Shown here: piece by piece, positions 1 through 64,000 of the stretch
Layout of the letters: each line of letters starts with the position of its first letter
Numbering within the stretch: the first letter of the stretch is position 1
Assembly: GCA_003104905.1 (NCBI GenBank)
Contig: PQAS01000047.1
Location: 1-64,000, forward strand
Reading direction: 5' to 3'
Source: Candidatus Methanoperedentaceae archaeon
GTDB taxonomy: Archaea > Halobacteriota > Methanosarcinia > Methanosarcinales > Methanoperedenaceae
DNA: 64,000 bases
Program-made: the position numbers and the translations under genes
The notes under the pieces: model-generated
The model's input: only the letters and a program-made list of their open reading frames with translations
Database searches by the model: none
What the model was told of the DNA's origin: nothing

Positions 1-19
1 GAGTATTTTAGTAATTTAG

Positions 20-64
20 GTGGGTCAATTTTCGATGGGAAAAGTGGGTCAATTTTAGGTGGGA
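20..64. mobile_element. IS-like terminal repeat, partial (IS21-type appearance)
   Basis: The 13-base string gtgggtcaatttt occurs at 20-32 and again at 44-56, and is followed by a third ggtggga stretch. Multiple short internal repeats starting with TGGGTCA are typical of the ends of IS21-family elements (general knowledge). No transposase gene is visible in the 19 bases before it, so any body of the element lies outside the window. The repeat abuts the broken radical SAM gene at 72-476. Family assignment is an inference. Confidence 0.45.
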
Positions 65-71
65 ATCTTCA

Positions 72-476
72 GTGTGGAATTCCAATATGTATTATTCCTC
101 CGAGGTCGCAAGTCTTCTTGATGGCGTGGTGGATGTTTATCTCGGGGATATGCGATACGGAAATAATGAGTGCGCACGGAAATATTCAGACGTGCAAAAT
201 TACTGGCCTGTAGTCACACGAAATTTCAAGACTGCTTACATTAGCAGTGAAATCCTGCTGCGCCAGCTTGTTCTTCCCAACCATATCGGGTGCTGTACAG
301 TGCCGATCATTGAATGGACAAAAAAAAATATCCCGAAGGTGAGATTTAACCTGATGTTCCAGTATTCACCACACTACAGGACATATGAATTTCCTGAAAT
401 GAACAGGGCATTGACGGGAGATGAATGCTTGAAAGCGGTTAATACTTTAAAGAAGTCCGGGCTTGAAGATGTGTAA
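72..476 (+). pseudogene. Radical SAM protein (PflX-like), C-terminal fragment
   Basis: About 134 residues match the C-terminal third of the PflX/COG1313-type radical SAM proteins. The motifs WNSNMY, VDVYLGDMRYGNNECARKYS and LRQLVLPNH are characteristic. Full family members run roughly 300-380 residues and carry the CxxxCxxC cluster motif near the N-terminus. That part is absent here, because the frame runs straight into the IS-like repeat at about position 64. The first possible start is a GTG at 72, inside what is normally the barrel core, so the fragment cannot be a functional radical SAM enzyme alone. Either the element inserted into the gene and the 5' half lies beyond the window edge, or the gene was truncated. 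The family call is good; pseudogene status is inferred from the truncation. Confidence 0.7.
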
Positions 477-550
477 GATTTGGACAGATCTTTGTTTAAT
501 CTGAGAAGGATTATTTATAGTATCGTCACTTTATGATTGGCGTTATTATT

Positions 551-2545
551 ATGGATGAGTTTGGTTTTTTAAGAGATTTTGTAATTATTTTCAGTGTTGC
601 GATAGGGATTAATTTCGTATTTTACCGTCTTCGCATAGCTCCGGTTGTTGGTTATTTGATCGCAGGAGTGCTGCTTGGTCCTTCCATGCTGGGTATTGTT
701 AAGGATGTTGGCCTGATCGAGGTACTGGCCCAGGTGGGTGTTATCCTGTTATTGTTTTTGATCGGGATCGAATTTTCCATTGAGGAACTTTTCAAGATAA
801 ATCGTTCCGTATTCCTGGGTGGATTTCTTCAGGTATTATTAACTACCATAGTTGTACTTTTTATTTCTCTTTATTTTGGTGTTTCAATTGAAAAAGGGAT
901 ATTTATGGGTCTTTTGGTGGCAATGAGCAGTACCGCTATCGTATTTAAATTGCTTTCGGATCGAGGTGAAATGGACTCACCGCAGGGCCGCATATCCGCC
1001 GGAATATTGATTTTCCAGGACCTTAGCATTGTGGCGATAGTTTTACTTCTGCCAATGCTGGGCGGCCCGTCCGGTTTTTCTGCTGTCAGTGTTTTACTGA
1101 ATGTTTTCTGGGCGCTTGCTATTGTGGGACTTGTGATTGTGATATCCCGATTCGTAGTTCCATTAATGTTGAACAATATTGTTCAGACACACAGCCGCGA
1201 GTTGTTTTTAATTAGCATTGTATTGATCTGCATCGGAACTGCATGGTTAACCTCGCTTGTGGGTTTATCGCTAGCGCTTGGCGCTTTTCTAGCGGGTCTT
1301 GTGATCTCTGAATCCGCATACGGGCACCAGGCCTTCAGTGAAATACTTCCAATTAAGGATATTTTTGTTATTCTTTTTTTCGTATCAATTGGCATGCTGC
1401 TGGATATAAATTCCCTTATTCGAAATCCATTTTTTGTCCTCCTGGCGGTTCTGATAATTCTTGTGATCAAGTTTGCTGCCGGTATGTTGGTCCCTATTCT
1501 ACTGGGCTACCCTATCCGGATCGGCGTACTTGTGGGAGTAACCCTTGCCCAGATAGGTGAATTCTCATTTGTACTATCAAAGGAAGGAATAAGTCTCGGT
1601 TTAATGACAGGTGATGAATATCAGGTTTTTCTTGCTTCTGCTATCATTACAATGATGTTCACCCCATTCATGATACAGGGAAGTGGAAGGTTTTCAGAGT
1701 ATTTCGAAAGATTGCCGGTATCTAAGGCTCTTAAGTTTGGGCGCTTTAAAGAGGAAATTATCAAAAGAACCGTGCTAAAGAAACATGTGATCATTGTTGG
1801 TTTTGGCCTGAACGGAAGGAATGTTTCAAGAGTATTGTCTGCATCCGGTATTCCTTTTGTGGTTCTTGAATTGAATCCTGAAACTGTAAGTACCGAGAAA
1901 AAACGAGGGGTTCCCATACTATTTGGCGATGCTTCAAAAGAATCAGTGCTTGAATATGCAAATGTTACTGCGGCGCTTTCGGTGGTCATTGCCATATCTG
2001 ATGCGGCTGCCACCCGAAGGATCGTAGAACTGACCAGAAGGCTTGCTCCTGCGGTTTACATTATCGCCCGGACCCGATATACAAATGAAGTCAATCCGCT
2101 TTATTCACTTGGCGCAAATGATGTCATACCAGAAGAATTTGAAACCTCTATTGAGATAATTTCAAGGGTATTGCACCGCTATTTTATTCCTGCTGATGAG
2201 ATAGAAAAACACATCCGTGAAGTCAGAAAAGGGGGCTATGAGATACTTCGCAACGTGCAGCAAAAGTATTCTTTATTTCCGGAATTGAAGCAGCATTTGC
2301 CCGATATTGAGATCGAGACGATAAGAATTAAGGAAACTTCGCCCCTGGTGGGGAAGAACCTGGCCCAGGTTGGCTTCAGGAATAAGTATGGGGTCACAGT
2401 ATTAGCTATCCAGCGGGGCAAAGAGACAATTACCAATCCTTCCGGCGATACCGGGTTGTTGGCACTGGATATTGTTATTTTTATCGGCACCAGGGATAAA
2501 ATTTCAAACCTTTCCAGTGCTGTTCAGTCAACTTCACAACAGTGA
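551..2545 (+). CDS. CPA2-family monovalent cation:proton antiporter with TrkA-N and TrkA-C domains (KefB-like)
   Basis: An integral membrane antiporter exchanging K+ or Na+ for H+. The first ~400 residues are a Na/H-exchanger domain of about 12 hydrophobic segments (GYLIAGVLLGPSMLG near the N-terminus). A Rossmann TrkA-N domain follows around residue 410 (KHVIIVGFGLNGRN, a GxGxxG nucleotide loop), and then a TrkA-C ligand domain over the last ~80 residues. This is the usual KefB/KefC-like architecture, in which a nucleotide or cyclic-di-AMP-like ligand gates the channel. Two ATGs compete, at 533 and 551. The second gives the usual short cytoplasmic lead and is preferred, but there is no clear Shine-Dalgarno for either. 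It is followed by a cation permease and then the osmolyte operon, which fits ion and osmotic homeostasis. Confidence 0.9.
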   Translation: MDEFGFLRDFVIIFSVAIGINFVFYRLRIAPVVGYLIAGVLLGPSMLGIVKDVGLIEVLAQVGVILLLFLIGIEFSIEELFKINRSVFLGGFLQVLLTTIVVLFISLYFGVSIEKGIFMGLLVAMSSTAIVFKLLSDRGEMDSPQGRISAGILIFQDLSIVAIVLLLPMLGGPSGFSAVSVLLNVFWALAIVGLVIVISRFVVPLMLNNIVQTHSRELFLISIVLICIGTAWLTSLVGLSLALGAFLAGLVISESAYGHQAFSEILPIKDIFVILFFVSIGMLLDINSLIRNPFFVLLAVLIILVIKFAAGMLVPILLGYPIRIGVLVGVTLAQIGEFSFVLSKEGISLGLMTGDEYQVFLASAIITMMFTPFMIQGSGRFSEYFERLPVSKALKFGRFKEEIIKRTVLKKHVIIVGFGLNGRNVSRVLSASGIPFVVLELNPETVSTEKKRGVPILFGDASKESVLEYANVTAALSVVIAISDAAATRRIVELTRRLAPAVYIIARTRYTNEVNPLYSLGANDVIPEEFETSIEIISRVLHRYFIPADEIEKHIREVRKGGYEILRNVQQKYSLFPELKQHLPDIEIETIRIKETSPLVGKNLAQVGFRNKYGVTVLAIQRGKETITNPSGDTGLLALDIVIFIGTRDKISNLSSAVQSTSQQ

Positions 2546-2660
2546 ATTAAACAGTAGAATTAAACCACAAATTATAAAAGTATCAGTGTAATATGGAAAA
2601 CGTTTTATTCCGGCTATTTTTAGCCTGGAAATTAGGATTTGTTTAGGAGGAAAAATAACA

Positions 2661-3782
2661 ATGGCGCTTGACATAGGAGTTACAATAGGACTATTCATAA
2701 TATTCCTGATAGTATTGATCGGTCCATTTAAAATAAAAATAATTGAGCAAAATCTTGAAGTATTCCTGTTTATTTGTGGTGTACTTGCCCTGACGATTTC
2801 ACATTTTGTTACACTGGAAGGCCAGGAAACAGGCTGGAGATGGGCAATAGTAGAAGAAGCATTGGTTGCCCCCCTGTATATATCTAATAGTCTTCACTTA
2901 CCTGTCGGAATCGTGCAGGTAGTATTAGTAGTCGGATTGATCATTTACAAATGGCACGAACCTATCCATGGCGCGATAAGATCAATGACCGATAAACTTT
3001 CATTAAAGGTCATGGCTTTCATACTTATTGCAGTCCTTGGTCTTTTTTCAAGTATTATCTCTGCAATCCTTGCAGCCATAATACTCGTAGAGATGGTTAA
3101 TGCCCTGCCGATAACAAGAAAATCAAAGATCGACCTTACAGTCATATCATGTTTTTCAATCGGTCTTGGCGCCGCGCTCACACCACTTGGCGAGCCTCTT
3201 TCAACAATAGCCATATCCAAGCTTTCAGGCCCTCCATACAATGCCAGTTTCACTTACCTTATCGAACAACTGGCAATTTACATAATTCCCGGAATTATTG
3301 CATTTGGTTTCGTAGGTATGTTCTTCCTGGGAAAAGTAGATCCAAAGGATAAGAGTATGAAAGCTGAGGATTATAACGAAACAGTGAAGGATGTTGTAAT
3401 GAGAGCGGTTAAAGTGTACGTGTTCATCATGGCACTCGTTTTCCTGGGTGACGGCTTCAAGCCCATAATATTTGAATATATCGCCAAAATGCCCCCTGAG
3501 GCGCTCTATTGGGTAAATACGGTATCTGCTATCCTTGATAATGCAACTTTGACAGCTGCAGAGATCGGGCCAACGTTCTCACAACTTCAGATCAATGCTG
3601 CATTAATGGGGCTTCTTTTAGCTGGCGGCATGCTGATACCAGGGAACATACCCAACATAATTTCAGCAGGAAAACTTGGGATCACAAGCAAAGAATGGGC
3701 CAGACTTGGCCTCCCGCTGGGATTTATTACGATGGTTATCTACTTTGTTATATTGTTCGTACCCGGATATCTGGGATATTAA
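2661..3782 (+). CDS. DUF1646 family permease, putative cation transporter
   Basis: A 373-residue polytopic protein of about 10 hydrophobic segments, recognised as the archaeal DUF1646 family. Family members are predicted cation transporters related to the ArsB/NhaD ion transporter superfamily (inference from family knowledge; the substrate is not established). The central hydrophilic loop around residues 220-245 (GKVDPKDKSM) separates two halves. Conserved-looking helix breaks occur at GAALTPLGEPLST and LDNATLTAAEIGP, which resemble the paired re-entrant motifs of ion transporter families. A strong ribosome binding site, ggagga, lies 9 bases before the ATG. The gene ends at a hairpin plus T-tract, so it is probably monocistronic. 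Confidence 0.8.
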   Translation: MALDIGVTIGLFIIFLIVLIGPFKIKIIEQNLEVFLFICGVLALTISHFVTLEGQETGWRWAIVEEALVAPLYISNSLHLPVGIVQVVLVVGLIIYKWHEPIHGAIRSMTDKLSLKVMAFILIAVLGLFSSIISAILAAIILVEMVNALPITRKSKIDLTVISCFSIGLGAALTPLGEPLSTIAISKLSGPPYNASFTYLIEQLAIYIIPGIIAFGFVGMFFLGKVDPKDKSMKAEDYNETVKDVVMRAVKVYVFIMALVFLGDGFKPIIFEYIAKMPPEALYWVNTVSAILDNATLTAAEIGPTFSQLQINAALMGLLLAGGMLIPGNIPNIISAGKLGITSKEWARLGLPLGFITMVIYFVILFVPGYLGY

Positions 3783-3790
3783 ATAGCTTG

Positions 3791-3818
3791 TGCAGGCATG
3801 CCTGCAATATTTTTTTTT
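3791..3818 (+). terminator. Hairpin plus T-tract terminator after the DUF1646 gene
   Basis: A perfect 16-base palindrome (tgcaggcatgcctgca, 3791-3806) can fold as a 6 bp stem with a CATG loop and is followed by nine T residues at 3810-3818. It sits 9 bases after the stop codon of the permease and just before the convergent end of the acetyltransferase gene at 3825. Archaeal termination mainly needs the T-tract; the hairpin may be incidental. Confidence 0.65.
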
Positions 3819-3824
3819 GTCTGG

Positions 3825-4307
3825 TCAGATAAGTTTCTCAAACACCATAAAATGCCTTCCTGGTTTGTAGTAATCCTTCACAGCCGGGTATCCTTGAACC
3901 TCTATGGTCTTCCCCACTCTCCCACTGATGTTTTTAAATCCCATTTTCTCAAAGAGCTTTCGAGAAAGAAGGTTAGCAGGGTCTATGGTCAATTCAATTC
4001 TCTTAAACCCCTTTTTGCCTAATTCATTCTCAACTTCCCTGACCAGTCTTTTTCCTATACCCTTTCCACGATAAGAGGGCGCTACACCAATATCCCATAA
4101 AAAGTATGTATCCTGGAAACTTTGAGGAACAATTCCCAAAACAAACCCTATTATTTGCTCATTTTCTTCGGCAATAAAGCAATAATCCCCGAAATAGCGC
4201 AATATGATTTTATAAACATGTTCCGGATAGTTCTCCATAGGTGGACATCCCGCGGTAAATTGATGGACTCTTAAAAAATCCTCCTGACTTCCTTTTCTTA
4301 TCTTCAT
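3825..4307 (-). CDS. GNAT-family N-acetyltransferase, EctA-like (putative beta-lysine acetyltransferase)
   Basis: A 160-residue single-domain GNAT protein. The acetyl-CoA loop is RGKGIGKRL (about residues 89-97), followed by the typical PANLLSRKLFEKMGF helix. The N-terminal half, with CPPMENYPEHVYKIILRYF then CFIAEENEQIIGFVLG, looks like diaminobutyrate acetyltransferase EctA of the ectoine pathway more than a RimI-type enzyme. It is the last gene of a four-gene operon and overlaps the ATP-grasp gene by 4 bases (ATGA). Its partner, a lysine 2,3-aminomutase, would supply beta-lysine. In Methanosarcina, AblB acetylates beta-lysine to the osmolyte N-epsilon-acetyl-beta-lysine, but AblB is longer (about 270 residues). 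This gene may therefore be a non-orthologous AblB. The family is certain; the substrate is inferred. Confidence 0.8.
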   Translation of the reverse strand: MKIRKGSQEDFLRVHQFTAGCPPMENYPEHVYKIILRYFGDYCFIAEENEQIIGFVLGIVPQSFQDTYFLWDIGVAPSYRGKGIGKRLVREVENELGKKGFKRIELTIDPANLLSRKLFEKMGFKNISGRVGKTIEVQGYPAVKDYYKPGRHFMVFEKLI

Positions 4308-5656
4308 CGGCTCAACCTTTTGATATGGTCTATCTTTGAATCGATTAAATCCTTTGTTCCGATGTCTTTCCTGTAATGGAATTTTCCCTTTACGAGGGAT
4401 ATGGCTTTTTCCACTTTCTCATTAGCCTCTTCAATTGTGGGAGCTTTAGCGACAAAAGCAATTCCTCTCTCTGTCCCTACATTCAATTTACCTTTACTAT
4501 CTAAGCCGCAGCTGTAATAATAACTGATACCTTCTATTTTTTGAATGGCTTCCTTATCTATATTCACATCCAGGTTCTGATAGAGTTTTTCCGGATAACC
4601 TTCAGGCACTATGTATTTACAGACTGTTGCCTGATTCTCAAAAGAAAGCGCCTGTTCTTCCCCTTGAAATAGATTGAGAATCACATCCAGAAGATTATTT
4701 TTCAATATAATGAGAGTATTTATCCATTCAGGATCTCCGGGTCTGAAATTATATTCAATCAATTTAACTCCCTTCGCAGTCACCATGAACTGACCATATA
4801 AAAAACCTGAACAGGTTATACCGGTTTCTTTCTGAAAACCATGCAAAGTTATGCGAATAATTTCCAGCGCTGTTTCGTAGTCTTTTTCTTCCATGAAATG
4901 AAGGAGATGTCCCTTTTGAGAAATTGAGCCCATACTTGCCGTATTCGGTCCTTTTTCTTTGCACAATAACTTCTTGAAATCCTGGACAGCAGGAGTAGGG
5001 AGGATATGTTCGCCATGGACAAAACATTGGATAGTGAATTCCTCTCCCTCTATTTTTTCTTCAATAATTACCTTTGAACTCCCTCCAATTCTATTGTTAA
5101 TTATCTTCCGGATATATTTCTTAACTTCGTTTTCATTTTTTAGCTGATCTCCAAAAACCCTGACCCCCAGACCTTCTGTCAGCCCGATTGGTTTTACTGC
5201 AACCTGCCAATCCAGTTTTTCAGCGTAATCAATAGCTTTTTGGGGATTATCAAAAACCTCGAAATGAGGAATAGCGGATGGTAGATATTTTTGCAGAAGT
5301 TTTCTGGAAAACTCCTTATTTGCCTCCAACCGGGCAGCCAGACAAACAGGTCCGAATGCTAAAATATGATTTGCCTGCAATTCGTCGACAAGACCCTCAG
5401 AAAGTGGGGAAGCGGTCGTAATAATGACAAGGTCTATCTTTTGATCCTTAGCATATTTTACAATCGCGGAAATGTCATGAAAATTTCCTATCTGATAACC
5501 TTTCAGCATCGGGATAATACCCGGATTAAGGATATCCATATAAGAGAAAATTTCAATTCCAGGATTCCTGGAAAGATGTTCAATAGTGATCTGTTCTTTT
5601 GCCCAGCTGCCAATGACCAGTATGCGTTTCACTGAAAGTTTATTTTTTTCATTCAT
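4304..5656 (-). CDS. PurD-derived ATP-grasp protein of unknown substrate
   Basis: About 450 residues, collinear with the genuine PurD at 34000-35301 but diverged exactly at functional loops. The N-terminal GGGGREHA loop of PurD is replaced by GSWAKEQI. The ATP-grasp loop GGKGVRV is EGLGVRV, losing its lysine. GPNTGGMGS is GPNTASMGS, and [10 protein letters not shown] is [10 protein letters not shown]. Regions retained include [23 protein letters not shown] and the C-terminal KDIGTKDLI. It is therefore unlikely to make glycinamide ribonucleotide. It lies between lysine 2,3-aminomutase and an EctA-like acetyltransferase, so ligation of a beta-amino acid carboxylate (amide or dipeptide formation) is a reasonable guess, but only a guess. 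The in-frame ATG at 5656 places IRILVIG-like sequence at a normal distance; an upstream ATG at 5692 would lengthen the overlap with the mutase gene to 44 bases. Confidence 0.8.
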
Positions 5657-6974
5657 TATCTTTTCTTTCACTTCGTCTTTCCATACGATCATTATTTTCA
5701 GGAATCAACGAAATAGCATCGTCATAGTCAGATAACAATTTCTCAATACCAATAGCATGTATTTCTTCGGCTTTATCGAGTTTCAGATGTAATTTGCAAT
5801 CCTTGCACTTCCCATCACAAAAAATGCGTTCGTAACTATCCGGTTCTTTGTATGTAGTAATAACTCCTTCATAATTCCGCAAAACTACCTTGTTAGTTGA
5901 CCATGATATCAAATAATTTGGCATGACAGGAATTTTTCCTCCTCCGCCGGGCGCATCTATTACATAAGTCGGAACCGCAAAACCACTGGTATGCCCGATC
6001 AAACTTTCCATGATCTCAATTCCTTTACCTACAGGTGTACGGAAGTGTGATAATCCCTCTGACAGATCGCATTGGTACATATAATAAGGCCGGACCCTAT
6101 TCTGTACTAGCTTTTGTACGAGTTTTTTCATTATTCGCGGGCAGTCATTTACTCCTGCAAGGAGTACGGATTGGTTCCCCAGAGGTATCCCGGCATCAGC
6201 CAGTTTTCTCAAAGATTCTTTTGACGAATCAGTTATTGCACTTGGATGATTGAAATGAGTATTGATCCACAATGGATGATGTTTTTTTAATACTGCGACT
6301 AATTCATCCGTTATTCGATATGGGAGAACCACTGGCATTCTTGTGCCAATGCGAATTACCTCAACATGTGGAATTTTCCTTAATTCAGTAAGAATCCAAT
6401 CAAGATAATCATCGGATAACATAAAAGGATCACCGCCCGATAACAGTACATCGCGAAGAGCAGGAGTTTTCTTAATATATTCTATTCCTTCCAAGATTTC
6501 ATCCCTGGTGGGAATTGAATCCTGATCGCCTACTTTTCTTTTTCGTGTACAATGCCTGCAATACATAGAGCAGATATTGCTTATATGAAATAATACCCGG
6601 TCAGGATAACGATGTGTAATACCGGGGACAGGACTGTCTTTATCTTCCGATAACGGGTCTAGCATCTCATATTTTTCAATTTCCAATTCTAAAGGTGAAG
6701 GGAACGACTGAATAAAGAACGGGTCGTTTTTATAATCCGTAGCATCGATCAGGGATAAATAATAAGGCGTTATGGATAAAGGAAACTTTGCAATCGTTTT
6801 TTCAAGAAGGTTTCTTTCATTTTTTTCAAATCTAATACCAGTTAATTTTTCAAACGTGGAAATGTCTTTAATAGAATTCTTTAATTGCCACTTCCAATCT
6901 TTCCAATTTGACATCCTGGATTTCGGATTTATCTTTTCTGCGATCTCCTGTTGCTTTTCATCATAAATAGACAT
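5649..6974 (-). CDS. ablA: L-lysine 2,3-aminomutase (radical SAM, PLP)
   Basis: A 441-residue enzyme that converts L-lysine to L-beta-lysine. The radical SAM cysteines are C135, C139 and C142 (CSMYCRHC). PLP would be held by K347 in DAPGGGGK. The two acidic residues that bind the substrate epsilon-amino group in the clostridial enzyme (Asp293, Asp330) correspond to D303 in YQCDLSEG and D340 in VIDAPGG. Both are present, which favours lysine over glutamate as substrate. A C-terminal FCDGKCKDC cluster together with C278 matches the structural zinc site of the family. The gene starts directly after the MscS stop codon with no spacer and overlaps the ATP-grasp gene. In methanogens AblA makes the precursor of N-epsilon-acetyl-beta-lysine, a salt-induced compatible solute. 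Confidence 0.92.
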
Positions 6975-8069
6975 TTAATTTCCCCCTTTTCTTGAATAAT
7001 ATACTGCCTGGGAAGGGAAGGAAAATTCAACACCCAGCTCTTCAAAGAGTTGCATTATCTTTATATTTAATTCTTCCTTTATCCTTAGGGATTCGGCCCA
7101 ATCCGTGGTACTGGCAAAACAGTAAATAAAAATGTTTAACGAATATGCTCCGAATTCAGTGAACCTTACTATGTAATATGAATGGTCAAATTTTTCATTT
7201 TCTTCAATAATCTTCTTTATGCCTGCTACGACTTCATTTATCTTGTTCGCAGAAGTCTCATACGATATCATGAGGTTGAAAGATATCCTGCGTTTTTTCA
7301 TTGCCGAATAATTGATAACTCCTGTATTGATGAACTGGCTATTTGGTACAGTTACCAGCGCCTGGTCAAACCTTCTGACCCTGGTGGTCCTGAATCCAAC
7401 GTCTTCGACCGTTCCCTCAATATCCCCAACCTGTATCCAATCCCCAAGCTGGAAAGGTTTATCAGAGAAAATAGTAATGGAACCAAATAGATTGCTTACG
7501 GTATTTTGCGCTGCAAGTGCAAATGCAAGTCCTCCGAGACCAAGTCCTGCAATCAGGGATGTTACATTATAACCGAAATTCTGAAGGATGAATAATATTC
7601 CTATGGTTGTGACCAGTATGCGAAGGCTTTTTACAAGCAAAGGGACGAGCTGATCATCAAGAGCGCTTTCGCTTTTTTTGGCTTCCTGATACAGGTAATA
7701 TGCTATAATATCTATGATTTTAAAGATAAAATATAGCAGTATAAAGGATATAAAGAGTATGTAAATAGGACGAATTATTAATGCAATTTCAAATTGCCCG
7801 ATCTTTTCAGGCAACTGCAAAGAGAGTATGGCTAAGTAGAAACCCTGCAGCAATATCAGATAACCCGTTGGATTTTTTATTGCATTTGACAGCAGGTCGA
7901 AAAGTTCAGGTTTTGTTTTTCTTACAAGAATGGCTATTTTCTTATCTACAATATAAAAAAATATAGATTTTAGTAAGAAAGTAATAAATATTATAATAAA
8001 AAAAAATCCTAGTTTTATAATAGATACGCCAAATAAAGTCTGGTTTAATATTTCTGAAATTAATGTCAT
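6975..8069 (-). CDS. MscS-family mechanosensitive ion channel
   Basis: A 364-residue membrane channel that releases solutes on hypo-osmotic shock. It has about five hydrophobic segments, ending in the pore helix ALAAQNTVSNLFGSITIF (about residues 184-201). The MscS beta-domain signature FQLGDWIQVGDIEGTVEDVG and then the VPNSQFINTGVINYS stretch follow. It is the first gene of the operon that continues without a gap into lysine 2,3-aminomutase. A solute-release channel co-transcribed with a compatible-solute pathway makes physiological sense. About 200 bases separate it from the oppositely placed end of the cytochrome gene. It differs clearly from the second MscS at 55919-56947. Confidence 0.92.
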   Translation of the reverse strand: MTLISEILNQTLFGVSIIKLGFFFIIIFITFLLKSIFFYIVDKKIAILVRKTKPELFDLLSNAIKNPTGYLILLQGFYLAILSLQLPEKIGQFEIALIIRPIYILFISFILLYFIFKIIDIIAYYLYQEAKKSESALDDQLVPLLVKSLRILVTTIGILFILQNFGYNVTSLIAGLGLGGLAFALAAQNTVSNLFGSITIFSDKPFQLGDWIQVGDIEGTVEDVGFRTTRVRRFDQALVTVPNSQFINTGVINYSAMKKRRISFNLMISYETSANKINEVVAGIKKIIEENEKFDHSYYIVRFTEFGAYSLNIFIYCFASTTDWAESLRIKEELNIKIMQLFEELGVEFSFPSQAVYYSRKGGN

Positions 8070-8180
8070 AGGCCCACAAACTCAAATATGAAAGAAGGAT
8101 ACATATTATCTATTATAATTCTTTCGGATTAGCCTTCCATCAGGATGTTATATAAAATAATCAAAATCAAATATCAATTC

Positions 8181-8231
8181 AATGTGAACTACGCCGGGCT
8201 AAAGAACCACGCAGCATCCCACTGCATTGAT
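8181..8231. repeat. Hairpin repeat, degenerate copy A
   Basis: This segment starts with aatgtgaact, contains ccgggctaaag and ends with ctgcattgat. The same order of blocks occurs at 26718-26768, where the internal hairpin is intact. Here the stem has decayed (acgccgggct against aaccacgcag). It lies in the 205-base gap between the cytochrome and MscS genes. The layout (GTGAA..., GGCTAAAGCC hairpin) resembles the ends of IS200/IS605-type elements or REP/MITE-like derivatives. The assignment is an inference. Confidence 0.5.
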
Positions 8232-8275
8232 AATTCATTCTTATCTCAAAAAAAAATCGAAAATTAGAAGGCAGC

Positions 8276-9223
8276 TTAATTCAGGCCCCGCTTTCGTATC
8301 ATATAAACAGCGATAAAAAGTCCTGACGCAGATATTACTTCGAATCCTGGTAATTTTGCCGCAGGAGCTTCCGGAGTTTTTGTTGTGTTTTCCTTTTTCA
8401 CCGTTTCTGCGGGCGAAACCGCTGTTTTTTCCGGTTTTGCCGGTGCTTTTTGCTGCTCTGACAGTTTCGTCTCGTCCGTGTGGCAGGCAGAGCACTTTAA
8501 TCCTGTCTGTGAGGTTAATTTCCCTATCTTGTTGAATTCATGAAGCTGGTCTATTTCATGGCATCTTGTACACTTAGGTACGACAACTTGATTATTCTCT
8601 TGATGGCAACTCTTGCAATCCACCTTTGAAGCATGAATCTGATGTGGTATCTCGCTGCCATTTGCTTTTGATGTACCTTTGTGGCATTCATAACATCCTG
8701 TCTTTTCATCCACAGGTGCATGGATGGTCGCTACACTGGTAGCCGCATGGCAGTTCTGGCATATAAGTACCATTCCCTCTGACTTAAGTGGTTTTACGAT
8801 TTCCGGCGGGGACTTGTGACATTTTACACAGGAGGTATCCTTTCCATGAACATTTATCAGGTCCTGGTGGCAATGAGAGCATACAGCATCGCTGATCAGA
8901 TTATTATGTACCCCTGCTATGTCCTTATGGCAATATGCGCATGTCTGTGTTGCCACTTTTCCGGCATGTACCTGGTGGATTGGCCCATTATGGCATTTTG
9001 TGCACTGGGGTGTTGATACATTGAGCTTGGCGCCATGGCAGTCAACGCAATCCACTGGTTTATTGGCATGGATAATATGTGGTGGATCTGCATGGCATTT
9101 TTTACAATTGACATCATTTGCTGTCAGTAAAGATGCTGAAAAGTTCGCTTCCGCTGCATATGCTGCTGTCGAAAATACGACAGACATGAAAATCAATAAT
9201 ATAATTATTCTTCCAATCCTCAT
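8276..9223 (-). CDS. Secreted 11-haem c-type cytochrome with PGF-CTERM-like anchor
   Basis: A 315-residue protein with a signal peptide (first ~23 residues, ending FSTAAYA) and eleven CxxCH haem-binding motifs: CKKCH, CVDCH, CTKCH, CAYCH, CSHCH, CVKCH, CQNCH, CYECH, CKSCH, CTRCH and CSACH. Additional histidines (HIIH, HQVH, HQIH) are available as distal ligands. After the last haem there is a Lys/Glu/Ala/Pro-rich spacer and then LPGFEVISASGLFIAVYMI plus RKRG. This matches the PGF-CTERM tripartite sorting signal processed by archaeosortase, so the protein is probably anchored in the cell envelope facing outward. Such cytochromes serve extracellular electron transfer in ANME archaea. No maturation or partner genes are adjacent. 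It is divergent from the DUF366 gene, with a 195-base spacer. Confidence 0.9.
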   Translation of the reverse strand: MRIGRIIILLIFMSVVFSTAAYAAEANFSASLLTANDVNCKKCHADPPHIIHANKPVDCVDCHGAKLNVSTPQCTKCHNGPIHQVHAGKVATQTCAYCHKDIAGVHNNLISDAVCSHCHQDLINVHGKDTSCVKCHKSPPEIVKPLKSEGMVLICQNCHAATSVATIHAPVDEKTGCYECHKGTSKANGSEIPHQIHASKVDCKSCHQENNQVVVPKCTRCHEIDQLHEFNKIGKLTSQTGLKCSACHTDETKLSEQQKAPAKPEKTAVSPAETVKKENTTKTPEAPAAKLPGFEVISASGLFIAVYMIRKRGLN

Positions 9224-9418
9224 ATCAAATCATCCACCGATAACCCGTTTTTAGATGTTTCGTGTTGTGCATTGTATATTATTCTTTCGATTTGTTTTCT
9301 GGTTCATAAATGAATATGAAAAAATATCGAGAACATCCGGGAAACAACTAACTAAAACGAACTCGCAGAAACTTGACTAGTATTAAATATACTTGAGAAG
9401 CATGGATATCCAATTATT

Positions 9419-9979
9419 ATGAAATCAATAATCCTTACAGATACAATAAAATATGATGGCTCGCAGATCGCCCCGTTGTGGGCTTACAGCATGGGAATCA
9501 AAGGCGATTCAATAGTGGTTTTCCATGGTCCGATGGATGTGACATTTGAAAACATGAAGGACCTTGAGGATGAGAAAGCCGGTAAGACCATTAAAGGAGA
9601 TGACTTAATTCATTTTATCGTGGAGAGATTCGATTCACCTGCAAGTATGCGCCTTGCTTATTACATGCAGCGTCTTCTTATTGTATGCATAAGGGATGTA
9701 CTGGAAAAACATGACGTAAAAACGACCCGCAATGGCGATGACCTTTTTGTGAAAGAAAGAAAACTTACTGTAAGCATTGCCAGCGCCGGTGTAGCAAGTG
9801 AAAAAATTCATTGCGGGATAAATATCACTACACAGGGAACGCCGCATGATATACGCACAGCAGCGCTTCTTGATCTTGGGATAAAAGACTGGAAAGTCCC
9901 TGCAAAAGAGATCGCGGAAATTTTTATCCTGGAAATTGATGATATTGAAGGCGATATCGTCAAAACAAAAAGCCTATAA
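9419..9979 (+). CDS. DUF366 family protein
   Basis: A 186-residue soluble protein recognised as the archaeal DUF366 family; its function is not established. Visible blocks are WAYSMGIKGDSIVVFHGP near the N-terminus and TQGTPHDIRTAALLDLGI in the C-terminal half, with a central MRLAYYMQRLL helix. It has no signal peptide, membrane segment or metal motif. An AT-rich box aaatata at about 9385, some 30 bases before the ATG, could be its TATA element. The following membrane-protein gene starts only 35 bases downstream and may be co-transcribed. Confidence 0.7.
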   Translation: MKSIILTDTIKYDGSQIAPLWAYSMGIKGDSIVVFHGPMDVTFENMKDLEDEKAGKTIKGDDLIHFIVERFDSPASMRLAYYMQRLLIVCIRDVLEKHDVKTTRNGDDLFVKERKLTVSIASAGVASEKIHCGINITTQGTPHDIRTAALLDLGIKDWKVPAKEIAEIFILEIDDIEGDIVKTKSL

Positions 9980-10014
9980 ATAATTAAGTCGTCAAGTAAA
10001 AACACAAAAGGGTA

Positions 10015-10935
10015 ATGAATATGGTGGAAGATATTAGTAAAATTATCAGTAATGGCTTCGGGACATATACGAGAAATCTGAACATCTGTATTCCTTTTAT
10101 TCTTAATTTTATCCTGTCGTTCTCACTGGCCATGATTATGATCGTTTTTGCATTTGCGTATATATTGGGCTCGTCTTTATCGAATCTTGAGAACGCAAAG
10201 AGTCCAGAGGCTATTGCCGCCATATTGTTCCCTCTTATTTCCCAGCATATGATGGAAATCGCTATCCTTGTTTTAGTAATTTTACTGGTTGTTCTTTTCC
10301 TCCAGGCATATTTCATTTCGGGAGCTATCGGAATGGCGATACAGGCTAACGAATCCGGAAAATCCTTATTGCAAACGATGAGAGATGCCGGAAAAAAGAA
10401 TATTGTGAATATGTTTTTTGCACAGTTGCTCTTCGGTTTGCTTTCACTCGCAGGCATAGTGTTCATTGTACCGGGAGCAATGAGGACAGATTTTTCTCAA
10501 ATATTGACTTCAGAAAATCCAGGGGATGCTGCATTACTTTTTGGTGGATTTTTCTTATGGATGGTATATCTGCTAATTTTGGGTATTCTTCTGGCCGTTT
10601 TCAGTTATGCACTTGTCGCAGATAATCTTGGGCCATTAGAGAGCATGTCGAAAAGTGTTTCCTTTTTCAAGCAAAATAAGATTGACATGATCTTGTTTCT
10701 TCTGGCTATTTTTTTTATTAGCATAGCTTTTGTAATTATTGAAGCAATTATAGGATCAATAATAACAAATAATTTCCTGAGGGAATCCATAAGCCAATCT
10801 ATTTCACTGATAATCATCCAGCCACTTACAACAATCCTGTTTGTAAGGTTCTATATGGCCAAAACCGACAAAAAACTCTTTATCGATGATCTCCTCGCAC
10901 ATCCGAATGATCTCGTGGATATAGACAGAAATTAA
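10015..10935 (+). CDS. Polytopic membrane protein of unknown function
   Basis: 306 residues with about six strongly hydrophobic segments (near residues 25-50, 80-110, 135-155, 170-200, 220-245 and 255-275) and short polar ends. The general pattern, an N-terminal amphipathic stretch then long pairs of helices with GMAIQA and DNLGPLESM loops, resembles a widespread archaeal six-helix family related to the membrane part of glycerophosphoryl diester phosphodiesterase. I do not assign an activity. Start options are ATG 10015 or ATG 10021. It lies between DUF366 and an XRE-CBS regulator, all on the plus strand. Confidence 0.7.
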   Translation: MNMVEDISKIISNGFGTYTRNLNICIPFILNFILSFSLAMIMIVFAFAYILGSSLSNLENAKSPEAIAAILFPLISQHMMEIAILVLVILLVVLFLQAYFISGAIGMAIQANESGKSLLQTMRDAGKKNIVNMFFAQLLFGLLSLAGIVFIVPGAMRTDFSQILTSENPGDAALLFGGFFLWMVYLLILGILLAVFSYALVADNLGPLESMSKSVSFFKQNKIDMILFLLAIFFISIAFVIIEAIIGSIITNNFLRESISQSISLIIIQPLTTILFVRFYMAKTDKKLFIDDLLAHPNDLVDIDRN

Positions 10936-10982
10936 TATTCTATAGTAAATTTAATATATAACTTATTACCCATAGTAATATA

Positions 10983-11540
10983 ATGTTTCTTCCAACTCCA
11001 GACGATATAAAGAAATTAAGGCTTGAACTGAACCTGACACAACACTTGCTTGCATCACGTGCGGGTGTGAGCCAGCCTCTTATCGCCCGTATAGAATCGG
11101 GAGATGTTGACCCCAGGCTGTCAACACTTCATAAAATTTTCAAGGTTTTTGATGAAGCGCATAAAGAAAAGATCGATGTCAGGAAAATTATGCATCCTTC
11201 TGTTATCCATACAAGTTCGGATCGTTCAGTCGAGGAAGCGGCCAGGATTATGGAAGAGCATAGTTTTTCCCAGATGCCCGTGATCGACAATGGTGTTCCT
11301 GTTGGCAGCATTTCCACGGAACAGATAGTTCGCTCAATGACTGACCATGACTTGAGGAAGGTGTCCCACCTTCTTGTTCGAAACATCATGGGCGACTCTT
11401 TTCCCACGACCTCCCCGACAACGGATGCCAATACTGTCTCAAGGATCCTTGAAAAGAGTCCGGCTGTCCTTGTGCTGGAAACGGGGAAGGTTATAGGTGT
11501 TGTTACAAAACACGATATTATGAAGATGTTACGAGTGTGA
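10983..11540 (+). CDS. XRE-family transcriptional regulator with paired CBS domains
   Basis: 185 residues. An N-terminal helix-turn-helix of the Cro/CI type (LRLELNLTQHLLASRAGVSQ, about residues 10-30) is followed by two CBS motifs: MHPSVIHTSSDRSVEEAARI to ISTEQIVRSM, then IMGDSFPTTSPTTDANTVSR to TKHDIMKMLRV. CBS pairs usually bind adenine nucleotides or S-adenosyl compounds, so this is likely a ligand-sensing DNA-binding protein. The fusion is common in methanogens. The ATG follows a TATA-like atatataac about 25-30 bases upstream, which suggests a short or absent leader. Targets are unknown; the membrane-protein gene upstream is one candidate. Confidence 0.88.
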   Translation: MFLPTPDDIKKLRLELNLTQHLLASRAGVSQPLIARIESGDVDPRLSTLHKIFKVFDEAHKEKIDVRKIMHPSVIHTSSDRSVEEAARIMEEHSFSQMPVIDNGVPVGSISTEQIVRSMTDHDLRKVSHLLVRNIMGDSFPTTSPTTDANTVSRILEKSPAVLVLETGKVIGVVTKHDIMKMLRV

Positions 11541-11599
11541 AAAACTGACTATATTTCATGTGGACAATAAGCCTATATACTCAAAAATCAATTATAAGT

Positions 11600-11785
11600 T
11601 TCCAGACCTACGAAATCTGGAAAATCGTGTTGATAGGTCCTTGCGGGAGAACGGCAACGCCAAATCGATGACCGTACAGACAACCCCAATGCGGTACACG
11701 CGAAATTACCTGACACGAGGGTAACGGGGACGGACAACGGCAACAGCCAATGGGTGAGATCTCTGAGTTAGTGTCAGGTTACAGC
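11600..11785 (+). other. GC-rich structured-RNA-like intergenic element
   Basis: The 363-base gap before threonine synthase is AT-rich at both ends but contains a distinctly GC-rich core. It begins with a perfect 8 bp hairpin (tttccaga/tctggaaa, 11600-11623). It contains two related blocks, acggcaacgccaa and acggcaacagccaat. An 8 bp complementary pair, cctgacac near 11720 and gtgtcagg near 11772, would close a large stem. A TATA-like tatatac at about 11573 precedes it. No reading frame is convincing. It could be a non-coding RNA, a leader element of thrC, or a fragment of a group II intron RNA domain, which the sequence style recalls. The strand is assumed from the flanking genes. Confidence 0.35.
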
Positions 11786-11903
11786 AAAATAAAGCCGATT
11801 ATTGGATTTTCTTCATTAGCTCTCAATGCATACAGGTCCTGATGTCTATGGCTTTCCTCAGTCCTGCCGAGAATATTTATCAAAAGAAAGTGAATTAATA
11901 CTC

Positions 11904-13043
11904 ATGGTGTATGTAACCGGATTTAGATGTTTCAGATGCGGTAGGCTTTATAAACCCTCTGAAATTGAGCACTTGCCGATCCCGAGATGCGAATGCGGCT
12001 CGGCCCTTGATGCTGAATATGATTACAGATCAATAAAGAAAGTAATACTCCGTGATGAATTTATGCGAACTACCCCGACTCACTGGAAATACTGGGCTTT
12101 CATGCCCGTAAAAGATCTTTCTAAGTGCATCACGATTGGTGAAGGCGCAACACCTCTCCTGGAGAATAAAAAGCTTTCAAAAAAAGGTCGACTGCTCATT
12201 AAATATGAAGCTGCAAATCCGACAGGTTCTTTTAAGGACAGGGGTTCCTCCCTTGAAATAACAAAAGCACTTGAGTTCAAGAAGAAAAAAGTAGCCCTTG
12301 CATCCACAGGCAATATGGGCGCCTCCATAGCTGCGTATGCGGCTTATGCGGGACTTGAATGCAAAGTATTCATTCCCGATATCGTAGGAAAAGAGAAGAT
12401 AACCCAGATTAAAGCATACGGAGCAGAAACGATAGCGGTGGATGGTGATTATTCGGTTGCCATGAAGCGTGCCGAAGAATACGTAATATCGAACACCGAT
12501 TCATTCCTTACAGGGGATTATCCATGGCGCTCGGAAGGCACAAAGACCGTGGGATTTGAAATAGCAGACCAGTTGTACTGGCATGTTCCTGATTATATTG
12601 TAGTCCCGATTGGCAATGGCACACTGATATACAGCATCTATGAAGCTTTCCGCGAGCTTTCATTGGTTGGAATAACCGGCAAAATACCGCGAATTATAGG
12701 TGTCCAGGTTGAAAATTGCTCTCCGGTAGCGGACGCCTGGGAAAACAACCTGAATGAAATAATCCCGGTACGAAATCCTAAAACAATAGCAACAGCCATT
12801 GCATGCGGTGACCCGATAGATGGCCTGGCTGCCCTTAAGGCAATAAGGGATTCAGGAGGCTTCGCTGTCAAGATCACAGATAATGATGCGCTGTTGGCAC
12901 GCAATTCTCTCTCCCGCAACGGTATTTTTGTTGAGCCCAGCGGTGCTGTTGCGTATGCCGGTTATATAAAGAATAATCTGGAAGGTACGGTAGTCTGTAT
13001 CGCTACAGGACATGGATTGAAAGATATGTACGGGCTGGCATAG
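11904..13043 (+). CDS. thrC: Threonine synthase
   Basis: Converts O-phospho-L-homoserine to L-threonine using PLP. From the ATG at 11904 (380 residues) the protein opens with a rubredoxin-like zinc ribbon (C9, C12, C29, C31), as is usual in archaeal threonine synthases. PLP lysine K111 lies in NPTGSFKDRGSS. The phosphate-binding glycine loop is VVPIGNGTL, and the C-terminus has EPSGAVAYAG. An upstream in-frame ATG at 11826 would add 26 residues unrelated to the family, so the internal start is preferred. It may share a leader with the structured element upstream. It converges with the ABC permease, with only 5 bases between stops. Confidence 0.93.
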   Translation: MVYVTGFRCFRCGRLYKPSEIEHLPIPRCECGSALDAEYDYRSIKKVILRDEFMRTTPTHWKYWAFMPVKDLSKCITIGEGATPLLENKKLSKKGRLLIKYEAANPTGSFKDRGSSLEITKALEFKKKKVALASTGNMGASIAAYAAYAGLECKVFIPDIVGKEKITQIKAYGAETIAVDGDYSVAMKRAEEYVISNTDSFLTGDYPWRSEGTKTVGFEIADQLYWHVPDYIVVPIGNGTLIYSIYEAFRELSLVGITGKIPRIIGVQVENCSPVADAWENNLNEIIPVRNPKTIATAIACGDPIDGLAALKAIRDSGGFAVKITDNDALLARNSLSRNGIFVEPSGAVAYAGYIKNNLEGTVVCIATGHGLKDMYGLA

Positions 13044-13048
13044 CAGGC

Positions 13049-13855
13049 TTATTCCGACAACTTCAAAAGCATTCCTGAACGTCTTGCATCGATAATAGCC
13101 CTGTCCATGGCTAACATCCCAATAACCAGATAGAAAAAACCAAGCGCGAAACCCAGCATTACATTTGCCTCCCCAAATCCATAAAAAGACCTGATATATT
13201 CAAGAAAATAGGTAAGAGGAATCGCTTTCGCTATGATCTGTACGCCGTGAGGAAGCATAGAAACAGGATAATATATCCCGCAAATGAACATCATTATTCC
13301 CGTTAATGTCCAGGCTGCTACCTCAGCCCTCTGCCCGAACTTAAGAATAGATATACAAACAAGTATCCCGACCGAGACTGAAGTCAGGAAAAGACCGCTC
13401 AAAAAAACCATTGTCGGCCAGACTCCGGCAACAAGAAAATCAAAACCAAAAAAATAATAGGACAGAACCATAAGTAGAATAAACACAAATGTGCTTCTGA
13501 GTATCCCGAAAAGAAGGGAACCGATTATGAGGTGGAAACCCCGGACGGGTGCCATGAATGTGTGTTTCACGCTTTTGCTCCACATATCAAAAAGCATTAC
13601 ATAGGCAATATCTATCTGGCATACCTGGATTATGCTAAGAGCGATCGCCCCTATCAGGAGAAAAGAGGCCGTAGTCTGTGCCATTGAAAAAAATGTTGAC
13701 ATGAGACCAATGGACATCAGGCCGATAAAAGGCCAGAATATCACCTCAAAAATTGTAAAGAAATTCCGTTTCGCTATTATCCAGCTTTTATAAAAAGAGG
13801 CACCAATTCTGCCGATGTCAATTCCCGGATCAAGCATTATTTTCTCCCGAATCAC
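13049..13855 (-). CDS. ABC-2 type transporter permease without adjacent ATPase
   Basis: 268 residues with about six hydrophobic helices in the ABC-2 layout: a cytoplasmic N-terminus with the amphipathic SWIIAKRNFFTIFEVIFWP stretch, a long loop with WSKSVKHTFMAPVRGFHLI, and the conserved GIYYPVSMLPHGVQIIAKAI segment before the last helices. Such permeases pair with a DrrA-like ATPase to export drugs, lipids or polysaccharide. No ATPase is next to it; the nearest candidate in the window is at 53601. Its start overlaps the end of the histidine kinase gene by 26 bases (an alternative ATG at 13837 would reduce this), so the two are probably one transcript. Confidence 0.85.
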   Translation of the reverse strand: MIREKIMLDPGIDIGRIGASFYKSWIIAKRNFFTIFEVIFWPFIGLMSIGLMSTFFSMAQTTASFLLIGAIALSIIQVCQIDIAYVMLFDMWSKSVKHTFMAPVRGFHLIIGSLLFGILRSTFVFILLMVLSYYFFGFDFLVAGVWPTMVFLSGLFLTSVSVGILVCISILKFGQRAEVAAWTLTGIMMFICGIYYPVSMLPHGVQIIAKAIPLTYFLEYIRSFYGFGEANVMLGFALGFFYLVIGMLAMDRAIIDARRSGMLLKLSE

Positions 13856-16307
13856 ATCTTAATTTAGGCAATATTATGTGAAATGTGCTTCCATGCCCAT
13901 TGCTTTGCGCCCATATCGACCCATAGTGTTTGTCTATTATACTTTTGCATATCGAGAGTCCGAGTCCAACCCCTCCGTATTTCCTGTTTGATGATCCATC
14001 CACCTGGTAGAACCTGTCAAAAACGGTCATTAATTTTTCCGACGGAATACCTATACCCGTATCTGAAATACTGATCTTGACCTGTTCTATATATTCTATA
14101 GCCCGGATTGTAATTTTTCCTTTCCGGGGGGTGAATTTTATCGCATTTATGAGCAAATTCATTATTACCTGTACCAATCTGTCCTCATCCCCCCAAATTT
14201 CCGGAAGTGGTTGAATATCCTTAATTATTATAATTTGTTTATCATTGGCCTGAGGATATATGTCCTGAATCGATTTTGAAAGAATGTTGTTTACGGAAAC
14301 AAGCCCGAACTGCAAACCAAGCCTATTATTATCAAGATTTAAAGTATCAAGTAATTCTTTTATAAGTTTGATCAACCTGTCAGAATTTCGAAGTATTATT
14401 TCAAGGCTCTTTTTTTGCTCCGGATTGATCTTACCCATTGTTTCATCATCGAGCAATTCCACAAAACCCCTGATAGATGTAAGTGGTGTCAATAATTCAT
14501 GTGTGATATTCGAAATAAATTCAGTCTTGATCCTGTCTGCTTCAATTAATTCTTCGTATGATTTTTCCAATTTTTTATGATAATCATTTACCTTTTGTTC
14601 CATCATCTTTTTTTCAGTAATATCCCTGGCTATTCCATGAATTGCGACAATCCGATCATTATCTTTGATGATCCTGTTTCTAAACTCAAAAAAAAGATGC
14701 TTTTTATTTTTTGAGATTAACTCCAGGAGAATAGGTTGTTTTACTGGTTCTCCGGATATGTATTTTTTTATTACTTCTTGCGCGATTTCTAAACTTTCCG
14801 GCGCCAGCCATCTGGATATATTGGTTCCGATTATTTCCTTTGTAGTACATTCCAGTATTCTGGCTCCGGCATCATTCATTGTAAGGAAAAAGCCATTTAT
14901 ATCATGGGTATAAATACCATCATTTGCGTTCTCGAAAAGTTCGCGGTATCTTGCTTCAGATTCCTTGAGTCTTTGCTCAATTTTCAGTTTCTCAGTTATA
15001 TCGCATCCGATGCCGTGAATTCCGATAATCCTGTTTCCTTCTTTGACGAGACGCGTTCTTACCTCGGCCCATCTGTGCTCCCCATCATTACATATTAACT
15101 CATATACTACCGGTTCTTTAATCGTTACACCCGAAGTATTCCTTTTAATCCTTTGTTTTGCGGATTCGAAACTTTCGGGCGTTAGCCACCTTGAGATATT
15201 AGTTCCTATTATCTCTTCTTTGCTGGCACCAAGTGTCCTGCACCCCGCATTATTGATCGTTTTGAAGAATCCACGGGTATCGATCATATACATCGGATCC
15301 TGGGCATTTTCAAAAAGGTCACGGTATTTTGCTTCGGATTCTTTTAGTTCCGATTCCAGTGTTATATGTTCTGTAATATCTTTAGCAATAAATACAAATT
15401 TCTTTTGACAATTATTAATTATTTCAAAATGGGATATTAATAAATATCTTGTCTGGCCATCCCTGGCAACAATTTTTGCCTTCATATTTTGCCCGGCACT
15501 TCCATGATATCCATCCCTAAAGTTGAGTCCGCCATCGGGTATTATTTTATCGAAAGATTTTCCCAATAACTCATCTCTGGGCCAGCCTGTTATATTAAAA
15601 AACGAATCATTTCCAAACTCTATTTTACCCTGGTCATCAACAACTGCAATACCGTCGATCGAGGATTCAATAATGCTCCTGAGATACCTTTCGGAAGAAT
15701 ATAGAGCATTATGCATTTCCTTGATCTTTTCCTCAAGCTGCTCTTTATGGTCATTAAGTTCCTGTATATTGGTCTTAAGCTTAATGCACATCCTGGCGTT
15801 TTGAACTATGGACGAAGCCTGGGAAGCTGCAATATTCACAAAGTTGATTTCTTCTTCATTGAAATCATGTACTTCTTCCCTGTATACATTTAACAATCCG
15901 ATGACTTTCAATCCTTTTTTTAAAGGAGTGAATATTTGCGCCGAAAAACCAAATTCTTTAGCAATATGATGCCAGGGTCTGTTTTTTGGCTCATTATAAA
16001 TATTCGGGACAGCAAAATATTTTCCCGTCTTTAGAACCGTACCTGATGGACTGGATGATATTGACAACCCGGCTTCATTTGCTGCTCTATAAACCTTTTC
16101 GATATAATCAGTTGAAAGGCCGAATGAAGATACCATCTTCAAATCCTCCGTTTCTTCATCGACAAGCATCAATGTACCTGAATGAGCATTCATTGTTTTA
16201 CATGTGATTTTAAGGATTTCCTGCAGTATATTTTCAAATTCAAGCGAAATATCTATTGATGCTATATCCGATAATGCTTTCAGCTTTATTGATTCTTCTA
16301 CTTCCAT
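13830..16307 (-). CDS. Sensor histidine kinase, GAF-PAS-PAS-PAS-HisKA-HATPase
   Basis: 825 residues with no membrane segment, so a cytoplasmic sensor. A GAF domain fills residues ~15-180 (MNAHSGTLMLVDEETEDLKM). A short coiled coil and three PAS domains follow (starting near RYLRSIIESSIDGIAVVDD, KYRDLFENAQDPMYMI and RYRELFENANDGIYTH). The last two are near-duplicates. The dimerisation/phosphoacceptor helix contains ITHELLTPLTSIRGF. The ATPase domain shows N-box NLLINAIKF, DTGIGIP and GVGLGLSICKSIID. It is first in a probable two-gene unit with the ABC-2 permease. No response regulator is nearby. Such orphan multi-PAS kinases are abundant in Methanosarcinales. Ligands are unknown. Confidence 0.93.
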   Translation of the reverse strand: MEVEESIKLKALSDIASIDISLEFENILQEILKITCKTMNAHSGTLMLVDEETEDLKMVSSFGLSTDYIEKVYRAANEAGLSISSSPSGTVLKTGKYFAVPNIYNEPKNRPWHHIAKEFGFSAQIFTPLKKGLKVIGLLNVYREEVHDFNEEEINFVNIAASQASSIVQNARMCIKLKTNIQELNDHKEQLEEKIKEMHNALYSSERYLRSIIESSIDGIAVVDDQGKIEFGNDSFFNITGWPRDELLGKSFDKIIPDGGLNFRDGYHGSAGQNMKAKIVARDGQTRYLLISHFEIINNCQKKFVFIAKDITEHITLESELKESEAKYRDLFENAQDPMYMIDTRGFFKTINNAGCRTLGASKEEIIGTNISRWLTPESFESAKQRIKRNTSGVTIKEPVVYELICNDGEHRWAEVRTRLVKEGNRIIGIHGIGCDITEKLKIEQRLKESEARYRELFENANDGIYTHDINGFFLTMNDAGARILECTTKEIIGTNISRWLAPESLEIAQEVIKKYISGEPVKQPILLELISKNKKHLFFEFRNRIIKDNDRIVAIHGIARDITEKKMMEQKVNDYHKKLEKSYEELIEADRIKTEFISNITHELLTPLTSIRGFVELLDDETMGKINPEQKKSLEIILRNSDRLIKLIKELLDTLNLDNNRLGLQFGLVSVNNILSKSIQDIYPQANDKQIIIIKDIQPLPEIWGDEDRLVQVIMNLLINAIKFTPRKGKITIRAIEYIEQVKISISDTGIGIPSEKLMTVFDRFYQVDGSSNRKYGGVGLGLSICKSIIDKHYGSIWAQSNGHGSTFHIILPKLRCDSGENNA

Positions 16308-16362
16308 AACCTAAAGCCCAGGATATTGTTTACGATATACTTTAATTTATCTAAATATTATT

Positions 16363-17001
16363 TTAAACTATTTTTTCATTAGAATGTTCATTCTTCAGGA
16401 TTAAAGTCAGTTTAATTAGCCTGTTCATAGTCTTATGCATGCTTTTCAATCCTTCCTCATCTTCTTTTGCCCCATCTGCTCCTTTATCCTTTGACCAGAA
16501 AGTTCCTCCCAGATTACTCCCGAACGACCCGCCGCCGACAGGAATTGCTTCGTTTATAACATAAAAGTTAAGTATAGCCTGGATGGAGGGCTCCTGTCCG
16601 CCTATGCGGTCGCCTCCCACAGCAAAGGCTGCAGCTGGTTTGTTCAGGATAAAATGCAGGTCCTTGGCGGCAATAGCCCTGCACCTATCCATTAGCACCT
16701 TTGCCTGTCCGCTGACCATTCCCTGATATACAGGTGTTCCTATTATGATCGCATCAGTCCATTTGAGTTTATCATATACCTCCTGCATATCATCTTTATG
16801 TATGCACCCTTTTTTCTCCTTTATGCAGTAATCGCAATGGATACAGAAGTTCATTTTCTTTCCCATAACTGAAAAATATGCCGTCTCTACGTCATATTTT
16901 TCTTTTGCATATTTCAGGGCTTCCTGGACTATGTAATCAGTTGCGCCTTTTTTAGGACTTGCGCAGATGCCAAAAAGCTTGATTTTTTTCCCACTGTTCA
17001 C
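16363..17001 (-). CDS. Iron-sulfur flavoprotein (NADPH-dependent FMN reductase family)
   Basis: 212 residues with a flavodoxin-like fold. The N-terminal FGICASPKKGATDYIV is the FMN phosphate loop. The compact motif CIHCDYCIKEKKGC (about residues 53-66, C-x2-C-x2-C-x6-C) is the [4Fe-4S] ligand signature of the Isf proteins of methanogens. GTPVYQGMVSGQAKVLMDR is the usual flavin-contact segment. Isf of Methanosarcina takes electrons from ferredoxin and reduces O2 or H2O2 (established for the family). The start codon appears to be GTG at 17001. It stands alone between the kinase and the PAC2 gene. Confidence 0.88.
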   Translation of the reverse strand: MNSGKKIKLFGICASPKKGATDYIVQEALKYAKEKYDVETAYFSVMGKKMNFCIHCDYCIKEKKGCIHKDDMQEVYDKLKWTDAIIIGTPVYQGMVSGQAKVLMDRCRAIAAKDLHFILNKPAAAFAVGGDRIGGQEPSIQAILNFYVINEAIPVGGGSFGSNLGGTFWSKDKGADGAKEDEEGLKSMHKTMNRLIKLTLILKNEHSNEKIV

Positions 17002-17061
17002 ATATTATTAATCGACAAGGATACTCAAATATCTGACGGCACAAATCTTAAATATAATAAT

Positions 17062-17823
17062 TCAACCTATATATCTTAAATCTTCGTCCGTTGAAGCAGG
17101 CATCTGTCCTTGCTCCATTTCCCGCAGTTTTGCAACAATCTTTTCCATCTCTGAGGCGCGCTCCTCCAGCGCCTGCATATCAACATCTATTTCAAGGATT
17201 TTACACAGGACTTTGAGCACGGCCTGGGCGCTCTTGGGATCAACAAGATAACCTGATGTAACACCCATGAGGCACACCGCATCAATACCACGAAGCTCCC
17301 CTAGACCCAGAAGCAATCCCGAAGCTCCGACTATACCCCCGCCTGGCTCATTGGGTTTGAATTCAACACCATAGCCTTTTAGTTCTTTAACGAGTTTAAT
17401 ATTGTTTGCCGCCCCCAAAACAGTTTCAGTCTCCACAAGCTGGCCAACTCCGTATCCTCCCAGGGCATATATTCTCTCCACCTTGAATTCTTCCGCGATA
17501 TCAAGGAATACACCTGTTAATTCATAATGTCCTTCATTCGTAGCGCTCTGGTGGTCCCCAACGAGTATTAGGATGTCGTGCTTGCTTTTTGATTTATAGG
17601 CATACAACTCATTTTTTACCAGCCTGACAGTACCATCGTGTTCAACAATGACCTGCGGAGGCAGATGAGGGGAATAAATTTCCATTATTTTTTTTGCGCC
17701 AAGTTCCTCGACCATGTGCTCAGCTACAAGTTTCCCCACATGCCCTACCCCTGGAAGCCCTTCAATAAGTACAGGATTTTTCAATCGAGGTTTTCTAGTT
17801 CTCAAAATAGTTGTCTTGATCAT
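17062..17823 (-). CDS. PAC2 family protein (proteasome assembly chaperone-like)
   Basis: 253 residues of the archaeal PAC2 family. Signature stretches are VLIEGLPGVGHVGKLVAEHM near the N-terminus, ILILVGDHQSATNEGHYEL, YALGGYGVG and NEPGGGIVGASGLLLGLG. The family is related to eukaryotic proteasome assembly chaperone 2; its function in archaea is only inferred. The C-terminal ~50 residues form a predicted coiled coil (LEERASEMEKIVAKLREMEQ). The ATG overlaps the Nop10 stop codon by 4 bases, which makes this the last gene of the translation/replication superoperon. Confidence 0.88.
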   Translation of the reverse strand: MIKTTILRTRKPRLKNPVLIEGLPGVGHVGKLVAEHMVEELGAKKIMEIYSPHLPPQVIVEHDGTVRLVKNELYAYKSKSKHDILILVGDHQSATNEGHYELTGVFLDIAEEFKVERIYALGGYGVGQLVETETVLGAANNIKLVKELKGYGVEFKPNEPGGGIVGASGLLLGLGELRGIDAVCLMGVTSGYLVDPKSAQAVLKVLCKILEIDVDMQALEERASEMEKIVAKLREMEQGQMPASTDEDLRYIG

Positions 17824-17978
17824 GATTCGACCTTTTTTGTAATCCGTCTGTATTTCCCGTATCTGTCTTCAAGGGAAAAACGTGCAGGACGCGAGTATTT
17901 TGCTGGGGAGCCGCATATCGGACAGACTGCCTTGAGCGTATATCTCCCGCAGGCGCATTTTCTTATCTTGGATACCAT
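17820..17978 (-). CDS. nop10: H/ACA ribonucleoprotein subunit Nop10
   Basis: A 52-residue protein read directly from the minus strand: MVSKIRKCACGRYTLKAVCP, then ICGSPAKYSRPARFSLEDRY, ending KVES. The four cysteines (CAC and CPIC) form the zinc ribbon of archaeal Nop10. The ARFSLEDRYGKYRR segment is the conserved Cbf5-binding tail. Nop10 is an essential partner of the pseudouridine synthase Cbf5 in H/ACA guide RNPs. It overlaps PAC2 by 4 bases (ATGA) and follows aIF2alpha by 21 bases, the standard archaeal gene order. Confidence 0.95.
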   Translation of the reverse strand: MVSKIRKCACGRYTLKAVCPICGSPAKYSRPARFSLEDRYGKYRRITKKVES

Positions 17979-17999
17979 AACCGCAGGTTAGTAATAATA

Positions 18000-18800
18000 T
18001 TACGATCCGACTTTTTGTTCACTATATCTGTGGAACTCACCGCTTCCACCTGCTTTTTCAATGAGATGGATAGCCGATTGCGCCGCTTTCTTAAGAACGC
18101 CTTCAGCTTTCTTATAATCGGGAGCTGTTACATGGATCCTGTATCTTGGTGCGCCCACATAACTGATCTCAACGTTAATCTCCTCATTATCCACTTTATT
18201 TGCTATGCCCAATGCTTTCTTTATATGTTCTATCCCATCAGGGAGATAACACGTCAGGTCAATGTAACCGGAAATTTCGACCTGGGGCTTTTTAAGGTTA
18301 TCATGGGCAACTTTTGCGATTGCATCGGCTACTTCTTTTCCCACTCCTATTTTTATCAGGATCGACGTTCCTTCAAATCTTGATTTCTCAAATGCGGCAT
18401 AGACACTGCCGAATTTGTCATAGAACAGGTCAGTTAATTTGAGAAGGTCTTCAGTGCTTATCTTAACGGTCTTGGCAACATACTCGATCCATTTCTCTGC
18501 TTTCTGTTCATTCTTCCATTCCTGGATCTTTTCGCGCCGCTGATGCTCATTTACATCCTTAAGCGACAGGTCAATATGATGCTTTGCCGTATCAACATAC
18601 AGTACTTTGCATACTATCTTCTGGCCTTCCCTCACATGGTCCCTTATATACTTGACCCAGCCTGAGGCCACATCCGAGATATGGATTAATCCTTCTTTAT
18701 GTCCGTATTCATCAAGTTCAACGAAAGCCCCGAAATCGGTTACTCTCTTAACACTGCAAACAACATTGTCACCTTCATCGGGCCATCCGCTTCTTTCCAT
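18000..18800 (-). CDS. Translation initiation factor aIF2 subunit alpha
   Basis: About 266 residues. An S1 RNA-binding domain comes first (GDNVVCSVKRVTDFGAFVEL, then EGLIHISDVASGWVKYIRDH), followed by the helical domain and the C-terminal alpha-beta domain that binds the gamma subunit (RYRIHVTAPDYKKAEGVLKK). It is part of the heterotrimer that brings initiator tRNA to the small subunit. The likely start is ATG at 18800, overlapping the S27e stop as TGATG; a GTG one codon upstream is possible. It is in the conserved S27e-aIF2alpha-Nop10 order. Confidence 0.96.
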   Translation of the reverse strand: MERSGWPDEGDNVVCSVKRVTDFGAFVELDEYGHKEGLIHISDVASGWVKYIRDHVREGQKIVCKVLYVDTAKHHIDLSLKDVNEHQRREKIQEWKNEQKAEKWIEYVAKTVKISTEDLLKLTDLFYDKFGSVYAAFEKSRFEGTSILIKIGVGKEVADAIAKVAHDNLKKPQVEISGYIDLTCYLPDGIEHIKKALGIANKVDNEEINVEISYVGAPRYRIHVTAPDYKKAEGVLKKAAQSAIHLIEKAGGSGEFHRYSEQKVGS

Positions 18801-18973
18801 CACTCAAGAACCTCTACTATCTGTGTCTTTATGAACGCTTTCCCGCCTGTAGGTTCGGTAAGTGTTCTTCCGCAAACAAGACAGGTTACGGCAGTGCTTG
18901 CGCATCCGAAAATGACCTGCTCGTTCTCACAGTCGTTACATTTGACTTTTAAGAATCTGCTCTTTGGTTCCAT
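18800..18973 (-). CDS. 30S ribosomal protein S27e
   Basis: A 57-residue protein read from the minus strand: [40 protein letters not shown], then [17 protein letters not shown]. The four cysteines in CNDC and CLVC form the zinc ribbon typical of S27e. The stop codon overlaps the aIF2alpha start by one base. L44e ends 2 bases upstream. Length and residues match the family throughout. Confidence 0.96.
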
Positions 18974-18975
18974 AA

Positions 18976-19260
18976 TTAAGACTCCACGATCTCAAATTTC
19001 CCCGCCCTGAAGCATTTGGGTTTCTGATGTGCTTTTTTGCATGTTTTACATCTATATCTCAGGTTAATGCGCTTTGTGGGCTTGTCCCCTCCGGGTACTT
19101 TTGAGAATTTACCTGAGTTTCCGATCCCTGTATGCCTGGCCTTTTGCCTGACTATTCTGGTCAATGTCGATGCTTGCCCCTTTTTTACTCTTTCCACTAC
19201 GTGCGGCGTATGGGTCTTGCATGACGGACAATATGTATTAAAGTTCTTGGGTATTTTCAT
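18976..19260 (-). CDS. 50S ribosomal protein L44e
   Basis: About 94 residues starting [20 protein letters not shown]. It has a zinc ribbon of CPSC and CKTC, a basic centre ([20 protein letters not shown]) and the C-terminal [15 protein letters not shown] typical of archaeal L44e. An upstream in-frame codon at 19269 would add three residues (MIL) and would overlap the GINS stop. The internal ATG at 19260 matches the family N-terminus. It sits between GINS and S27e in the conserved superoperon. Confidence 0.95.
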
Positions 19261-19265
19261 GAGAA

Positions 19266-19985
19266 TCACCTTTTAACCATGATCTGAATGGCTGCCTTGC
19301 GATTAATCAATGCTTTAGCATTAATTGTCGATAAAACAGCAACATCTTCTTTTGCAAAGGTATAATTGCGTCCATCGACCCCAACAAATGTTGGAATGTC
19401 TTTTAGCAGACGCACCACAATGTATTCTTTACTTATATCCTTTTTGTCTGAAGGTTCTTTAATGGAATCATCCGGTTCTTTAATGGAATCATCCTTTTTT
19501 TCAGGAGATTCTTTGCTAATATCGTTTTTCTCCGGGATTTCGGGTAACTTATCCGGCGCGGTTTGATGATGAGTTCTCTTGAATATATTATTGACGACTT
19601 CACTCCTCCACTCGGTCATCACTTCAAGAAGTCTGTTATAGAAGATCTTTTCTTCATGTGTCATTGAATCAAGGTTATGTTTTTCCTTCTGTTTTGAAGT
19701 CTCATGAAGAGACATTTCAGCATTATACCTTGCTTCATTGATTATTTTGGTCGTTCGCTTATAGATTATGCTCTCAATAGCGTTCTTGACCGTCTTTTGT
19801 TCATCCTCAATAATATCATGCTTTATACTGTACGGATCATCGATCTTATGCTTTTCATCTTCAAGGTCCTGAATCTGCCCTGCGACTTTCCCGTAAAAAT
19901 CCCCTTCAAGTGGAACAAGTTTCTTTCGTTCCTCTCTTTCCACTCTCAAGATGTTTTCAAGGTTTATCCGGGATTTTTCAGGCAT
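19266..19985 (-). CDS. DNA replication GINS complex protein (Gins51/Gins15 type)
   Basis: About 239 residues. The N-terminal helical A domain ([20 protein letters not shown]) is joined by a charged, poorly conserved linker (about residues 150-190) to a C-terminal B domain ending [11 protein letters not shown]. This A-then-B order is that of the archaeal Gins51 subunit, which links MCM helicase and GAN/Cdc45 at the fork. The linker contains a perfect duplication of seven residues (DDSIKEP twice) caused by a 21-base tandem repeat. The ATG at 19985 overlaps the end of priS by 8 bases, so primase and GINS are translated together. Confidence 0.9.
19453..19494. repeat. Perfect 21-base tandem duplication inside the GINS linker
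   Basis: ggttctttaatggaatcatc plus c occurs twice head to tail (19453-19473 and 19474-19494), without mismatches. It is in frame and duplicates DDSIKEP in the disordered linker. The absence of mismatches suggests a recent slippage event. Confidence 0.9.
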
Positions 19986-21279
19986 ATTCAGCAGCTCCAC
20001 GACACATTAGATATATTGCCGCATATTCTGGCAGGGTGTTCTTACCTTCTGTCACTGTAAAGCTTTTTCCCTTCATCTCAACTTTTGAATTCTGAGGCTT
20101 AAGAGGCGAAATGATCTCAATGTCTATCATCTTTTCACTGAATACCACGGCATCATTAAGAGGCTCAAAATTCCCGAATTCGGAAAGAGATAATGGCACG
20201 ACACGCATCCCTGAGCCGCCATGAAGAGAGGAAGGCAGTCGAATGAGACGACGGATATCCGCTGTGACAGGTTCGTCGGTGTGACCACCCCCTAAATGAA
20301 TACTCTCTTCTTGAATAGCCTGGTCTACTATGGCATCAAAAAGGTCAGTAATATTTGGAAAGTCGATAAATCCTTTTTCTATCATCTCTATATATTTTGG
20401 ATCTTCTGCAAATTTTCTAACTTTGTTTAATTTAGCACCTGTTCCTTTATTAAAATCACCCAATCTTTGGTCCATATCTTCTGAAATATTTTTAATATTT
20501 GCTTTTTTTAAATTGTAATTTCTGATTAAATTAACAATTTGAATTTCAACCTCCAAATCATCTTTTTTCGATATATCTATCAGAAAATGAATTAGAAATT
20601 GACTTATGCGTTTCCCCCATCCAAATCCTCCAGGTCTATCTTCAAAAGATGCAATTCTTCTTGGAGAATCCAGTTCTATTTTTCTAAATCTACCTTCATC
20701 ATGCACCATACGCTTTGCAGGCTTGAACAAAAAATTAATATTTAATCCAGTACCGCTCACATAATCCACAATCTCCCTTCTTTCCGCACTTTCAAGCTTA
20801 CGCACTTTAGGATCTCTCACATGGATATGATACCCGCGCCCCCCTGAGAAGACTATGTTTATATTACTTTCCAGGAAGCCAAAATCCTGGATCAGGAAAT
20901 CCAGGAGTTTTCCTGTTTCTGATTTCACATTGGAGAGCATTTCGGCGTATGATCGTACCTTCCCGGGCAAATGGTCTGCATCAAGATCAAAAATCAGGTC
21001 GGCTCCCTGCCATTTTTTTTCCTTCATGGTGGCAGCGCCCGGAAACTCATAATATGCAGCCGAATGGTAAGCATGCGCCGGGACCATTGCACGAATGTAA
21101 TCAAAAGCTTCATTTTCCCGGGAAAAAGCCTTGTGACGGCGCATCACTACTTCAGGAAGTTCATCAAAGAATATAAAACCCCATTCGCGCCTCACGAAAT
21201 CATGAGGCAGGGCAAGATTTGAGTTCTGGTAATAATCTGCAAACCTTTTTCTTAAGTATTGCTTTGTCCTGAAATTCAC
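19978..21279 (-). CDS. priS: DNA primase small (catalytic) subunit PriS
   Basis: 433 residues. The metal-binding aspartates D98 and D100 sit in LIFDLDADH and the nucleotide-binding motif is SGGRGYHIHVRDPKVRKL (about residues 144-161). Together these are the hallmark of archaeo-eukaryotic primases. The C-terminal part has SLHGGSGMRVVPLS. It makes RNA/DNA primers with PriL, which is not in this window. It is the first gene of the superoperon priS-gins51-L44e-S27e-aIF2alpha-nop10-PAC2, which spans 17.06-21.28 kb on the minus strand with overlapping or near-overlapping genes throughout. Confidence 0.95.
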   Translation of the reverse strand: MNFRTKQYLRKRFADYYQNSNLALPHDFVRREWGFIFFDELPEVVMRRHKAFSRENEAFDYIRAMVPAHAYHSAAYYEFPGAATMKEKKWQGADLIFDLDADHLPGKVRSYAEMLSNVKSETGKLLDFLIQDFGFLESNINIVFSGGRGYHIHVRDPKVRKLESAERREIVDYVSGTGLNINFLFKPAKRMVHDEGRFRKIELDSPRRIASFEDRPGGFGWGKRISQFLIHFLIDISKKDDLEVEIQIVNLIRNYNLKKANIKNISEDMDQRLGDFNKGTGAKLNKVRKFAEDPKYIEMIEKGFIDFPNITDLFDAIVDQAIQEESIHLGGGHTDEPVTADIRRLIRLPSSLHGGSGMRVVPLSLSEFGNFEPLNDAVVFSEKMIDIEIISPLKPQNSKVEMKGKSFTVTEGKNTLPEYAAIYLMCRGAAEYA

Positions 21280-21401
21280 ATGTTTTTATTATCCTCAAAG
21301 CATAAAACCGTAATGTATCCCTATAGCGACAATAAAATGTATTGAAGAAGATGATGGGTTACGAGCGTTTGGGTTGAAGAAATAGTATTCATCAAGTCAA
21401 G

Positions 21402-21587
21402 GGAACACGGATTGCGCGGATGACGCGGATGCGCGCGGATTTGGGGTTCTAATTCAAATATTTCTTTCCTGCAAATTCGTTCTGATAATTCACTTTGAAG
21501 CATTTTTGTTTCTCCTCTTTGACCGAACACGAAAAACTGATCAATAATATCCGTGTGAATCCGTTTGATCCGTGTAATCCGTGTTCC
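21402..21587 (-). pseudogene. Remnant of a GxxExxY-type gene within a CACGGATT-type inverted repeat
   Basis: Two imperfect ~42-base arms (21402-21443 and 21546-21587) are inverted copies built of a 9-10 base CACGGATT-like period; ggaacacggatt is shared at the outer ends. Read on the minus strand, the interior holds MLQSELSERI, which resembles the first residues of GxxExxY-family proteins (nuclease-like, often preceded by exactly this kind of repeat), and then loses the family sequence. It appears to be a deletion remnant. The 486-base gap between priS and etfB also holds the etfB promoter region (atatatttaaaaag at about 21636 and gaatataatac at about 21718). Confidence 0.45.
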
Positions 21588-21765
21588 TATCATTTTCAGT
21601 AGTTAGAGAAACATATTAAATAAATAAAGAGTAATATATTTAAAAAGTAGCAAAACTAACTTGACGATATGGGTGTATCTCCTATGGTTTATGCAATAAG
21701 TTTTATAGTTGTAAATAGAATATAATACAGATTAGACTAAATATGGGTGCTAAAGGGATGATTGA

Positions 21766-22578
21766 ATGCTAATAGTTACATGTGTAAAACAGGTGCCGGA
21801 TACTACCCAGGTCAAAGTTGACCCGGTCACAGGCACTTTGATCCGGGAAGGTGTGCCTTTCATCATAAATCCGTTCGATACTTACGCTTTAGAAGAAAGC
21901 CTGAGGCTAAAAGAAAAATACGGGTTCAAAGTGGCTGTAATTTCAATGGGTCCGCCCAATACTGAAGTTACGCTGCGAAAAGCCCTCTCACTGGGAGCTG
22001 ATGAAGTGATACTTCTGAGCGACAGGGCATTTGGCGGGGCTGATACCCTGGCTACCAGCCTGGTCCTTGCCGAAGCCATCAAGAAACTCGGCCAGACTCA
22101 AGAGGTGGCTATGGTAATTTGCGGCAGGCAGACCATTGATGGGGATACGGCACAGGTCGGGCCGGGGATCGCAACCCGTTTAGGTTATTCACAATTGACC
22201 CTTGTAGACCATATTGAAAGCCTGGACCTGAAAGCAAAAAAAATTGTTGTCAGGCGCAGGCTCGAAGGCAGGCATGAAATCGTGCAGGCGCCATTACCTG
22301 CAATGATCTCGGTGCTCCGGGAAATAAACCGTCCACGCTATCCCACAGTTCCCATGCGACTTTTTGCACAGGACGCACCTGTAACATTGTGGAATAACAA
22401 AGCGATGGGATTAAAAGAAGACACAATCGGACTTAAGGGCTCTGCTACACAGGTGCGAAAGATCTTTTCACCCCAGAGGGAAAAGGGCGAAATAATCGGT
22501 GACGGGATCAAAGATCCAAAAGCTGCAGCCGGATTATTAATCGAGAAGCTCAAAGAAAAGAACATCGTGTGTTTATAG
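21766..22578 (+). CDS. etfB: Electron transfer flavoprotein beta subunit
   Basis: 270 residues. The N-terminal MLIVTCVKQVPDTTQVKVDP is the family signature. CGRQTIDGDTAQVGPGIATR is the nucleotide-binding segment, and LEGRHEIVQAPLPAMISVLR is typical of the beta subunit. It forms a heterodimer with EtfA that carries electrons from acyl-CoA dehydrogenase-type enzymes. It has a ribosome binding site (gggatga) 6 bases before the ATG. It overlaps etfA by about 10 bases if EtfA starts at the GTG. It is first of a three-gene unit ending in the membrane FeS oxidoreductase. Confidence 0.95.
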   Translation: MLIVTCVKQVPDTTQVKVDPVTGTLIREGVPFIINPFDTYALEESLRLKEKYGFKVAVISMGPPNTEVTLRKALSLGADEVILLSDRAFGGADTLATSLVLAEAIKKLGQTQEVAMVICGRQTIDGDTAQVGPGIATRLGYSQLTLVDHIESLDLKAKKIVVRRRLEGRHEIVQAPLPAMISVLREINRPRYPTVPMRLFAQDAPVTLWNNKAMGLKEDTIGLKGSATQVRKIFSPQREKGEIIGDGIKDPKAAAGLLIEKLKEKNIVCL

Positions 22579-23921
22579 ATTTTGAGGCATACATGGAAGA
22601 GGAGAAAAAGATACGCAAACCCCGCGGTGTAGCTAAACTTATCCCGGGAAAATGCATAGCTTGCGGAGCACGCTGCCAGAGCGCCTGCCCTGAAGATACA
22701 ATTGAAATGAATGATAAGGGTGAGCCTGTCATCAATTTAGAAAAGTGTATTGGCTGTCGAAGGTGTGTCAAGGTTTGCCCTGCCGAAGCCCTGGAGATGT
22801 ATTATACTCCTGAAGAACAAAAGATACTTGACCAGATAGCTTCTTCTTCAAAGGAAAAAGAACCGCAGGAGGCAAGTATTGAGGAAGCCGGGATCAAAGA
22901 ATACAAAAATGTCTGGGTCTTTGTGGAGCATACGGAAGGTGAGCCTGCTACGGTTTCATGGGAATTGCTGGGTGCGGGAGCAAAGCTGGCAACCTCCCTG
23001 AAGGTAGAGCTGTGTTCTGTTGTGATCGGCGACAAAGTAAACCACCTTTGCCAGGAGTCCTTTGCCTACGGTGCTAACCGTGTCTATTTAATAGATGCTC
23101 CCGTTTTTCACTACTATCGCACTGAGACTTTTAACAAAGCCATTTGTTACCTGGTAAAAAAGTACAAACCAGAAGTACTTTTAATGGGTGCAACGGGTCT
23201 GGGAAGAGACCTGGCAGGCGCAGTTGCCACAAAACTCAATACCGGCCTGACTGCGGATTGTACCGGACTTGATGTTGATGATAAGGGTTATTTGCTGCAG
23301 ACACGCCCAGCCTTTGGCGGGAATATCATGGCAACCATTTTTACTGAGCGCACAAGGCCGCAAATGTCTACTGTCCGGCCCCACGTAATGCTTTTGCCGA
23401 AAAAGGATACTTCGCGAAAGGGAGAGATCGTCATTGAGTCAATGATGATTAAAGAAGAAGATGTTGCCACCAAAGTTTTAGAGGTAGTCGAAGATCAAAG
23501 GGCAGAATGCGACCTGGCGGCAGCCGAAGTAATCGTTTCCGGGGGACGGGGCATGAGTTCAGGCGAAAATTTCACGTTATTACAGCAGCTTGCTGATGAA
23601 CTGGGAGGGGTTGTTGGCTGTTCGCGGGCTGTAGTGGAAGCCGGCTGGATGCCAGCTGAACGGCAGGTGGGACAGACCGGCAAGACGGTAAGACCGAAGA
23701 TCTATATCGCGTGCGGCATCAGCGGCGCTATCCAGCACCTGGTAGGTATGCAAAGTTCAGATGTTATCATCGCTATCAACCAGGATAAATATGCCCCGAT
23801 TTTTGAGGTTGCTACCTATGGGATCGTGGGAGATGTATTCCAGGTTGTTCCGGCCATCATCAACAATATCAGGGAAATACGCGCTAAGAAAAGTGGATCA
23901 TCATCGAACAGGAAGGAGTAA
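22569..23921 (+). CDS. etfA: Electron transfer flavoprotein alpha subunit with N-terminal ferredoxin domain
   Basis: 450 residues. Residues ~20-75 carry two [4Fe-4S] motifs: CIACGARCQSACP, in which the first spacing is one residue longer than usual, and CIGCRRCVKVCP. The Etf alpha body follows, with the FAD domain (GGRGMSSGENF, then GQTGKTVRPKIYIACGISG and HLVGM). Ferredoxin-fused EtfA occurs in Etf complexes that pass electrons onward to membrane FeS oxidoreductases and in some bifurcating Etfs. The start may be GTG 22569 or ATG 22593. The next gene begins 3 bases after the stop, so the proteins are made together. Confidence 0.93.
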   Translation: MFIDFEAYMEEEKKIRKPRGVAKLIPGKCIACGARCQSACPEDTIEMNDKGEPVINLEKCIGCRRCVKVCPAEALEMYYTPEEQKILDQIASSSKEKEPQEASIEEAGIKEYKNVWVFVEHTEGEPATVSWELLGAGAKLATSLKVELCSVVIGDKVNHLCQESFAYGANRVYLIDAPVFHYYRTETFNKAICYLVKKYKPEVLLMGATGLGRDLAGAVATKLNTGLTADCTGLDVDDKGYLLQTRPAFGGNIMATIFTERTRPQMSTVRPHVMLLPKKDTSRKGEIVIESMMIKEEDVATKVLEVVEDQRAECDLAAAEVIVSGGRGMSSGENFTLLQQLADELGGVVGCSRAVVEAGWMPAERQVGQTGKTVRPKIYIACGISGAIQHLVGMQSSDVIIAINQDKYAPIFEVATYGIVGDVFQVVPAIINNIREIRAKKSGSSSNRKE

Positions 23922-23924
23922 TTT

Positions 23925-25901
23925 ATGTCGCTTTACATCAGTACAATTGTTTTTGCAGTCGCTATAGTGCTTTTTTGCTGGAGTTGTTACAGGCGCTTTC
24001 GTCTCCTGTTGATAGGGAAGGCCGAAGATCGCTTTAAGGATGCAGGCAGGCGTATATGGAACGTGCTGTATTACGCATTTGGGCAGAGGTGCACTGTTTC
24101 CCACGGATATCGTTTTGGCTGGAACCACCTGGTTCTTTTCTGGTCTTTTATGATACTATTGGTAGCCAACACCGAATTCCTTCTTGAGGGGCTGTTTCCT
24201 GATTACATAAGCTTCTCGCTGTTACCTGTGGACATATACCATCCATTGGCCGTCTTGATCGAGATAGCATCAGTTCTTGCCCTTCTGGCGGTGTGCATTG
24301 CGATCACCCGCCGCCTTGCTTTTCCCCCTTCATACATTGAAGCAAGGAGCAGGGATGCTTTTATTATTCTGGGTCTTATCGCTTTGCTTATGCTGGCATT
24401 TTTCGGTTTACATGCCAGCGAGATAGCACAGGGCAGTGAAGAAGCAGCTTCTTATATGCCTGTTTCGGAATTCTTAGCTTCAGCTTTTCTAACGAATGTT
24501 TCACCGGGAAGCCTGACAGGATATATCGAAGCTTTCTGGTGGCTGCATGCCATTGTGCTTCTGGGTTTCCTGAATTACCTGCCTTATAGTAAGCACATGC
24601 ATATCCTGGCAGGCATCCCAAATGTATTTTTCAGAAGCCTCACCAAGGTCAATACCCAACCCAGGGAAGAATTTAAAAAAGGTAATGTCTACGGTGCCGG
24701 GAAAATTGACCGGTTTACCTGGAAAGGTCTGTTTGACTCTTATTCATGTACTGAATGCGGGCGCTGCTCGGATAATTGTCCGGCTACTGCAACGGGTAAG
24801 CTATTGAATCCCCGTCTTGTTATCCATGATATTAAAGTCAATTTGCTGAAAAATGGTCCCCTGATCACCGAAAGGAAAGAAACGGTATTGCCATTGATCG
24901 GCGGCGGCAGGGAAGGCAGTATTTCAGAAGAGGTTCTCTGGGCCTGTACAACCTGCGGGGCTTGTATGGAAGTATGTCCTGTGTTCATTGAGCATGTCCC
25001 AAAGATCGTTGATATGCGCCGGGCTCTTGTGGAGATGAGCGCAAAAGTCCCTGATGAATTACTATCCCTTTTTGAAAATACGGAACAGCGCAGTAATCCC
25101 TGGGGTATTGTGCCGGCAGAACGTGAAAAATGGGCTGCGCAGGCTGATGTAAAACCTTTTGTGGCTGGTGAGACGCAATATTTGTTCTATGTGGGATGTT
25201 TTGGGGCATACGATGCACGCAGCAGGAAAGTTTCAATTGCCATTTCCAGGATACTGAATTCCAGCGGCATTTCCTGGGGTATCCTTGGAAAAGATGAGTT
25301 GTGCTGCGGTGATAGCCTGCGCCGCCTGGGAAATGAATTCGTTTTTGACCGCATGGTCCTGGAAAATATTAAGATTTTTAAGGAAAAAGGCATTAAAAAA
25401 ATCATTACCCAATGTCCGCATTGTTATAATACCCTGAAGAACGATTACCGCCAGTATGGATTGGAACTTGAAGTCATCCATCACACTGAGTTCATAAATG
25501 AAATGATAAAATCAGGAAAATTAAAGCTGAATGGGGCAAAAGACATGGGCAATCTTGTGTTCCATGATTCCTGCTACCTGGGACGCTATAATGGGATATA
25601 TGAAGCCCCTCGATCCGTTATTGCTTCGGTTACAGGGAAGGCGCCGATCGAAATGGACCGCCGCAATGATAGATCTTTTTGCTGCGGTGCGGGCGGCGGG
25701 CGAATGTGGATGGAAGAAGGTACAGGCAAACGCATCAATGTGGAGCGAACCGAAGAAGCACTGAAGAAAAATTCCGGAACGATTTGCGTATGCTGCCCCT
25801 ATTGCATGACCATGTTTGAAGATGGATTAAAAGGCATAAAAGCGGACGATAAAGTGCAGGTACTTGACCTGGCCGAGATAGTGAGTGAAGCGTTGAAATG
25901 A
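23925..25901 (+). CDS. Membrane FeS oxidoreductase, HdrDE-like fusion (putative Etf:quinone oxidoreductase)
   Basis: 658 residues. The first ~240 residues hold about six membrane helices of the NarI/HdrE cytochrome b type, with histidines available for haem (GWNHLVLFW, DIYHPLAVLIE, WWLHAIVLLG, SKHMHIL). Two ferredoxin motifs follow (CTECGRCSDNCP and CTTCGACMEVCP). Two CCG domains come next (ELCCGDSLRR with CPHCYN; DSCYLGRYNG with SFCCGAGGG and CPYC). The same architecture acts as Etf:menaquinone oxidoreductase in bacteria that oxidise fatty acids. Placement directly after etfBA supports that role. A ribosome binding site ggaaggag precedes the ATG. The acceptor, menaquinone or methanophenazine, is not decided by sequence. 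Confidence 0.88.
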   Translation: MSLYISTIVFAVAIVLFCWSCYRRFRLLLIGKAEDRFKDAGRRIWNVLYYAFGQRCTVSHGYRFGWNHLVLFWSFMILLVANTEFLLEGLFPDYISFSLLPVDIYHPLAVLIEIASVLALLAVCIAITRRLAFPPSYIEARSRDAFIILGLIALLMLAFFGLHASEIAQGSEEAASYMPVSEFLASAFLTNVSPGSLTGYIEAFWWLHAIVLLGFLNYLPYSKHMHILAGIPNVFFRSLTKVNTQPREEFKKGNVYGAGKIDRFTWKGLFDSYSCTECGRCSDNCPATATGKLLNPRLVIHDIKVNLLKNGPLITERKETVLPLIGGGREGSISEEVLWACTTCGACMEVCPVFIEHVPKIVDMRRALVEMSAKVPDELLSLFENTEQRSNPWGIVPAEREKWAAQADVKPFVAGETQYLFYVGCFGAYDARSRKVSIAISRILNSSGISWGILGKDELCCGDSLRRLGNEFVFDRMVLENIKIFKEKGIKKIITQCPHCYNTLKNDYRQYGLELEVIHHTEFINEMIKSGKLKLNGAKDMGNLVFHDSCYLGRYNGIYEAPRSVIASVTGKAPIEMDRRNDRSFCCGAGGGRMWMEEGTGKRINVERTEEALKKNSGTICVCCPYCMTMFEDGLKGIKADDKVQVLDLAEIVSEALK

Positions 25902-25925
25902 ACAAGATTTGGAACTGCTAAAATC

Positions 25926-26507
25926 TCACTTATTCTCTTTTAGCTCTTTGATCTCTTTTACAAGTTCTTTTACTGTCTTCTTGAGGGAATATAACTCTTT
26001 ATTTATCTCGTCAATTTCCTTCTTTGTAGGGAGATTCATAGGTTTCAGGAAATTTTCCTCAATCATTTCCCTGTTGTTTTGCTGGAAATCCATTAAACAG
26101 GAATTCAGTTTCCCCAAATCTGACGCAAAGTGATCGGATTTCGAATATTCCTTGAAGGCCTCGCTATACGTTTCCATCCAGATTCTGTAAAATTCTTTAT
26201 AATTCCCGGGACTAATTTCCCCGTCCATATCATTTGCAATTTTTTCCTGCACCCTGCGCATTGCTTCTGTGAATACACCCTGCAAATTAGAATTGATATC
26301 CATCCCGGCTGTATATAGATTAATAAAGGTAGAAAGACCCTTCATCGTTTTTTCTGATATCTCACGCGCCGGACCCACAGCAGGCATCTCAATGAGTTTG
26401 CCCATTGTGGCTTTGTATATATTTAACCACCGGTCATAATATTCCTGTGTGGATTTAAAATCGGATTCTTCATCACATTTACTAATTTTTTGATCTTGAG
26501 GGCTCAT
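25926..26507 (-). CDS. phaE: PhaE-like subunit of class III poly(R)-hydroxyalkanoate synthase
   Basis: 193 residues, mostly helical. The central FYRIWMETYSEAFKEYSKSD and the C-terminal FLKPMNLPTKKEIDEINKEL followed by a heptad coiled coil (LKKTVKELVKEIKELKENK) match PhaE, the regulatory partner of PhaC. Bacterial PhaE is often longer, so this is a compact form. No phaC, phaB or phasin lies next to it in the window, so it is an orphan here. Polyhydroxyalkanoate storage is known for Methanoperedens-type archaea, which supports the taxonomic guess. It converges with the FeS oxidoreductase, with 24 bases between stops. Confidence 0.75.
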   Translation of the reverse strand: MSPQDQKISKCDEESDFKSTQEYYDRWLNIYKATMGKLIEMPAVGPAREISEKTMKGLSTFINLYTAGMDINSNLQGVFTEAMRRVQEKIANDMDGEISPGNYKEFYRIWMETYSEAFKEYSKSDHFASDLGKLNSCLMDFQQNNREMIEENFLKPMNLPTKKEIDEINKELYSLKKTVKELVKEIKELKENK

Positions 26508-26717
26508 TTCTTATTCTTTCCAGGATACGCTGAGGCTTAATCTGATATCACCCATATCTTTGGTCATGATCAAAATAATTCACGTCTCCGATTTATTTTA
26601 TCAAATATCCGCATTTTGCGGCTGGTCTTCCAACAATCCCGATACCTGGCATTGATATGATAAAATACCCATATCCTTTTTCAGATATAAAGTTATTTTT
26701 TCTATCTAGAGAACCGT

Positions 26718-26768
26718 AATGTGAATTGCTCCGGGCTAAAGCCACGGAGCGTTCCGCTGCATTGATAT
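26718..26768. repeat. Hairpin repeat, intact copy B
   Basis: aatgtgaatt, then a hairpin gctccgggctaaagcc plus acggagc (9 bp stem, TAAA loop, one bulged A), then gttccgctgcattgatat. The outer blocks match copy A at 8181-8231 almost exactly. A 10-base gcattgatat also recurs at 26649-26658. It lies in the 315-base gap between phaE and the DNA glycosylase gene, in which I see no gene. It may be an IS200/IS605-derived or REP-like non-autonomous element; that identity is inferred. Confidence 0.6.
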
Positions 26769-26822
26769 TCTATCGAGATATCCTTGACCCCGCGCAAAGT
26801 ATTTCAGTGCTGCTGATTATTC

Positions 26823-27647
26823 TTGAGTGTGTACCGAATTAAGACCTGGGATTTCAACCTGGATCATTCCCTCTCATGCGGCCAGGTATTCAGGTGGGAG
26901 AAAAATGATTGGTGGACAGGTATAGTCAATGGGGCTGCCGTCAGGGTTAAACAGGAAGGCATGGAAATTATTGTGGACTCATCCCTGGATAAGGACTTCA
27001 TTATCCGGTATTTCAGGCTTGATGATGATATCTCACAAATTTACCGATCCATAAACAGGGATGAAAAGATCGGATCATTGATCAATAAATACAAAGGGCT
27101 ACGCATTATCCGCCAGGACCCCTGGGAATGTCTTGTATCATATATGTGCTCAAGCAACAACACCATCAGGAATATCACCAATTCAATAAGGCGCATGAGT
27201 GAATGTTTCGGCAGGGAGATCGAGAAGGGATTTTACTCTTTTCCCACACCGGAAGCACTTTCAAATGTTGAACTTTGTGACATGTCGCAGTGCAGGCTAG
27301 GCTTTCGCTCCCCGCGAGTTCTGAAAATTGCAGATATTGTGGCCAGGGGCGAATTTGACCTTTATGGAATAAAGGACCTATCCTACAGGAAAGGCCGAGA
27401 AGAACTTGTTAAAATAGAAGGAGTGGGAAATAAGATCGCGGACTGTGTTCTTCTTTTTGCATTCGGGAAGCTTGAATCCTTTCCTGTTGACACGCATATC
27501 GAACAGATAATGGAAAGGTATTATGGTTCCAATTTCAAAGGTGCAAAGAGCAAAAAGAAGGATGAAATAGCCGAATTTGCAAGGAATTATTTTGGGATGT
27601 ATTGTGGATATGCCCAGGAGTACCTGTATATGGAGGATCTGGGTTAA
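26823..27647 (+). CDS. 8-oxoguanine DNA glycosylase/AP lyase (OGG1 family)
   Basis: 274 residues. The N-terminal part of OGG1/AlkA type includes LDHSLSCGQVFRW, and the helix-hairpin-helix is VKIEGVGNKIADC. The catalytic pair K204 and D223 (PVDTH) has the same 19-residue spacing as human OGG1 K249/D268. CLVSYMCSSNNTIRNI is the other conserved core helix. It excises 8-oxoG opposite C and nicks the abasic site. The start is either TTG 26823 or GTG 26829; no ATG is available upstream. It is a single gene. Confidence 0.92.
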   Translation: MSVYRIKTWDFNLDHSLSCGQVFRWEKNDWWTGIVNGAAVRVKQEGMEIIVDSSLDKDFIIRYFRLDDDISQIYRSINRDEKIGSLINKYKGLRIIRQDPWECLVSYMCSSNNTIRNITNSIRRMSECFGREIEKGFYSFPTPEALSNVELCDMSQCRLGFRSPRVLKIADIVARGEFDLYGIKDLSYRKGREELVKIEGVGNKIADCVLLFAFGKLESFPVDTHIEQIMERYYGSNFKGAKSKKKDEIAEFARNYFGMYCGYAQEYLYMEDLG

Positions 27648-27743
27648 GCAAACAAATGAAGACTGGCTAATAATAATCCATTCATCTTTTTATGCTTCCC
27701 AGATATGGTTATCCTTAAATTATAAGAAAGTCAATTAAGGAAT

Positions 27744-28211
27744 ATGATTCATATCCTTGAAAATATTGATAAGTGGAAGTGTGAATATAAGAAATGCGGC
27801 GCTAAATGCTGCTCTGAGGGTATCCAGGTTACAATTGAGGATATAAAAAGAATTAAGGAATTGGGATATTTGCCGGAAGATTTCCTTGATTTTGATGAAA
27901 AAAATAATGTATTCAAGATAAAAGGAAAAGAAGGAAAGTGCTTTTTTAATGGAAAAAAACTTGAATGCACCATACGTGAGAACGAGCCGCTAGTCTGCCG
28001 TTTACTTCCATTCAGGATCATTGAGGTCTCATATTCTGATGAACCTTTGATGAAGCTAAAACCTGTCGTGGATTGCCCCGGAGTAGGGAAGGGCAAAAAG
28101 ATCGATGAGAAAAAGATTGAAGATGATGCCACAAAGTTCCTGCGTGAAAACCAGAAACTCATAAGGGATGTCAGGAAGAAGGGCATGAAAGGTATAATTA
28201 AAGAGCTTTAG
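27744..28211 (+). CDS. YkgJ-type cysteine cluster protein
   Basis: 155 residues. The N-terminal KCEYKKCGAKCCSEGIQVT and later CFFNGKKLECTIRENEPLVC are the two halves of the YkgJ/CxxCxxCC domain (UPF0153), thought to bind zinc or an FeS cluster. VCRLLPFRI and VVDCPGVGKG complete the set. The C-terminus is a basic helix. Its biochemical role is unknown. The ATG lies 21 bases after a TATA-like aaattataag. It converges with the Lrp regulator, with only 2 bases between stops. Confidence 0.85.
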   Translation: MIHILENIDKWKCEYKKCGAKCCSEGIQVTIEDIKRIKELGYLPEDFLDFDEKNNVFKIKGKEGKCFFNGKKLECTIRENEPLVCRLLPFRIIEVSYSDEPLMKLKPVVDCPGVGKGKKIDEKKIEDDATKFLRENQKLIRDVRKKGMKGIIKEL

Positions 28212-28213
28212 TT

Positions 28214-28792
28214 CTACTTCCATATCTTTCCATTATAGCTGTTCGTAACAGGACACCCTAGGCACCGATTCGTGATATGATGCGCGCAATCCTCACAGTT
28301 GCATCCATTACCGCATGGCGGCTTATCACTGCGATCAAAATTCATTTTTATTGGCATGACAAGGTCTTTCATCGTCGCTATAACGATGCTGACCTCTGCG
28401 CCCCTGACCAGGGGATTGCTCCTGAGGTGCCCATCCACTATCGCCTCAAGTGTGGCTATGTCCTCGCCTATAAAGAAAAGGCATAAATTGTGTTTTCCTG
28501 AAACTATCAATCCATTGAGGAAATAAGGGCAGTCCTTAAAAATGTCAAGAACAGACGAAGTGTTATTCGCGATCACATCGACCTTGGCCATATATAAACC
28601 AACTTTTTTCAGGTTCATTCCGACAACATGCGATAAGGCGCCTTTTTTTTTCAATTTGTATATCCTTGCGCTAACAGAAGGCTGGGAAATCTTGAGTTTT
28701 TCTGCCATTTCACTCTGGGACATTTCGGGATATTTTTCAAGAATAGATAATATTTCCCGGTCTCGTTTGTCAAGGTCAAGGAATTCTTTCAT
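28214..28792 (-). CDS. Lrp/AsnC-family regulator with Cys-rich C-terminal tail
   Basis: 192 residues. The N-terminal winged helix (LDKRDREILSILEKYPEMSQ, then KISQPSVSARIYKLKKKGAL) and an AsnC-like ligand domain (to about residue 150) are followed by an unusual tail, PPCGNGCNCEDCAHHITNRC then LGCP. It contains six cysteines and two histidines, enough to bind an FeS cluster or zinc. A metal- or redox-sensing function is inferred. It is divergent from a ferredoxin-type gene, with a 125-base AT-rich spacer that holds an inverted repeat suitable as operator. Confidence 0.88.
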   Translation of the reverse strand: MKEFLDLDKRDREILSILEKYPEMSQSEMAEKLKISQPSVSARIYKLKKKGALSHVVGMNLKKVGLYMAKVDVIANNTSSVLDIFKDCPYFLNGLIVSGKHNLCLFFIGEDIATLEAIVDGHLRSNPLVRGAEVSIVIATMKDLVMPIKMNFDRSDKPPCGNGCNCEDCAHHITNRCLGCPVTNSYNGKIWK

Positions 28793-28865
28793 ATATCCTG
28801 ATACTCACAGGAATTATTAAATAGTTTTCTATTATCTATTATATATCATCAAAATTACCTTATTA

Positions 28866-28895
28866 TTTATAACCAAAATCCTTATAAGTTATAAA
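28866..28895. promoter_or_regulatory. Inverted repeat, candidate operator of the Lrp-type regulator
   Basis: tttataac (28866-28873) and gttataaa (28888-28895) are perfect inverted 8-mers whose centres are 22 bases apart, about two helical turns. They lie 23-52 bases before the ferredoxin-type ATG at 28918 and 74 bases before the divergent Lrp ATG, where a TATA box would also be. The function is inferred from symmetry and position. Confidence 0.45.
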
Positions 28896-28917
28896 ATCAG
28901 TTATTATTTGATAATAT

Positions 28918-29631
28918 ATGAATAGAGATATTGTTTTCATAGATGAAGAAAAATGTAATGGTTGCGGTTTGTGTATTCCCAATTGTGCTGAAGGAGCAAT
29001 TAAACTGGTCAACGGAAAAGCAAAACTGCTTGATGACAGGTTTTGCGACGGCCTTGGTGCCTGCCTGGGGCATTGCCCGCAGGATGCGATCACCATAACA
29101 AAAAGAGATGCAAAGGAATTTGACGAAGAAGCCGTAAAAAAACATCTTGCAAAACCAAAAAATATTATGAAACAGCCAGAAAAGAATATCCCTTGCGGCT
29201 GCCCTGGGAGCATGGCCATGGATCTGAGAAGTGAGAAAAAGACCCCTGAAGCCCATGGACGCCAAAGCGCGCAGTTGAGGCAGTGGCCGGTACAATTGAC
29301 GCTTGTATCCCCGGAAGCATCGTATTTCAAGGATTCTGATCTTCTTGTAGCGGCTGACTGCGTACCCTTCGCATATCCTAATTTCCATTCGGACTTCCTC
29401 AAAGGAAAATCTGTGATAATCGGATGCCCTAAGCTTGATGATGCGGATTTTTATATTGAGAAGCTGACCGAACTTATCAAGAAAAACAACCTTAAGAGCA
29501 TTACGCTTGTTAATATGGAAGTTCCGTGTTGTTTCGGGCTGCAAAGAATTGTCGAGGAAGCAGTTAAGAAGGCTGGCAAGGCAATACCTATCAGGCAGAC
29601 TGTAATAACGATACGGGGAGAAAAGCAGTGA
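28918..29631 (+). CDS. Ferredoxin-domain protein with two 4Fe-4S motifs
   Basis: 237 residues. An N-terminal 2x[4Fe-4S] domain (CNGCGLCIPNCAEGAIKL and CDGLGACLGHCPQDAITI) is joined to a C-terminal domain of alternating beta/alpha type containing CGCPGSM, CVPFAYPNF, GCPKLDD and VPCCFGL. The family is found in methanogens and anaerobic bacteria as a small iron-sulfur protein of unknown partner. The second ferredoxin motif has CDGLGACLGHC, with a one-residue longer first spacing. Its divergent neighbour with the Cys-rich tail suggests regulation by metal or redox state. It is read as monocistronic. Confidence 0.88.
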   Translation: MNRDIVFIDEEKCNGCGLCIPNCAEGAIKLVNGKAKLLDDRFCDGLGACLGHCPQDAITITKRDAKEFDEEAVKKHLAKPKNIMKQPEKNIPCGCPGSMAMDLRSEKKTPEAHGRQSAQLRQWPVQLTLVSPEASYFKDSDLLVAADCVPFAYPNFHSDFLKGKSVIIGCPKLDDADFYIEKLTELIKKNNLKSITLVNMEVPCCFGLQRIVEEAVKKAGKAIPIRQTVITIRGEKQ

Positions 29632-29676
29632 AAAATTAAAAAAATAGGATATGATATCCTTTAGAATATTGAAAAT

Positions 29677-29841
29677 TTAAGATATGATTTTTTTTCCTGG
29701 GATTTTGTATGCCCACCTGCTGGAACCATTTATATAATATATTTCTTCATTCCGGTTCCTTTCGATAAATTGAATATTCCCATCCTCCACTTCACCAGAT
29801 TCCAGTTTGAATCTAACATTTGCTCCTATAGTATATTTCAT
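29677..29841 (-). CDS. Small conserved-looking protein of unknown function
   Basis: A 54-residue frame read on the minus strand: MKYTIGANVRFKLESGEVED, GNIQFIERNRNEEIYYINGS, SRWAYKIPGKKIIS. Codon structure looks coding, and a ribosome binding site (aggatgg) ends 5 bases before the ATG. The alternating beta pattern with paired E-x-G and W-A-Y turns suggests a small beta-barrel (SH3/Tudor-like) fold. I do not recognise a family. The rest of the gap up to gatB (29842-30203) contains no gene, only the hairpin at 30091 and a loosely repeated agtgcta motif (29932, 30033, 30066). Confidence 0.6.
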   Translation of the reverse strand: MKYTIGANVRFKLESGEVEDGNIQFIERNRNEEIYYINGSSRWAYKIPGKKIIS

Positions 29842-30090
29842 ATTTCCATCCTGTCAGGTTAATCAAAACCCCTGACCCACAATAATTAATAATTGACATC
29901 GTTATATAAACATTTTGGTTTTAATCGTAATTAGTGCTATCATATTCCTACTATTTTTAATACTAAACCTGAAAATGTATGTAATTAAGCATAAAATCCA
30001 TGTTGTAATCCATTATTTCCATTGCAAAGATTTAGTGCTACTATGTTCACACCATACTATTTATCAGTGCTACTAAATTCATAAGTATAG

Positions 30091-30114
30091 AGTAAAACAG
30101 GTGTCTGTTTTACT
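30091..30114. repeat. Perfect 10 bp hairpin downstream of gatB
   Basis: agtaaaacag, loop gtgt, ctgttttact: a perfect inverted repeat about 90 bases past the gatB stop codon on the minus strand. There is no long T-tract after it in that direction, so a termination or RNA-stabilising role is possible but unproven. Confidence 0.5.
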
Positions 30115-30203
30115 GAAAGGCTGGGGAGAGACAAACGGCAGGTTGGAGAGTGGGGGGGTTATTTTCTGTGGTGTAAAACATTCCATGTTCACAGGAAAAT
30201 AGA

Positions 30204-31619
30204 TTATCCTAATTTATCAAGCAGTATCTCCCTTGCCGTCCTGGCGTCTGCCCTTCCCTTTGTTTTTTTCATCACAGCCCCTACAAGCGAGTTAAGAGCC
30301 TTTTCCTTCCCCGCCCTGTAATCAGCCACTGCCTGGAGATTTTCCTTAATAGCTTCTTCCGCCGCAGTTGAAACGATATCATCTTCAACTTTAAGGAGAC
30401 CTTTTTCTTTCACTACCTCATCAGGCGTGCCGCCTTTATCAAGCAGCGTCCTGATAATATCAACTGCGCCGTCTTCGGTTATTTTCTTGTTCATGAGCAG
30501 ATAGATAACAGAAAGCATATGCTCTTTATTGAAAGCCTCGACAGGAAGGTCACGATAATTCAATTCGCCTTTCAAAACATCACATACCCACACAGCAGCC
30601 ATTTTGGGATCAACCTTCTTTGCCACATCTTCATAAAAGATCGCAAACTTGCGCTCCGATGTCAGTGCTTTGGCATGGTCATCCGTGATGCCGTATTGCT
30701 CCACAAACCTCAGCCGCCTTGCATCCGGCAGTTCAGGCAGTATTGCCTTTATGGCTGGCGCCCAGCCTGAAATCTTAAGGGGCACAAGGTCAGGCTCGGG
30801 GAAATAACGATAATCATGGGCTTCTTCCTTGGAACGCATGGAAAGCGTGATCTCACGCGCCTCATCAAAGTGGCGCGTTTCCTGGACAACAACACCACCC
30901 CTTCTCAAAACATTCTTCTGGCGTACTATTTCAAAGAGGAGGGCTCTTTCTGCACCCTTGTGCGATGAGATATTCTTTATCTCGGCGCGCTGTCCGCCCA
31001 TTATCGAAATGTTAGCATCTACCCTGAGCGCCCCTTCAAGATCCCCATCGAAAATATCGAGATATTCAAGGATGTTCCTGAGCTTATCAAGATAACGGCG
31101 CGCTTCTTTCGGGCTTCGCATGTCCGGGTCGCTCACTACTTCAAGAAGCGCCATCCCTGAGCGGTTATAATCAATAAGAGTATATTTTGACTTATCGATC
31201 GTACCTTCATGAACAAGCCTTCCAGGGTCTTCTTCCATATGAGCCCGCGTTATTCCCACCCTGTGCTCCCCATCCTCGCCTTCTATAGTGATGTAACCTC
31301 CGCTTGAAATGGGAAAATCGTATTGCGTTATCTGAAAACCTTTAGGAAGGTCAGGATAATAGTAATTCTTCCTGTAAAACTGCGTATGCTCTTCTATGGT
31401 GCAATTAAGAGCAAGGCCCACTTTAATTGCTGCTTCCACAGCTTTCTTATTTATCACAGGCAGCGACCCGGGGAGCCCCAGGCACACAGGGCAAACATGG
31501 GAATTGGGCGGATCATTGTGATAATCCGTAGTACATCCGCAAAACACTTTTGTCCTTAGCTTGTTCAACTGCACATGCACTTCAAGCCCTATCATCACAC
31601 CATCAGGATTCTCGTACAT
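30204..31619 (-). CDS. gatB: Asp-tRNA(Asn)/Glu-tRNA(Gln) amidotransferase subunit B
   Basis: 471 residues. The N-terminal VMIGLEVHVQLNKLRTKVFCGC and CPVCLGLPGSLPVIN carry the zinc cysteines. ITRAHMEEDPGRLVHEG, DYNRSGMALLEVVSDPDMRS and RYFPEPDLVPL are family signatures. A C-terminal YqeY-like helical domain binds tRNA (to GRADARTAREILLDKL). GatB activates the mischarged tRNA for amidation. Its ATG overlaps the gatA stop by one base (TAATG). It is the last gene of gatC-gatA-gatB. Confidence 0.97.
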   Translation of the reverse strand: MYENPDGVMIGLEVHVQLNKLRTKVFCGCTTDYHNDPPNSHVCPVCLGLPGSLPVINKKAVEAAIKVGLALNCTIEEHTQFYRKNYYYPDLPKGFQITQYDFPISSGGYITIEGEDGEHRVGITRAHMEEDPGRLVHEGTIDKSKYTLIDYNRSGMALLEVVSDPDMRSPKEARRYLDKLRNILEYLDIFDGDLEGALRVDANISIMGGQRAEIKNISSHKGAERALLFEIVRQKNVLRRGGVVVQETRHFDEAREITLSMRSKEEAHDYRYFPEPDLVPLKISGWAPAIKAILPELPDARRLRFVEQYGITDDHAKALTSERKFAIFYEDVAKKVDPKMAAVWVCDVLKGELNYRDLPVEAFNKEHMLSVIYLLMNKKITEDGAVDIIRTLLDKGGTPDEVVKEKGLLKVEDDIVSTAAEEAIKENLQAVADYRAGKEKALNSLVGAVMKKTKGRADARTAREILLDKLG

Positions 31620-33028
31620 TACGATCCCTCCTTGTGAAAATCTGTATTTTCTTCAAATGTATATGCGGTACGTAAAATTGCAGCTTCATCAAAATGCTTC
31701 CCTATTACCTGCATACCGATCGGAAGGCTGCCAGAAAATCCGCATGGTAATGATATGGAAGGAACACCTGCAAGATTTATTGGCACAGTTTCAACATCCG
31801 CAAGATAAAGCGATATTGGATCATCGATCTTTTCCCCGATCTTGAATGCCGGATACGGCATCGTTGGAGCGATAAGGACATCCGCATCCTTGAAAGCGCG
31901 TTCAAAGTCCTGTTTTATAAGAGTCCTGATCTTCAGGGCTTTCAAGTAATATTTATCGAGATACCCTGCAGAAAGTGCATATGTCCCCAGCAGGATGCGC
32001 CTTTTAACTTCATCACCAAAGCCATCCGCCCTCACATGCGAAAATGTGGTATGCCAGTCATGATCCTCTGTCCGTAAGCCATATCTCATTCCATCAAACC
32101 TGGCAAGGTTTGAAGATGCTTCGCTCATGGCAATTATATAATAAGCGCTAAGTGCATATTTCGTATGCGGCATCTTTACCTCCATACTGGTCGCACCAAG
32201 TTCCTCCAGTGTATTGATGGCATCCCTCACCGACTTTTCTACGTTCCTGTCAATACCTTCCCCGAAATATTCTTCCGGAATCCCGATCTTCAATCCATTA
32301 ACGTCATTCTCAAGTGCCGGGGAATAGTTCCCTTCCCTTTTCACGGATGTGGAATCCCTGGGATCGTGGCCCGCAATTACGTCAAAAAGAGTGGCAACAT
32401 CCCGAACCGAGGATGCAAACGGTCCTATCTGCTCAAGCGAATTCGCATAGGATATAAGCCCATAACGGGATATGACACCATAAGTGGGTTTCAGCCCCAC
32501 CACACCACAAAACGATGCGGGGCAGCGCACTGAACCGCCCGTATCAGAACCAAGGGACAACGGCGCTTCGCCCCCTGCCACAGCTGCCGCGCTTCCGCCG
32601 GATGACCCACCTGGAACTCTGGTCATGTCCCAGGCATTAAGTGTGGGGCCATAGAAGCTGGTCTCTGTTGACGAGCCCATTGCGAATTCATCCATGTTGG
32701 TTTTACCGATAATGATCGCACCTGCATTTTTGAGTTTTTCAATAACATGGGCATCATAGGGAGGAATATAACCAGTCAATATCTTTGAAGCGCAGGTGGT
32801 CATGATGCCTTTTGTTGATATATTGTCCTTTATCGCTATTGGTATTCCCGCAAGCGGCCCGTCGTGTCCTTTCGCATCTATTTCCTGTGCCTGCAAAAGT
32901 GCGCTTTCCTTTGATACGGTGATAAAAGCATTCAATCTGCTGTTTGTTATCCTTTCAAGGTATTCGGCAACAATTTCCTCTGAGGAATCCGCATGTATCC
33001 TTTCTGTGAGTTCATTTATCGATGCCAT
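31619..33028 (-). CDS. gatA: Asp-tRNA(Asn)/Glu-tRNA(Gln) amidotransferase subunit A
   Basis: 469 residues of the amidase signature family. The catalytic Ser-cisSer-Lys triad is visible: lysine in GIPIAIKDNISTKG, and the serines in GSSGGSAAAVAGGEAPLSLG and DTGGSVRCPASFCG. It releases ammonia from glutamine or asparagine for channelling to GatB. It starts directly after the gatC stop. The presence of GatCAB implies an indirect route to Asn-tRNA in this organism (and, if it is like other archaea, GatDE for Gln). Confidence 0.97.
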   Translation of the reverse strand: MASINELTERIHADSSEEIVAEYLERITNSRLNAFITVSKESALLQAQEIDAKGHDGPLAGIPIAIKDNISTKGIMTTCASKILTGYIPPYDAHVIEKLKNAGAIIIGKTNMDEFAMGSSTETSFYGPTLNAWDMTRVPGGSSGGSAAAVAGGEAPLSLGSDTGGSVRCPASFCGVVGLKPTYGVISRYGLISYANSLEQIGPFASSVRDVATLFDVIAGHDPRDSTSVKREGNYSPALENDVNGLKIGIPEEYFGEGIDRNVEKSVRDAINTLEELGATSMEVKMPHTKYALSAYYIIAMSEASSNLARFDGMRYGLRTEDHDWHTTFSHVRADGFGDEVKRRILLGTYALSAGYLDKYYLKALKIRTLIKQDFERAFKDADVLIAPTMPYPAFKIGEKIDDPISLYLADVETVPINLAGVPSISLPCGFSGSLPIGMQVIGKHFDEAAILRTAYTFEENTDFHKEGS

Positions 33029-33310
33029 TTACATCATCCGCGGGGCTTTTATAAATCCATCCTGGTTCTTCGGGGCATTTGAAAGTGCTTCTTCCTGGGA
33101 CAATGACCTTGTCGGGACATCTTCCCTGAAAACATTATTCATGGGCAGAACATGATATAAAGGTTCCACGCCTTCGGTATCCGCTTTATCTATCTCCCCG
33201 AAATAATCAAGAATAGAGTTGAGTTTTGGTGTGTACTTTTCCTTGTCCTCTTCACTTAACTCAAGGCGCGCAAGCCACCCTATATGCTCAAGATCTTTTT
33301 TTCCAATCAT
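33029..33310 (-). CDS. gatC: Asp-tRNA(Asn)/Glu-tRNA(Gln) amidotransferase subunit C
   Basis: 93 residues with the GatC pattern: LEHIGWLARLELSEEDKEKY, then LNSILDYFGEIDKADTEGVE, PLYHVLPMNNVFREDVP, and a C-terminal NAPKNQDGFIKAPRMM. It wraps around GatA and stabilises the complex. It is the first gene of the operon and is followed at once by gatA. Confidence 0.95.
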   Translation of the reverse strand: MIGKKDLEHIGWLARLELSEEDKEKYTPKLNSILDYFGEIDKADTEGVEPLYHVLPMNNVFREDVPTRSLSQEEALSNAPKNQDGFIKAPRMM

Positions 33311-33416
33311 AATGCTTCCTGCAATCTGAATTAAATGTAATAAGCTTTACCATAAAAAGGTTATCTTTCATATCAAGATTTCCCCACAAACAGCTGGCCT
33401 GGTTAATATCTGAAAA

Positions 33417-33477
33417 ACCACAGAGGTCACAGAGGACACAGAGAATAAAACAACACATCTCTGTGCTCTCTGTGGTT
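33417..33477. repeat. CACAGAGG-type inverted repeat
   Basis: aaccacagaggtcacagagg followed by acacagag on the left is matched by tctctgtgctctctgtggtt on the right, giving a long hairpin with a short AT-rich loop. Repeats of this appearance are scattered in many bacterial and archaeal genomes and often flank decayed genes. It sits in the 297-base gap between gatC and the 124-residue hypothetical gene; I see no gene in that gap. Confidence 0.7.
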
Positions 33478-33607
33478 GATTTTCGTTGCACGCCATGATT
33501 ACCAAGAATAATTTCAATGGAAAAAAATCAGAAAAGAAAAAATCTAAAAGGATTGACTAGGTAGCGGAAGAATAACAAAAACACTAAAATTGATTAGATT
33601 TTACTGC

Positions 33608-33982
33608 TCAGTATTTGTATGAATCAACCTCTTCTATTGCTTTTTTCTCTTTCTTCAGAGGTTCATCTTTGACATCCACATCATGAAAATTCGTTTCCAC
33701 CGGTTCTTTGACCCTGCCAATATTCCCGGCAATTTTTCGAAGGGATTCCATGCTTTGTTTAGTCTGTGGTTTAGGCTTTGGTTTGACATTTCCCTTTTTC
33801 AATTTATAACCTAAAGGTTTTAATTCCGATTTTAGGAGCCCAAGTTCAACCTTTCGCTTGTTTATCAGGTCAAGGATGGGTTTCCTGGCGTTTTCAGGCA
33901 ATTTTTCAAGCATCCGTTCAAGATTCTCAAGGGATTTATCCTTTTGCTTTTCCAGTTGTTTATTTGTAGTATCGTTATCCAT
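33608..33982 (-). CDS. Hypothetical Lys-rich helical protein
   Basis: 124 residues and very charged, with a helical N-terminal half (LENLERMLEKLPENARKPIL, DLINKRKVELGLLKSELK), then a KPKPKP linker, and an acidic/basic C-terminal tail. There is no cysteine, membrane segment or recognised domain. The ATG is 17 bases before purD's far side, in the same orientation as purD (gene order purD is downstream on the minus strand). I do not recognise a family. Helical bundle plus disorder is all that can be said. Confidence 0.6.
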   Translation of the reverse strand: MDNDTTNKQLEKQKDKSLENLERMLEKLPENARKPILDLINKRKVELGLLKSELKPLGYKLKKGNVKPKPKPQTKQSMESLRKIAGNIGRVKEPVETNFHDVDVKDEPLKKEKKAIEEVDSYKY

Positions 33983-33999
33983 AATTATAATATATAAGT

Positions 34000-35301
34000 T
34001 CAGTTAGCCCTTAATTCCTTCATATGCTGTTTTCTTTTCATGATGAGTTCATCCGTGCCGATATCCCGCCTGCTGTGCAGCATTCCTTTAAGACCAGACA
34101 GTCCCGCCTGAGCTTTTTTTTCCGCATCCCCGATAGTATCTGAAATTCCAAGTACAGCAAGAGCCCGGGAACCAGTCGTATATATCTTATTATCCTTTTC
34201 ATATACGCTTGAATAGAAGAGAAGAGATTCCTTCATATTTCCAATTTCAACAATTGAATCTTTTACAGGATCATCAGGATAACCTGCCGGAACAGCGTAT
34301 TTGCATACAGTTGCCTGTTTTTTAAATTTCACGTTGATGTTGCCAAGTGTCCCATTGACAATGTTCAGGCAGACTTCAAGAAAATCATTTTCAAGAAGAG
34401 GCAGAACATTCATCGCTTCGGGGTCACCAAAACGCGCATTGAATTCTATGACTGAAATACCTTTTGCGGTCGCCATGAATTGTCCGTAAAGGATGCCCTG
34501 GTATGCAACATGTGTCTCTTTCTTTATTGCCCTCACGGTCTCACACATTATTTTTTTGGCGTCATTGTAATCGGATTCTTTCATAAATGGCAAAATATCT
34601 CCTGAATCATTATATGAACCCATACCCCCGGTATTCGGCCCCATATCGCCATCGAACGCTCGTTTATGGTCCTGGACGGCTGGGGCAAATGAAAGATTTT
34701 CCCCATCTACGAATGCCTGGACTGTAAACTCTTCACCTATCAGGCGCTCTTCGATCACTACATCGTCATTTTTGAGCACTTCTTTTGCATAGGCCTTTGC
34801 GCCTTCGATCCCGAAATGGTCCCCCATGACCCTTACCCCTTTCCCGCCTGTGAGTCCTGCCGGCTTTATCACGACACCCCCAATTTCATCTATGAATTCA
34901 TCCGTACCGCTTTCCCCCTTCCTGAACACTTTGAAATCCGGACATCCTGAAATGCCGTGTTTCTTCATAAAATCCCTTGTCCATGCCTTATCAAATTCGA
35001 TCTGCGCCGCCAGGCGGCGAGGCCCAACGACCGGGATTCCTGCCCTCAAAAGCAAATCAGGAATGCCGGCAGCAAGAGGAGCTTCAGGTCCTATAATTGC
35101 AAGTTCAATTTTATTTTTTATCGCATAATTAACAACTTCAGGATCTGTTTCTTTTTTAAGCAGAAAATCTTTACATAAACGCGCAATGCCCGGATTTTTT
35201 TTGCTCATGGCGGCAAAAAGTTCCGGATTATTGAGACTTCGGGCAACAGCTTCCGCAATAGCGTGTTCCCGCCCTCCGCCTCCGATCAAAAGTACTCTCA
35301 T
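34000..35301 (-). CDS. purD: Phosphoribosylamine-glycine ligase (GAR synthetase)
   Basis: 433 residues from the ATG at 35301, which puts [20 protein letters not shown] at the N-terminus as in all PurD. An upstream ATG at 35367 would add 22 unrelated residues. ATP-grasp motifs are intact: [40 protein letters not shown] and [18 protein letters not shown]. It makes glycinamide ribonucleotide in purine synthesis. It serves as the internal reference for the diverged paralogue at 4304-5656. TBP lies upstream on the same strand. Confidence 0.96.
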
Positions 35302-35385
35302 AGGTACCCCCAGAATGTGTTTAAAAATAAAAATGTTCTGGTCATCAGGCTTGAAAAATCCTTTCAAATGACCAGGTTTTAACCG

Positions 35386-35952
35386 TTACAATAGACCCAA
35401 ACCGTCAAGTTCCAATACTATCTTCTCTACCGCTGCTTCTGCGTCCTCGGGTTTCTTTCCACCTGTTACCACAAGTTTACCTGAGCCGAATAAAAGCATG
35501 ACCACTTTAGGAACGGACAGCCTGTAAACAAGACCGGGGAACTGTTCAGGCTCATATTCGATATTCTCAAGTCCAAGGCCAATTGCGATAGCGTTAAGGT
35601 TCAGCACCCTTCCCAGGTCGGCTGATGCTACAATATTTTGAATTGTTATTTCCGGGTTTGACGGAATATCAACACCCATTGTCTTTAATTTTTCAAAAAC
35701 CTTGGAAAGACCAACGCCTACATCAGCAATACTCTTTGCTCCCGTGCATACTATCTTTCCACTTCCGAAGATAAGCGCAGCAGTTTTTGGGGATGAGGTC
35801 CTGTAAACAACACCCGGGAATCTCTCCTTATTATAATCCGCCCCTTCAAGTACCCTGATGACTTCATTAAGATCAAGTTTTGCCCCAATAGCAGTTGATG
35901 CAACAACATTTTCTATCTTTATAGTTTTTTTTGGATCTGTAGTATTTACCAT
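35386..35952 (-). CDS. tbp: TATA-box-binding protein (TBP)
   Basis: 188 residues made of two ~90-residue repeats: [20 protein letters not shown] to [13 protein letters not shown], and [20 protein letters not shown] to [13 protein letters not shown]. This is the general transcription factor that nucleates promoter opening with TFB. The acidic C-terminal tail is short. Two TATA-like boxes stand directly upstream (see 35962-35992), which may allow self-control. Confidence 0.97.
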
Positions 35953-35961
35953 ATTCTCACC

Positions 35962-35992
35962 TTTATATAGGGTATTTAAAGATTTATATAGA
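35962..35992 (-). promoter_or_regulatory. Two TATA-like boxes upstream of tbp
   Basis: On the minus strand, ctatataaat (about 35983-35992) lies 31-40 bases before the ATG, right for a leaderless or short-leader start. A second ctatataaa (about 35962-35970) is only 10-18 bases before the ATG, too close to drive initiation of this gene but able to bind TBP. Self-repression is an inference. Confidence 0.45.
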
Positions 35993-36112
35993 TTGGGGTA
36001 ATTGACTTAATTAATACAAAACAGAAAATATATCCACTTGAGTGAAACACAGTGGGGATTACTGAAGAATCAATTACAGCCGAACGATCGTTCTCAATAC
36101 TCGAAAGAATTT

Positions 36113-36379
36113 TTAAACCCTTCCAAGACAAATACAACTCGTAGTTGGGCACATGCATCTGCCAACTCTGTCACAATTGGATCCATTGCAATCTTTTGGC
36201 CAGCAGTTCATACAATGATCACATTCCTTTTTTTCAGGATTATTGTGACATACCGGATACCAGTTTGAGTTTTCAAATATCTCGGATAAGATCTTGTTTC
36301 CTTTCCTTTCAAAAAATGCTATTTCATTTTTTGCTTGTTTTGCTTTTTCCAACAATTTTTCTTTTTCTTTGTTTTCCAT
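36113..36379 (-). CDS. Small cysteine-rich protein
   Basis: About 88 residues from the ATG at 36379 (MENKEKEKLLEKAKQAKNEI). The N-terminal half is helical and charged. The C-terminal half contains ten cysteines: one in WYPVC, then ECDHCMNC, DCNGSNC, RCMC and SCIC. The dense CxxC/CxC pattern could bind several zinc ions or FeS clusters, somewhat like metallothionein-type proteins. I do not recognise a family. A gga/ggtgac stretch precedes the start. It lies between TBP and UPF0146 with no operon partner. Confidence 0.65.
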   Translation of the reverse strand: MENKEKEKLLEKAKQAKNEIAFFERKGNKILSEIFENSNWYPVCHNNPEKKECDHCMNCWPKDCNGSNCDRVGRCMCPTTSCICLGRV

Positions 36380-36388
36380 ATTAGTCAC

Positions 36389-36695
36389 CTGAGTTAATTT
36401 CTTACCCTTTTATCATAACTGTCTTAAGTTATGATAATGGCGAGAGATTATCACCTCATGCTCATTATAATAATGATATAACACTTCCTCTTTAAAAAGC
36501 TTGCGGAAGGAATCCGAAGATTGTAAATGATTAATAGAATCGAATAACCAGGATTGTAAATGATTATTAGTGGACTACCACCCCGATTAGTCGGGTTGTC
36601 TTCTCTATCCCCTCTGCCCCATAGTAAAACCACCTGATGATTGCATTCTAATTTACCAGATAGCTTATTAAATCATTAAATTGTTAATCATACCA
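36389..36695. other. Intergenic stretch with a short direct repeat
   Basis: No convincing gene. gattgtaaatgatta occurs at 36519-36533 and 36552-36566 (33-base period). A ctaccaccccgatt / agtcgggttgt imperfect hairpin follows near 36575-36600. The divergent promoters of the Cys-rich gene and UPF0146 should be here. Confidence 0.4.
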
Positions 36696-37112
36696 ATGAT
36701 TCCGGATTATAAAGATATTGCCGAATATATCCTTAATAATTACAGGAATAAAGTTGTAGAAGTAGGTGTTGGGAGCCTTGGGCAGGTTGCTCTCCTATTG
36801 AAGGACAAATTGGATGTGGTCACCACTGATGTTATTGAACAAAAATATGCGGGAGTAAGATTTTACAGGGATGATATATTCAAACCTGATATGGGAATTT
36901 ATAGGAATGCATCCCTTATTTTTTCAATAAGACCTCCCATAGACATGCAGGATGCGATCGCAGCAATTGGCAAAGAAGTGGGGGCTGATCTTATTATAAG
37001 ACCGTTCGGGAACGAAAAGGCGGATTTGAGAAAATATTTTAAAGAGTATTCTATTGTGAATTACAAAAAAGCCAGGTTTTACTTATACAGGTCGCAATCC
37101 AAAACCGAATGA
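36696..37112 (+). CDS. UPF0146 family protein (methyltransferase-like fold)
   Basis: About 138 residues. VVEVGVGSLGQVALLLKD resembles motif I of SAM-dependent methyltransferases, VVTTDVIEQ sits where motif II would be, and LIFSIRPPIDMQ and LIIRPFGNEK are typical of this archaeal family. The protein is shorter than a full methyltransferase and lacks a clear catalytic motif, so activity is uncertain. The start chosen is ATG 36696 (MIPDYKDIAEY); ATG 36681 would add five residues. Confidence 0.85.
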   Translation: MIPDYKDIAEYILNNYRNKVVEVGVGSLGQVALLLKDKLDVVTTDVIEQKYAGVRFYRDDIFKPDMGIYRNASLIFSIRPPIDMQDAIAAIGKEVGADLIIRPFGNEKADLRKYFKEYSIVNYKKARFYLYRSQSKTE

Positions 37113-37230
37113 ATTATTCACAAATCATTCACACATTTTTCACAAATCCTTTTATCTATCAATTAAAACTAAAGGAAAATATAATCATTTGGAAAAAAAC
37201 GATTCAATTTTTTTCTAAACCGGTGATCAA

Positions 37231-39066
37231 ATGAGAATAAAACAGAAATTGATCTCAGGATTCGTCATAATCTCACTACTGGTAGGCTTAGTTGGATTTC
37301 TGGGTCTTTATGCAAATAACCATATTGTAACTTCCTTCGAAAAGGGAGAAGAACATTTCGGGAGTATATTAGAAGCCTCAAACGAAGTGAGCAGTTATTC
37401 GAAAAGGGCACAGGGCCACACAATGCTATATTTGACATTGCATAACAAGACTGATAGAAAAAAAGCTTTTGACAGGATCGAATCCCTGCGGGAACAAACG
37501 GCGATTCTGGATGGCAAAATACAGGATCCTGATGCCTTAAGATTACTAAATGATACAAAGTCCCTGACAAATGAGATGCAATATACTATAGAATCGTTGA
37601 TCGAATTACATGATAATGAAATGGAAAAAAACGGAACCTTTGATTTTAAGAATCATGAAAAATTGATACGAAATCTGGACACTACTGCCTCAAGAATCCG
37701 TCAAAATGGCCTTGCGCTTGTAGAAAGAGAACTGGAACTGGAAGAGGAACTTAATCATGCAGCAGAACTAAAAGCAGCTCAATTTTACCGGCTTGTTTTC
37801 TTAATCAGTATAATTGCTATTATCAGTGCTTTAATCATTGGATTATTATTTGATAGGAGTATTTCAAATCCCATCAACAAACTCAAGAATGCAGCCATCA
37901 AAATAAGAAATGGTGATCTTGGAACAAAAATCGATATTAAATCAAAAGATGAGATTGGCGAACTTTCAAATGAATTCAATGAAATGGCACAGGATCTGCA
38001 CAAATCAAATGATGAAATAATCTCATCCAAAGAATATACGGAAAATATTGTCAATTCCATGAATGATAGCCTGATTGTTACTTCACAGCATGGTACTATC
38101 AAAAGAGTAAACAAAGCCACGATTTTACTTCTTGGCTACACGGAAGAAGAGCTCATCGGCAAGCATATTGGCTTAATTATCACCAATGCGGATAAATTGT
38201 TGCCAGATAAGATTGATACCGACAGGAAGAATATCATCAAGAGTATCGAAACATCATTCATTTCAAAAGGCAATAAAGAAATAAGCATTATTTTTTCCTC
38301 TTCTGTCATGTATGATAAATACGGAAATATCCAGGACATAGTATGTGTGGCAAAGGATATCACAGAGCGCAAGCTGGCTGAGGATCAAGTCGCAAAATCC
38401 CTCCAGGAAAAGGAAGTACTTCTAAGAGAAATTCATCATCGCGTTAAAAATAATATGCAGATAATTTCCAGTCTCTTGAATCATCAAATGGAAAATATCA
38501 GAGATAAAAATATTAATGATGATAAAATTAATGGGAATAAGATTAATGATGATAATATCATAGATATTTTCACAGAGAGCCAGAATAGGATTATATCCAT
38601 GTCTCTCGTCCATGAAAAACTCTACCAATCAAGAGACTTGAGAAATATTGATTTCAAAGATTATATCAATGACCTTAGTATCAATCTATTTCAATCTTAT
38701 AACATTCATTCAGGAAACATAAAATTAAATATGAATGTAGAGGATATATTATTAGACATTGATCTTGCAATTCCAACCGGATTGATAATAAATGAATTGA
38801 TCACCAATTCATTAAAATACGCATTTCCGAATGGGATGAAGGGGGAAATTAATATATTATTCAGATCAATGAATGGAAATATGCTTGAACTTGTGGTCAA
38901 TGACAATGGAATTGGTCTTCCTGAAAATCTTGATTTCAGAAAAACCAGATCCCTGGGTTTGCATCTTGTCACGGTTCTTGCGGAAAACCAACTCCATGGC
39001 ATGGTCGATATAAATCGCATTAAAGGAACCGAATTCCAGATTAAGTTCAGAGGAATAAAATCATGA
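37231..39066 (+). CDS. Membrane sensor histidine kinase, HAMP-PAS-HisKA_2-HATPase
   Basis: 611 residues. Membrane helices at about 8-28 and 186-208 bracket an extracellular helical sensor domain. Then come HAMP (209-260, SNPINKLKNAAIKIRNGDLG), PAS (about 270-385) and a HisKA_2 helix with LLREIHHRVKNNMQIISSLL (His402/403). HATPase has INELITNSLKYAFP and NDNGIGLPE. A short Asn/Asp-rich insertion after the H-box (DKNINDDKINGNKINDDN) is unusual. The downstream response regulator overlaps by 4 bases (ATGA), so the two are a cognate pair. Direct repeats of ttcacaaatc lie in the leader (about 37119-37149). Confidence 0.93.
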   Translation: MRIKQKLISGFVIISLLVGLVGFLGLYANNHIVTSFEKGEEHFGSILEASNEVSSYSKRAQGHTMLYLTLHNKTDRKKAFDRIESLREQTAILDGKIQDPDALRLLNDTKSLTNEMQYTIESLIELHDNEMEKNGTFDFKNHEKLIRNLDTTASRIRQNGLALVERELELEEELNHAAELKAAQFYRLVFLISIIAIISALIIGLLFDRSISNPINKLKNAAIKIRNGDLGTKIDIKSKDEIGELSNEFNEMAQDLHKSNDEIISSKEYTENIVNSMNDSLIVTSQHGTIKRVNKATILLLGYTEEELIGKHIGLIITNADKLLPDKIDTDRKNIIKSIETSFISKGNKEISIIFSSSVMYDKYGNIQDIVCVAKDITERKLAEDQVAKSLQEKEVLLREIHHRVKNNMQIISSLLNHQMENIRDKNINDDKINGNKINDDNIIDIFTESQNRIISMSLVHEKLYQSRDLRNIDFKDYINDLSINLFQSYNIHSGNIKLNMNVEDILLDIDLAIPTGLIINELITNSLKYAFPNGMKGEINILFRSMNGNMLELVVNDNGIGLPENLDFRKTRSLGLHLVTVLAENQLHGMVDINRIKGTEFQIKFRGIKS

Positions 39067-39899
39067 CGGCAGTAACACAGATACTGATTGTTGAAGATGA
39101 AATTATTATTGCAGAAGATCTCCAGACAAAATTGATAAAAATGGGATATTCTGTTCCTGTTATAGTATCTTCAGGAGAAGATGCTATAAAAAAAGTAAAA
39201 GAAAATAATCCCGATATTATCCTGATGGATATTGTCATACATGGTAAGATGGACGGGATTGAGACTGTAGAAAAAATCCATGAATTTTCAGATGTTCCGG
39301 TGATATATCTAACGGCTTATGCTGATCAACATACCCTGGAACGGGCAAAAATAACCGAGCCATTCGGATATCTCCTCAAACCGTACAAAGAAAGAGAATT
39401 ATTGATCACACTGGAGATGGCCCTGTATAAGTATAAAATGGAGAGAAAATTAAAAGAGAGCGAGAAGAAACTCAGGGAGAGAGAACGATGGCTCATTGCT
39501 GCAATCAGGAGCATAGGAGATGGGGTAATAGCCACAGACCTGGCTGGATCAATAAAAATCATGAATCCTCTTGCTGAAGCTTTAACAGGATGGAATAAAG
39601 AAGATGCTTTAAGCAAACCTCTCCGGGAAATATTCAATGTTAAAAGCCAGGAAGACAACGAAACCGTAGAGGAACCTGTTGCGAAGGTGATCCGGGAAGG
39701 AAGTTTCTATGGTCTGTCAGAACAGACTATATTGGTCACAAAGAGTAAACTCGAAATACCTGTTGATATAATCGGTTCTCCTATTACGGATGATAATAAC
39801 GAGATCATTGGAGTGGTCCTGGTTTTTTATGATATACTTGAACGAAAAGGGATGGAAACAAAAATGAGAACAGGATCGATAAACTCATCAGGGACATAA
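39063..39899 (+). CDS. Response regulator with receiver and PAS domains
   Basis: 278 residues. The receiver domain (1-122) has VEDEIIIAED acidic pocket, phosphoacceptor D56 in IILMDIVI, YLTAYAD and the LLKPYKE lysine. A short coiled coil and a PAS domain (about 140-268) follow. There is no DNA-binding or kinase output. The C-terminus (GMETKMRTGSINSSGT) ends just where related proteins continue into a kinase, so a 3' truncation is possible, though nothing downstream resembles the missing part. It is co-transcribed with the sensor kinase. Confidence 0.9.
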   Translation: MTAVTQILIVEDEIIIAEDLQTKLIKMGYSVPVIVSSGEDAIKKVKENNPDIILMDIVIHGKMDGIETVEKIHEFSDVPVIYLTAYADQHTLERAKITEPFGYLLKPYKERELLITLEMALYKYKMERKLKESEKKLRERERWLIAAIRSIGDGVIATDLAGSIKIMNPLAEALTGWNKEDALSKPLREIFNVKSQEDNETVEEPVAKVIREGSFYGLSEQTILVTKSKLEIPVDIIGSPITDDNNEIIGVVLVFYDILERKGMETKMRTGSINSSGT

Positions 39900-39994
39900 G
39901 TTTAGCATTTTTCATTTTAAAAATAATCACCTGTTTCCAAAAAATGCAAAAGATTATACTGTACGGCTTCAATTGTTGATAAAGGAGACATTAT

Positions 39995-40417
39995 ATGGAG
40001 CAAGACCTGTCAAGAATTGGGGTTTCTCTGCCTGAGAACCTGCTTGAGAAATTCGATGAGATCATTACAAAACGGGGCTATTCATCTCGTTCTGAGGGCA
40101 TACGCGACGCAATAAGGGGCTATATCCGCTATTATGACTGGATGAGAGAAGTGGAAGGAGAGAGAATTGGCATATTATCCCTCACCTATGATCATTCCCA
40201 GCGCGGGCTTTTGTCTTCACTGATTGATGTGGAGCACGAGTTCACAAATATTACAAGATCGTCCGTGCATGTCCATATTAGCCATGATGAATGCATGGAA
40301 GTTCTCATATTACAGGGAGACGGGAAAGAAGTAAAAGGAACGGCTGAACGCATAATGTCATTAAAAGGCGTGAAGAACGTGAAATTGACCACCATAAAAC
40401 CCGGACAGGAAATTTGA
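39995..40417 (+). CDS. nikR: Nickel-responsive regulator NikR
   Basis: 140 residues. The ribbon-helix-helix DNA-binding domain is RIGVSLPENLLEKFDEIITK, then SRSEGIRDAIRGYI. In the ACT-like domain the four nickel ligands are all present with the spacing of E. coli NikR: H81, H92, H94 and C100 (H76, H87, H89, C95 there). A good ribosome binding site (aaaggaga) precedes the ATG. No nickel transporter or hydrogenase gene is adjacent, so its targets are elsewhere. Nickel demand in methane metabolism (F430, CODH/ACS) explains its presence. Confidence 0.95.
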   Translation: MEQDLSRIGVSLPENLLEKFDEIITKRGYSSRSEGIRDAIRGYIRYYDWMREVEGERIGILSLTYDHSQRGLLSSLIDVEHEFTNITRSSVHVHISHDECMEVLILQGDGKEVKGTAERIMSLKGVKNVKLTTIKPGQEI

Positions 40418-40537
40418 TACTCTTCTAATTATTTTCATAAAAAAATTTAAAGGCCGATTCAACAGGATTTATAGGATAAAATTTAAATTATAAAGTTATC
40501 CTGTAAGAATTTATCCTGGACTCAAATCAATATGCAT

Positions 40538-41806
40538 TCACCCGGCCATCAACTCATCCAGCAGTTCTTTTGCCCTGTCAGCCCTTACTTTCTTTTCCCT
40601 GACCATTATCCGGGCTATCTTATCAACCTGATCCCCTGTAGCTCCCGCCTGGATAGCCACGTTCCTTGAATGAAGACCCATATGGCCTCTCTGGATACCT
40701 TCTGTTGCAAGCGCCCTGAGCGCCGCAAAATTCTGGGCCAGGCCAAGCGCCGCGAATACCTCTCCCATCTCCGTAGCTGACTTTACACCCAGAATCTTTA
40801 CAGCAGCGCGAGCTATCGGATTTGTTTTCGTAGCTCCGCCCACAAGACCCACAGCCATTGGAATCTCTATTGTTGCGACAAGGTCGCCGTTTGCATTTTT
40901 CTCATAACAGGATAAAGGACGGTAAATCCCGCTCCTGGACGCATATACATGCGCTCCTGCTTCAATGGCCCGGGTATCATTGCCCGTGGCAAGCACCGCT
41001 GCAGAAACACCGTTCATGATACCCTTGTTATGTGTTGCCGCCCTGTATGGATCACCTGCTGCAAAATGATAGGCTGCAAGAATGCCGTCCACAACTTCTT
41101 CCCCCCCGATAGCCTCTTTTGGAAAAACCGCTTTTGCCCTCATTAAGCGTTTATCAGCAAGATTTGAAATAATACGCAAATATACATGCCCCCCGGTCAA
41201 CTCTTCAATATAAGGCGCCACTGTTTCAGCCATTGTATTCACGGCATTGGCACCCATGGCATCCCTGCAATCTACCACAAGATGCGTGATGACCATTTTT
41301 CCCTGGGGAGTATCAATTACCCTCACCTCCACATCCTTTGCCCCGCCGCCGAATTTAACGAGTATCGGATCAACCTCGTTCGCCCTTTTTATTATCTCCT
41401 CTTTTTTCTCGAGAATGTTCAATCTCGCTCCGTTAGGGTCTTTTATCCCAACAGCCTGTATCTGCCCCATCATCACTGGACCTGTACTGCTCGTGGCAAA
41501 GCCGCCGCCTTCCCGCGCCATCTTTGCTGAGTTGCTGGCCGCCGCTATTACAGAAGGTTCTTCGATGGCCATGGGAATTAGATAATCCCTGCCGTTTATC
41601 AGAAAATTCACAGCCACGCCCATTGGCACTTCCATAACTCCAATGAGATTTTCTACCATCCTGTCCGCAGCATCAAGTGAAAGGGCGCCTGTTGCCCCGA
41701 TGCATGATGCTTCTTCTTCCGTAAGACCAGAGAATTCGCACACTATTTTGAGCCTTTCTTCCGGACTTTGTTTATAAAAACCCGATATCTTTGATGTTTT
41801 TCCCAT
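40538..41806 (-). CDS. Hydroxymethylglutaryl-CoA reductase, class II
   Basis: 422 residues. [68 protein letters not shown] and [15 protein letters not shown] are the core motifs. The catalytic histidine is in the last and the lysine in HNKG. The length and style match class II (bacterial MvaA-like) enzymes and not the class I enzymes of most archaea. It supplies mevalonate for isoprenoid lipids. Class II HMGR in Archaeoglobus and relatives is a known lateral acquisition. The cofactor preference cannot be read here. Confidence 0.93.
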
Positions 41807-41926
41807 AAATATATCACCTGCAAGAGGATTTTAGATGGCAGGAGGGTATAAAAAGGTACCCAAAAGCTTTATCAATGTATCAAGACGTAGAGGGTATTCC
41901 AATCCTAGATTATTCGGTGAATTCTT

Positions 41927-42079
41927 ATGACTCAAAGGACAAAAGCAAAGAAAAAAAGACTGGCAAAACACCAGAATCAGAACCAGCGCCTCCCTGCATG
42001 GGTTATTGTGAAGACTAAGAGAAATGTAATGACCCATCCAAAGAGACGCAACTGGAGAAGAAGCACACTCAAGGTTTAA
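41927..42079 (+). CDS. 50S ribosomal protein L39e
   Basis: A 50-residue, extremely basic protein: [50 protein letters not shown]. It lines the peptide exit tunnel. It is the first gene of the L39e-L31e-aIF6 cluster, with 11 bases before L31e. A candidate TATA, tataaaaagg, lies about 80 bases upstream at 41848. Confidence 0.96.
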
Positions 42080-42090
42080 AGTGATTATTT

Positions 42091-42354
42091 ATGGCAGATA
42101 TTGAACGAATTTATACTATTCCCCTTTCCGATGCAAGGAAAGTTCCACGCTGGAAAAGAGCGGAATGCGCAGTCAGAAAAGTAAGATCATACCTCGGGAA
42201 ACACCTGAAGACGGATATCACCGATATCAAAATCGATAAGACCATCAACGAGAAACTCTGGGAGAGAGGCTCAATGAAACCGCCATTGAAATTAAGAGTA
42301 AGGGCGGTCAAATTCGAGGCTGGCGGAGTTCAGGCAGAACTCGCCCAGGAATAA
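42091..42354 (+). CDS. 50S ribosomal protein L31e
   Basis: 87 residues. [40 protein letters not shown] and [20 protein letters not shown] match archaeal L31e. It lies at the exit tunnel. A T-tract (42357-42363, ttttttt) follows the stop codon within the gap to aIF6 and may give partial termination. Confidence 0.96.
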
Positions 42355-42374
42355 TTTTTTTTGTGGGGGCATAA

Positions 42375-43034
42375 TTGAAACGAAAGTTGAATATTTCCGG
42401 AAGCCCTGTGCTTGGCGTGTTCGCATCCTGTACGGATGAATTTGTTTTTGTACCTCATGAAGCGTCTCAGGAAACCATAGTTGAACTGGAAGAATCACTT
42501 GGCGCTGCCGCCTGCCGTACTTCAGTAAGCGGAAGTTCCATTGTAGGTTCATTGATGAGGGGAAATAATACCGGGATGATGGTAGCAGGCTTTGTTCTTG
42601 AAAAAGAAATAAGGGCTATAAGGAAACATATCAAGGCGGCAAGATTGACCCAGGAGATAAATGCGGCAGGGAATCTCATTTTGGCCAATGATACCGCGGC
42701 TCTCGTTCATCCTGACCTCTCTGAAAAGTCCATCAAGATAATTCAAAAAACTCTCGAAGTAGAAGTGAAACGAGGCACACTCGGTGGATTAAAAACCGTG
42801 GGAATGGCGGGAGTAGCCACGAACAGGGGTATACTTGTACATCCTAAATCAAGCCCTGCTGAGATTTCAATAATTGAAGAACTGTTCAAATTACCTGTAA
42901 ACATCGGAACGGTTAATTTTGGTTCCCCACTTGTAGGTTCAGGACTTCTGGCCAATAACAAAGGTTATGCGGTTGGCGAGGAAACAACCAGTCCTGAGAT
43001 AAGCCGAATAGAAGATACACTGGATTACCTGTAG
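42375..43034 (+). CDS. eif6: Translation initiation factor aIF6
   Basis: 219 residues of the pentein-fold anti-association factor that binds the 50S subunit. Repeated modules such as GNLILANDTAALVHPDLSEK, GVATNRGILVHPKSSPAEIS and GSGLLANNKGYAVGEETTSP are the fivefold repeat. The start is TTG at 42375, preceded by a ggggg ribosome binding site; no ATG is available near the family N-terminus. In many archaea L20a/LX, prefoldin alpha and ftsY follow, but here the cluster ends and mscL comes next on the other strand. Confidence 0.95.
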   Translation: MKRKLNISGSPVLGVFASCTDEFVFVPHEASQETIVELEESLGAAACRTSVSGSSIVGSLMRGNNTGMMVAGFVLEKEIRAIRKHIKAARLTQEINAAGNLILANDTAALVHPDLSEKSIKIIQKTLEVEVKRGTLGGLKTVGMAGVATNRGILVHPKSSPAEISIIEELFKLPVNIGTVNFGSPLVGSGLLANNKGYAVGEETTSPEISRIEDTLDYL

Positions 43035-43083
43035 ACATTCCTGTATCATTTGTCTATGTTTATTCTTTGAAAGAGAATTCTCC

Positions 43084-43094
43084 AAAAAAAAAAA
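43084..43094 (-). terminator. T-tract terminator of mscL
   Basis: Eleven consecutive T residues on the minus strand, 3 bases after the mscL stop codon. This is a typical archaeal oligo-T terminator. Confidence 0.7.
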
Positions 43095-43097
43095 CTG

Positions 43098-43406
43098 TTA
43101 TTTTTTTTCTTTGACGATATTTTTCACGATCATAAATATTACAATTGCAATTATTATAAAATCTATAAGGGCACCTGCAAAATCGCCAACCATGAACTTT
43201 ATACTTCCAACATTCAAGGTTGCAAGCCTCCAGTCACCGCCAGGGATCAATGCACCTATAACAGGCATTATAAGATCAGTTACAAATGCTGTAACAAGTT
43301 TTGTTACTGCAGCACCCATAACGAACGCAACAGCTAAGCCGATAACTCCATACTTTGTTAAGAAGTCATTGAATTCACTCAGAAAAGATTTCTTAGTTCC
43401 CACCAT
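43098..43406 (-). CDS. mscL: Large-conductance mechanosensitive channel MscL
   Basis: 102 residues, shorter than E. coli MscL (136). EFNDFLTKYGVIGLAVAFVM then GAAVTKLVTAFVTDLIMPVI is the first helix region with the gating AxxxG-type face. IDFIIIAIVIFMIVKNIVKE is the second helix. The periplasmic loop (GGDWRLATLNVGS) is compact and the C-terminal cytoplasmic bundle is nearly absent. It opens at near-lytic tension. It is monocistronic. Confidence 0.95.
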   Translation of the reverse strand: MVGTKKSFLSEFNDFLTKYGVIGLAVAFVMGAAVTKLVTAFVTDLIMPVIGALIPGGDWRLATLNVGSIKFMVGDFAGALIDFIIIAIVIFMIVKNIVKEKK

Positions 43407-43465
43407 ATAATAGTCACCTAATAATTAAATATGCATGATAGTATATATAGATGTTCTTGTAAAAT

Positions 43466-44599
43466 TCATTTGACTGTAAAAAGTGGAAAGCGGGTTAATT
43501 CGATCATACGGCCATTTTCAATTCCGGGGTCTGGGATGAGATTTGCATCTGTTCCCTTTTCATACAATCCCACGTCATCAAACCAGAATGTACCATAACC
43601 TTCCCAGATATTTGAATAAACATAGACCCATTTTGTTTTGGCGCTTGATCGTATTGATATTTTCTTTCTCACCCAATCATTTGTCCCTTTTCCATATATG
43701 AGATTTGTTTGCTTTATGAATTTCTTATTACGATCAAGTTCTACTATCCTTACAGCCGGGGTATTGGTTCCATACGCACCCTCTGTCCTTCCCCATGATG
43801 AGAACAAATAGACCGTATTCGGCCTGGCAGGAATTACAGTACTCTGGAAAATTCCGGATATTTTACTCTCATTCCCCGGAATCATTATCCTGCCCGAATG
43901 GTTGCCTCCATGAAAAATAGTTGAATCCCATGAAGTATATTTTCCAAACTGCCAATTATCAAGCAAAACACCTCCTTTGCTTGACGTCATTTCATCAACT
44001 ACAGATATATCAAGAGAGCCCAAAACGGGTATCGACAAGGTCAATACTGCAAGAATTATTACAATTGTTTTGATCTCTTTATTTATCCATCCCTGCCCCT
44101 CATAAGCAATCCTAATGGCAGCGGATAACATCACCGCGATCAGACCAAAGATCAGCACCCGTGTATCGGCAATAAGATACAAATCAGGCTTATAATCAAA
44201 TATTCCTATCCCAAAAATATGTTCAGATAGCGGCCGCAAGAATGGATACCCGGGGTTGTAGACTAAACCGTCTTCGAACATATGGGCCCCGAATCCTATG
44301 CTTGCGAAAGTGAAAGCTTCCGCAAACCTGTAGCCTTTAGCTTGAAGAATGAGAGAAACAAGACTGGCAAAAAGAAAAAGCATAGTTATATTATGAAAAT
44401 CACCGTGCTTGATAGGGGATCCGTCGATGAGAACGGACATGTCCAGCTTATTTAAGAGAGTATCTGTTATAATATCGATATCCGGAGCGAAGGCGCTTGC
44501 AATGATGATCCAGGAGTAATCACGGCCTGTGAGTTTGAAGTGGATCATGCCTGCTATGATCGCGATGGCAGTGGAGTATATCAAGTGTTCGAAGAGCAT
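43466..44599 (-). CDS. DUF457/YdjM-like membrane hydrolase fused to an extracellular beta-sandwich
   Basis: 377 residues. The N-terminal half is a membrane-bound metal-dependent hydrolase of the YdjM family. MIHFKLTGRDYSWIIIASAF with APDIDI, HGDFHNITMLFLF and GFGAHMFEDGLVYNPGYPFL contain the predicted metal ligands (Asp/His), between about five membrane segments. After the helix at about 178-198, the C-terminal ~170 residues look like a carbohydrate-binding-type jelly roll (GGNHSGRIMIPGNES, FSSWGRTEGAYGTNTPAVRI, TFWFDDVGLYEKG), which should be outside the cell. The fusion is not one I recognise as standard. Its function is unknown; surface glycan or lipid processing is a guess. Confidence 0.75.
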   Translation of the reverse strand: MLFEHLIYSTAIAIIAGMIHFKLTGRDYSWIIIASAFAPDIDIITDTLLNKLDMSVLIDGSPIKHGDFHNITMLFLFASLVSLILQAKGYRFAEAFTFASIGFGAHMFEDGLVYNPGYPFLRPLSEHIFGIGIFDYKPDLYLIADTRVLIFGLIAVMLSAAIRIAYEGQGWINKEIKTIVIILAVLTLSIPVLGSLDISVVDEMTSSKGGVLLDNWQFGKYTSWDSTIFHGGNHSGRIMIPGNESKISGIFQSTVIPARPNTVYLFSSWGRTEGAYGTNTPAVRIVELDRNKKFIKQTNLIYGKGTNDWVRKKISIRSSAKTKWVYVYSNIWEGYGTFWFDDVGLYEKGTDANLIPDPGIENGRMIELTRFPLFTVK

Positions 44600-44668
44600 G
44601 ATTCGTTTTATTATTAATGAGATATCGAATATTAAGATGATTGTATTTTTAATTTAAATATTTATGAT

Positions 44669-45340
44669 TTAAATATTTGTAGTATTGCATTTCTTAAAAA
44701 TTATAAAGTTCTTTCGATTTGTATATATAACCTCAAATCCAAATTGTTTTGAAATCCAATCAAATGTTCTCAGACTGAAGAAACAGATGTGCGTAGGATC
44801 ACTATGGTACCACCAGTCTTCAAAAAGATCTATTGGATCATGAAAAGATGTCATGACCGCAAGGAATCCCCCCGGATTGATTAGTGACCTGATCCTGTTC
44901 ATTTCATATCTTATATCCCTGAAATGCTCAAACACTTCTGTTGAGATAACGAGGTCATATGAGCCGTCAGGAAATTCGGGATGGAAATAGAGGTCGTATC
45001 TGTCACAATCATATTCTTCTCTTTTTAGTAATTCAGCTAAAACAGGCTCATTTCCACACCCGTAATCAAGTATCGAAGTAATTCCTGGGCAATGTTGACG
45101 AACAAGGGATATTATTTCCCTGAACATTTGTACATATCCCTGGTTTGAAATAGTATTATGATGAAGCAAATATCGTGCTTCTTCATCATCGGGTGACAGA
45201 TGGAATCTTTCAGGCACAAAAATCAGATCACATTCAGGACAGCGGAAATAACTTCTTTTTCCCAGCTTTTTGTAAGTTTTTGTAAATGTTAACGGAAGAA
45301 CAGAAGAATTATCACACAGGATACATTTTGTAGGAATCAT
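44669..45340 (-). CDS. Class I SAM-dependent methyltransferase with N-terminal zinc ribbon
   Basis: 223 residues. The N-terminal CILCDNS and CPECDLIFVP form a zinc ribbon often seen in sugar/lipopolysaccharide-type methyltransferases. ITSILDYGCGNEPVL is motif I, and YDLVISTEVFEHFRDI is motif IV/post-II. The substrate is unknown. The ATG lies only 5 bases after the 3' end of the tRNA-Val gene on the same strand, so the mRNA must begin by tRNA 3' processing or read through the tRNA. No ribosome binding site can fit in that spacer. Confidence 0.88.
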   Translation of the reverse strand: MIPTKCILCDNSSVLPLTFTKTYKKLGKRSYFRCPECDLIFVPERFHLSPDDEEARYLLHHNTISNQGYVQMFREIISLVRQHCPGITSILDYGCGNEPVLAELLKREEYDCDRYDLYFHPEFPDGSYDLVISTEVFEHFRDIRYEMNRIRSLINPGGFLAVMTSFHDPIDLFEDWWYHSDPTHICFFSLRTFDWISKQFGFEVIYTNRKNFIIFKKCNTTNI

Positions 45341-45345
45341 AAATA

Positions 45346-45419
45346 TGGGCCCGCGGAGATTCGAACTCCGGATCCCCGCCGTGTAAAGGCGATGTCATAG
45401 CCGACTAGACCACGAGCCC
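45346..45419 (-). tRNA. tRNA-Val (anticodon UAC)
   Basis: On the minus strand the sequence starts GGGCTCG and ends CGGGCCC plus discriminator A, forming a 7 bp acceptor stem with one T-G pair. The anticodon stem TCGCC/GGCGG has the loop TTTACAC, giving the anticodon TAC (valine). The T arm is CGGAG TTCGAAT CTCCG. The D arm is GTGGTCTAGTCGGCTATGAC. CCA is not encoded. There is no intron. Confidence 0.96.
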
Positions 45420-45500
45420 TGCGGGAGGCTAAGATGTTGGTTGGGGTATATAGTTTTTTAGTTCGTAAAAAAACTTTAATATAAGATAAATCAATTTAAC

Positions 45501-45761
45501 ATGGGTGAAAATATGTCTCTTATAAATAATATTATAAAGATGTTTATAGGTGTTATTGTTCTGGTAATAGGGATTGTGTGGTATACAGGGCCTTCGATGT
45601 ATGGATATCTCGGATACTGGAATAACCTGAAGGATCTATTGAAGGCAACTATCGGCATCTTCCTTCTCTTTGTAGGCTTGATCGTAGCATGGATGGGCTA
45701 TGACGATTACAAGATGGATAAGGAAATGGAAAAGGAAGAAAAGAAAGAAGAGACTAAATAA
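45501..45761 (+). CDS. Small two-helix membrane protein
   Basis: 86 residues. Two hydrophobic segments ([20 protein letters not shown], and [20 protein letters not shown]) are followed by a cytoplasmic, strongly charged tail rich in Lys and Glu ([16 protein letters not shown]). A short extracellular loop carries [14 protein letters not shown]. Similar small proteins occur in Methanosarcinales; no function is known to me. The first codon may be ATG 45501 or ATG 45513. It precedes the cyclophilin gene by 11 bases, so the two may be co-transcribed. Confidence 0.75.
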
Positions 45762-45772
45762 CTCATAATTCT

Positions 45773-46318
45773 ATGAGACATATCAGAGCAATATCTATCA
45801 TTATCCTGATCTTATTTACATTAGGATGCATAAGTGACAACAATGCAGTAAATACTGACAAAAACCAATCGATACCATCCCAGAAGAACAAGATAGCCAC
45901 TATCATTACCGATAAAGGTACGATCAAATTTGAGTTATATAAAAAAGAAGCGCCTATAACAACAAAAAATTTTATTGAGCTGGCACAAAAAGGATTCTAT
46001 GATGGATTGACATTCCACAGGGTTGTGCCGGGATTTGTGATCCAGGGAGGTGACCCAAGAGGGGATGGCACAGGAGGTTCAGGAAAGACCATTCCCCTTG
46101 AAATAAATAAAACACTGACTCATAAGAAGGGCGCAGTTGCAATGGCCCGATCCCCGGACCCTGACAGCGCAAGCTCACAATTTTATATCGTTCTTGAAGA
46201 TGCAAAGCAACTTGATAATAGCTATGCAATATTCGGACAGGTCATAGAAGGCCAGGATGTTGTGGAAAAAATCACAAAAGGGGATAAAATGATAAAAGTA
46301 ACGATCGGGGAAGAGTGA
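45773..46318 (+). CDS. Peptidyl-prolyl cis-trans isomerase, cyclophilin type, lipoprotein
   Basis: 181 residues. The signal peptide has a lipobox (LFTLGCIS, Cys near residue 19), so the protein is probably lipid-anchored outside the membrane. The cyclophilin core has [39 protein letters not shown] and [16 protein letters not shown]. The family's catalytic arginine is in FHRVVPGF. It assists folding of secreted proteins. A companion FKBP lipoprotein lies at 54959-55825. Confidence 0.93.
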
Positions 46319-46393
46319 AATCCTCCAGCGGGAGCCTGCTTGGCTACCTATTCCTGAGCCGGGCTTCAATTCCGCTGTTCGTTGGATACATTA

Positions 46394-46766
46394 TTATCCT
46401 GTCCTGTCAAATTCATTCTTTATTTTTGAACAAATATCCTGCGCCTGCGTATTGAGGGGGATTATTTCGATTTCATCAGGCCCTGATGCCCCAAGACCCA
46501 GTTCCACTGCCCTTGAAAGTTGTTCCTGGTCAAAAATTCCACCTTTTGAAACATCCGTTGTGGCCTGATTCTTCGAGGGCTTTTCTTGTGTCCCCCATAC
46601 CGCTTCTTTCTGCAAGCACGATGTTCGCTCCTTTCTCCTGCAGCGCATCGACTAATATTCCCAGGGTATCAATATGTGTTGATGCAGGGAAAGGATCCTG
46701 GCTGTTATAATTGGCTTTAAGGGCGACCCTCTTGCCTGAAAGACTCTCCAGATTAAAAAATTTCAA
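46394..46766 (-). pseudogene. DUF362 protein, internally deleted and frameshifted
   Basis: Two minus-strand frames carry the two ends of a DUF362 protein. The N-terminal part (46766 to about 46560) reads KRVALKANYNSQDPFPASTH and IVLAERSGMGDTR. The C-terminal part in another frame (about 46560 to 46394) reads SKGGIFDQEQLSRAVELGLG, then DEIEIIPLN. Family members are about 300 residues, so roughly the middle 150-180 residues are missing at the junction. It lies right behind rnhB. Confidence 0.8.
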
Positions 46767-46781
46767 TAATTCCTTATTCCA

Positions 46782-47441
46782 TCATTCATATTGAAACAAC
46801 GTTTTCTGATTCCTATCATATTTTTCCAGTATTCGTTTTGAAGTCTCCCAGGAATAACGGGCAAAAGAAGGCAGAGAATTATTGTCCTTTACCCAATTTT
46901 CAAGAAAACTGATTGTTTTCAGGTCGGCTGGATAACCACTTCCTATTTCCATTCCCAGTTCATCTTCCAGTTGTTTTACAAGTGAATCCCTCTGTACTTT
47001 TGCCAGGATAGAAGCAGCCGATACGATCGGGTATTTCACATCCGCTTTATGTTCGGAAGTGATCAATATTTCCCCCGAGTATTTCTCCCTGATATTCTCC
47101 CCAAATCGGTCGGCAATTACATCCGCCGCATCCACAAAAGCATGATCCGGCCTTAATTCCTCAAGAACTTTCGTAAAGCAGATGACCATTATTTCATTCA
47201 TAGTCATTATCTTCCTGAGTTCATCTATCCGGGATGGGCTAACTTCAAGAATAAAATGATTTTCAACTACTTTCTTAATTTCCCTGGCCAGAGCTTCACG
47301 TTTTTTCCCGGTCAGTTGTTTGGAATCTTTTACTCCGATCCTTAAAAGCTCATCTGTTTTTGTTGCATCAAGCAGAATTCCTGCAACACACATAGGCCCG
47401 AGTACAGGACCTTTTCCCGCTTCATCGATCCCGGAAATCAT
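46782..47441 (-). CDS. rnhB: Ribonuclease HII
   Basis: About 219 residues from the ATG at 47441 (MISGIDEAGKGPVLGPMCVA). The catalytic Asp-Glu pair is in GIDEAGKG, HAFVDAADVIADRFGE supplies the third acid, and SAASILAKVQRDSLVKQLE is typical of archaeal RNase HII. It removes ribonucleotides and RNA primers. GTG/ATG codons at 47450 would add only three residues. It lies 5 bases after the isochorismatase-family gene, so the two are likely one unit. Confidence 0.95.
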   Translation of the reverse strand: MISGIDEAGKGPVLGPMCVAGILLDATKTDELLRIGVKDSKQLTGKKREALAREIKKVVENHFILEVSPSRIDELRKIMTMNEIMVICFTKVLEELRPDHAFVDAADVIADRFGENIREKYSGEILITSEHKADVKYPIVSAASILAKVQRDSLVKQLEDELGMEIGSGYPADLKTISFLENWVKDNNSLPSFARYSWETSKRILEKYDRNQKTLFQYE

Positions 47442-47455
47442 TAAAACCATTATTG

Positions 47456-47983
47456 CTATAAAACCTTATCAGATGATGTAATTTTTGTACCGTAAATATT
47501 TTTCATATATTTGAGTGAGAATTCATAAGACTCTTCATCCATCGAAGCTGTGCAATCACGAGGAACGATTGTTTTAAAACCTGAAAAATATGCCGATGCC
47601 ACATTATTCTGCACACAGATATCAGTGCTCACACCTGTAAAAATCAGGGTATCTGCATTCATTTTTCTTAATAATCCGGGAAGTTCAGTATCCACAAAAG
47701 CGCTGTACCAATTTTTTTCTATAATTATATCATTTTTTCCAGGCATAAGCTCCGGAATTATCTCGGAACCGGGGCTGTCTTTCATGGCATGTTCCCCCCA
47801 GATGTCAATTTCCTGGTCAGTTGCATTATGTGAATCACGCAGGAATATTACAGGAACTCCCTTTTTTCGCGCTTTCATAATAAGAGCCGCAACATTCGGG
47901 ACGATTTTACGAGCGGAGTCACTTCCAAATTTCCCGGTGACGAAATCATTAATCATATCAACAACGATAAGTACCATATTCAT
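47456..47983 (-). CDS. Isochorismatase-family cysteine hydrolase (nicotinamidase-like)
   Basis: 175 residues. The catalytic triad is visible: Asp in VLIVVDMINDF (D9), Lys in DIIIEKNWYSAF and Cys in GVSTDICVQNNVASAYF. The cis-peptide segment is GVSTDI. Nicotinamidase (NAD salvage) or a related amidohydrolase is the likely activity, but residues that fix the substrate cannot be assigned safely. It is upstream of rnhB. Confidence 0.9.
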   Translation of the reverse strand: MNMVLIVVDMINDFVTGKFGSDSARKIVPNVAALIMKARKKGVPVIFLRDSHNATDQEIDIWGEHAMKDSPGSEIIPELMPGKNDIIIEKNWYSAFVDTELPGLLRKMNADTLIFTGVSTDICVQNNVASAYFSGFKTIVPRDCTASMDEESYEFSLKYMKNIYGTKITSSDKVL

Positions 47984-48015
47984 ATACTAACACCATAATT
48001 AATTCTAGCACCCGT

Positions 48016-49281
48016 TTATTTAACTGTTTGTGAAAGGGGCAAATAATCTCCGCCATTTATTATACCTGAAGATGAGTTGTAAGGAAGGAACGTATTTCCC
48101 AGGCCGTCCCCATCCATATCCGTACCCGTATAATCCGACCAGTAATTGCCGCCCAGATAAGGTCCGCCAATAATGTTTTTATTGTATTTCTTTGAGGTGT
48201 TCCATATATTTTTTTCCTCATCATTTGCGTTGTTCTTGTTGATAAAATAGTTGTTATAAATATGGTTTTTCTTAGAATTTTTCAGGATAATGCCATTTTT
48301 ATTATTCGAGACATTATTGCCTGTTAATTTGTTTTTGTTGCTGGAACGGGACAGATAAAATCCGTTGTTATTGTTAGAAACATTGTTGGCGCCCAACACA
48401 TTATGATCGCTGGAATAAAGAAAAATGCCATTGCCAGGGTTGTTCGATGCAATGTTTCGCTTCAACGTGTTATTTTCTGATAACCACAGAGAAATGCCAT
48501 CCCAATTGTTGTTCGAAGCATTGTTGCCCGTAAGCGTGTTGTTCCGGGAATAGTAAAGAAAAATGCTGTCGCTGTTTTTTGAAGCATTGTTTCTGATAAT
48601 TTTATTGTTGTGTGAATACAACAAAGAAATGCCGCCATTGTTTTTAGAAGCATCGTTGCGGATAAGCCTGTTGTTGCCGGAACTCCTTAGATAAACAGCG
48701 CCGCTGTTGCTAAAGATATTGTTCCTGCTCAATGAATTAAAGCTGGAATCCGACAGGGAAATGCCATTCCCGCTGTTATTCGATACAATGTTTCTGATAA
48801 TGGTGTTGTTTCTGGAACCGGTTAGATAAATGCCTTTGCCGTTATTCGAAGCATTGTTGCCGACAATGGTGTTGTTGCTGGAATTGGACAGGGAAATGCC
48901 GTTACGGTTGTTCGAGACATTGTTATTCTTGATCAAATTATTATTCGAATATACAAGAATTCCCGAATTCATCCAATCACCTGTAGCCTTAAATCCTTCC
49001 AATTTAATTCTATTTGCCAACAGCATGATGGCACTTCCGTTTCCAGCAGCGTTCACCCAGGGCATTCCTATTCCGCGCAGGATCAACGGCTTTGTAACAT
49101 TAACACTTTCGTAATAAATACCTCTTTGTACTTTGATAGTATCTCCGGCAGTTGAATTATCAACAGCCCACTGTATCCTGGCATAATCATCCGGTACTAT
49201 AATTGTTACAGCACTCGCACTATTCCCCAACAATAATAAAAATATTGATATTCCTATAGCTATTCCAGGCAATCCGCTCAT
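48016..49281 (-). CDS. Secreted parallel beta-helix (NosD/PbH1) repeat protein
   Basis: 421 residues. The N-terminal signal peptide has LPGIAIGISIFLLLLGNSAS. TIIVPDDYARIQWAVDNSTA is the usual cap of this family. About ten ~23-residue Asn-rich repeats of the form NNTIxGNNASNNGxGIxLxxS follow, building a right-handed parallel beta-helix, then a capping region with YWSDYTGTDMDGDGLGNT. No C-terminal anchor is visible. Such proteins decorate archaeal surfaces. It is a paralogue of the next gene (7 bases apart), and is possibly its co-transcribed partner. Confidence 0.85.
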   Translation of the reverse strand: MSGLPGIAIGISIFLLLLGNSASAVTIIVPDDYARIQWAVDNSTAGDTIKVQRGIYYESVNVTKPLILRGIGMPWVNAAGNGSAIMLLANRIKLEGFKATGDWMNSGILVYSNNNLIKNNNVSNNRNGISLSNSSNNTIVGNNASNNGKGIYLTGSRNNTIIRNIVSNNSGNGISLSDSSFNSLSRNNIFSNSGAVYLRSSGNNRLIRNDASKNNGGISLLYSHNNKIIRNNASKNSDSIFLYYSRNNTLTGNNASNNNWDGISLWLSENNTLKRNIASNNPGNGIFLYSSDHNVLGANNVSNNNNGFYLSRSSNKNKLTGNNVSNNKNGIILKNSKKNHIYNNYFINKNNANDEEKNIWNTSKKYNKNIIGGPYLGGNYWSDYTGTDMDGDGLGNTFLPYNSSSGIINGGDYLPLSQTVK

Positions 49282-49287
49282 ATTGTA

Positions 49288-51393
49288 TCATATCCTGCTA
49301 AAAGTTCTTTTTTCAGTTTGAATCACATTCCCCTGCACATTTTGGGCATAAGCCCGGTAATTGTAAGTTCCAACTGCAAGATCAGTGAAATTTCTATACA
49401 ACCTATAAATTCCTGCGCCATAAGAAGCTTTTATTTCTTCGGAGCTTAATGCTCTCCTGTGAATGCGGACCTCGTCGATCTTTCCATTGAAACTATTTCC
49501 CCACCCGTCATTGCCGATAATAAGCATATTATGGTATCCTTTAATTGCTGATATCTTATTGGTTTCCATAAGATCACCATTCAAGTAAGAATTAAGGTCA
49601 TTTCCGTTAAAAGTTCCAGCAATATGATACCATTGTCCCGGCGTCAGGTTCTGTTTGACAGTCACCCATCGGCTTCCCTCTGGATTGCCATTAAAGTTAA
49701 ATCCCAGATAACAACCACCTGGAGCTCCATATCTCAATTGCCAGCTCCAATTCGCACTATTTGCCGGACCACCCGCCTTGCTCATTACCCCATAGTTCCC
49801 GGATATTCCGTCATCGCATTTTTCTTGAGCTGCTTCGGGATTTATCCATGCTTCAATAGTAACCGCTTTTGTAATGTTCAGGATTTCCCTGTTCCCTGCA
49901 TCAACATAGTCATTAGAACCGTCAAAACCAAGAGCATTTCCAAACTTTCCTGGTACATTAGCCGGACAGTTTTCTCCCGAACATACCGCGTTATTTCCAT
50001 GTTTGCTCCAGTCCCTGAAAAATGAAACATTCTCACCCCTTTCAATGTTAAACCTCCACCACCCCGCTAAAGAGCGGTTCCAGTCTATGAATGCTGTTGA
50101 TGATCCGTAAACTGTTGTGTTGATATACGCGTAATCTTGAGAAAGTATTGCGCCGTTTGCCGGAGTAGGATTCGTAAAGGAGATAGATGGGGGCTGGTTG
50201 GAAAGTGGCAGAGAATCCACATTATCAGAATCCAGTGCATAAGTCGCATCGCAAATACCATCGCCATTTGTATCGGAGCAGGTCTGACCAAAGCCTGTGC
50301 CGTCAGGATTTGCCCAGAAGTTGCCGCCAAGGTATGGGCCCCCCAGTATGTTGGTGCCCGATTGCTTCGTAATGCCCCAGGTATTGATATTTGAATTATA
50401 AAATAGAATATTGTTAAAATTATTATAAATGTTGTTGTAAATCAGGTTGTTGCCGGAAAATTCCAGAGAAATGCCGTAATCATTATTGGTTACATTGTTG
50501 CCACTCAGTATATTATCACTGGAAGAGGCCAGTGAAATGCCAATCCTGTTGTTGTTGGCTGCATTGTTGCCCCTGAGAAGATTGCTGCCGGAAGAGTCCA
50601 GATAGATGCCTATGCCATTGTTCGAATTGGCATTGTTTCCAATTAGAGTGTTGTTCAGGGAAGAGGTCAGGATAATCCCATTGCCATTGCCGGATGCATT
50701 GCTGCCGATAAGCGTGTTGCCGGGGGAAGAGGAAAGGCTGATGCCAAAATCATTGTTCGAGGTGGCATTGTTGCCGATAAGCGTGTTGTTCAAGGAAGAG
50801 GAAAAAGAGATGCCGTCATTTTTGTTATAACTGGCATTATTGCCGATCAGGGTGTTGTTCAAGGAAAAAGACACAGAGATGCCAGAGCCGTATTTGCCGT
50901 TCCTGCCTGAGTAGCCGTTGTTAAATGCATTGTTGCCTATCAGAGTATTGTTGACAGATTGGAAAAGGGAGAAACCATTGTTGTCGTTGTTATATGCATT
51001 GTTGCTGACCACGGTATTGCCGTTTGAAATGATTTCAATACCTTCCCCCGGATAAGAAGCCCCGGTAACATCAAAACCTTCAAGTCTAATTCCGTTCGCG
51101 GAAAGCTTGATCGCACTCTTGCTTCCCATAGCTTTTACCACCGGAGCCCCAACACCACGAAGAGTCAATTGCTTGTTCACATTGACGTTTTCGTTATATG
51201 TACCGCTTTGCACTATGATTGTATCCCTACTGCCTGCCGCATTTATCGCGTCATTTATGCTTGAGTATATGCATCCGCCGGGGCAAACCGTAAGGGTCGC
51301 TGCATTTGCGCTGCCTGCAAGCAATAATCCCAGCATCGTTATTCCAATCGCCATTTTGAGAGCATGCCTTCCATAAACTTTTTTCATGATCAT
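49288..51393 (-). CDS. Secreted beta-helix (NosD/PbH1) protein with LamG-like domain
   Basis: 701 residues. Signal peptide, cap (CIYSSINDAINAAGSRDTII), about ten Asn-rich PbH1 repeats (to about residue 330), and the YLGGNFWANPDGTGFGQTCS cap. Then comes an Ig-like bridge and a concanavalin-type LamG domain (about 440-610) with FDGSNDYVDAGNREILNITK, AVTIEAWINPEA, PGQWYHIAGTFNGNDLNSYL and GKIDEVRIHRRALSSEEIKA. It probably binds glycans on the surface or in the matrix. There is no PGF-CTERM signal. It is the upstream gene of the pair with 48016-49281. Confidence 0.87.
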   Translation of the reverse strand: MIMKKVYGRHALKMAIGITMLGLLLAGSANAATLTVCPGGCIYSSINDAINAAGSRDTIIVQSGTYNENVNVNKQLTLRGVGAPVVKAMGSKSAIKLSANGIRLEGFDVTGASYPGEGIEIISNGNTVVSNNAYNNDNNGFSLFQSVNNTLIGNNAFNNGYSGRNGKYGSGISVSFSLNNTLIGNNASYNKNDGISFSSSLNNTLIGNNATSNNDFGISLSSSPGNTLIGSNASGNGNGIILTSSLNNTLIGNNANSNNGIGIYLDSSGSNLLRGNNAANNNRIGISLASSSDNILSGNNVTNNDYGISLEFSGNNLIYNNIYNNFNNILFYNSNINTWGITKQSGTNILGGPYLGGNFWANPDGTGFGQTCSDTNGDGICDATYALDSDNVDSLPLSNQPPSISFTNPTPANGAILSQDYAYINTTVYGSSTAFIDWNRSLAGWWRFNIERGENVSFFRDWSKHGNNAVCSGENCPANVPGKFGNALGFDGSNDYVDAGNREILNITKAVTIEAWINPEAAQEKCDDGISGNYGVMSKAGGPANSANWSWQLRYGAPGGCYLGFNFNGNPEGSRWVTVKQNLTPGQWYHIAGTFNGNDLNSYLNGDLMETNKISAIKGYHNMLIIGNDGWGNSFNGKIDEVRIHRRALSSEEIKASYGAGIYRLYRNFTDLAVGTYNYRAYAQNVQGNVIQTEKRTFSRI

Positions 51394-51451
51394 TTTTCCA
51401 CCTGCAGTAATGGAGATGTCATCATATATATAAATTAAGCAGGTTAAATAT

Positions 51452-52774
51452 TCAATTCCCTATTACCTTCATCTGTGCAACTTTTATTGTTGGGGTAATT
51501 ACATTTCCGACTTTCCTCACATCCTTTCCAATGCCATCGATATTCTTCAAGACTTCAAAGATGTTTCCGGATATCATCATCGATGTGATAGGGGAGGCGA
51601 TCTGACCGTTCTTTATCTCAAATGAATTCCTGGCTTCCACTGAAAAATCACCGGAAATGGGGTTGGCAGTATGCGCCCCAATAACAGTATTAACAATAAC
51701 CCCGTCCTTTGTCTCCCCAATGATATCTGAGGAAGGATGTTGAATTATCATGTTGCGAATTCCAATTGAAGGCGTGGAAGTATAAGACGACCTGACAGCA
51801 TTACCTGTGCTTTCCCGTTTTTCTTTCCCCGCAGCATAGCAGTCATAAATGTAAGATGATAAGATGCCGTCTTTAATAATGGGTGTTCTCTTAGACGGCG
51901 TCCCTTCTTCATCGCATGTGGAGGTACCAAGACCACCTGTCAAAATTCCATCGTCGATGATTGAAAGTTGATCTGAGGCTATGGAAGTACCCATTTTATT
52001 TTTCAATGATGATCTTCCTTTCTGGACATTATCCGCATTTACCGAGGTCACGACCGTATTTTCAAGAAGGTCTGCAATGGCCATTGGCTCAAGCAGCACG
52101 GTGCAATCCCGCGTTTGCGTACTTATGCCGTGCTGTGACCGCAAGGCAAGGGAGGAGGCTTTCTCCCCCAACCTGTAGAAATCCATATCCAGCTTTCTCG
52201 ACATGTCAAATTCAGAAGCGGTTGAAAGAGGCGCATCCTCTGTAATAGCATCTATTGAGGCCGAAACGATGGTATCTTCTTCCTCGATTTCGATGCCGTT
52301 TGAATTCAAGATAAGTTTTGTTGAATTACCGCATGCAAAATGTCCTGATGTGGGAAAAATTGTAGGGATGGACTTTGCTCCATTGATCAATTCGCAAGTA
52401 TAATCTATGCATGACCCAATCCCGATATCCGCAATTTTTTTATCAAAAATACCTTTCACTGCGGGTTGTTTCTTATTTCCGGGAAGCCTGGACCATTCAG
52501 GATCACTGCCTCTCACACGAGCGGATTTTACGGCAAGTATAGAAGCTTCTTTGATACGAAAAACATCGTTAGTGCTGGAAAAACCCACCGCCCCTTTTAC
52601 GATCACCCTTATGCCTATCCCCGAAATAAGACTTTCTTTTGCAAGATCGATGACATCCCTGTGAATATCTATTGAAATTGACCTTCCTTTTACACAATAT
52701 ACCTCAACTTCATCCGCTCCTTCTTTTTCTGCAAACTCAAGAGCCTTATAAGCATTATCAAAAATATCAGTCAT
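51452..52774 (-). CDS. TldE/PmbA-type subunit of the TldD-TldE metalloprotease
   Basis: 440 residues. KALEFAEKEGADEVEVYCVK, GIGIRVIVKGAVGFSSTNDV and DCTVLLEPMAIADLLENTVV are family signatures, with GGLGTSTCDEEGTPSKRTPI in the C-terminal domain. The zinc-binding HExxxH of TldD is absent, so this is the TldE (PmbA) non-catalytic partner. TldD itself is not in the window. Archaeal TldDE may process unfolded peptides or modified peptides. Monocistronic in appearance. Confidence 0.9.
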   Translation of the reverse strand: MTDIFDNAYKALEFAEKEGADEVEVYCVKGRSISIDIHRDVIDLAKESLISGIGIRVIVKGAVGFSSTNDVFRIKEASILAVKSARVRGSDPEWSRLPGNKKQPAVKGIFDKKIADIGIGSCIDYTCELINGAKSIPTIFPTSGHFACGNSTKLILNSNGIEIEEEDTIVSASIDAITEDAPLSTASEFDMSRKLDMDFYRLGEKASSLALRSQHGISTQTRDCTVLLEPMAIADLLENTVVTSVNADNVQKGRSSLKNKMGTSIASDQLSIIDDGILTGGLGTSTCDEEGTPSKRTPIIKDGILSSYIYDCYAAGKEKRESTGNAVRSSYTSTPSIGIRNMIIQHPSSDIIGETKDGVIVNTVIGAHTANPISGDFSVEARNSFEIKNGQIASPITSMMISGNIFEVLKNIDGIGKDVRKVGNVITPTIKVAQMKVIGN

Positions 52775-52857
52775 AGAAACTCGTTTAATTATAGTTCTTT
52801 ATCTTATATAGATAAGGGGGTTGAAAAAAATATAAGAATTATTATTATTATTATGGA

Positions 52858-53604
52858 TTACATTCGTTTAAAGCTTGCAACACCTAAACCTATCATCATA
52901 GCAGCGAAAAGCGCCAATGCAGCCACATCCAGCATGATGGGAAAATGGTTTATATTCAAGATAATACCACGCATTGCATCAACACCATACGTCAGGGGAT
53001 TAATAAATGTAATAGCGGAGAGCCAGGGCCCAAGATTGCTGACCGGGAAAAGTGCGCCGCTGAAGAAAAACATTGGCCACATTACAAAATTTATTATAAG
53101 GCTGAATCCTTCGGGACTTTTGAGGTTCGCGCCTATTACAAGACCGATACTCACCATTGCTATTGAGATAAGAAGAAGCATCAGGAACGCTTCTATTATC
53201 ACAAGAGGAGTGAATGGGATGCTTATGAAAAATCCTATAATTATGAGATATACCACCTGAACCATGGCATCAGTGGCCCCTCCCAGCATCTTTCCCGCAA
53301 ATACGCTCGCTCTTGATACCGGCGCCACAAGAACTTCTTTTAAGAAATCAAGTTTCCTGTCCCAGATAATATAAACCCCGTAAAAAAGCGAGGTGAACAA
53401 TACGGTCATGACCATTATCCCGGGATATATGAATGTCTGGTATGGATAGCCGCTCATACTCTGGACGCTTGAACCCAGGCCTCCTCCGAATCCGAAAATC
53501 CAGAGAAGCGGGGAGATAACTGCAGAGATAAGCCTCTCTTTCTCACGGATATATATCTTGGCTTCGCGAAGCCATACTGCGTAAATGCCCTCAAGTTCGC
53601 TCAT
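52858..53604 (-). CDS. ABC-2 type transporter permease
   Basis: 248 residues with about six membrane helices. WLREAKIYIREKERLISAVI is the N-terminal elbow. FYGVYIIWDRKLDFLKEVLV with APVSRASVFAGKMLGG is the coupling loop. ALFPVSNLGPWLSAITFINP with LTYGVDAMRGI is the family signature of the DrrB type. Its partner is the ATPase immediately upstream, whose stop it overlaps by 4 bases. The export substrate is unknown. Confidence 0.93.
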   Translation of the reverse strand: MSELEGIYAVWLREAKIYIREKERLISAVISPLLWIFGFGGGLGSSVQSMSGYPYQTFIYPGIMVMTVLFTSLFYGVYIIWDRKLDFLKEVLVAPVSRASVFAGKMLGGATDAMVQVVYLIIIGFFISIPFTPLVIIEAFLMLLLISIAMVSIGLVIGANLKSPEGFSLIINFVMWPMFFFSGALFPVSNLGPWLSAITFINPLTYGVDAMRGIILNINHFPIMLDVAALALFAAMMIGLGVASFKRM

Positions 53605-54554
53605 CTTTTCATCATCCTCTCCCAGAAACCGCCTTCTGCCTCTGCTTCACGTATCTCTCTTCCTGTGTAATGAAGAAATACGTCGTTGAGGGTTCCTCTT
53701 CTTACCTCCACAAAATCAATTGGACCAGAATTTGAAAGCAGATCCTGCAGATGTTTGCCTGCATCTTTTATCGAGATATAAAGAAGTCCGTCTTTGTCTT
53801 CTGCTTTCATTACATAATCAAGTTTCTTGATACTTTCGATATCAGGGATTCTTTGTTTGATCGTAACAACATCTCCCGCTACCCTGCTCTTTAGTGCATC
53901 TGGTGAATCAAGCGCTGCGATCTTACCATAATCGATGATCGCAACCCTGTCACAAAGCTGTTCAGCTTCTTCCATATAATGCGTGGTAAGCAAAACTGTC
54001 ATGCATTCCTTTTGAGCAAGTTCTTTTATGTAATCCCAGATGTGCTCTCTTGTCTGGGGATCAAGACCAAGTGTTGGCTCATCAAGGAAAAGTATTTTTG
54101 GATGGTGCATTATTCCCCTGGCAAGCTCCAGGCGCCTGCGCATCCCGCCGGAATATGTATTTACAAAGTCATCCGCACGTTTCTCCAGGTTCACGATAGC
54201 TAAGACTTCATTTATACGCTGCTTTCTTATCGCTTTTGGGACTTCAAAAAGGAGATTGTGAAGAGCAAGGTTTTCACGGCCGGTCAGGAGATCATCCACG
54301 CTTGCCTGCTGGAATACAATGCCTATTGATTTTCTCACTTTTCCAGGTTCTTTGACAATATCAAAGCCATTAACCCAGGCTCTTCCCGATGTTGGCTTCA
54401 AAATAGTGCAAAGCATTGAGATCAATGTGGTTTTTCCCGCACCGTTAGGGCCGAGAAGCCCGAATATCTCCCCCTCTTCCACTTCAAGATTCAGTTCGTT
54501 AACAGCCGTAATTTTACCGAATTTCTTTGTGAGAGCTTCGGTTTTTATTGTCAT
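53601..54554 (-). CDS. ABC transporter ATP-binding protein (DrrA-like)
   Basis: 317 residues. Walker A is LLGPNGAGKTTL (about residues 35-46), the signature is YSGGMRRRLELARG, and Walker B is KILFLDEPTLGLDPQTR with the H-loop TTHYMEEAEQ. The C-terminal ~90 residues are the DrrA regulatory extension (DAGKHLQDLLSNSGPIDFVE, VRRGTLNDVFLHYTGRE). It powers the permease encoded next. No regulator is adjacent. Confidence 0.95.
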   Translation of the reverse strand: MTIKTEALTKKFGKITAVNELNLEVEEGEIFGLLGPNGAGKTTLISMLCTILKPTSGRAWVNGFDIVKEPGKVRKSIGIVFQQASVDDLLTGRENLALHNLLFEVPKAIRKQRINEVLAIVNLEKRADDFVNTYSGGMRRRLELARGIMHHPKILFLDEPTLGLDPQTREHIWDYIKELAQKECMTVLLTTHYMEEAEQLCDRVAIIDYGKIAALDSPDALKSRVAGDVVTIKQRIPDIESIKKLDYVMKAEDKDGLLYISIKDAGKHLQDLLSNSGPIDFVEVRRGTLNDVFLHYTGREIREAEAEGGFWERMMKR

Positions 54555-54594
54555 GCCATTGAATATGCATGATAAAGATAAAAAATTGACGTAA

Positions 54595-54957
54595 TTAAAT
54601 CCTGTTTATGTCCGTTGAGCTTTCTATCACTATCTCTCTTACATTCCTGTATTCGGCTACCTTACCGGTTATATGTACCTTGTCGCCAATCTTCAGTATA
54701 TCATAAACTTCTTTTGCCCCATTATCTCTGGAAATGAATAACTTGACATTCAGATTCGAAATCGAGAGAATCAGGTTATCCCCCCTGGCCGTCATCTGTT
54801 TGGAGAGCAGGGTCCCATCGGCCTGGATTCTCTCCCCGATCTTTGAATCATCTGAATAAGCAGCAACCTGTGGAACAAAACCAAAATAGCCGATGATAAG
54901 TGAAAGCACTGCCATTACTAGCAGTACTGCAACTATCTTTTCTTCTTTTTGGATCAT
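54595..54957 (-). CDS. Membrane-anchored OB-fold protein
   Basis: 120 residues. One N-terminal membrane helix (AVLLVMAVLSLIIGYFGF) is followed by an extracytoplasmic domain with the beta pattern of an OB fold (IQADGTLLSKQMTARGDNLI, KIGDKVHITGKVAEYRNVRE). No enzyme motif is present. It starts 1 base after the FKBP stop, so the two are translated together. Related proteins are often annotated as nucleic-acid-binding OB-fold proteins, but an outside location makes that unlikely here. Confidence 0.75.
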   Translation of the reverse strand: MIQKEEKIVAVLLVMAVLSLIIGYFGFVPQVAAYSDDSKIGERIQADGTLLSKQMTARGDNLILSISNLNVKLFISRDNGAKEVYDILKIGDKVHITGKVAEYRNVREIVIESSTDINRI

Positions 54958-54958
54958 C

Positions 54959-55825
54959 TCATTTATTTATGGAAACCAGTGTTACATTGAAGAGCAAGGT
55001 CTTTCCCGCTACTTGTGAGTTCTGGTCCATAATTATTGAAGTCTCATTGAACCTGATTTTCGTTGGAACCATCTGTCCGAACATATCAGGAACTGTCACT
55101 GTTGTTTCTGGTATCGGATTATGTCTTAAAGTGATATTCTTATCGTCCATAGCAATTATTGTCGTATTATATGGTGAATTCCGGAACTGGACTGTATCAT
55201 TTATTTTCAAAATCGGCTTTAATGATAAATTCTTATCATCAATTTTTATAACAGTCGCGTTCCATGGCATTTGTGCATTCCAGATTTTAAATCCCAGGCT
55301 AAGATCATATTTCACTGTTATCTCGGATGAAATATTTGTTATAGTAATATTCATATTTGAATCCGGGATTTGATAAGTATTTCCAACTGAATGGTTCGGA
55401 CCAAATACCTGTTCAAACTGACCTACTGGTACACTTATTTCTCTTGGAATTATTGTAATGGTGGTAATATTCTCTTGTATCGGTATGACCTGGATCTTGT
55501 TAGGATTTATCGGATAAGCTTTTTCCGGAGGTATTACTAAATGCTTGGTTTCTCCCACTTTCATCCCTATAACTCCTTCATCAAATCCTTCTATGGCGTC
55601 ACTTGGCGTTTTCCCAACACTGAAATTATACGGCTCGTATACGGCGCCGGGAGTGTATAAATTATTAGCTTTAGCAACGCTTTCAATAGAAGTGTCAAAA
55701 ACTTTTCCGTCCTCGAAACTGCCAACATAATTTACGGAAATATTGTCCCCTTTTTTTACTGTTTTTTCCACACAGCCACTAAATAAAATTACAGCTGTTA
55801 ATATAAGAATCAATACTTTTCTCAT
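54959..55825 (-). CDS. FKBP-type peptidyl-prolyl isomerase, lipoprotein
   Basis: 288 residues. Lipobox LFSGCVEK (Cys near residue 18). The FKBP domain starts VKKGDNISVNYVGSFEDGKV with FDTSIESV, then EGFDEGVIGMKVGETKHLVI with PPEKAY, where archaeal FKBPs carry an inserted flap domain. A long C-terminal region (about 150-288) of beta character includes another PVGQFEQVFGPNHSVGNTY segment and ends TLLFNVTLVSINK. It is an extracytoplasmic foldase, the first gene of a pair with the OB-fold protein. Confidence 0.93.
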   Translation of the reverse strand: MRKVLILILTAVILFSGCVEKTVKKGDNISVNYVGSFEDGKVFDTSIESVAKANNLYTPGAVYEPYNFSVGKTPSDAIEGFDEGVIGMKVGETKHLVIPPEKAYPINPNKIQVIPIQENITTITIIPREISVPVGQFEQVFGPNHSVGNTYQIPDSNMNITITNISSEITVKYDLSLGFKIWNAQMPWNATVIKIDDKNLSLKPILKINDTVQFRNSPYNTTIIAMDDKNITLRHNPIPETTVTVPDMFGQMVPTKIRFNETSIIMDQNSQVAGKTLLFNVTLVSINK

Positions 55826-55918
55826 GATATCACTTTATCCAGAGTGATGATAACATATAAGTAATTTGTGATTATTTTAGGATTATATTTTAGGCCATTT
55901 ATTCATCAGGAACCAGAT

Positions 55919-56947
55919 ATGGAAATTCCCGCCGTCCTCCTGCCATTACTCATATTGGGTGTCAGTTTGATCATAGCTGCGGCTATAAGTGTCATTATAA
56001 AGATCCTGCAAAAAAAAGCGGAAAAGACAAATACAAAAATAGATGATATTATTTTGCATACGATCGGAAGACCCCTGTATATTCTTGTGATAGTAGGCGG
56101 GATCTATTATGCCATACACCAGACCCCGTTCCTTGCGGATCTAATAAATAGATACGATCAGGGATATGAGTACAGGCGCTTCATTGTCACTATTTTCCTG
56201 ACCTGGATAATTGCATCGCTGGTAAAGAGAATTATCAAGGAATACGGGTATGAAATTGCCGCAAAGACAGAAGAAGAAATGGATGACAGGCTTGTGGCTC
56301 TTGCCGATATGTCGGTAACATATATTATCTGGGCATTTGGCTTAATGCTTGCATTAGCCGGTGTAGGGATTGAAATAGCACCCCTTGTCACTGGAATGGG
56401 AATTCTCGGCCTTGCGGTCGCACTGGCCGCCCAGAACCTGCTTTCAAATGTTTTTGGCGGCGTTACCATTACCCTTGACCAGCTTTATAAAATTGGGGAC
56501 AGAGTAGAAATGGGCGGAGTATATGGAGATGTATATGAAATAAAACCCAGGTATACAATGATAAAAACATTGAATAATACCATTGTCACGATTCCAAATT
56601 CCAAAGTAATTAACGAGCAGATAATCAATTATGCAGTGCCTGATGACACGGTTAGAGTAAAGATACCAGTCAATGTAGCTTATGGCACTGACCCGAAACG
56701 AGTAGAGAAAATCCTGCTTGAGATCTCAGATAAGATATCCCTGATCCTGAAAGAACCTCAGGCAACCGTGCGTTTTACAGAATATGCTTCTTCCTCACAG
56801 AACTTAGAATTGATCGTATGGGTGAGGCATTATGATGAAAGACATACTGTTATTGACCGGATATTAAGGGAGATGTTCTTTAAGTTTAAGAGTGAAGGCA
56901 TCGAGATGCCATTTAACCAGATGGATGTCCATATTAAGAAAGATTGA
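55919..56947 (+). CDS. MscS-family mechanosensitive ion channel (second)
   Basis: About 342 residues from ATG 55919 (MEIPAVLLPLLILGVSLIIA); a GTG at 55868 could add 17 residues. It has about four membrane segments, then the pore helix LAVALAAQNLLSNVFGGVTI (residues ~165-185), the beta domain with YKIGDRVEMGGVYGDVYEI, and NTIVTIPNSKVINEQIINYA. The C-terminal domain is complete. Together with MscL and the first MscS, the window encodes three independent tension-gated channels. Confidence 0.93.
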   Translation: MEIPAVLLPLLILGVSLIIAAAISVIIKILQKKAEKTNTKIDDIILHTIGRPLYILVIVGGIYYAIHQTPFLADLINRYDQGYEYRRFIVTIFLTWIIASLVKRIIKEYGYEIAAKTEEEMDDRLVALADMSVTYIIWAFGLMLALAGVGIEIAPLVTGMGILGLAVALAAQNLLSNVFGGVTITLDQLYKIGDRVEMGGVYGDVYEIKPRYTMIKTLNNTIVTIPNSKVINEQIINYAVPDDTVRVKIPVNVAYGTDPKRVEKILLEISDKISLILKEPQATVRFTEYASSSQNLELIVWVRHYDERHTVIDRILREMFFKFKSEGIEMPFNQMDVHIKKD

Positions 56948-57081
56948 TGATTTTTTCATCGAAGAGGACCATATGAGTTTCAAACCTGAGAGGAATGCCA
57001 AATGAAAACTCACAAATAGTGCCGCCTATTTAGAACAAATAAATAATATGCAATTGAATGGATTTATAGAAAAGATTGAAA

Positions 57082-58410
57082 TCAGCCATCCATCGAATAT
57101 GGCGGAAGACGAATTTCCAGGACTCCTCTCATTACCAATGCAAAAATTCCATTTAGAACCAATTCTGAATCTAAATCCAAATCGTATGTACACTCCTTTA
57201 GATTAAATTTATTATGATTTGACATATATTCAAAAATTTTCCTTATATTTTCCTCTCCCAATTGATCAAGTTTAACTGATGCAGATAAGGACTTCTCATT
57301 AAACAATCCTGTCCAGGATTCAGGAATTTTCTTAATTTCCAAAATTACATCCGAGTTGATCAATCTATCAATAATTATCAGCATAGCTTGTCGTTGCTTG
57401 ATTTTTTCGGCATGGAAAATTTTTGGCTTGATAAAAGTTCCAAATTTCACGGCTTCTTCTCTCTTCAAAGAAATCGTCTTGGACAAACCATCAAGTTCCG
57501 GATCTGCTTTGGAACTTAACGGATTAATTACATTCAGCGCTCCTGCAAGATCTAATGGTCTTCTGGTGGCCAAAGCTGTAAGAAAATCCGCATATAATTC
57601 CTGTTGACTGAGTGTTGGTAAGTCCTTCTGCAACAAATTAATAAAACTGGAACCTATATGAAAAGTACCAATTAATCCGGGCAATAGAACAATTATCGAA
57701 ACAATTGCTACCCCAAAATAATTGGAAAAATTGGTTATGGATAAAACGACTGTTAATAGCGTTATCAATTCTGCTAAAGGGAAAAATAATAAAATACCAA
57801 AAGAAAGATCCTCATATTTTTCAGTAACTTTTTCAGTAAAAGAATTCATAGTAGCACTCCTGGCACGATAGATTTCATTAGTTAGAGCTGCTTCTAACTC
57901 ATCTTCGCTCAGGACATCCAGAACAGCTTCAGATATAACAATCGTCCCCATTTGTTCGCCTGTCCCGAAAATAGGCGGTTCAAAAGGTTTTGACACTACC
58001 AGCAGTTTTGGGGGACTCATGTCCAGTTTCTTAGAAATATTATTCAATAAGGATATTGCATCGTTATTTTCAACTGAGTACGGATAAAGCTCACTCAATT
58101 TAGGAGATAGGGTTTCCTTTATTCCGTCATGTAGTTTTAAGAAAGCAGGTATTAGCATCAAATAAAGGACAATGGCAACATATGCCCGATATATGGTAAC
58201 ATGAGTATAGATTTCTGTTTCACCTATTCCTTCTATAAACGCGTAATAATATGGGCTGACTACCCCTATTAATGATAACAGCACAAGAGCTATAATATTA
58301 GAAAGGCACACATACAGCCCTATTTTGGTCAGGCGCAACCATTCAAACGTAAGAGTATTAACAATTGGAACAATAGATATTGGTTTTGAAGCGGTTTTTT
58401 CCTGGTGCAT
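57082..58410 (-). CDS. Membrane protein resembling M48 (HtpX-like) peptidases, active site lost
   Basis: 442 residues. Two N-terminal membrane helices are followed by KLDMSPPKLLVVSKPFEPPI and GTIVISEAVLDVLSEDELEA, which align with the M48/HtpX core. The zinc motif HExxH expected in that helix is ALTNEIYRARS here, with no histidine. Two more helices follow, and then QQELYADFLTALATRRPLDL corresponds to the ExxAD third-ligand helix with Glu kept. The C-terminal ~130 residues are winged-helix-like and soluble. A zinc peptidase is therefore excluded unless another metal site exists; it may act as a pseudoprotease scaffold. Family assignment is from motif order only. Confidence 0.6.
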   Translation of the reverse strand: MHQEKTASKPISIVPIVNTLTFEWLRLTKIGLYVCLSNIIALVLLSLIGVVSPYYYAFIEGIGETEIYTHVTIYRAYVAIVLYLMLIPAFLKLHDGIKETLSPKLSELYPYSVENNDAISLLNNISKKLDMSPPKLLVVSKPFEPPIFGTGEQMGTIVISEAVLDVLSEDELEAALTNEIYRARSATMNSFTEKVTEKYEDLSFGILLFFPLAELITLLTVVLSITNFSNYFGVAIVSIIVLLPGLIGTFHIGSSFINLLQKDLPTLSQQELYADFLTALATRRPLDLAGALNVINPLSSKADPELDGLSKTISLKREEAVKFGTFIKPKIFHAEKIKQRQAMLIIIDRLINSDVILEIKKIPESWTGLFNEKSLSASVKLDQLGEENIRKIFEYMSNHNKFNLKECTYDLDLDSELVLNGIFALVMRGVLEIRLPPYSMDG

Positions 58411-58522
58411 TTAAAATGAAGTTGTTTTGCTTCTGTATAAACATGATGGCTCGAAATTAAGCCAGAAGCATTTCATTAAATATAAAACACAGTAAATCAA
58501 TAAAAAGTAGATTACCCATAAA

Positions 58523-58933
58523 ATGGAATTAAAACGAAAAACATTACTTTCCGTCGGATGCGCACTTGTACTGGCATTAGGCCTTATCATCCTTCTTGTT
58601 CTTCTAACAGCCCTGCCAATATCCTATTTTTCAATTATGGTTCAAAAGTTTATCCTGATCTTGATTTTTATTTTCTCATTAATTACGGTGCCTGTTATTT
58701 TACGAAAATTGAACCGGCTTCCAAATGAGAAACAGATACTCGGCTGGACATTTATTGGGCTCGGAGTGGAATTTATGATATTTCCGTTCATGCTATTGAT
58801 CTATATCTTTAATTTTTCATCCGCAATCAGTATGATTATCGGAGTATCTATCGTGATGCTTTCTTTGATTTTCGGATTGTCAGCGGGATTAATGAGTATC
58901 GTAATGGGAATTTCATTGGTTAAAAGAAAATAA
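58523..58933 (+). CDS. Small four-helix membrane protein
   Basis: 136 residues with four hydrophobic segments (about 10-35, 40-60, 75-95 and 100-130). The basic loop KLNRLPNEKQILGW separates the two halves and the C-terminus is basic (VKRK). I do not recognise a family. The gene ends 11 bases before the thioredoxin-like gene, so co-transcription is likely. Confidence 0.7.
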   Translation: MELKRKTLLSVGCALVLALGLIILLVLLTALPISYFSIMVQKFILILIFIFSLITVPVILRKLNRLPNEKQILGWTFIGLGVEFMIFPFMLLIYIFNFSSAISMIIGVSIVMLSLIFGLSAGLMSIVMGISLVKRK

Positions 58934-58944
58934 CGAGGAATAAC

Positions 58945-59280
58945 ATGGATGATGAACTTGCACAGATAAAAAAGAAGAGACTCGAAGAATTGATGAAACG
59001 CCAGCAAGAGGCTGTAACTCCAAAACCCCGGACTATAATAGAAGTATTCACCTCCCCAACATGTCCACACTGCCCAAGGGCGCTGGCAATGGCACAGGAA
59101 CTTGCTTCACAGATGCCAGGAGTACAGGCATTTGAGGTCTCAACAGCTACGCCACAGGGCTTTGCCAAGGCTGCGTTATATGATGTTAAGGCCGTCCCAA
59201 CAGTGTTCATTAACCGCAAACGCGTTTTTGTTGGAGCACCGCCATCTATCGAAGCATTGCGACAGGCATTGAAAAGTTAA
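58945..59280 (+). CDS. Thioredoxin/glutaredoxin-like protein (CPHC) with basic N-terminal helix
   Basis: 111 residues. The redox motif TSPTCPHCPRALAMA is at residues ~36-50, the cis-proline motif AVPTVFINRKRVFVG follows, and the fold is a compact thioredoxin. The first ~28 residues (DDELAQIKKKRLEELMKRQQ) form a charged helix that resembles the N-terminus of PDCD5-type DNA-binding proteins; this is likely analogy. The protein is cytoplasmic (no signal peptide). Its stop overlaps the stop of the convergent gene at 59277 by 4 bases. Confidence 0.88.
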   Translation: MDDELAQIKKKRLEELMKRQQEAVTPKPRTIIEVFTSPTCPHCPRALAMAQELASQMPGVQAFEVSTATPQGFAKAALYDVKAVPTVFINRKRVFVGAPPSIEALRQALKS

Positions 59281-59738
59281 ATATCAAAAGGGATTTTCAT
59301 AAAATTCCCATTTTTGAGGTTCTTGAATTCTACTCCGTCTTTCACACCTGATATCTCAACGCCGTCAAACTCCCCTGAGCCGCATAAGACATCCTGTTCA
59401 GGATGCGTCCCCGGCGTTATGCTGCAACTTACCCTGGTCCGGTCACCTGCGGAAACAACGATTTTCAGACGCCTGGAAGCTGGATGCTTTTTCGAAAGGG
59501 CAATAAAAGGCGAGCCAACTTCACGTATCATGAAAAGAATGCATTTCAAACCTTTTATTATGGTTTGATCGGTTCCGAAACCCGACGCTACAAGTAAATC
59601 TTCAGGTTCCAGGGCAAGTATTATTTCCTCTGTATCTGTTTCCAGGAAGAATTGTTTATTTTCTCCTACTTTGACTATTCCAAGAGTTCCTTCCTTTCCC
59701 CGCACCAGAAGCATTTCGCCAGTATTAAGCGGAATCAT
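59277..59738 (-). CDS. Conserved-looking protein of unknown function
   Basis: 153 residues, soluble and mostly beta. MIPLNTGEMLLVRGKEGTLG, then FFLETDTEEIILALEPEDLL, LKIVVSAGDRTRVSCSITPG and CGSGEFDGVEISGVKDGVEF. No family or catalytic motif is recognised. It overlaps the zinc-ribbon gene by 4 bases (ATGA), so the two are surely co-translated and probably interact. Confidence 0.7.
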   Translation of the reverse strand: MIPLNTGEMLLVRGKEGTLGIVKVGENKQFFLETDTEEIILALEPEDLLVASGFGTDQTIIKGLKCILFMIREVGSPFIALSKKHPASRRLKIVVSAGDRTRVSCSITPGTHPEQDVLCGSGEFDGVEISGVKDGVEFKNLKNGNFMKIPFDI

Positions 59739-59896
59739 TCTTCCTTGAACATCAGGCTAACTTTGGTCGACTGGCATGAAGGGCACATCACTTTTTTCCC
59801 GACACCTCTGAACTCGTTCTTGCAATCGCCGCACTTATAGAATTTTGCGTTTAACTGTTGTACTTCAATATTGAATGCATCACCGACACTGCACAT
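59735..59896 (-). CDS. Small zinc-ribbon protein
   Basis: 53 residues read from the minus strand: MCSVGDAFNIEVQQLNAKFY, KCGDCKNEFRGVGKKVMCPS, CQSTKVSLMFKEE. Two CxxC pairs (CGDC, CPSC) form a rubredoxin-like zinc ribbon. A strong ribosome binding site (ggaggtg) precedes the ATG. It overlaps the gene at 59277-59738 by 4 bases. No specific family is recognised. Confidence 0.85.
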   Translation of the reverse strand: MCSVGDAFNIEVQQLNAKFYKCGDCKNEFRGVGKKVMCPSCQSTKVSLMFKEE

Positions 59897-59950
59897 GCTT
59901 TTTCACCTCCGTTTTGATTGTACATGTTTTATCCTGTTCTTATATTAACC

Positions 59951-60442
59951 TTATGCAAGATACTTATTGATGAATCGCTCATATACTGCAGTATCAACAG
60001 TCTTACCTGCCCAGAATTTTATAAGATCACCCCTATCTATTATAGCCGTGAGGGGTAGTTTCTTTTCTTCTGACTCTTCGTGGAAGATTATCTGGTATAA
60101 CGCACCTTCCGGCCTATCCTCAATAATTTCAAATATTTCTATCCTGTCCCCGTACTTTTCCTCGATCGCCCTGACATTGGATTCGTTGCTTTCACATATC
60201 TTGCATTTATCCTCGCGCATCCTGTCACGCCTGATATTCAGGAAAACCGGGATTTCTATTTCATTTATCTTCAGGACGACCTGCGAAATCGTGTTATACT
60301 TTTCATCCACATATTGTTCGATAAAATCCTTGAGATCCGACCTTACCTCCTCAACTGTCATTGAATTTTTTTTGGCAAGAGCTTCTATGAATTTTTGTTT
60401 GAAAGATTCTTTGTGATTCATTAGAAGTTGTGTCAGGTTCAA
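59951..60442 (-). CDS. Thioredoxin-like-fold protein of unknown function
   Basis: 163 residues. A helical N-terminus (residues 1-45) is followed by an alpha/beta part with IPVFLNIRRDRMREDKCKIC, YGDRIEIFEIIED and KLPLTAIIDRGDLIKFWAGK. The CKIC sits where a thioredoxin active site would be and LPLT where the cis-proline loop would be, but the match is weak. No signal peptide. It lies 95 bases upstream of the hdrD end, same strand as HdrDE, which would make it the third gene after hdrE-hdrD. A link to HdrDE is suggested only by position. Confidence 0.65.
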   Translation of the reverse strand: MNLTQLLMNHKESFKQKFIEALAKKNSMTVEEVRSDLKDFIEQYVDEKYNTISQVVLKINEIEIPVFLNIRRDRMREDKCKICESNESNVRAIEEKYGDRIEIFEIIEDRPEGALYQIIFHEESEEKKLPLTAIIDRGDLIKFWAGKTVDTAVYERFINKYLA

Positions 60443-60536
60443 ATGGTCATCTCCTGATATTTAATCCTGATTTGTGCATAATCGGATATATTTTCCGATT
60501 GGTTATTAATAAAAAAAGGGAATAAGTAGGTGATAC

Positions 60537-61946
60537 CTACTTAGTTTTTGGAGCTTCTTTTTGTGGAGCTTTTGGGGCTTCTGCCTTGGGGGCAGGTTTT
60601 GGCTCTTCCTTCTTTGGTTCAGCCGGGGGCTTGGGCGGAATAGTCTGCGTCCTGAATAGGTCGCTTATGGATTCCTTTGGAGCGCCTGGTGCGGGTGGTT
60701 TGACATCGGTGCTCAGGCCCATCAAATTGGCCGTGAGAACTACAAGGTCGTCTACACTCATATCCAGTTTGAGTTCATCCCTGCCGTCAAGAAGGTTCCG
60801 CCTGCAGAAAGGACATGTGCTTATCAAAGCTTGTGCACCTGTTTCTTTTGCATCGTTCACTCTTCCCTTGGCAACGCCCAGCGCCAGGTCGGGAATACCT
60901 GCTTTTACGCCGCCGCCGGCACCGCAGCATCTCTGTTCCTTGCGGTTCCGTTTCATTTCCACAAGTTTGATGCCAGGCATGCTCTTTATGACTTTCCTGG
61001 GCTCTTCGAACACGCCGACATGTCTTCCAAGGTGGCATGGGTCATGATAAGTGACAGTCTTATCAAGGCTCTTTTCCCACTTTATTTTCCCTGCTTCAAG
61101 CTGTTCTGCAAGGAACTGGGACATATGAATAGCTTCAAATGGCAGCTCTTTTCCATATGCACGCGGCCAGTCTATCTTTGCTGCCCTGAAACATCCGGCG
61201 CAGGCAAAGATTACTCTCTTTGCGCCTCTTGCCTTTAAGGCTTCAACATTATGAATTGCAGCTTTTCTGGGAGTATCGTTTATGTGCTGCTGACCGGTTC
61301 TTATGAGAGCTGAACCGCAGCACCATTCCTCTTCACCAAGCGCCATGAATGGTACATTGAGTTTATTCAATATTCTTGCTGTGCTGACACCGAGTACCTG
61401 CTGGTTGTATCCGGCTGTGCATCCTATGAAATATGCAATATCGGATTTTTCAGCTATCTTGATATCAGGGGTCATCCATGCAAGACGATCTTTTTGCTGC
61501 TTCAGGTAAGGGTTATGTCCTTCTTCGATAAGTTTGGGAAAAAGGCTCTGCTTTCCGTATGGACCTGTTCCGTACTTGACAAGGTTCGCTCTTGTTGACT
61601 CCCAGAGTTCAATGGTATTGATACCGGCAGGGCACACCGTTCCGCACATTCCGCAGGTTGTGCAGTTGTAAAGGTCATCCGTGAACTTCTTGATCTCCTC
61701 GGGCGTGATCTTTTCGGGCCCGAAAAGTCTTGCCTTCAGGCCATAGCTCTTGGTCATAAAATCCCGCCATCTCAGAATCTTATCCCTTGGCTCGATATCC
61801 TGGTTCTTATCCCTTGCATCGTATGTCGGGCAGTACTTTACACATTCACCGCAACGAGTGCAGGCATCGAATTCCATTAACTGGGCAGCTGTGAAATTTA
61901 CTGTGTTCAATGAAGGTTTCTCTTTAGCCAATTTACTCGCCTCCAT
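60537..61946 (-). CDS. hdrD: CoB-CoM heterodisulfide reductase subunit D
   Basis: 469 residues. Two [4Fe-4S] motifs ([12 protein letters not shown] and [12 protein letters not shown]) and two CCG domains ([13 protein letters not shown] with [17 protein letters not shown] with RCCGAGGG and CPFCRRN) are all intact. The noncubane clusters in the CCG domains reduce the CoM-S-S-CoB disulfide. A C-terminal tail of about 45 residues (rich in Pro, Lys, Glu and Ala) is extra relative to Methanosarcina HdrD (about 410 residues). It overlaps hdrE by 14 bases. Confidence 0.95.
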
Positions 61947-62724
61947 GGTTCACCAGTATGGTCAGGGGTGCTGTTATCATATGGAAATACTTGCTAAATG
62001 GAAGGTAAGCCACACAGAACAACAATGTGAAAACCTCATGGAACATAACGGTGATGTTGTTGAAGAATGTAGGCGGATATGCTTCAATTAATTCTCTGGT
62101 GACATCTCCTCTGAGGATCTGGGCATAAAATCCCGTAATAACAACAATTAGTAAGCCTATAATCAATATCCAGTCAATATCGGCGTTGCGCGCCTGGACA
62201 TCTTTGCCTGTTGAGAAGAGTCGTCTTGCTATTGCTATGATTATTCCCAGAACAAGCATATAACCAAAGATATTATTAGGCAGTTCAAGAGATTTCCATA
62301 CACCCACAAAATAGGTATAGTCCTCGTTCAACAGGAACGGCCCTGCAAACTCAGCTGCTGCCGCAACAATAGTTAATATCAATAATCCGATCCAACCCCA
62401 GAATATCAGAATATGCATGAACCATTCAAGTTTCCTGCGCCTGTATGTCCTGCGCTGAAATGCCACATCAAGGATCAAGATTTCAAGGGCATGCCCAATA
62501 CCTTTTTCAAATATCTTGCCAATGATCATTTTGAGGGCGCCCCATGCACCATATGATTTTGTTGCACCTTCGGGGATGCCTCGTCCCCATTTTTCTAATT
62601 GTATGTACATTCCAACAATGAACAGGATTATGGATATTATCGCTGTAATAACCATTATTCTCCAGTCTATGAATAGTGTATCGAATACCGTTTTACCAAA
62701 TATTGTAAGGCCTTCTGTCGCCAT
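61933..62724 (-). CDS. hdrE: CoB-CoM heterodisulfide reductase subunit E (cytochrome b)
   Basis: 263 residues with five membrane helices of the NarI/HdrE type. Histidines suited to ligate two b haems occur in [22 protein letters not shown] and [20 protein letters not shown] with KYFHMI. It oxidises methanophenazine or menaquinol and passes electrons to HdrD. A ribosome binding site taggagga lies 6 bases before the ATG. It is first in the transcript hdrE-hdrD. An Ala-Glu-rich cytoplasmic loop follows helix 1. Confidence 0.94.
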
Positions 62725-62872
62725 TTTATCCTCCTATTATAGCCTGACGGCTTTCACTCCCCTAAGAATCAATATCATATTAAGCTTTCTATATGAGGCT
62801 GAGTTTTGAAATTTTTTAGAAGGAGGTCATGTTTTATTATCTTTCAGGAGAAACAAATAGTAAAGGTATAAA

Positions 62873-64000
62873 ATGCTGAAACTTTTTAATACTCTTACCA
62901 GACAAAAAGAAATATTTCAGCCAGAAGGAGAAGTGGTTGGAATATATACATGTGGTCCATCGGTTTACCAGAATGCACATATTGGCAATTTCAGGACTTT
63001 TGTGTTTGAAGATATACTTGTGAGATATTTGAGATTTAAGGGCTATAAAGTAAAAAGAGTGATGAATCTTACGGATATTGAAGATAAGGCAATATATTCT
63101 GCCTGGAAAGAAGGAAAGACGCTTATTGAATTGACCCAATACTATTCAAAAATATTCTTTGAGGATATGGAGGCTCTGGGACTATTACCTGCTGATGTTT
63201 TCCCAAGAGCTACAGGACATGTGCCTGAAATAATCGATTTAATAAAGAAGATTATGGATAACGGTTATGCTTATAGGGGACAGGACGGCTCAATATATTA
63301 TAATGTTTCCAAATTTAGAGATTATGGAAAACTCTCCCATCTGATGCTTAAGAAAGGAAAGAAAAAAATAAAAAGAGATGAATGGGGCGAAGACACATCG
63401 ATTGTCTCGGATTTTGCTCTATGGAAATCATATGAGAAAGAGGACAGAGAGGTTTTCTGGATAACTGATCTCGGCAAAGGTCGCCCAGGCTGGCATATAG
63501 AATGCTCGGCAATGGGGTACACACATCTTGGCAAACGTTTTGATATTCATATCGGGGGAGTGGATAATATTTTCCCGCATCATGAGAACGTGATAGCCCA
63601 GAATTTCGGGGCATTCGGTGTAAATCCCTCAAAATACTGGATTCACTGCAGGCATCTATTAATAGATGGCAGGAAGATGTCAAAATCTGCAGGTAATTTC
63701 TATACCCTGCGCGACCTTCTTGGGAAAGGATATAACCCCATGGCAGTAAAATATCTCTTGATGTCGATGAGTTACAGGAGAAGAATTAATTTCACTTTTG
63801 AGGGAATTGAAGAAGCACAACAAAAAATCAACGGTATTTATGAAGCGATAAAACAATTGAATTTATCAGATGGTAAAGATGATGCTGAAAAGATCGTAAC
63901 CTGGGCAAGAAAAAAATTTGAATTCGCAATGGACGACAATTTAAACACAGGAAAAGCCATGAAAACCATAGAAGAATTCATACAGGATGTCAAAAAGATA
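62873..64000 (+). CDS. cysS: Cysteinyl-tRNA synthetase, 3' end beyond window
   Basis: Open frame of 376 codons without a stop, running off the right edge (a full enzyme is about 460 residues). It begins MLKLFNTLTRQKEIFQPEGE. The zinc-binding and class I motifs are present: YTCGPSVYQNAHIGNFRTF (HIGH-type), GWHIECSAMG, GGVDNIFPHHENVIAQ and the KMSKS loop. It charges tRNA-Cys directly, so this organism has the CysRS route. It is divergent from hdrE. Confidence 0.96.
   Translation, partial: MLKLFNTLTRQKEIFQPEGEVVGIYTCGPSVYQNAHIGNFRTFVFEDILVRYLRFKGYKVKRVMNLTDIEDKAIYSAWKEGKTLIELTQYYSKIFFEDMEALGLLPADVFPRATGHVPEIIDLIKKIMDNGYAYRGQDGSIYYNVSKFRDYGKLSHLMLKKGKKKIKRDEWGEDTSIVSDFALWKSYEKEDREVFWITDLGKGRPGWHIECSAMGYTHLGKRFDIHIGGVDNIFPHHENVIAQNFGAFGVNPSKYWIHCRHLLIDGRKMSKSAGNFYTLRDLLGKGYNPMAVKYLLMSMSYRRRINFTFEGIEEAQQKINGIYEAIKQLNLSDGKDDAEKIVTWARKKFEFAMDDNLNTGKAMKTIEEFIQDVKKI

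What the first reader, a model, noticed from the sequence alone, without database searches (positions are those of the whole stretch)
57082..58410. M48-like membrane protein that has lost its HExxH
The flanking motifs PPIFGTGEQMGTIVISEAVL, LSEDELEAAL and QELYAD keep the order of HtpX-like peptidases, but the zinc helix reads TNEIYRARS. A membrane pseudoprotease with a winged-helix-like tail could be a regulator.
Basis: partly seen in the sequence, partly recalled or inferred. Interest (0 to 1): 0.6.

Follow-up and report, generated by a model that had tools for sequence, protein, structure and literature searches.

The report
Dead HtpX-like membrane protease gene
One archaeal genome carries a rapidly evolving, recently inserted gene for a membrane protein of the HtpX protease family that has lost both zinc-holding histidines, so it probably cannot cut proteins and may only bind them; it is a real but modest oddity, and the same kind of loss turned up repeatedly in another set of archaeal genes.

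Summary
The ORF at 57082-58410 (-), 442 aa, is a remote M48/HtpX homologue. Pfam misses it. A profile of active archaeal M48s scores it 45.6 bits (E 5e-13), against 10.1 bits for the best of 2000 shuffles, and hhalign agrees (E 1.4e-8 over residues 120-305). HExxH reads N178-E-I-Y-R182: both zinc histidines are gone. The catalytic Glu and the third-ligand block (E271...D275) remain. Hydrophobic helices sit where HtpX has them. The genome also has three M48 genes with intact HExxH. The 'winged-helix' tail was not confirmed (low-confidence models, no fold hit).

New context: in most sister species the flanking MscS and 136-aa membrane genes abut. Only this genome and one sister carry the M48-like gene, as a 1.57-kb insert, and the sister keeps only about 97 codons. 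There dN/dS is 0.18, so the N-terminus was conserved as protein. Best reading: a lineage-restricted membrane pseudoprotease that binds rather than cuts, expendable in one sister.

By-product: of 45 M48-like genes in archaeosortase-C/DUF1616-type loci, 27 lack HExxH (RExxH, RExxR, CExxK, LExxK, HExxR), lost repeatedly on the tree. P0001 is not shown to belong with them.

The parts
57082..58410 (-). M48/HtpX-like pseudoprotease ORF, 442 aa (P0001)
   Evidence: ORF and translation; M48 homology
58120..58332 (-). N-terminal hydrophobic pair (residues about 27-59 and 71-97), joined by a short loop without K or R
   Evidence: hydropathy scan; matches the two N-terminal helices of HtpX
57865..57879 (-). 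Degenerate zinc motif: residues 178-182 N-E-I-Y-R where active members have H-E-x-x-H
   Evidence: alignments
57640..57810 (-). Second hydrophobic region (residues about 201-257), between the HExxH position and the third-ligand block, as in HtpX
   Evidence: hydropathy scan, alignments
57586..57600 (-). Third-ligand block E271-L-Y-A-D275, conserved with active M48 (RExxAD)
57085..57357 (-). C-terminal extension, residues about 352-442, beyond the M48 core; fold unresolved, possibly HTH-like
   Evidence: absent from HtpX-sized relatives; models of low confidence, no significant fold hit
56948..58522 (.). Insert of about 1.57 kb holding the gene, splitting an MscS / 136-aa membrane protein pair that abuts in most congeners
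55868..56947 (+). Left neighbour: MscS-type mechanosensitive channel
   Evidence: Pfam MS_channel_2nd E 1.9e-19, MS_channel_3rd E 1.4e-15
58523..58933 (+). Right neighbour: 136-aa multi-helix membrane protein of unknown family; a thioredoxin-like gene follows at 58945-59280

Best explanation
The gene encodes a membrane-anchored HtpX-type (M48) protein that no longer binds zinc in the standard way and is probably not a peptidase. SHOWN: M48 homology, loss of both zinc histidines, retention of the catalytic Glu, of the third-ligand block and of the helix pattern, and presence of active paralogues. SHOWN: the gene is a lineage-restricted insert between two genes that normally abut. INFERRED: the M48 core and the tail of about 90 residues face the cytoplasm, and R182 may take the place of the metal's charge beside E179/E271. 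INFERRED: the protein acts by binding, either holding membrane-protein segments or stress substrates, or competing with or partnering the active HtpX of the same cell. It is dispensable, since the sister species has deleted all but the first 97 codons or so.
For: hhalign and HMM homology with shuffle control; motif alignment; no HExxH in P0001, whereas the Archaeoglobales and haloarchaeal M48 proteins it matches best keep it; hydrophobic helices with a K/R-poor outer loop; three active M48 genes in the genome; dN/dS 0.18 over the 92 codons comparable with the sister, like its neighbours at 0.18-0.21; full-length open frame of 442 codons; conserved leader just upstream of the start in both species; parallel, repeated loss of HExxH in other intact archaeal M48 genes.
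Against: The gene is present in 2 of 31 congeneric genomes and truncated in one, which suits a gene on its way out. Only the N-terminal 92 codons can be tested for selection; nothing tests the M48 core or the tail. Synonymous divergence there (0.65) is about twice that of the neighbours (0.28), unexplained. No structure could be predicted with confidence. No binding partner is indicated by the neighbourhood.
Confidence: 0.6

Rival explanations
1. The gene is a transient insert in decay: an M48 gene brought in beside MscS that lost its active site because nothing maintains it, already mostly deleted in the sister species.
For: 2 of 31 congeners, truncated in one; very long branch, 3.0 changes per site; low GC3 of 0.31 against 0.33-0.50 for the other window genes sampled; no close homologue elsewhere in 238 genomes of the class.
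Against: 442 codons open; E179, E271, D275 and the motif order are still kept after extreme divergence; dN/dS 0.18 over the shared N-terminus.
Confidence: 0.25
2. It is still an enzyme, using another metal arrangement (for example E179, E271 and an outside residue) or non-metal chemistry.
For: E179, E271 and D275 are kept.
Against: Asn and Arg stand at the histidine positions; Arg beside a metal site is unfavourable (general knowledge of zincins).
Confidence: 0.07
3. It is a stray member of the archaeosortase-C-linked M48 pseudoproteases that has lost its genomic partners.
For: Within the class, several of its best matches were those proteins; the AU test does not reject union with the whole ArtC-linked set, p 0.18.
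Against: Union with the main pseudoprotease clade is borderline, p 0.053, and the free tree puts it elsewhere; better matches exist among active Archaeoglobales and haloarchaeal M48; no archaeosortase or DUF1616 gene adjoins it.
Confidence: 0.08

Closest known systems
HtpX, MEROPS M48B (NCBIfam PRK02391, PRK03001 and others; Pfam PF01435)
   Same: Order of motifs, two helices before and two between the HExxH and ExxAD positions, homology over residues 44-305
   Different: Both zinc histidines replaced (N178, R182); below every curated cut-off; extra tail of about 90 residues; about 20-25% identity
M48 proteins of Archaeoglobales and Halobacteria (such as L101/L140, L104)
   Same: Strongest pairwise matches, roughly 25-32% identity over parts of residues 33-299
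   Different: All keep HExxH; none shown to carry the same tail
Archaeosortase-C-linked M48 genes of Methanosarcinales
   Same: Many also lack HExxH, often with Arg or Lys at the histidine positions
   Different: They lie beside ArtC and DUF1616 genes and most of the inactive ones have lost the third-ligand Glu too; P0001 has neither partner and keeps E271

Membership tests
Peptidase family M48 / HtpX (as active peptidase) | HExxH zinc motif | tested here: not met
   N178-E-I-Y-R182 in its place
Peptidase family M48 / HtpX (as active peptidase) | Third zinc ligand Glu in the RExxAD block | tested here: met
   Q-E271-L-Y-A-D275
Peptidase family M48 / HtpX (as homologue) | Significant profile similarity | tested here: met
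   hhalign E 1.4e-8, HMM E 5e-13 with shuffle control; Pfam PF01435 itself gives no match
Peptidase family M48 / HtpX (as homologue) | Paired membrane helices before and within the protease domain | tested here: met
   hydrophobic segments 27-59, 71-97, 201-257
Peptidase family M48 / HtpX (as homologue) | M48 fold | tested here: inconclusive
   AlphaFold model pLDDT 39.7 with 3 sequences
Winged-helix domain (tail) | Winged-helix fold | tested here: inconclusive
   pLDDT about 55-71 in the full model, 51 alone; best Foldseek E 4.8
Archaeosortase-C-linked M48 genes | Adjacent ArtC and DUF1616 genes | tested here: not met
   neighbours are MscS, a 136-aa membrane protein and a thioredoxin; the exosortase-family genes of the genome lie on other contigs

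The most novel reading that the evidence does not exclude
Membrane M48 pseudoproteases form a recurrent, functional class in archaea: the archaeosortase-C loci repeatedly turned their HtpX-like gene into a non-cutting subunit, and P0001 is an independent case that gained a cytoplasmic tail able to pass a membrane signal on.
Probability: 0.2. Interest if true: 0.65.

Novelty: new variant of a known kind. Interest (0 to 1): 0.4.

Why it matters
Pseudoproteases are well known for rhomboids (iRhoms; general knowledge), but I found no described case for membrane M48/HtpX proteins (literature searches; a limited open-access library). If functional, this protein and the archaeosortase-C-linked series would give a set of natural inactivations, with active sisters for comparison, in which to ask what an HtpX scaffold does without cutting.

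Tried and rejected
Kinship with the ArtC-linked pseudoproteases on the strength of shared HExxH loss: not supported by tree or neighbourhood. Looking for relatives of the gene inside the other inserts between MscS and the 136-aa gene (G021, G018, G019) and in weak-match regions of G018, G020 and G024: tblastn found nothing. Weak matches of the tail to a 2-isopropylmalate synthase-like ORF (L030) and an ArsR-like ORF (L017) look like chance. Viral contigs: no relative. Genome contigs: no close relative from the protein alone; two active Archaeoglobales M48 from a small alignment. Flanking repeats or target-site duplications of the insert: none convincing. Structure: two AlphaFold jobs, both of low confidence; Foldseek on the tail without a usable hit.

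Full report
What is there. The minus-strand ORF 57082-58410 starts with ATG and runs 442 codons without interruption. Pfam gives no M48 match, but NCBIfam shows four HtpX models among five weak matches, best E 7e-4 over residues 120-191.

Is it M48? Yes, as a remote homologue. hhalign against 12 active HtpX-type proteins from related genomes gives 95.5% probability, E 1.4e-8, residues 120-305, including the second block QELYADFLTALATRRPLDLAGALNVI against EFAADRGSALITGQPSHLASALMNI. An HMM built only from active archaeal M48 proteins scores 45.6 bits, E 5e-13, over residues 44-298; the best of 2000 shuffles that keep each 40-residue segment's composition scores 10.1 bits. Searches of 238 genomes of the class and 393 of the phylum return mainly matches to residues about 60-190 (some to 300) in ORFs of M48 size; those read were M48 proteins. 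The best are Archaeoglobales proteins of about 335 aa (named through) and haloarchaeal proteins of about 400 aa; all of these that were read keep HExxH.

What is lost and kept. HExxH is N178-E179-I180-Y181-R182. E179, and the E271-L-Y-A-D275 block that carries the third ligand in active members, are kept. Hydrophobic segments at 27-59, 71-97 and 201-257 match the HtpX plan. The short loop 53-72 has no K or R, whereas 98-204 and 258-442 are rich in charge, so the core and tail are probably cytoplasmic (inference from the positive-inside rule). The genome has three other M48 genes, all with HExxH. The C-terminal 90 residues lie beyond the M48 core. A full-length model from three sequences is poor (mean pLDDT 39.7), its tail reaching about 55-71 with helix-strand-helix-helix-strand order. 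The tail alone gives pLDDT 51 with another pattern and no significant structural neighbour. The winged helix is therefore neither shown nor excluded.

Where it sits. In the genus (31 genomes) the MscS gene and the 136-aa membrane gene abut within a few bases in most species that have both (for example G002, G003, G006, G013, G016, G017, G022, G025, G026, G030). In this genome they are split by a 1.57-kb insert holding only the M48-like gene, in the opposite direction. Species G004 shares the insert, but its copy keeps only about 97 codons and then runs into sequence beside the end of MscS. No other genome of the class has a close homologue. The insert has no clear flanking repeats. Over the 92 codons alignable with G004, dN/dS is 0.18, like the neighbours (0.18 to 0.21 for MscS, the 136-aa gene and thioredoxin), so this part was conserved as protein; but dS is 0.65 against 0.28-0.36 for the flanking genes, which I cannot explain. 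A separate history of the two copies, for example by transfer, is one possibility.

Interpretation. Loss of both zinc histidines makes zinc-dependent proteolysis very unlikely. The retained sequence signature and the selection on the N-terminus favour a binding role over mere decay, but the core and tail cannot be tested with one full-length copy. The decay reading keeps a substantial probability.

By-product. The within-class search also drew out M48-like genes beside archaeosortase C (TIGR03762, E 5.7e-88, checked on L012) and DUF1616 (PF07760, E 5.1e-60). A survey with an alignment of them and reading of 45 loci found HExxH in 18 and a degenerate motif in 27: 11 RExxR, 8 RExxH, 5 CExxK, 1 LExxK, 2 HExxR. 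ArtC-like or DUF1616-like neighbours were detected at most of these loci, though not at all within the short stretches held. On the tree the 'inactive' label needs at least three changes, gains and losses not being told apart, and one pair of close relatives (L010 HExxH, L154 RExxH) differs in the first histidine. P0001's own place on the tree is unsure (end branch 3.0); union with the main pseudoprotease clade is borderline (p-AU 0.053) and with all ArtC-linked genes is not rejected (p 0.18).

Identity of the organism. An order that looks like Methanosarcinales, a many-species genus and an HdrD/TfrB-like gene suggest Candidatus Methanoperedens; this is inference only.

Literature. No paper in the open-access library joined HtpX with pseudoprotease or Peptidase M48 with Methanoperedens. 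A review describes archaeal HtpX as a likely quality-control protease (PMC9263693). Archaeosortase C and its PEF-CTERM signal in ANME-2d are described in PMC5244752 without mention of M48. The library is incomplete, so absence there is weak evidence of novelty.

Noticed in passing
L142-L183 and L006, L010, L019, L032, L118 (loci): M48-like genes in archaeosortase-C/DUF1616-type loci of Methanosarcinales: 27 of 45 lack HExxH in graded forms (RExxH, RExxR, CExxK, LExxK, HExxR), with active sisters in Methanosarcina-like genomes.
   Followed up: partly
L043, L044, L055 (upstream of the 136-aa gene in G018, G021, G001): Where the MscS and 136-aa genes are far apart in other species, a copy of the MscS end (AAGAAAGATTGAA) stands just before the 136-aa gene, as if the MscS 3' end were an integration site; the cargo read in G018 and G021 differs (glycan genes; IS-type transposase, AAA-like ATPase).
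   Followed up: partly
window 57082-58410 against L005: Synonymous divergence of the shared N-terminal 92 codons (0.65) is about twice that of the neighbouring genes (0.28-0.36) between the same two species.
   Followed up: no
L038:7473-9135 (G000 contig C43): Tandem pair of M48 genes (224 aa short form; 321 aa with an inserted segment IDIDGSGTIDINELLAL resembling an EF-hand or dockerin loop), both with HExxH.
   Followed up: no
window 48016-51393: Two adjacent genes of parallel beta-helix/NosD-like repeats (421 and 701 aa).
   Followed up: no
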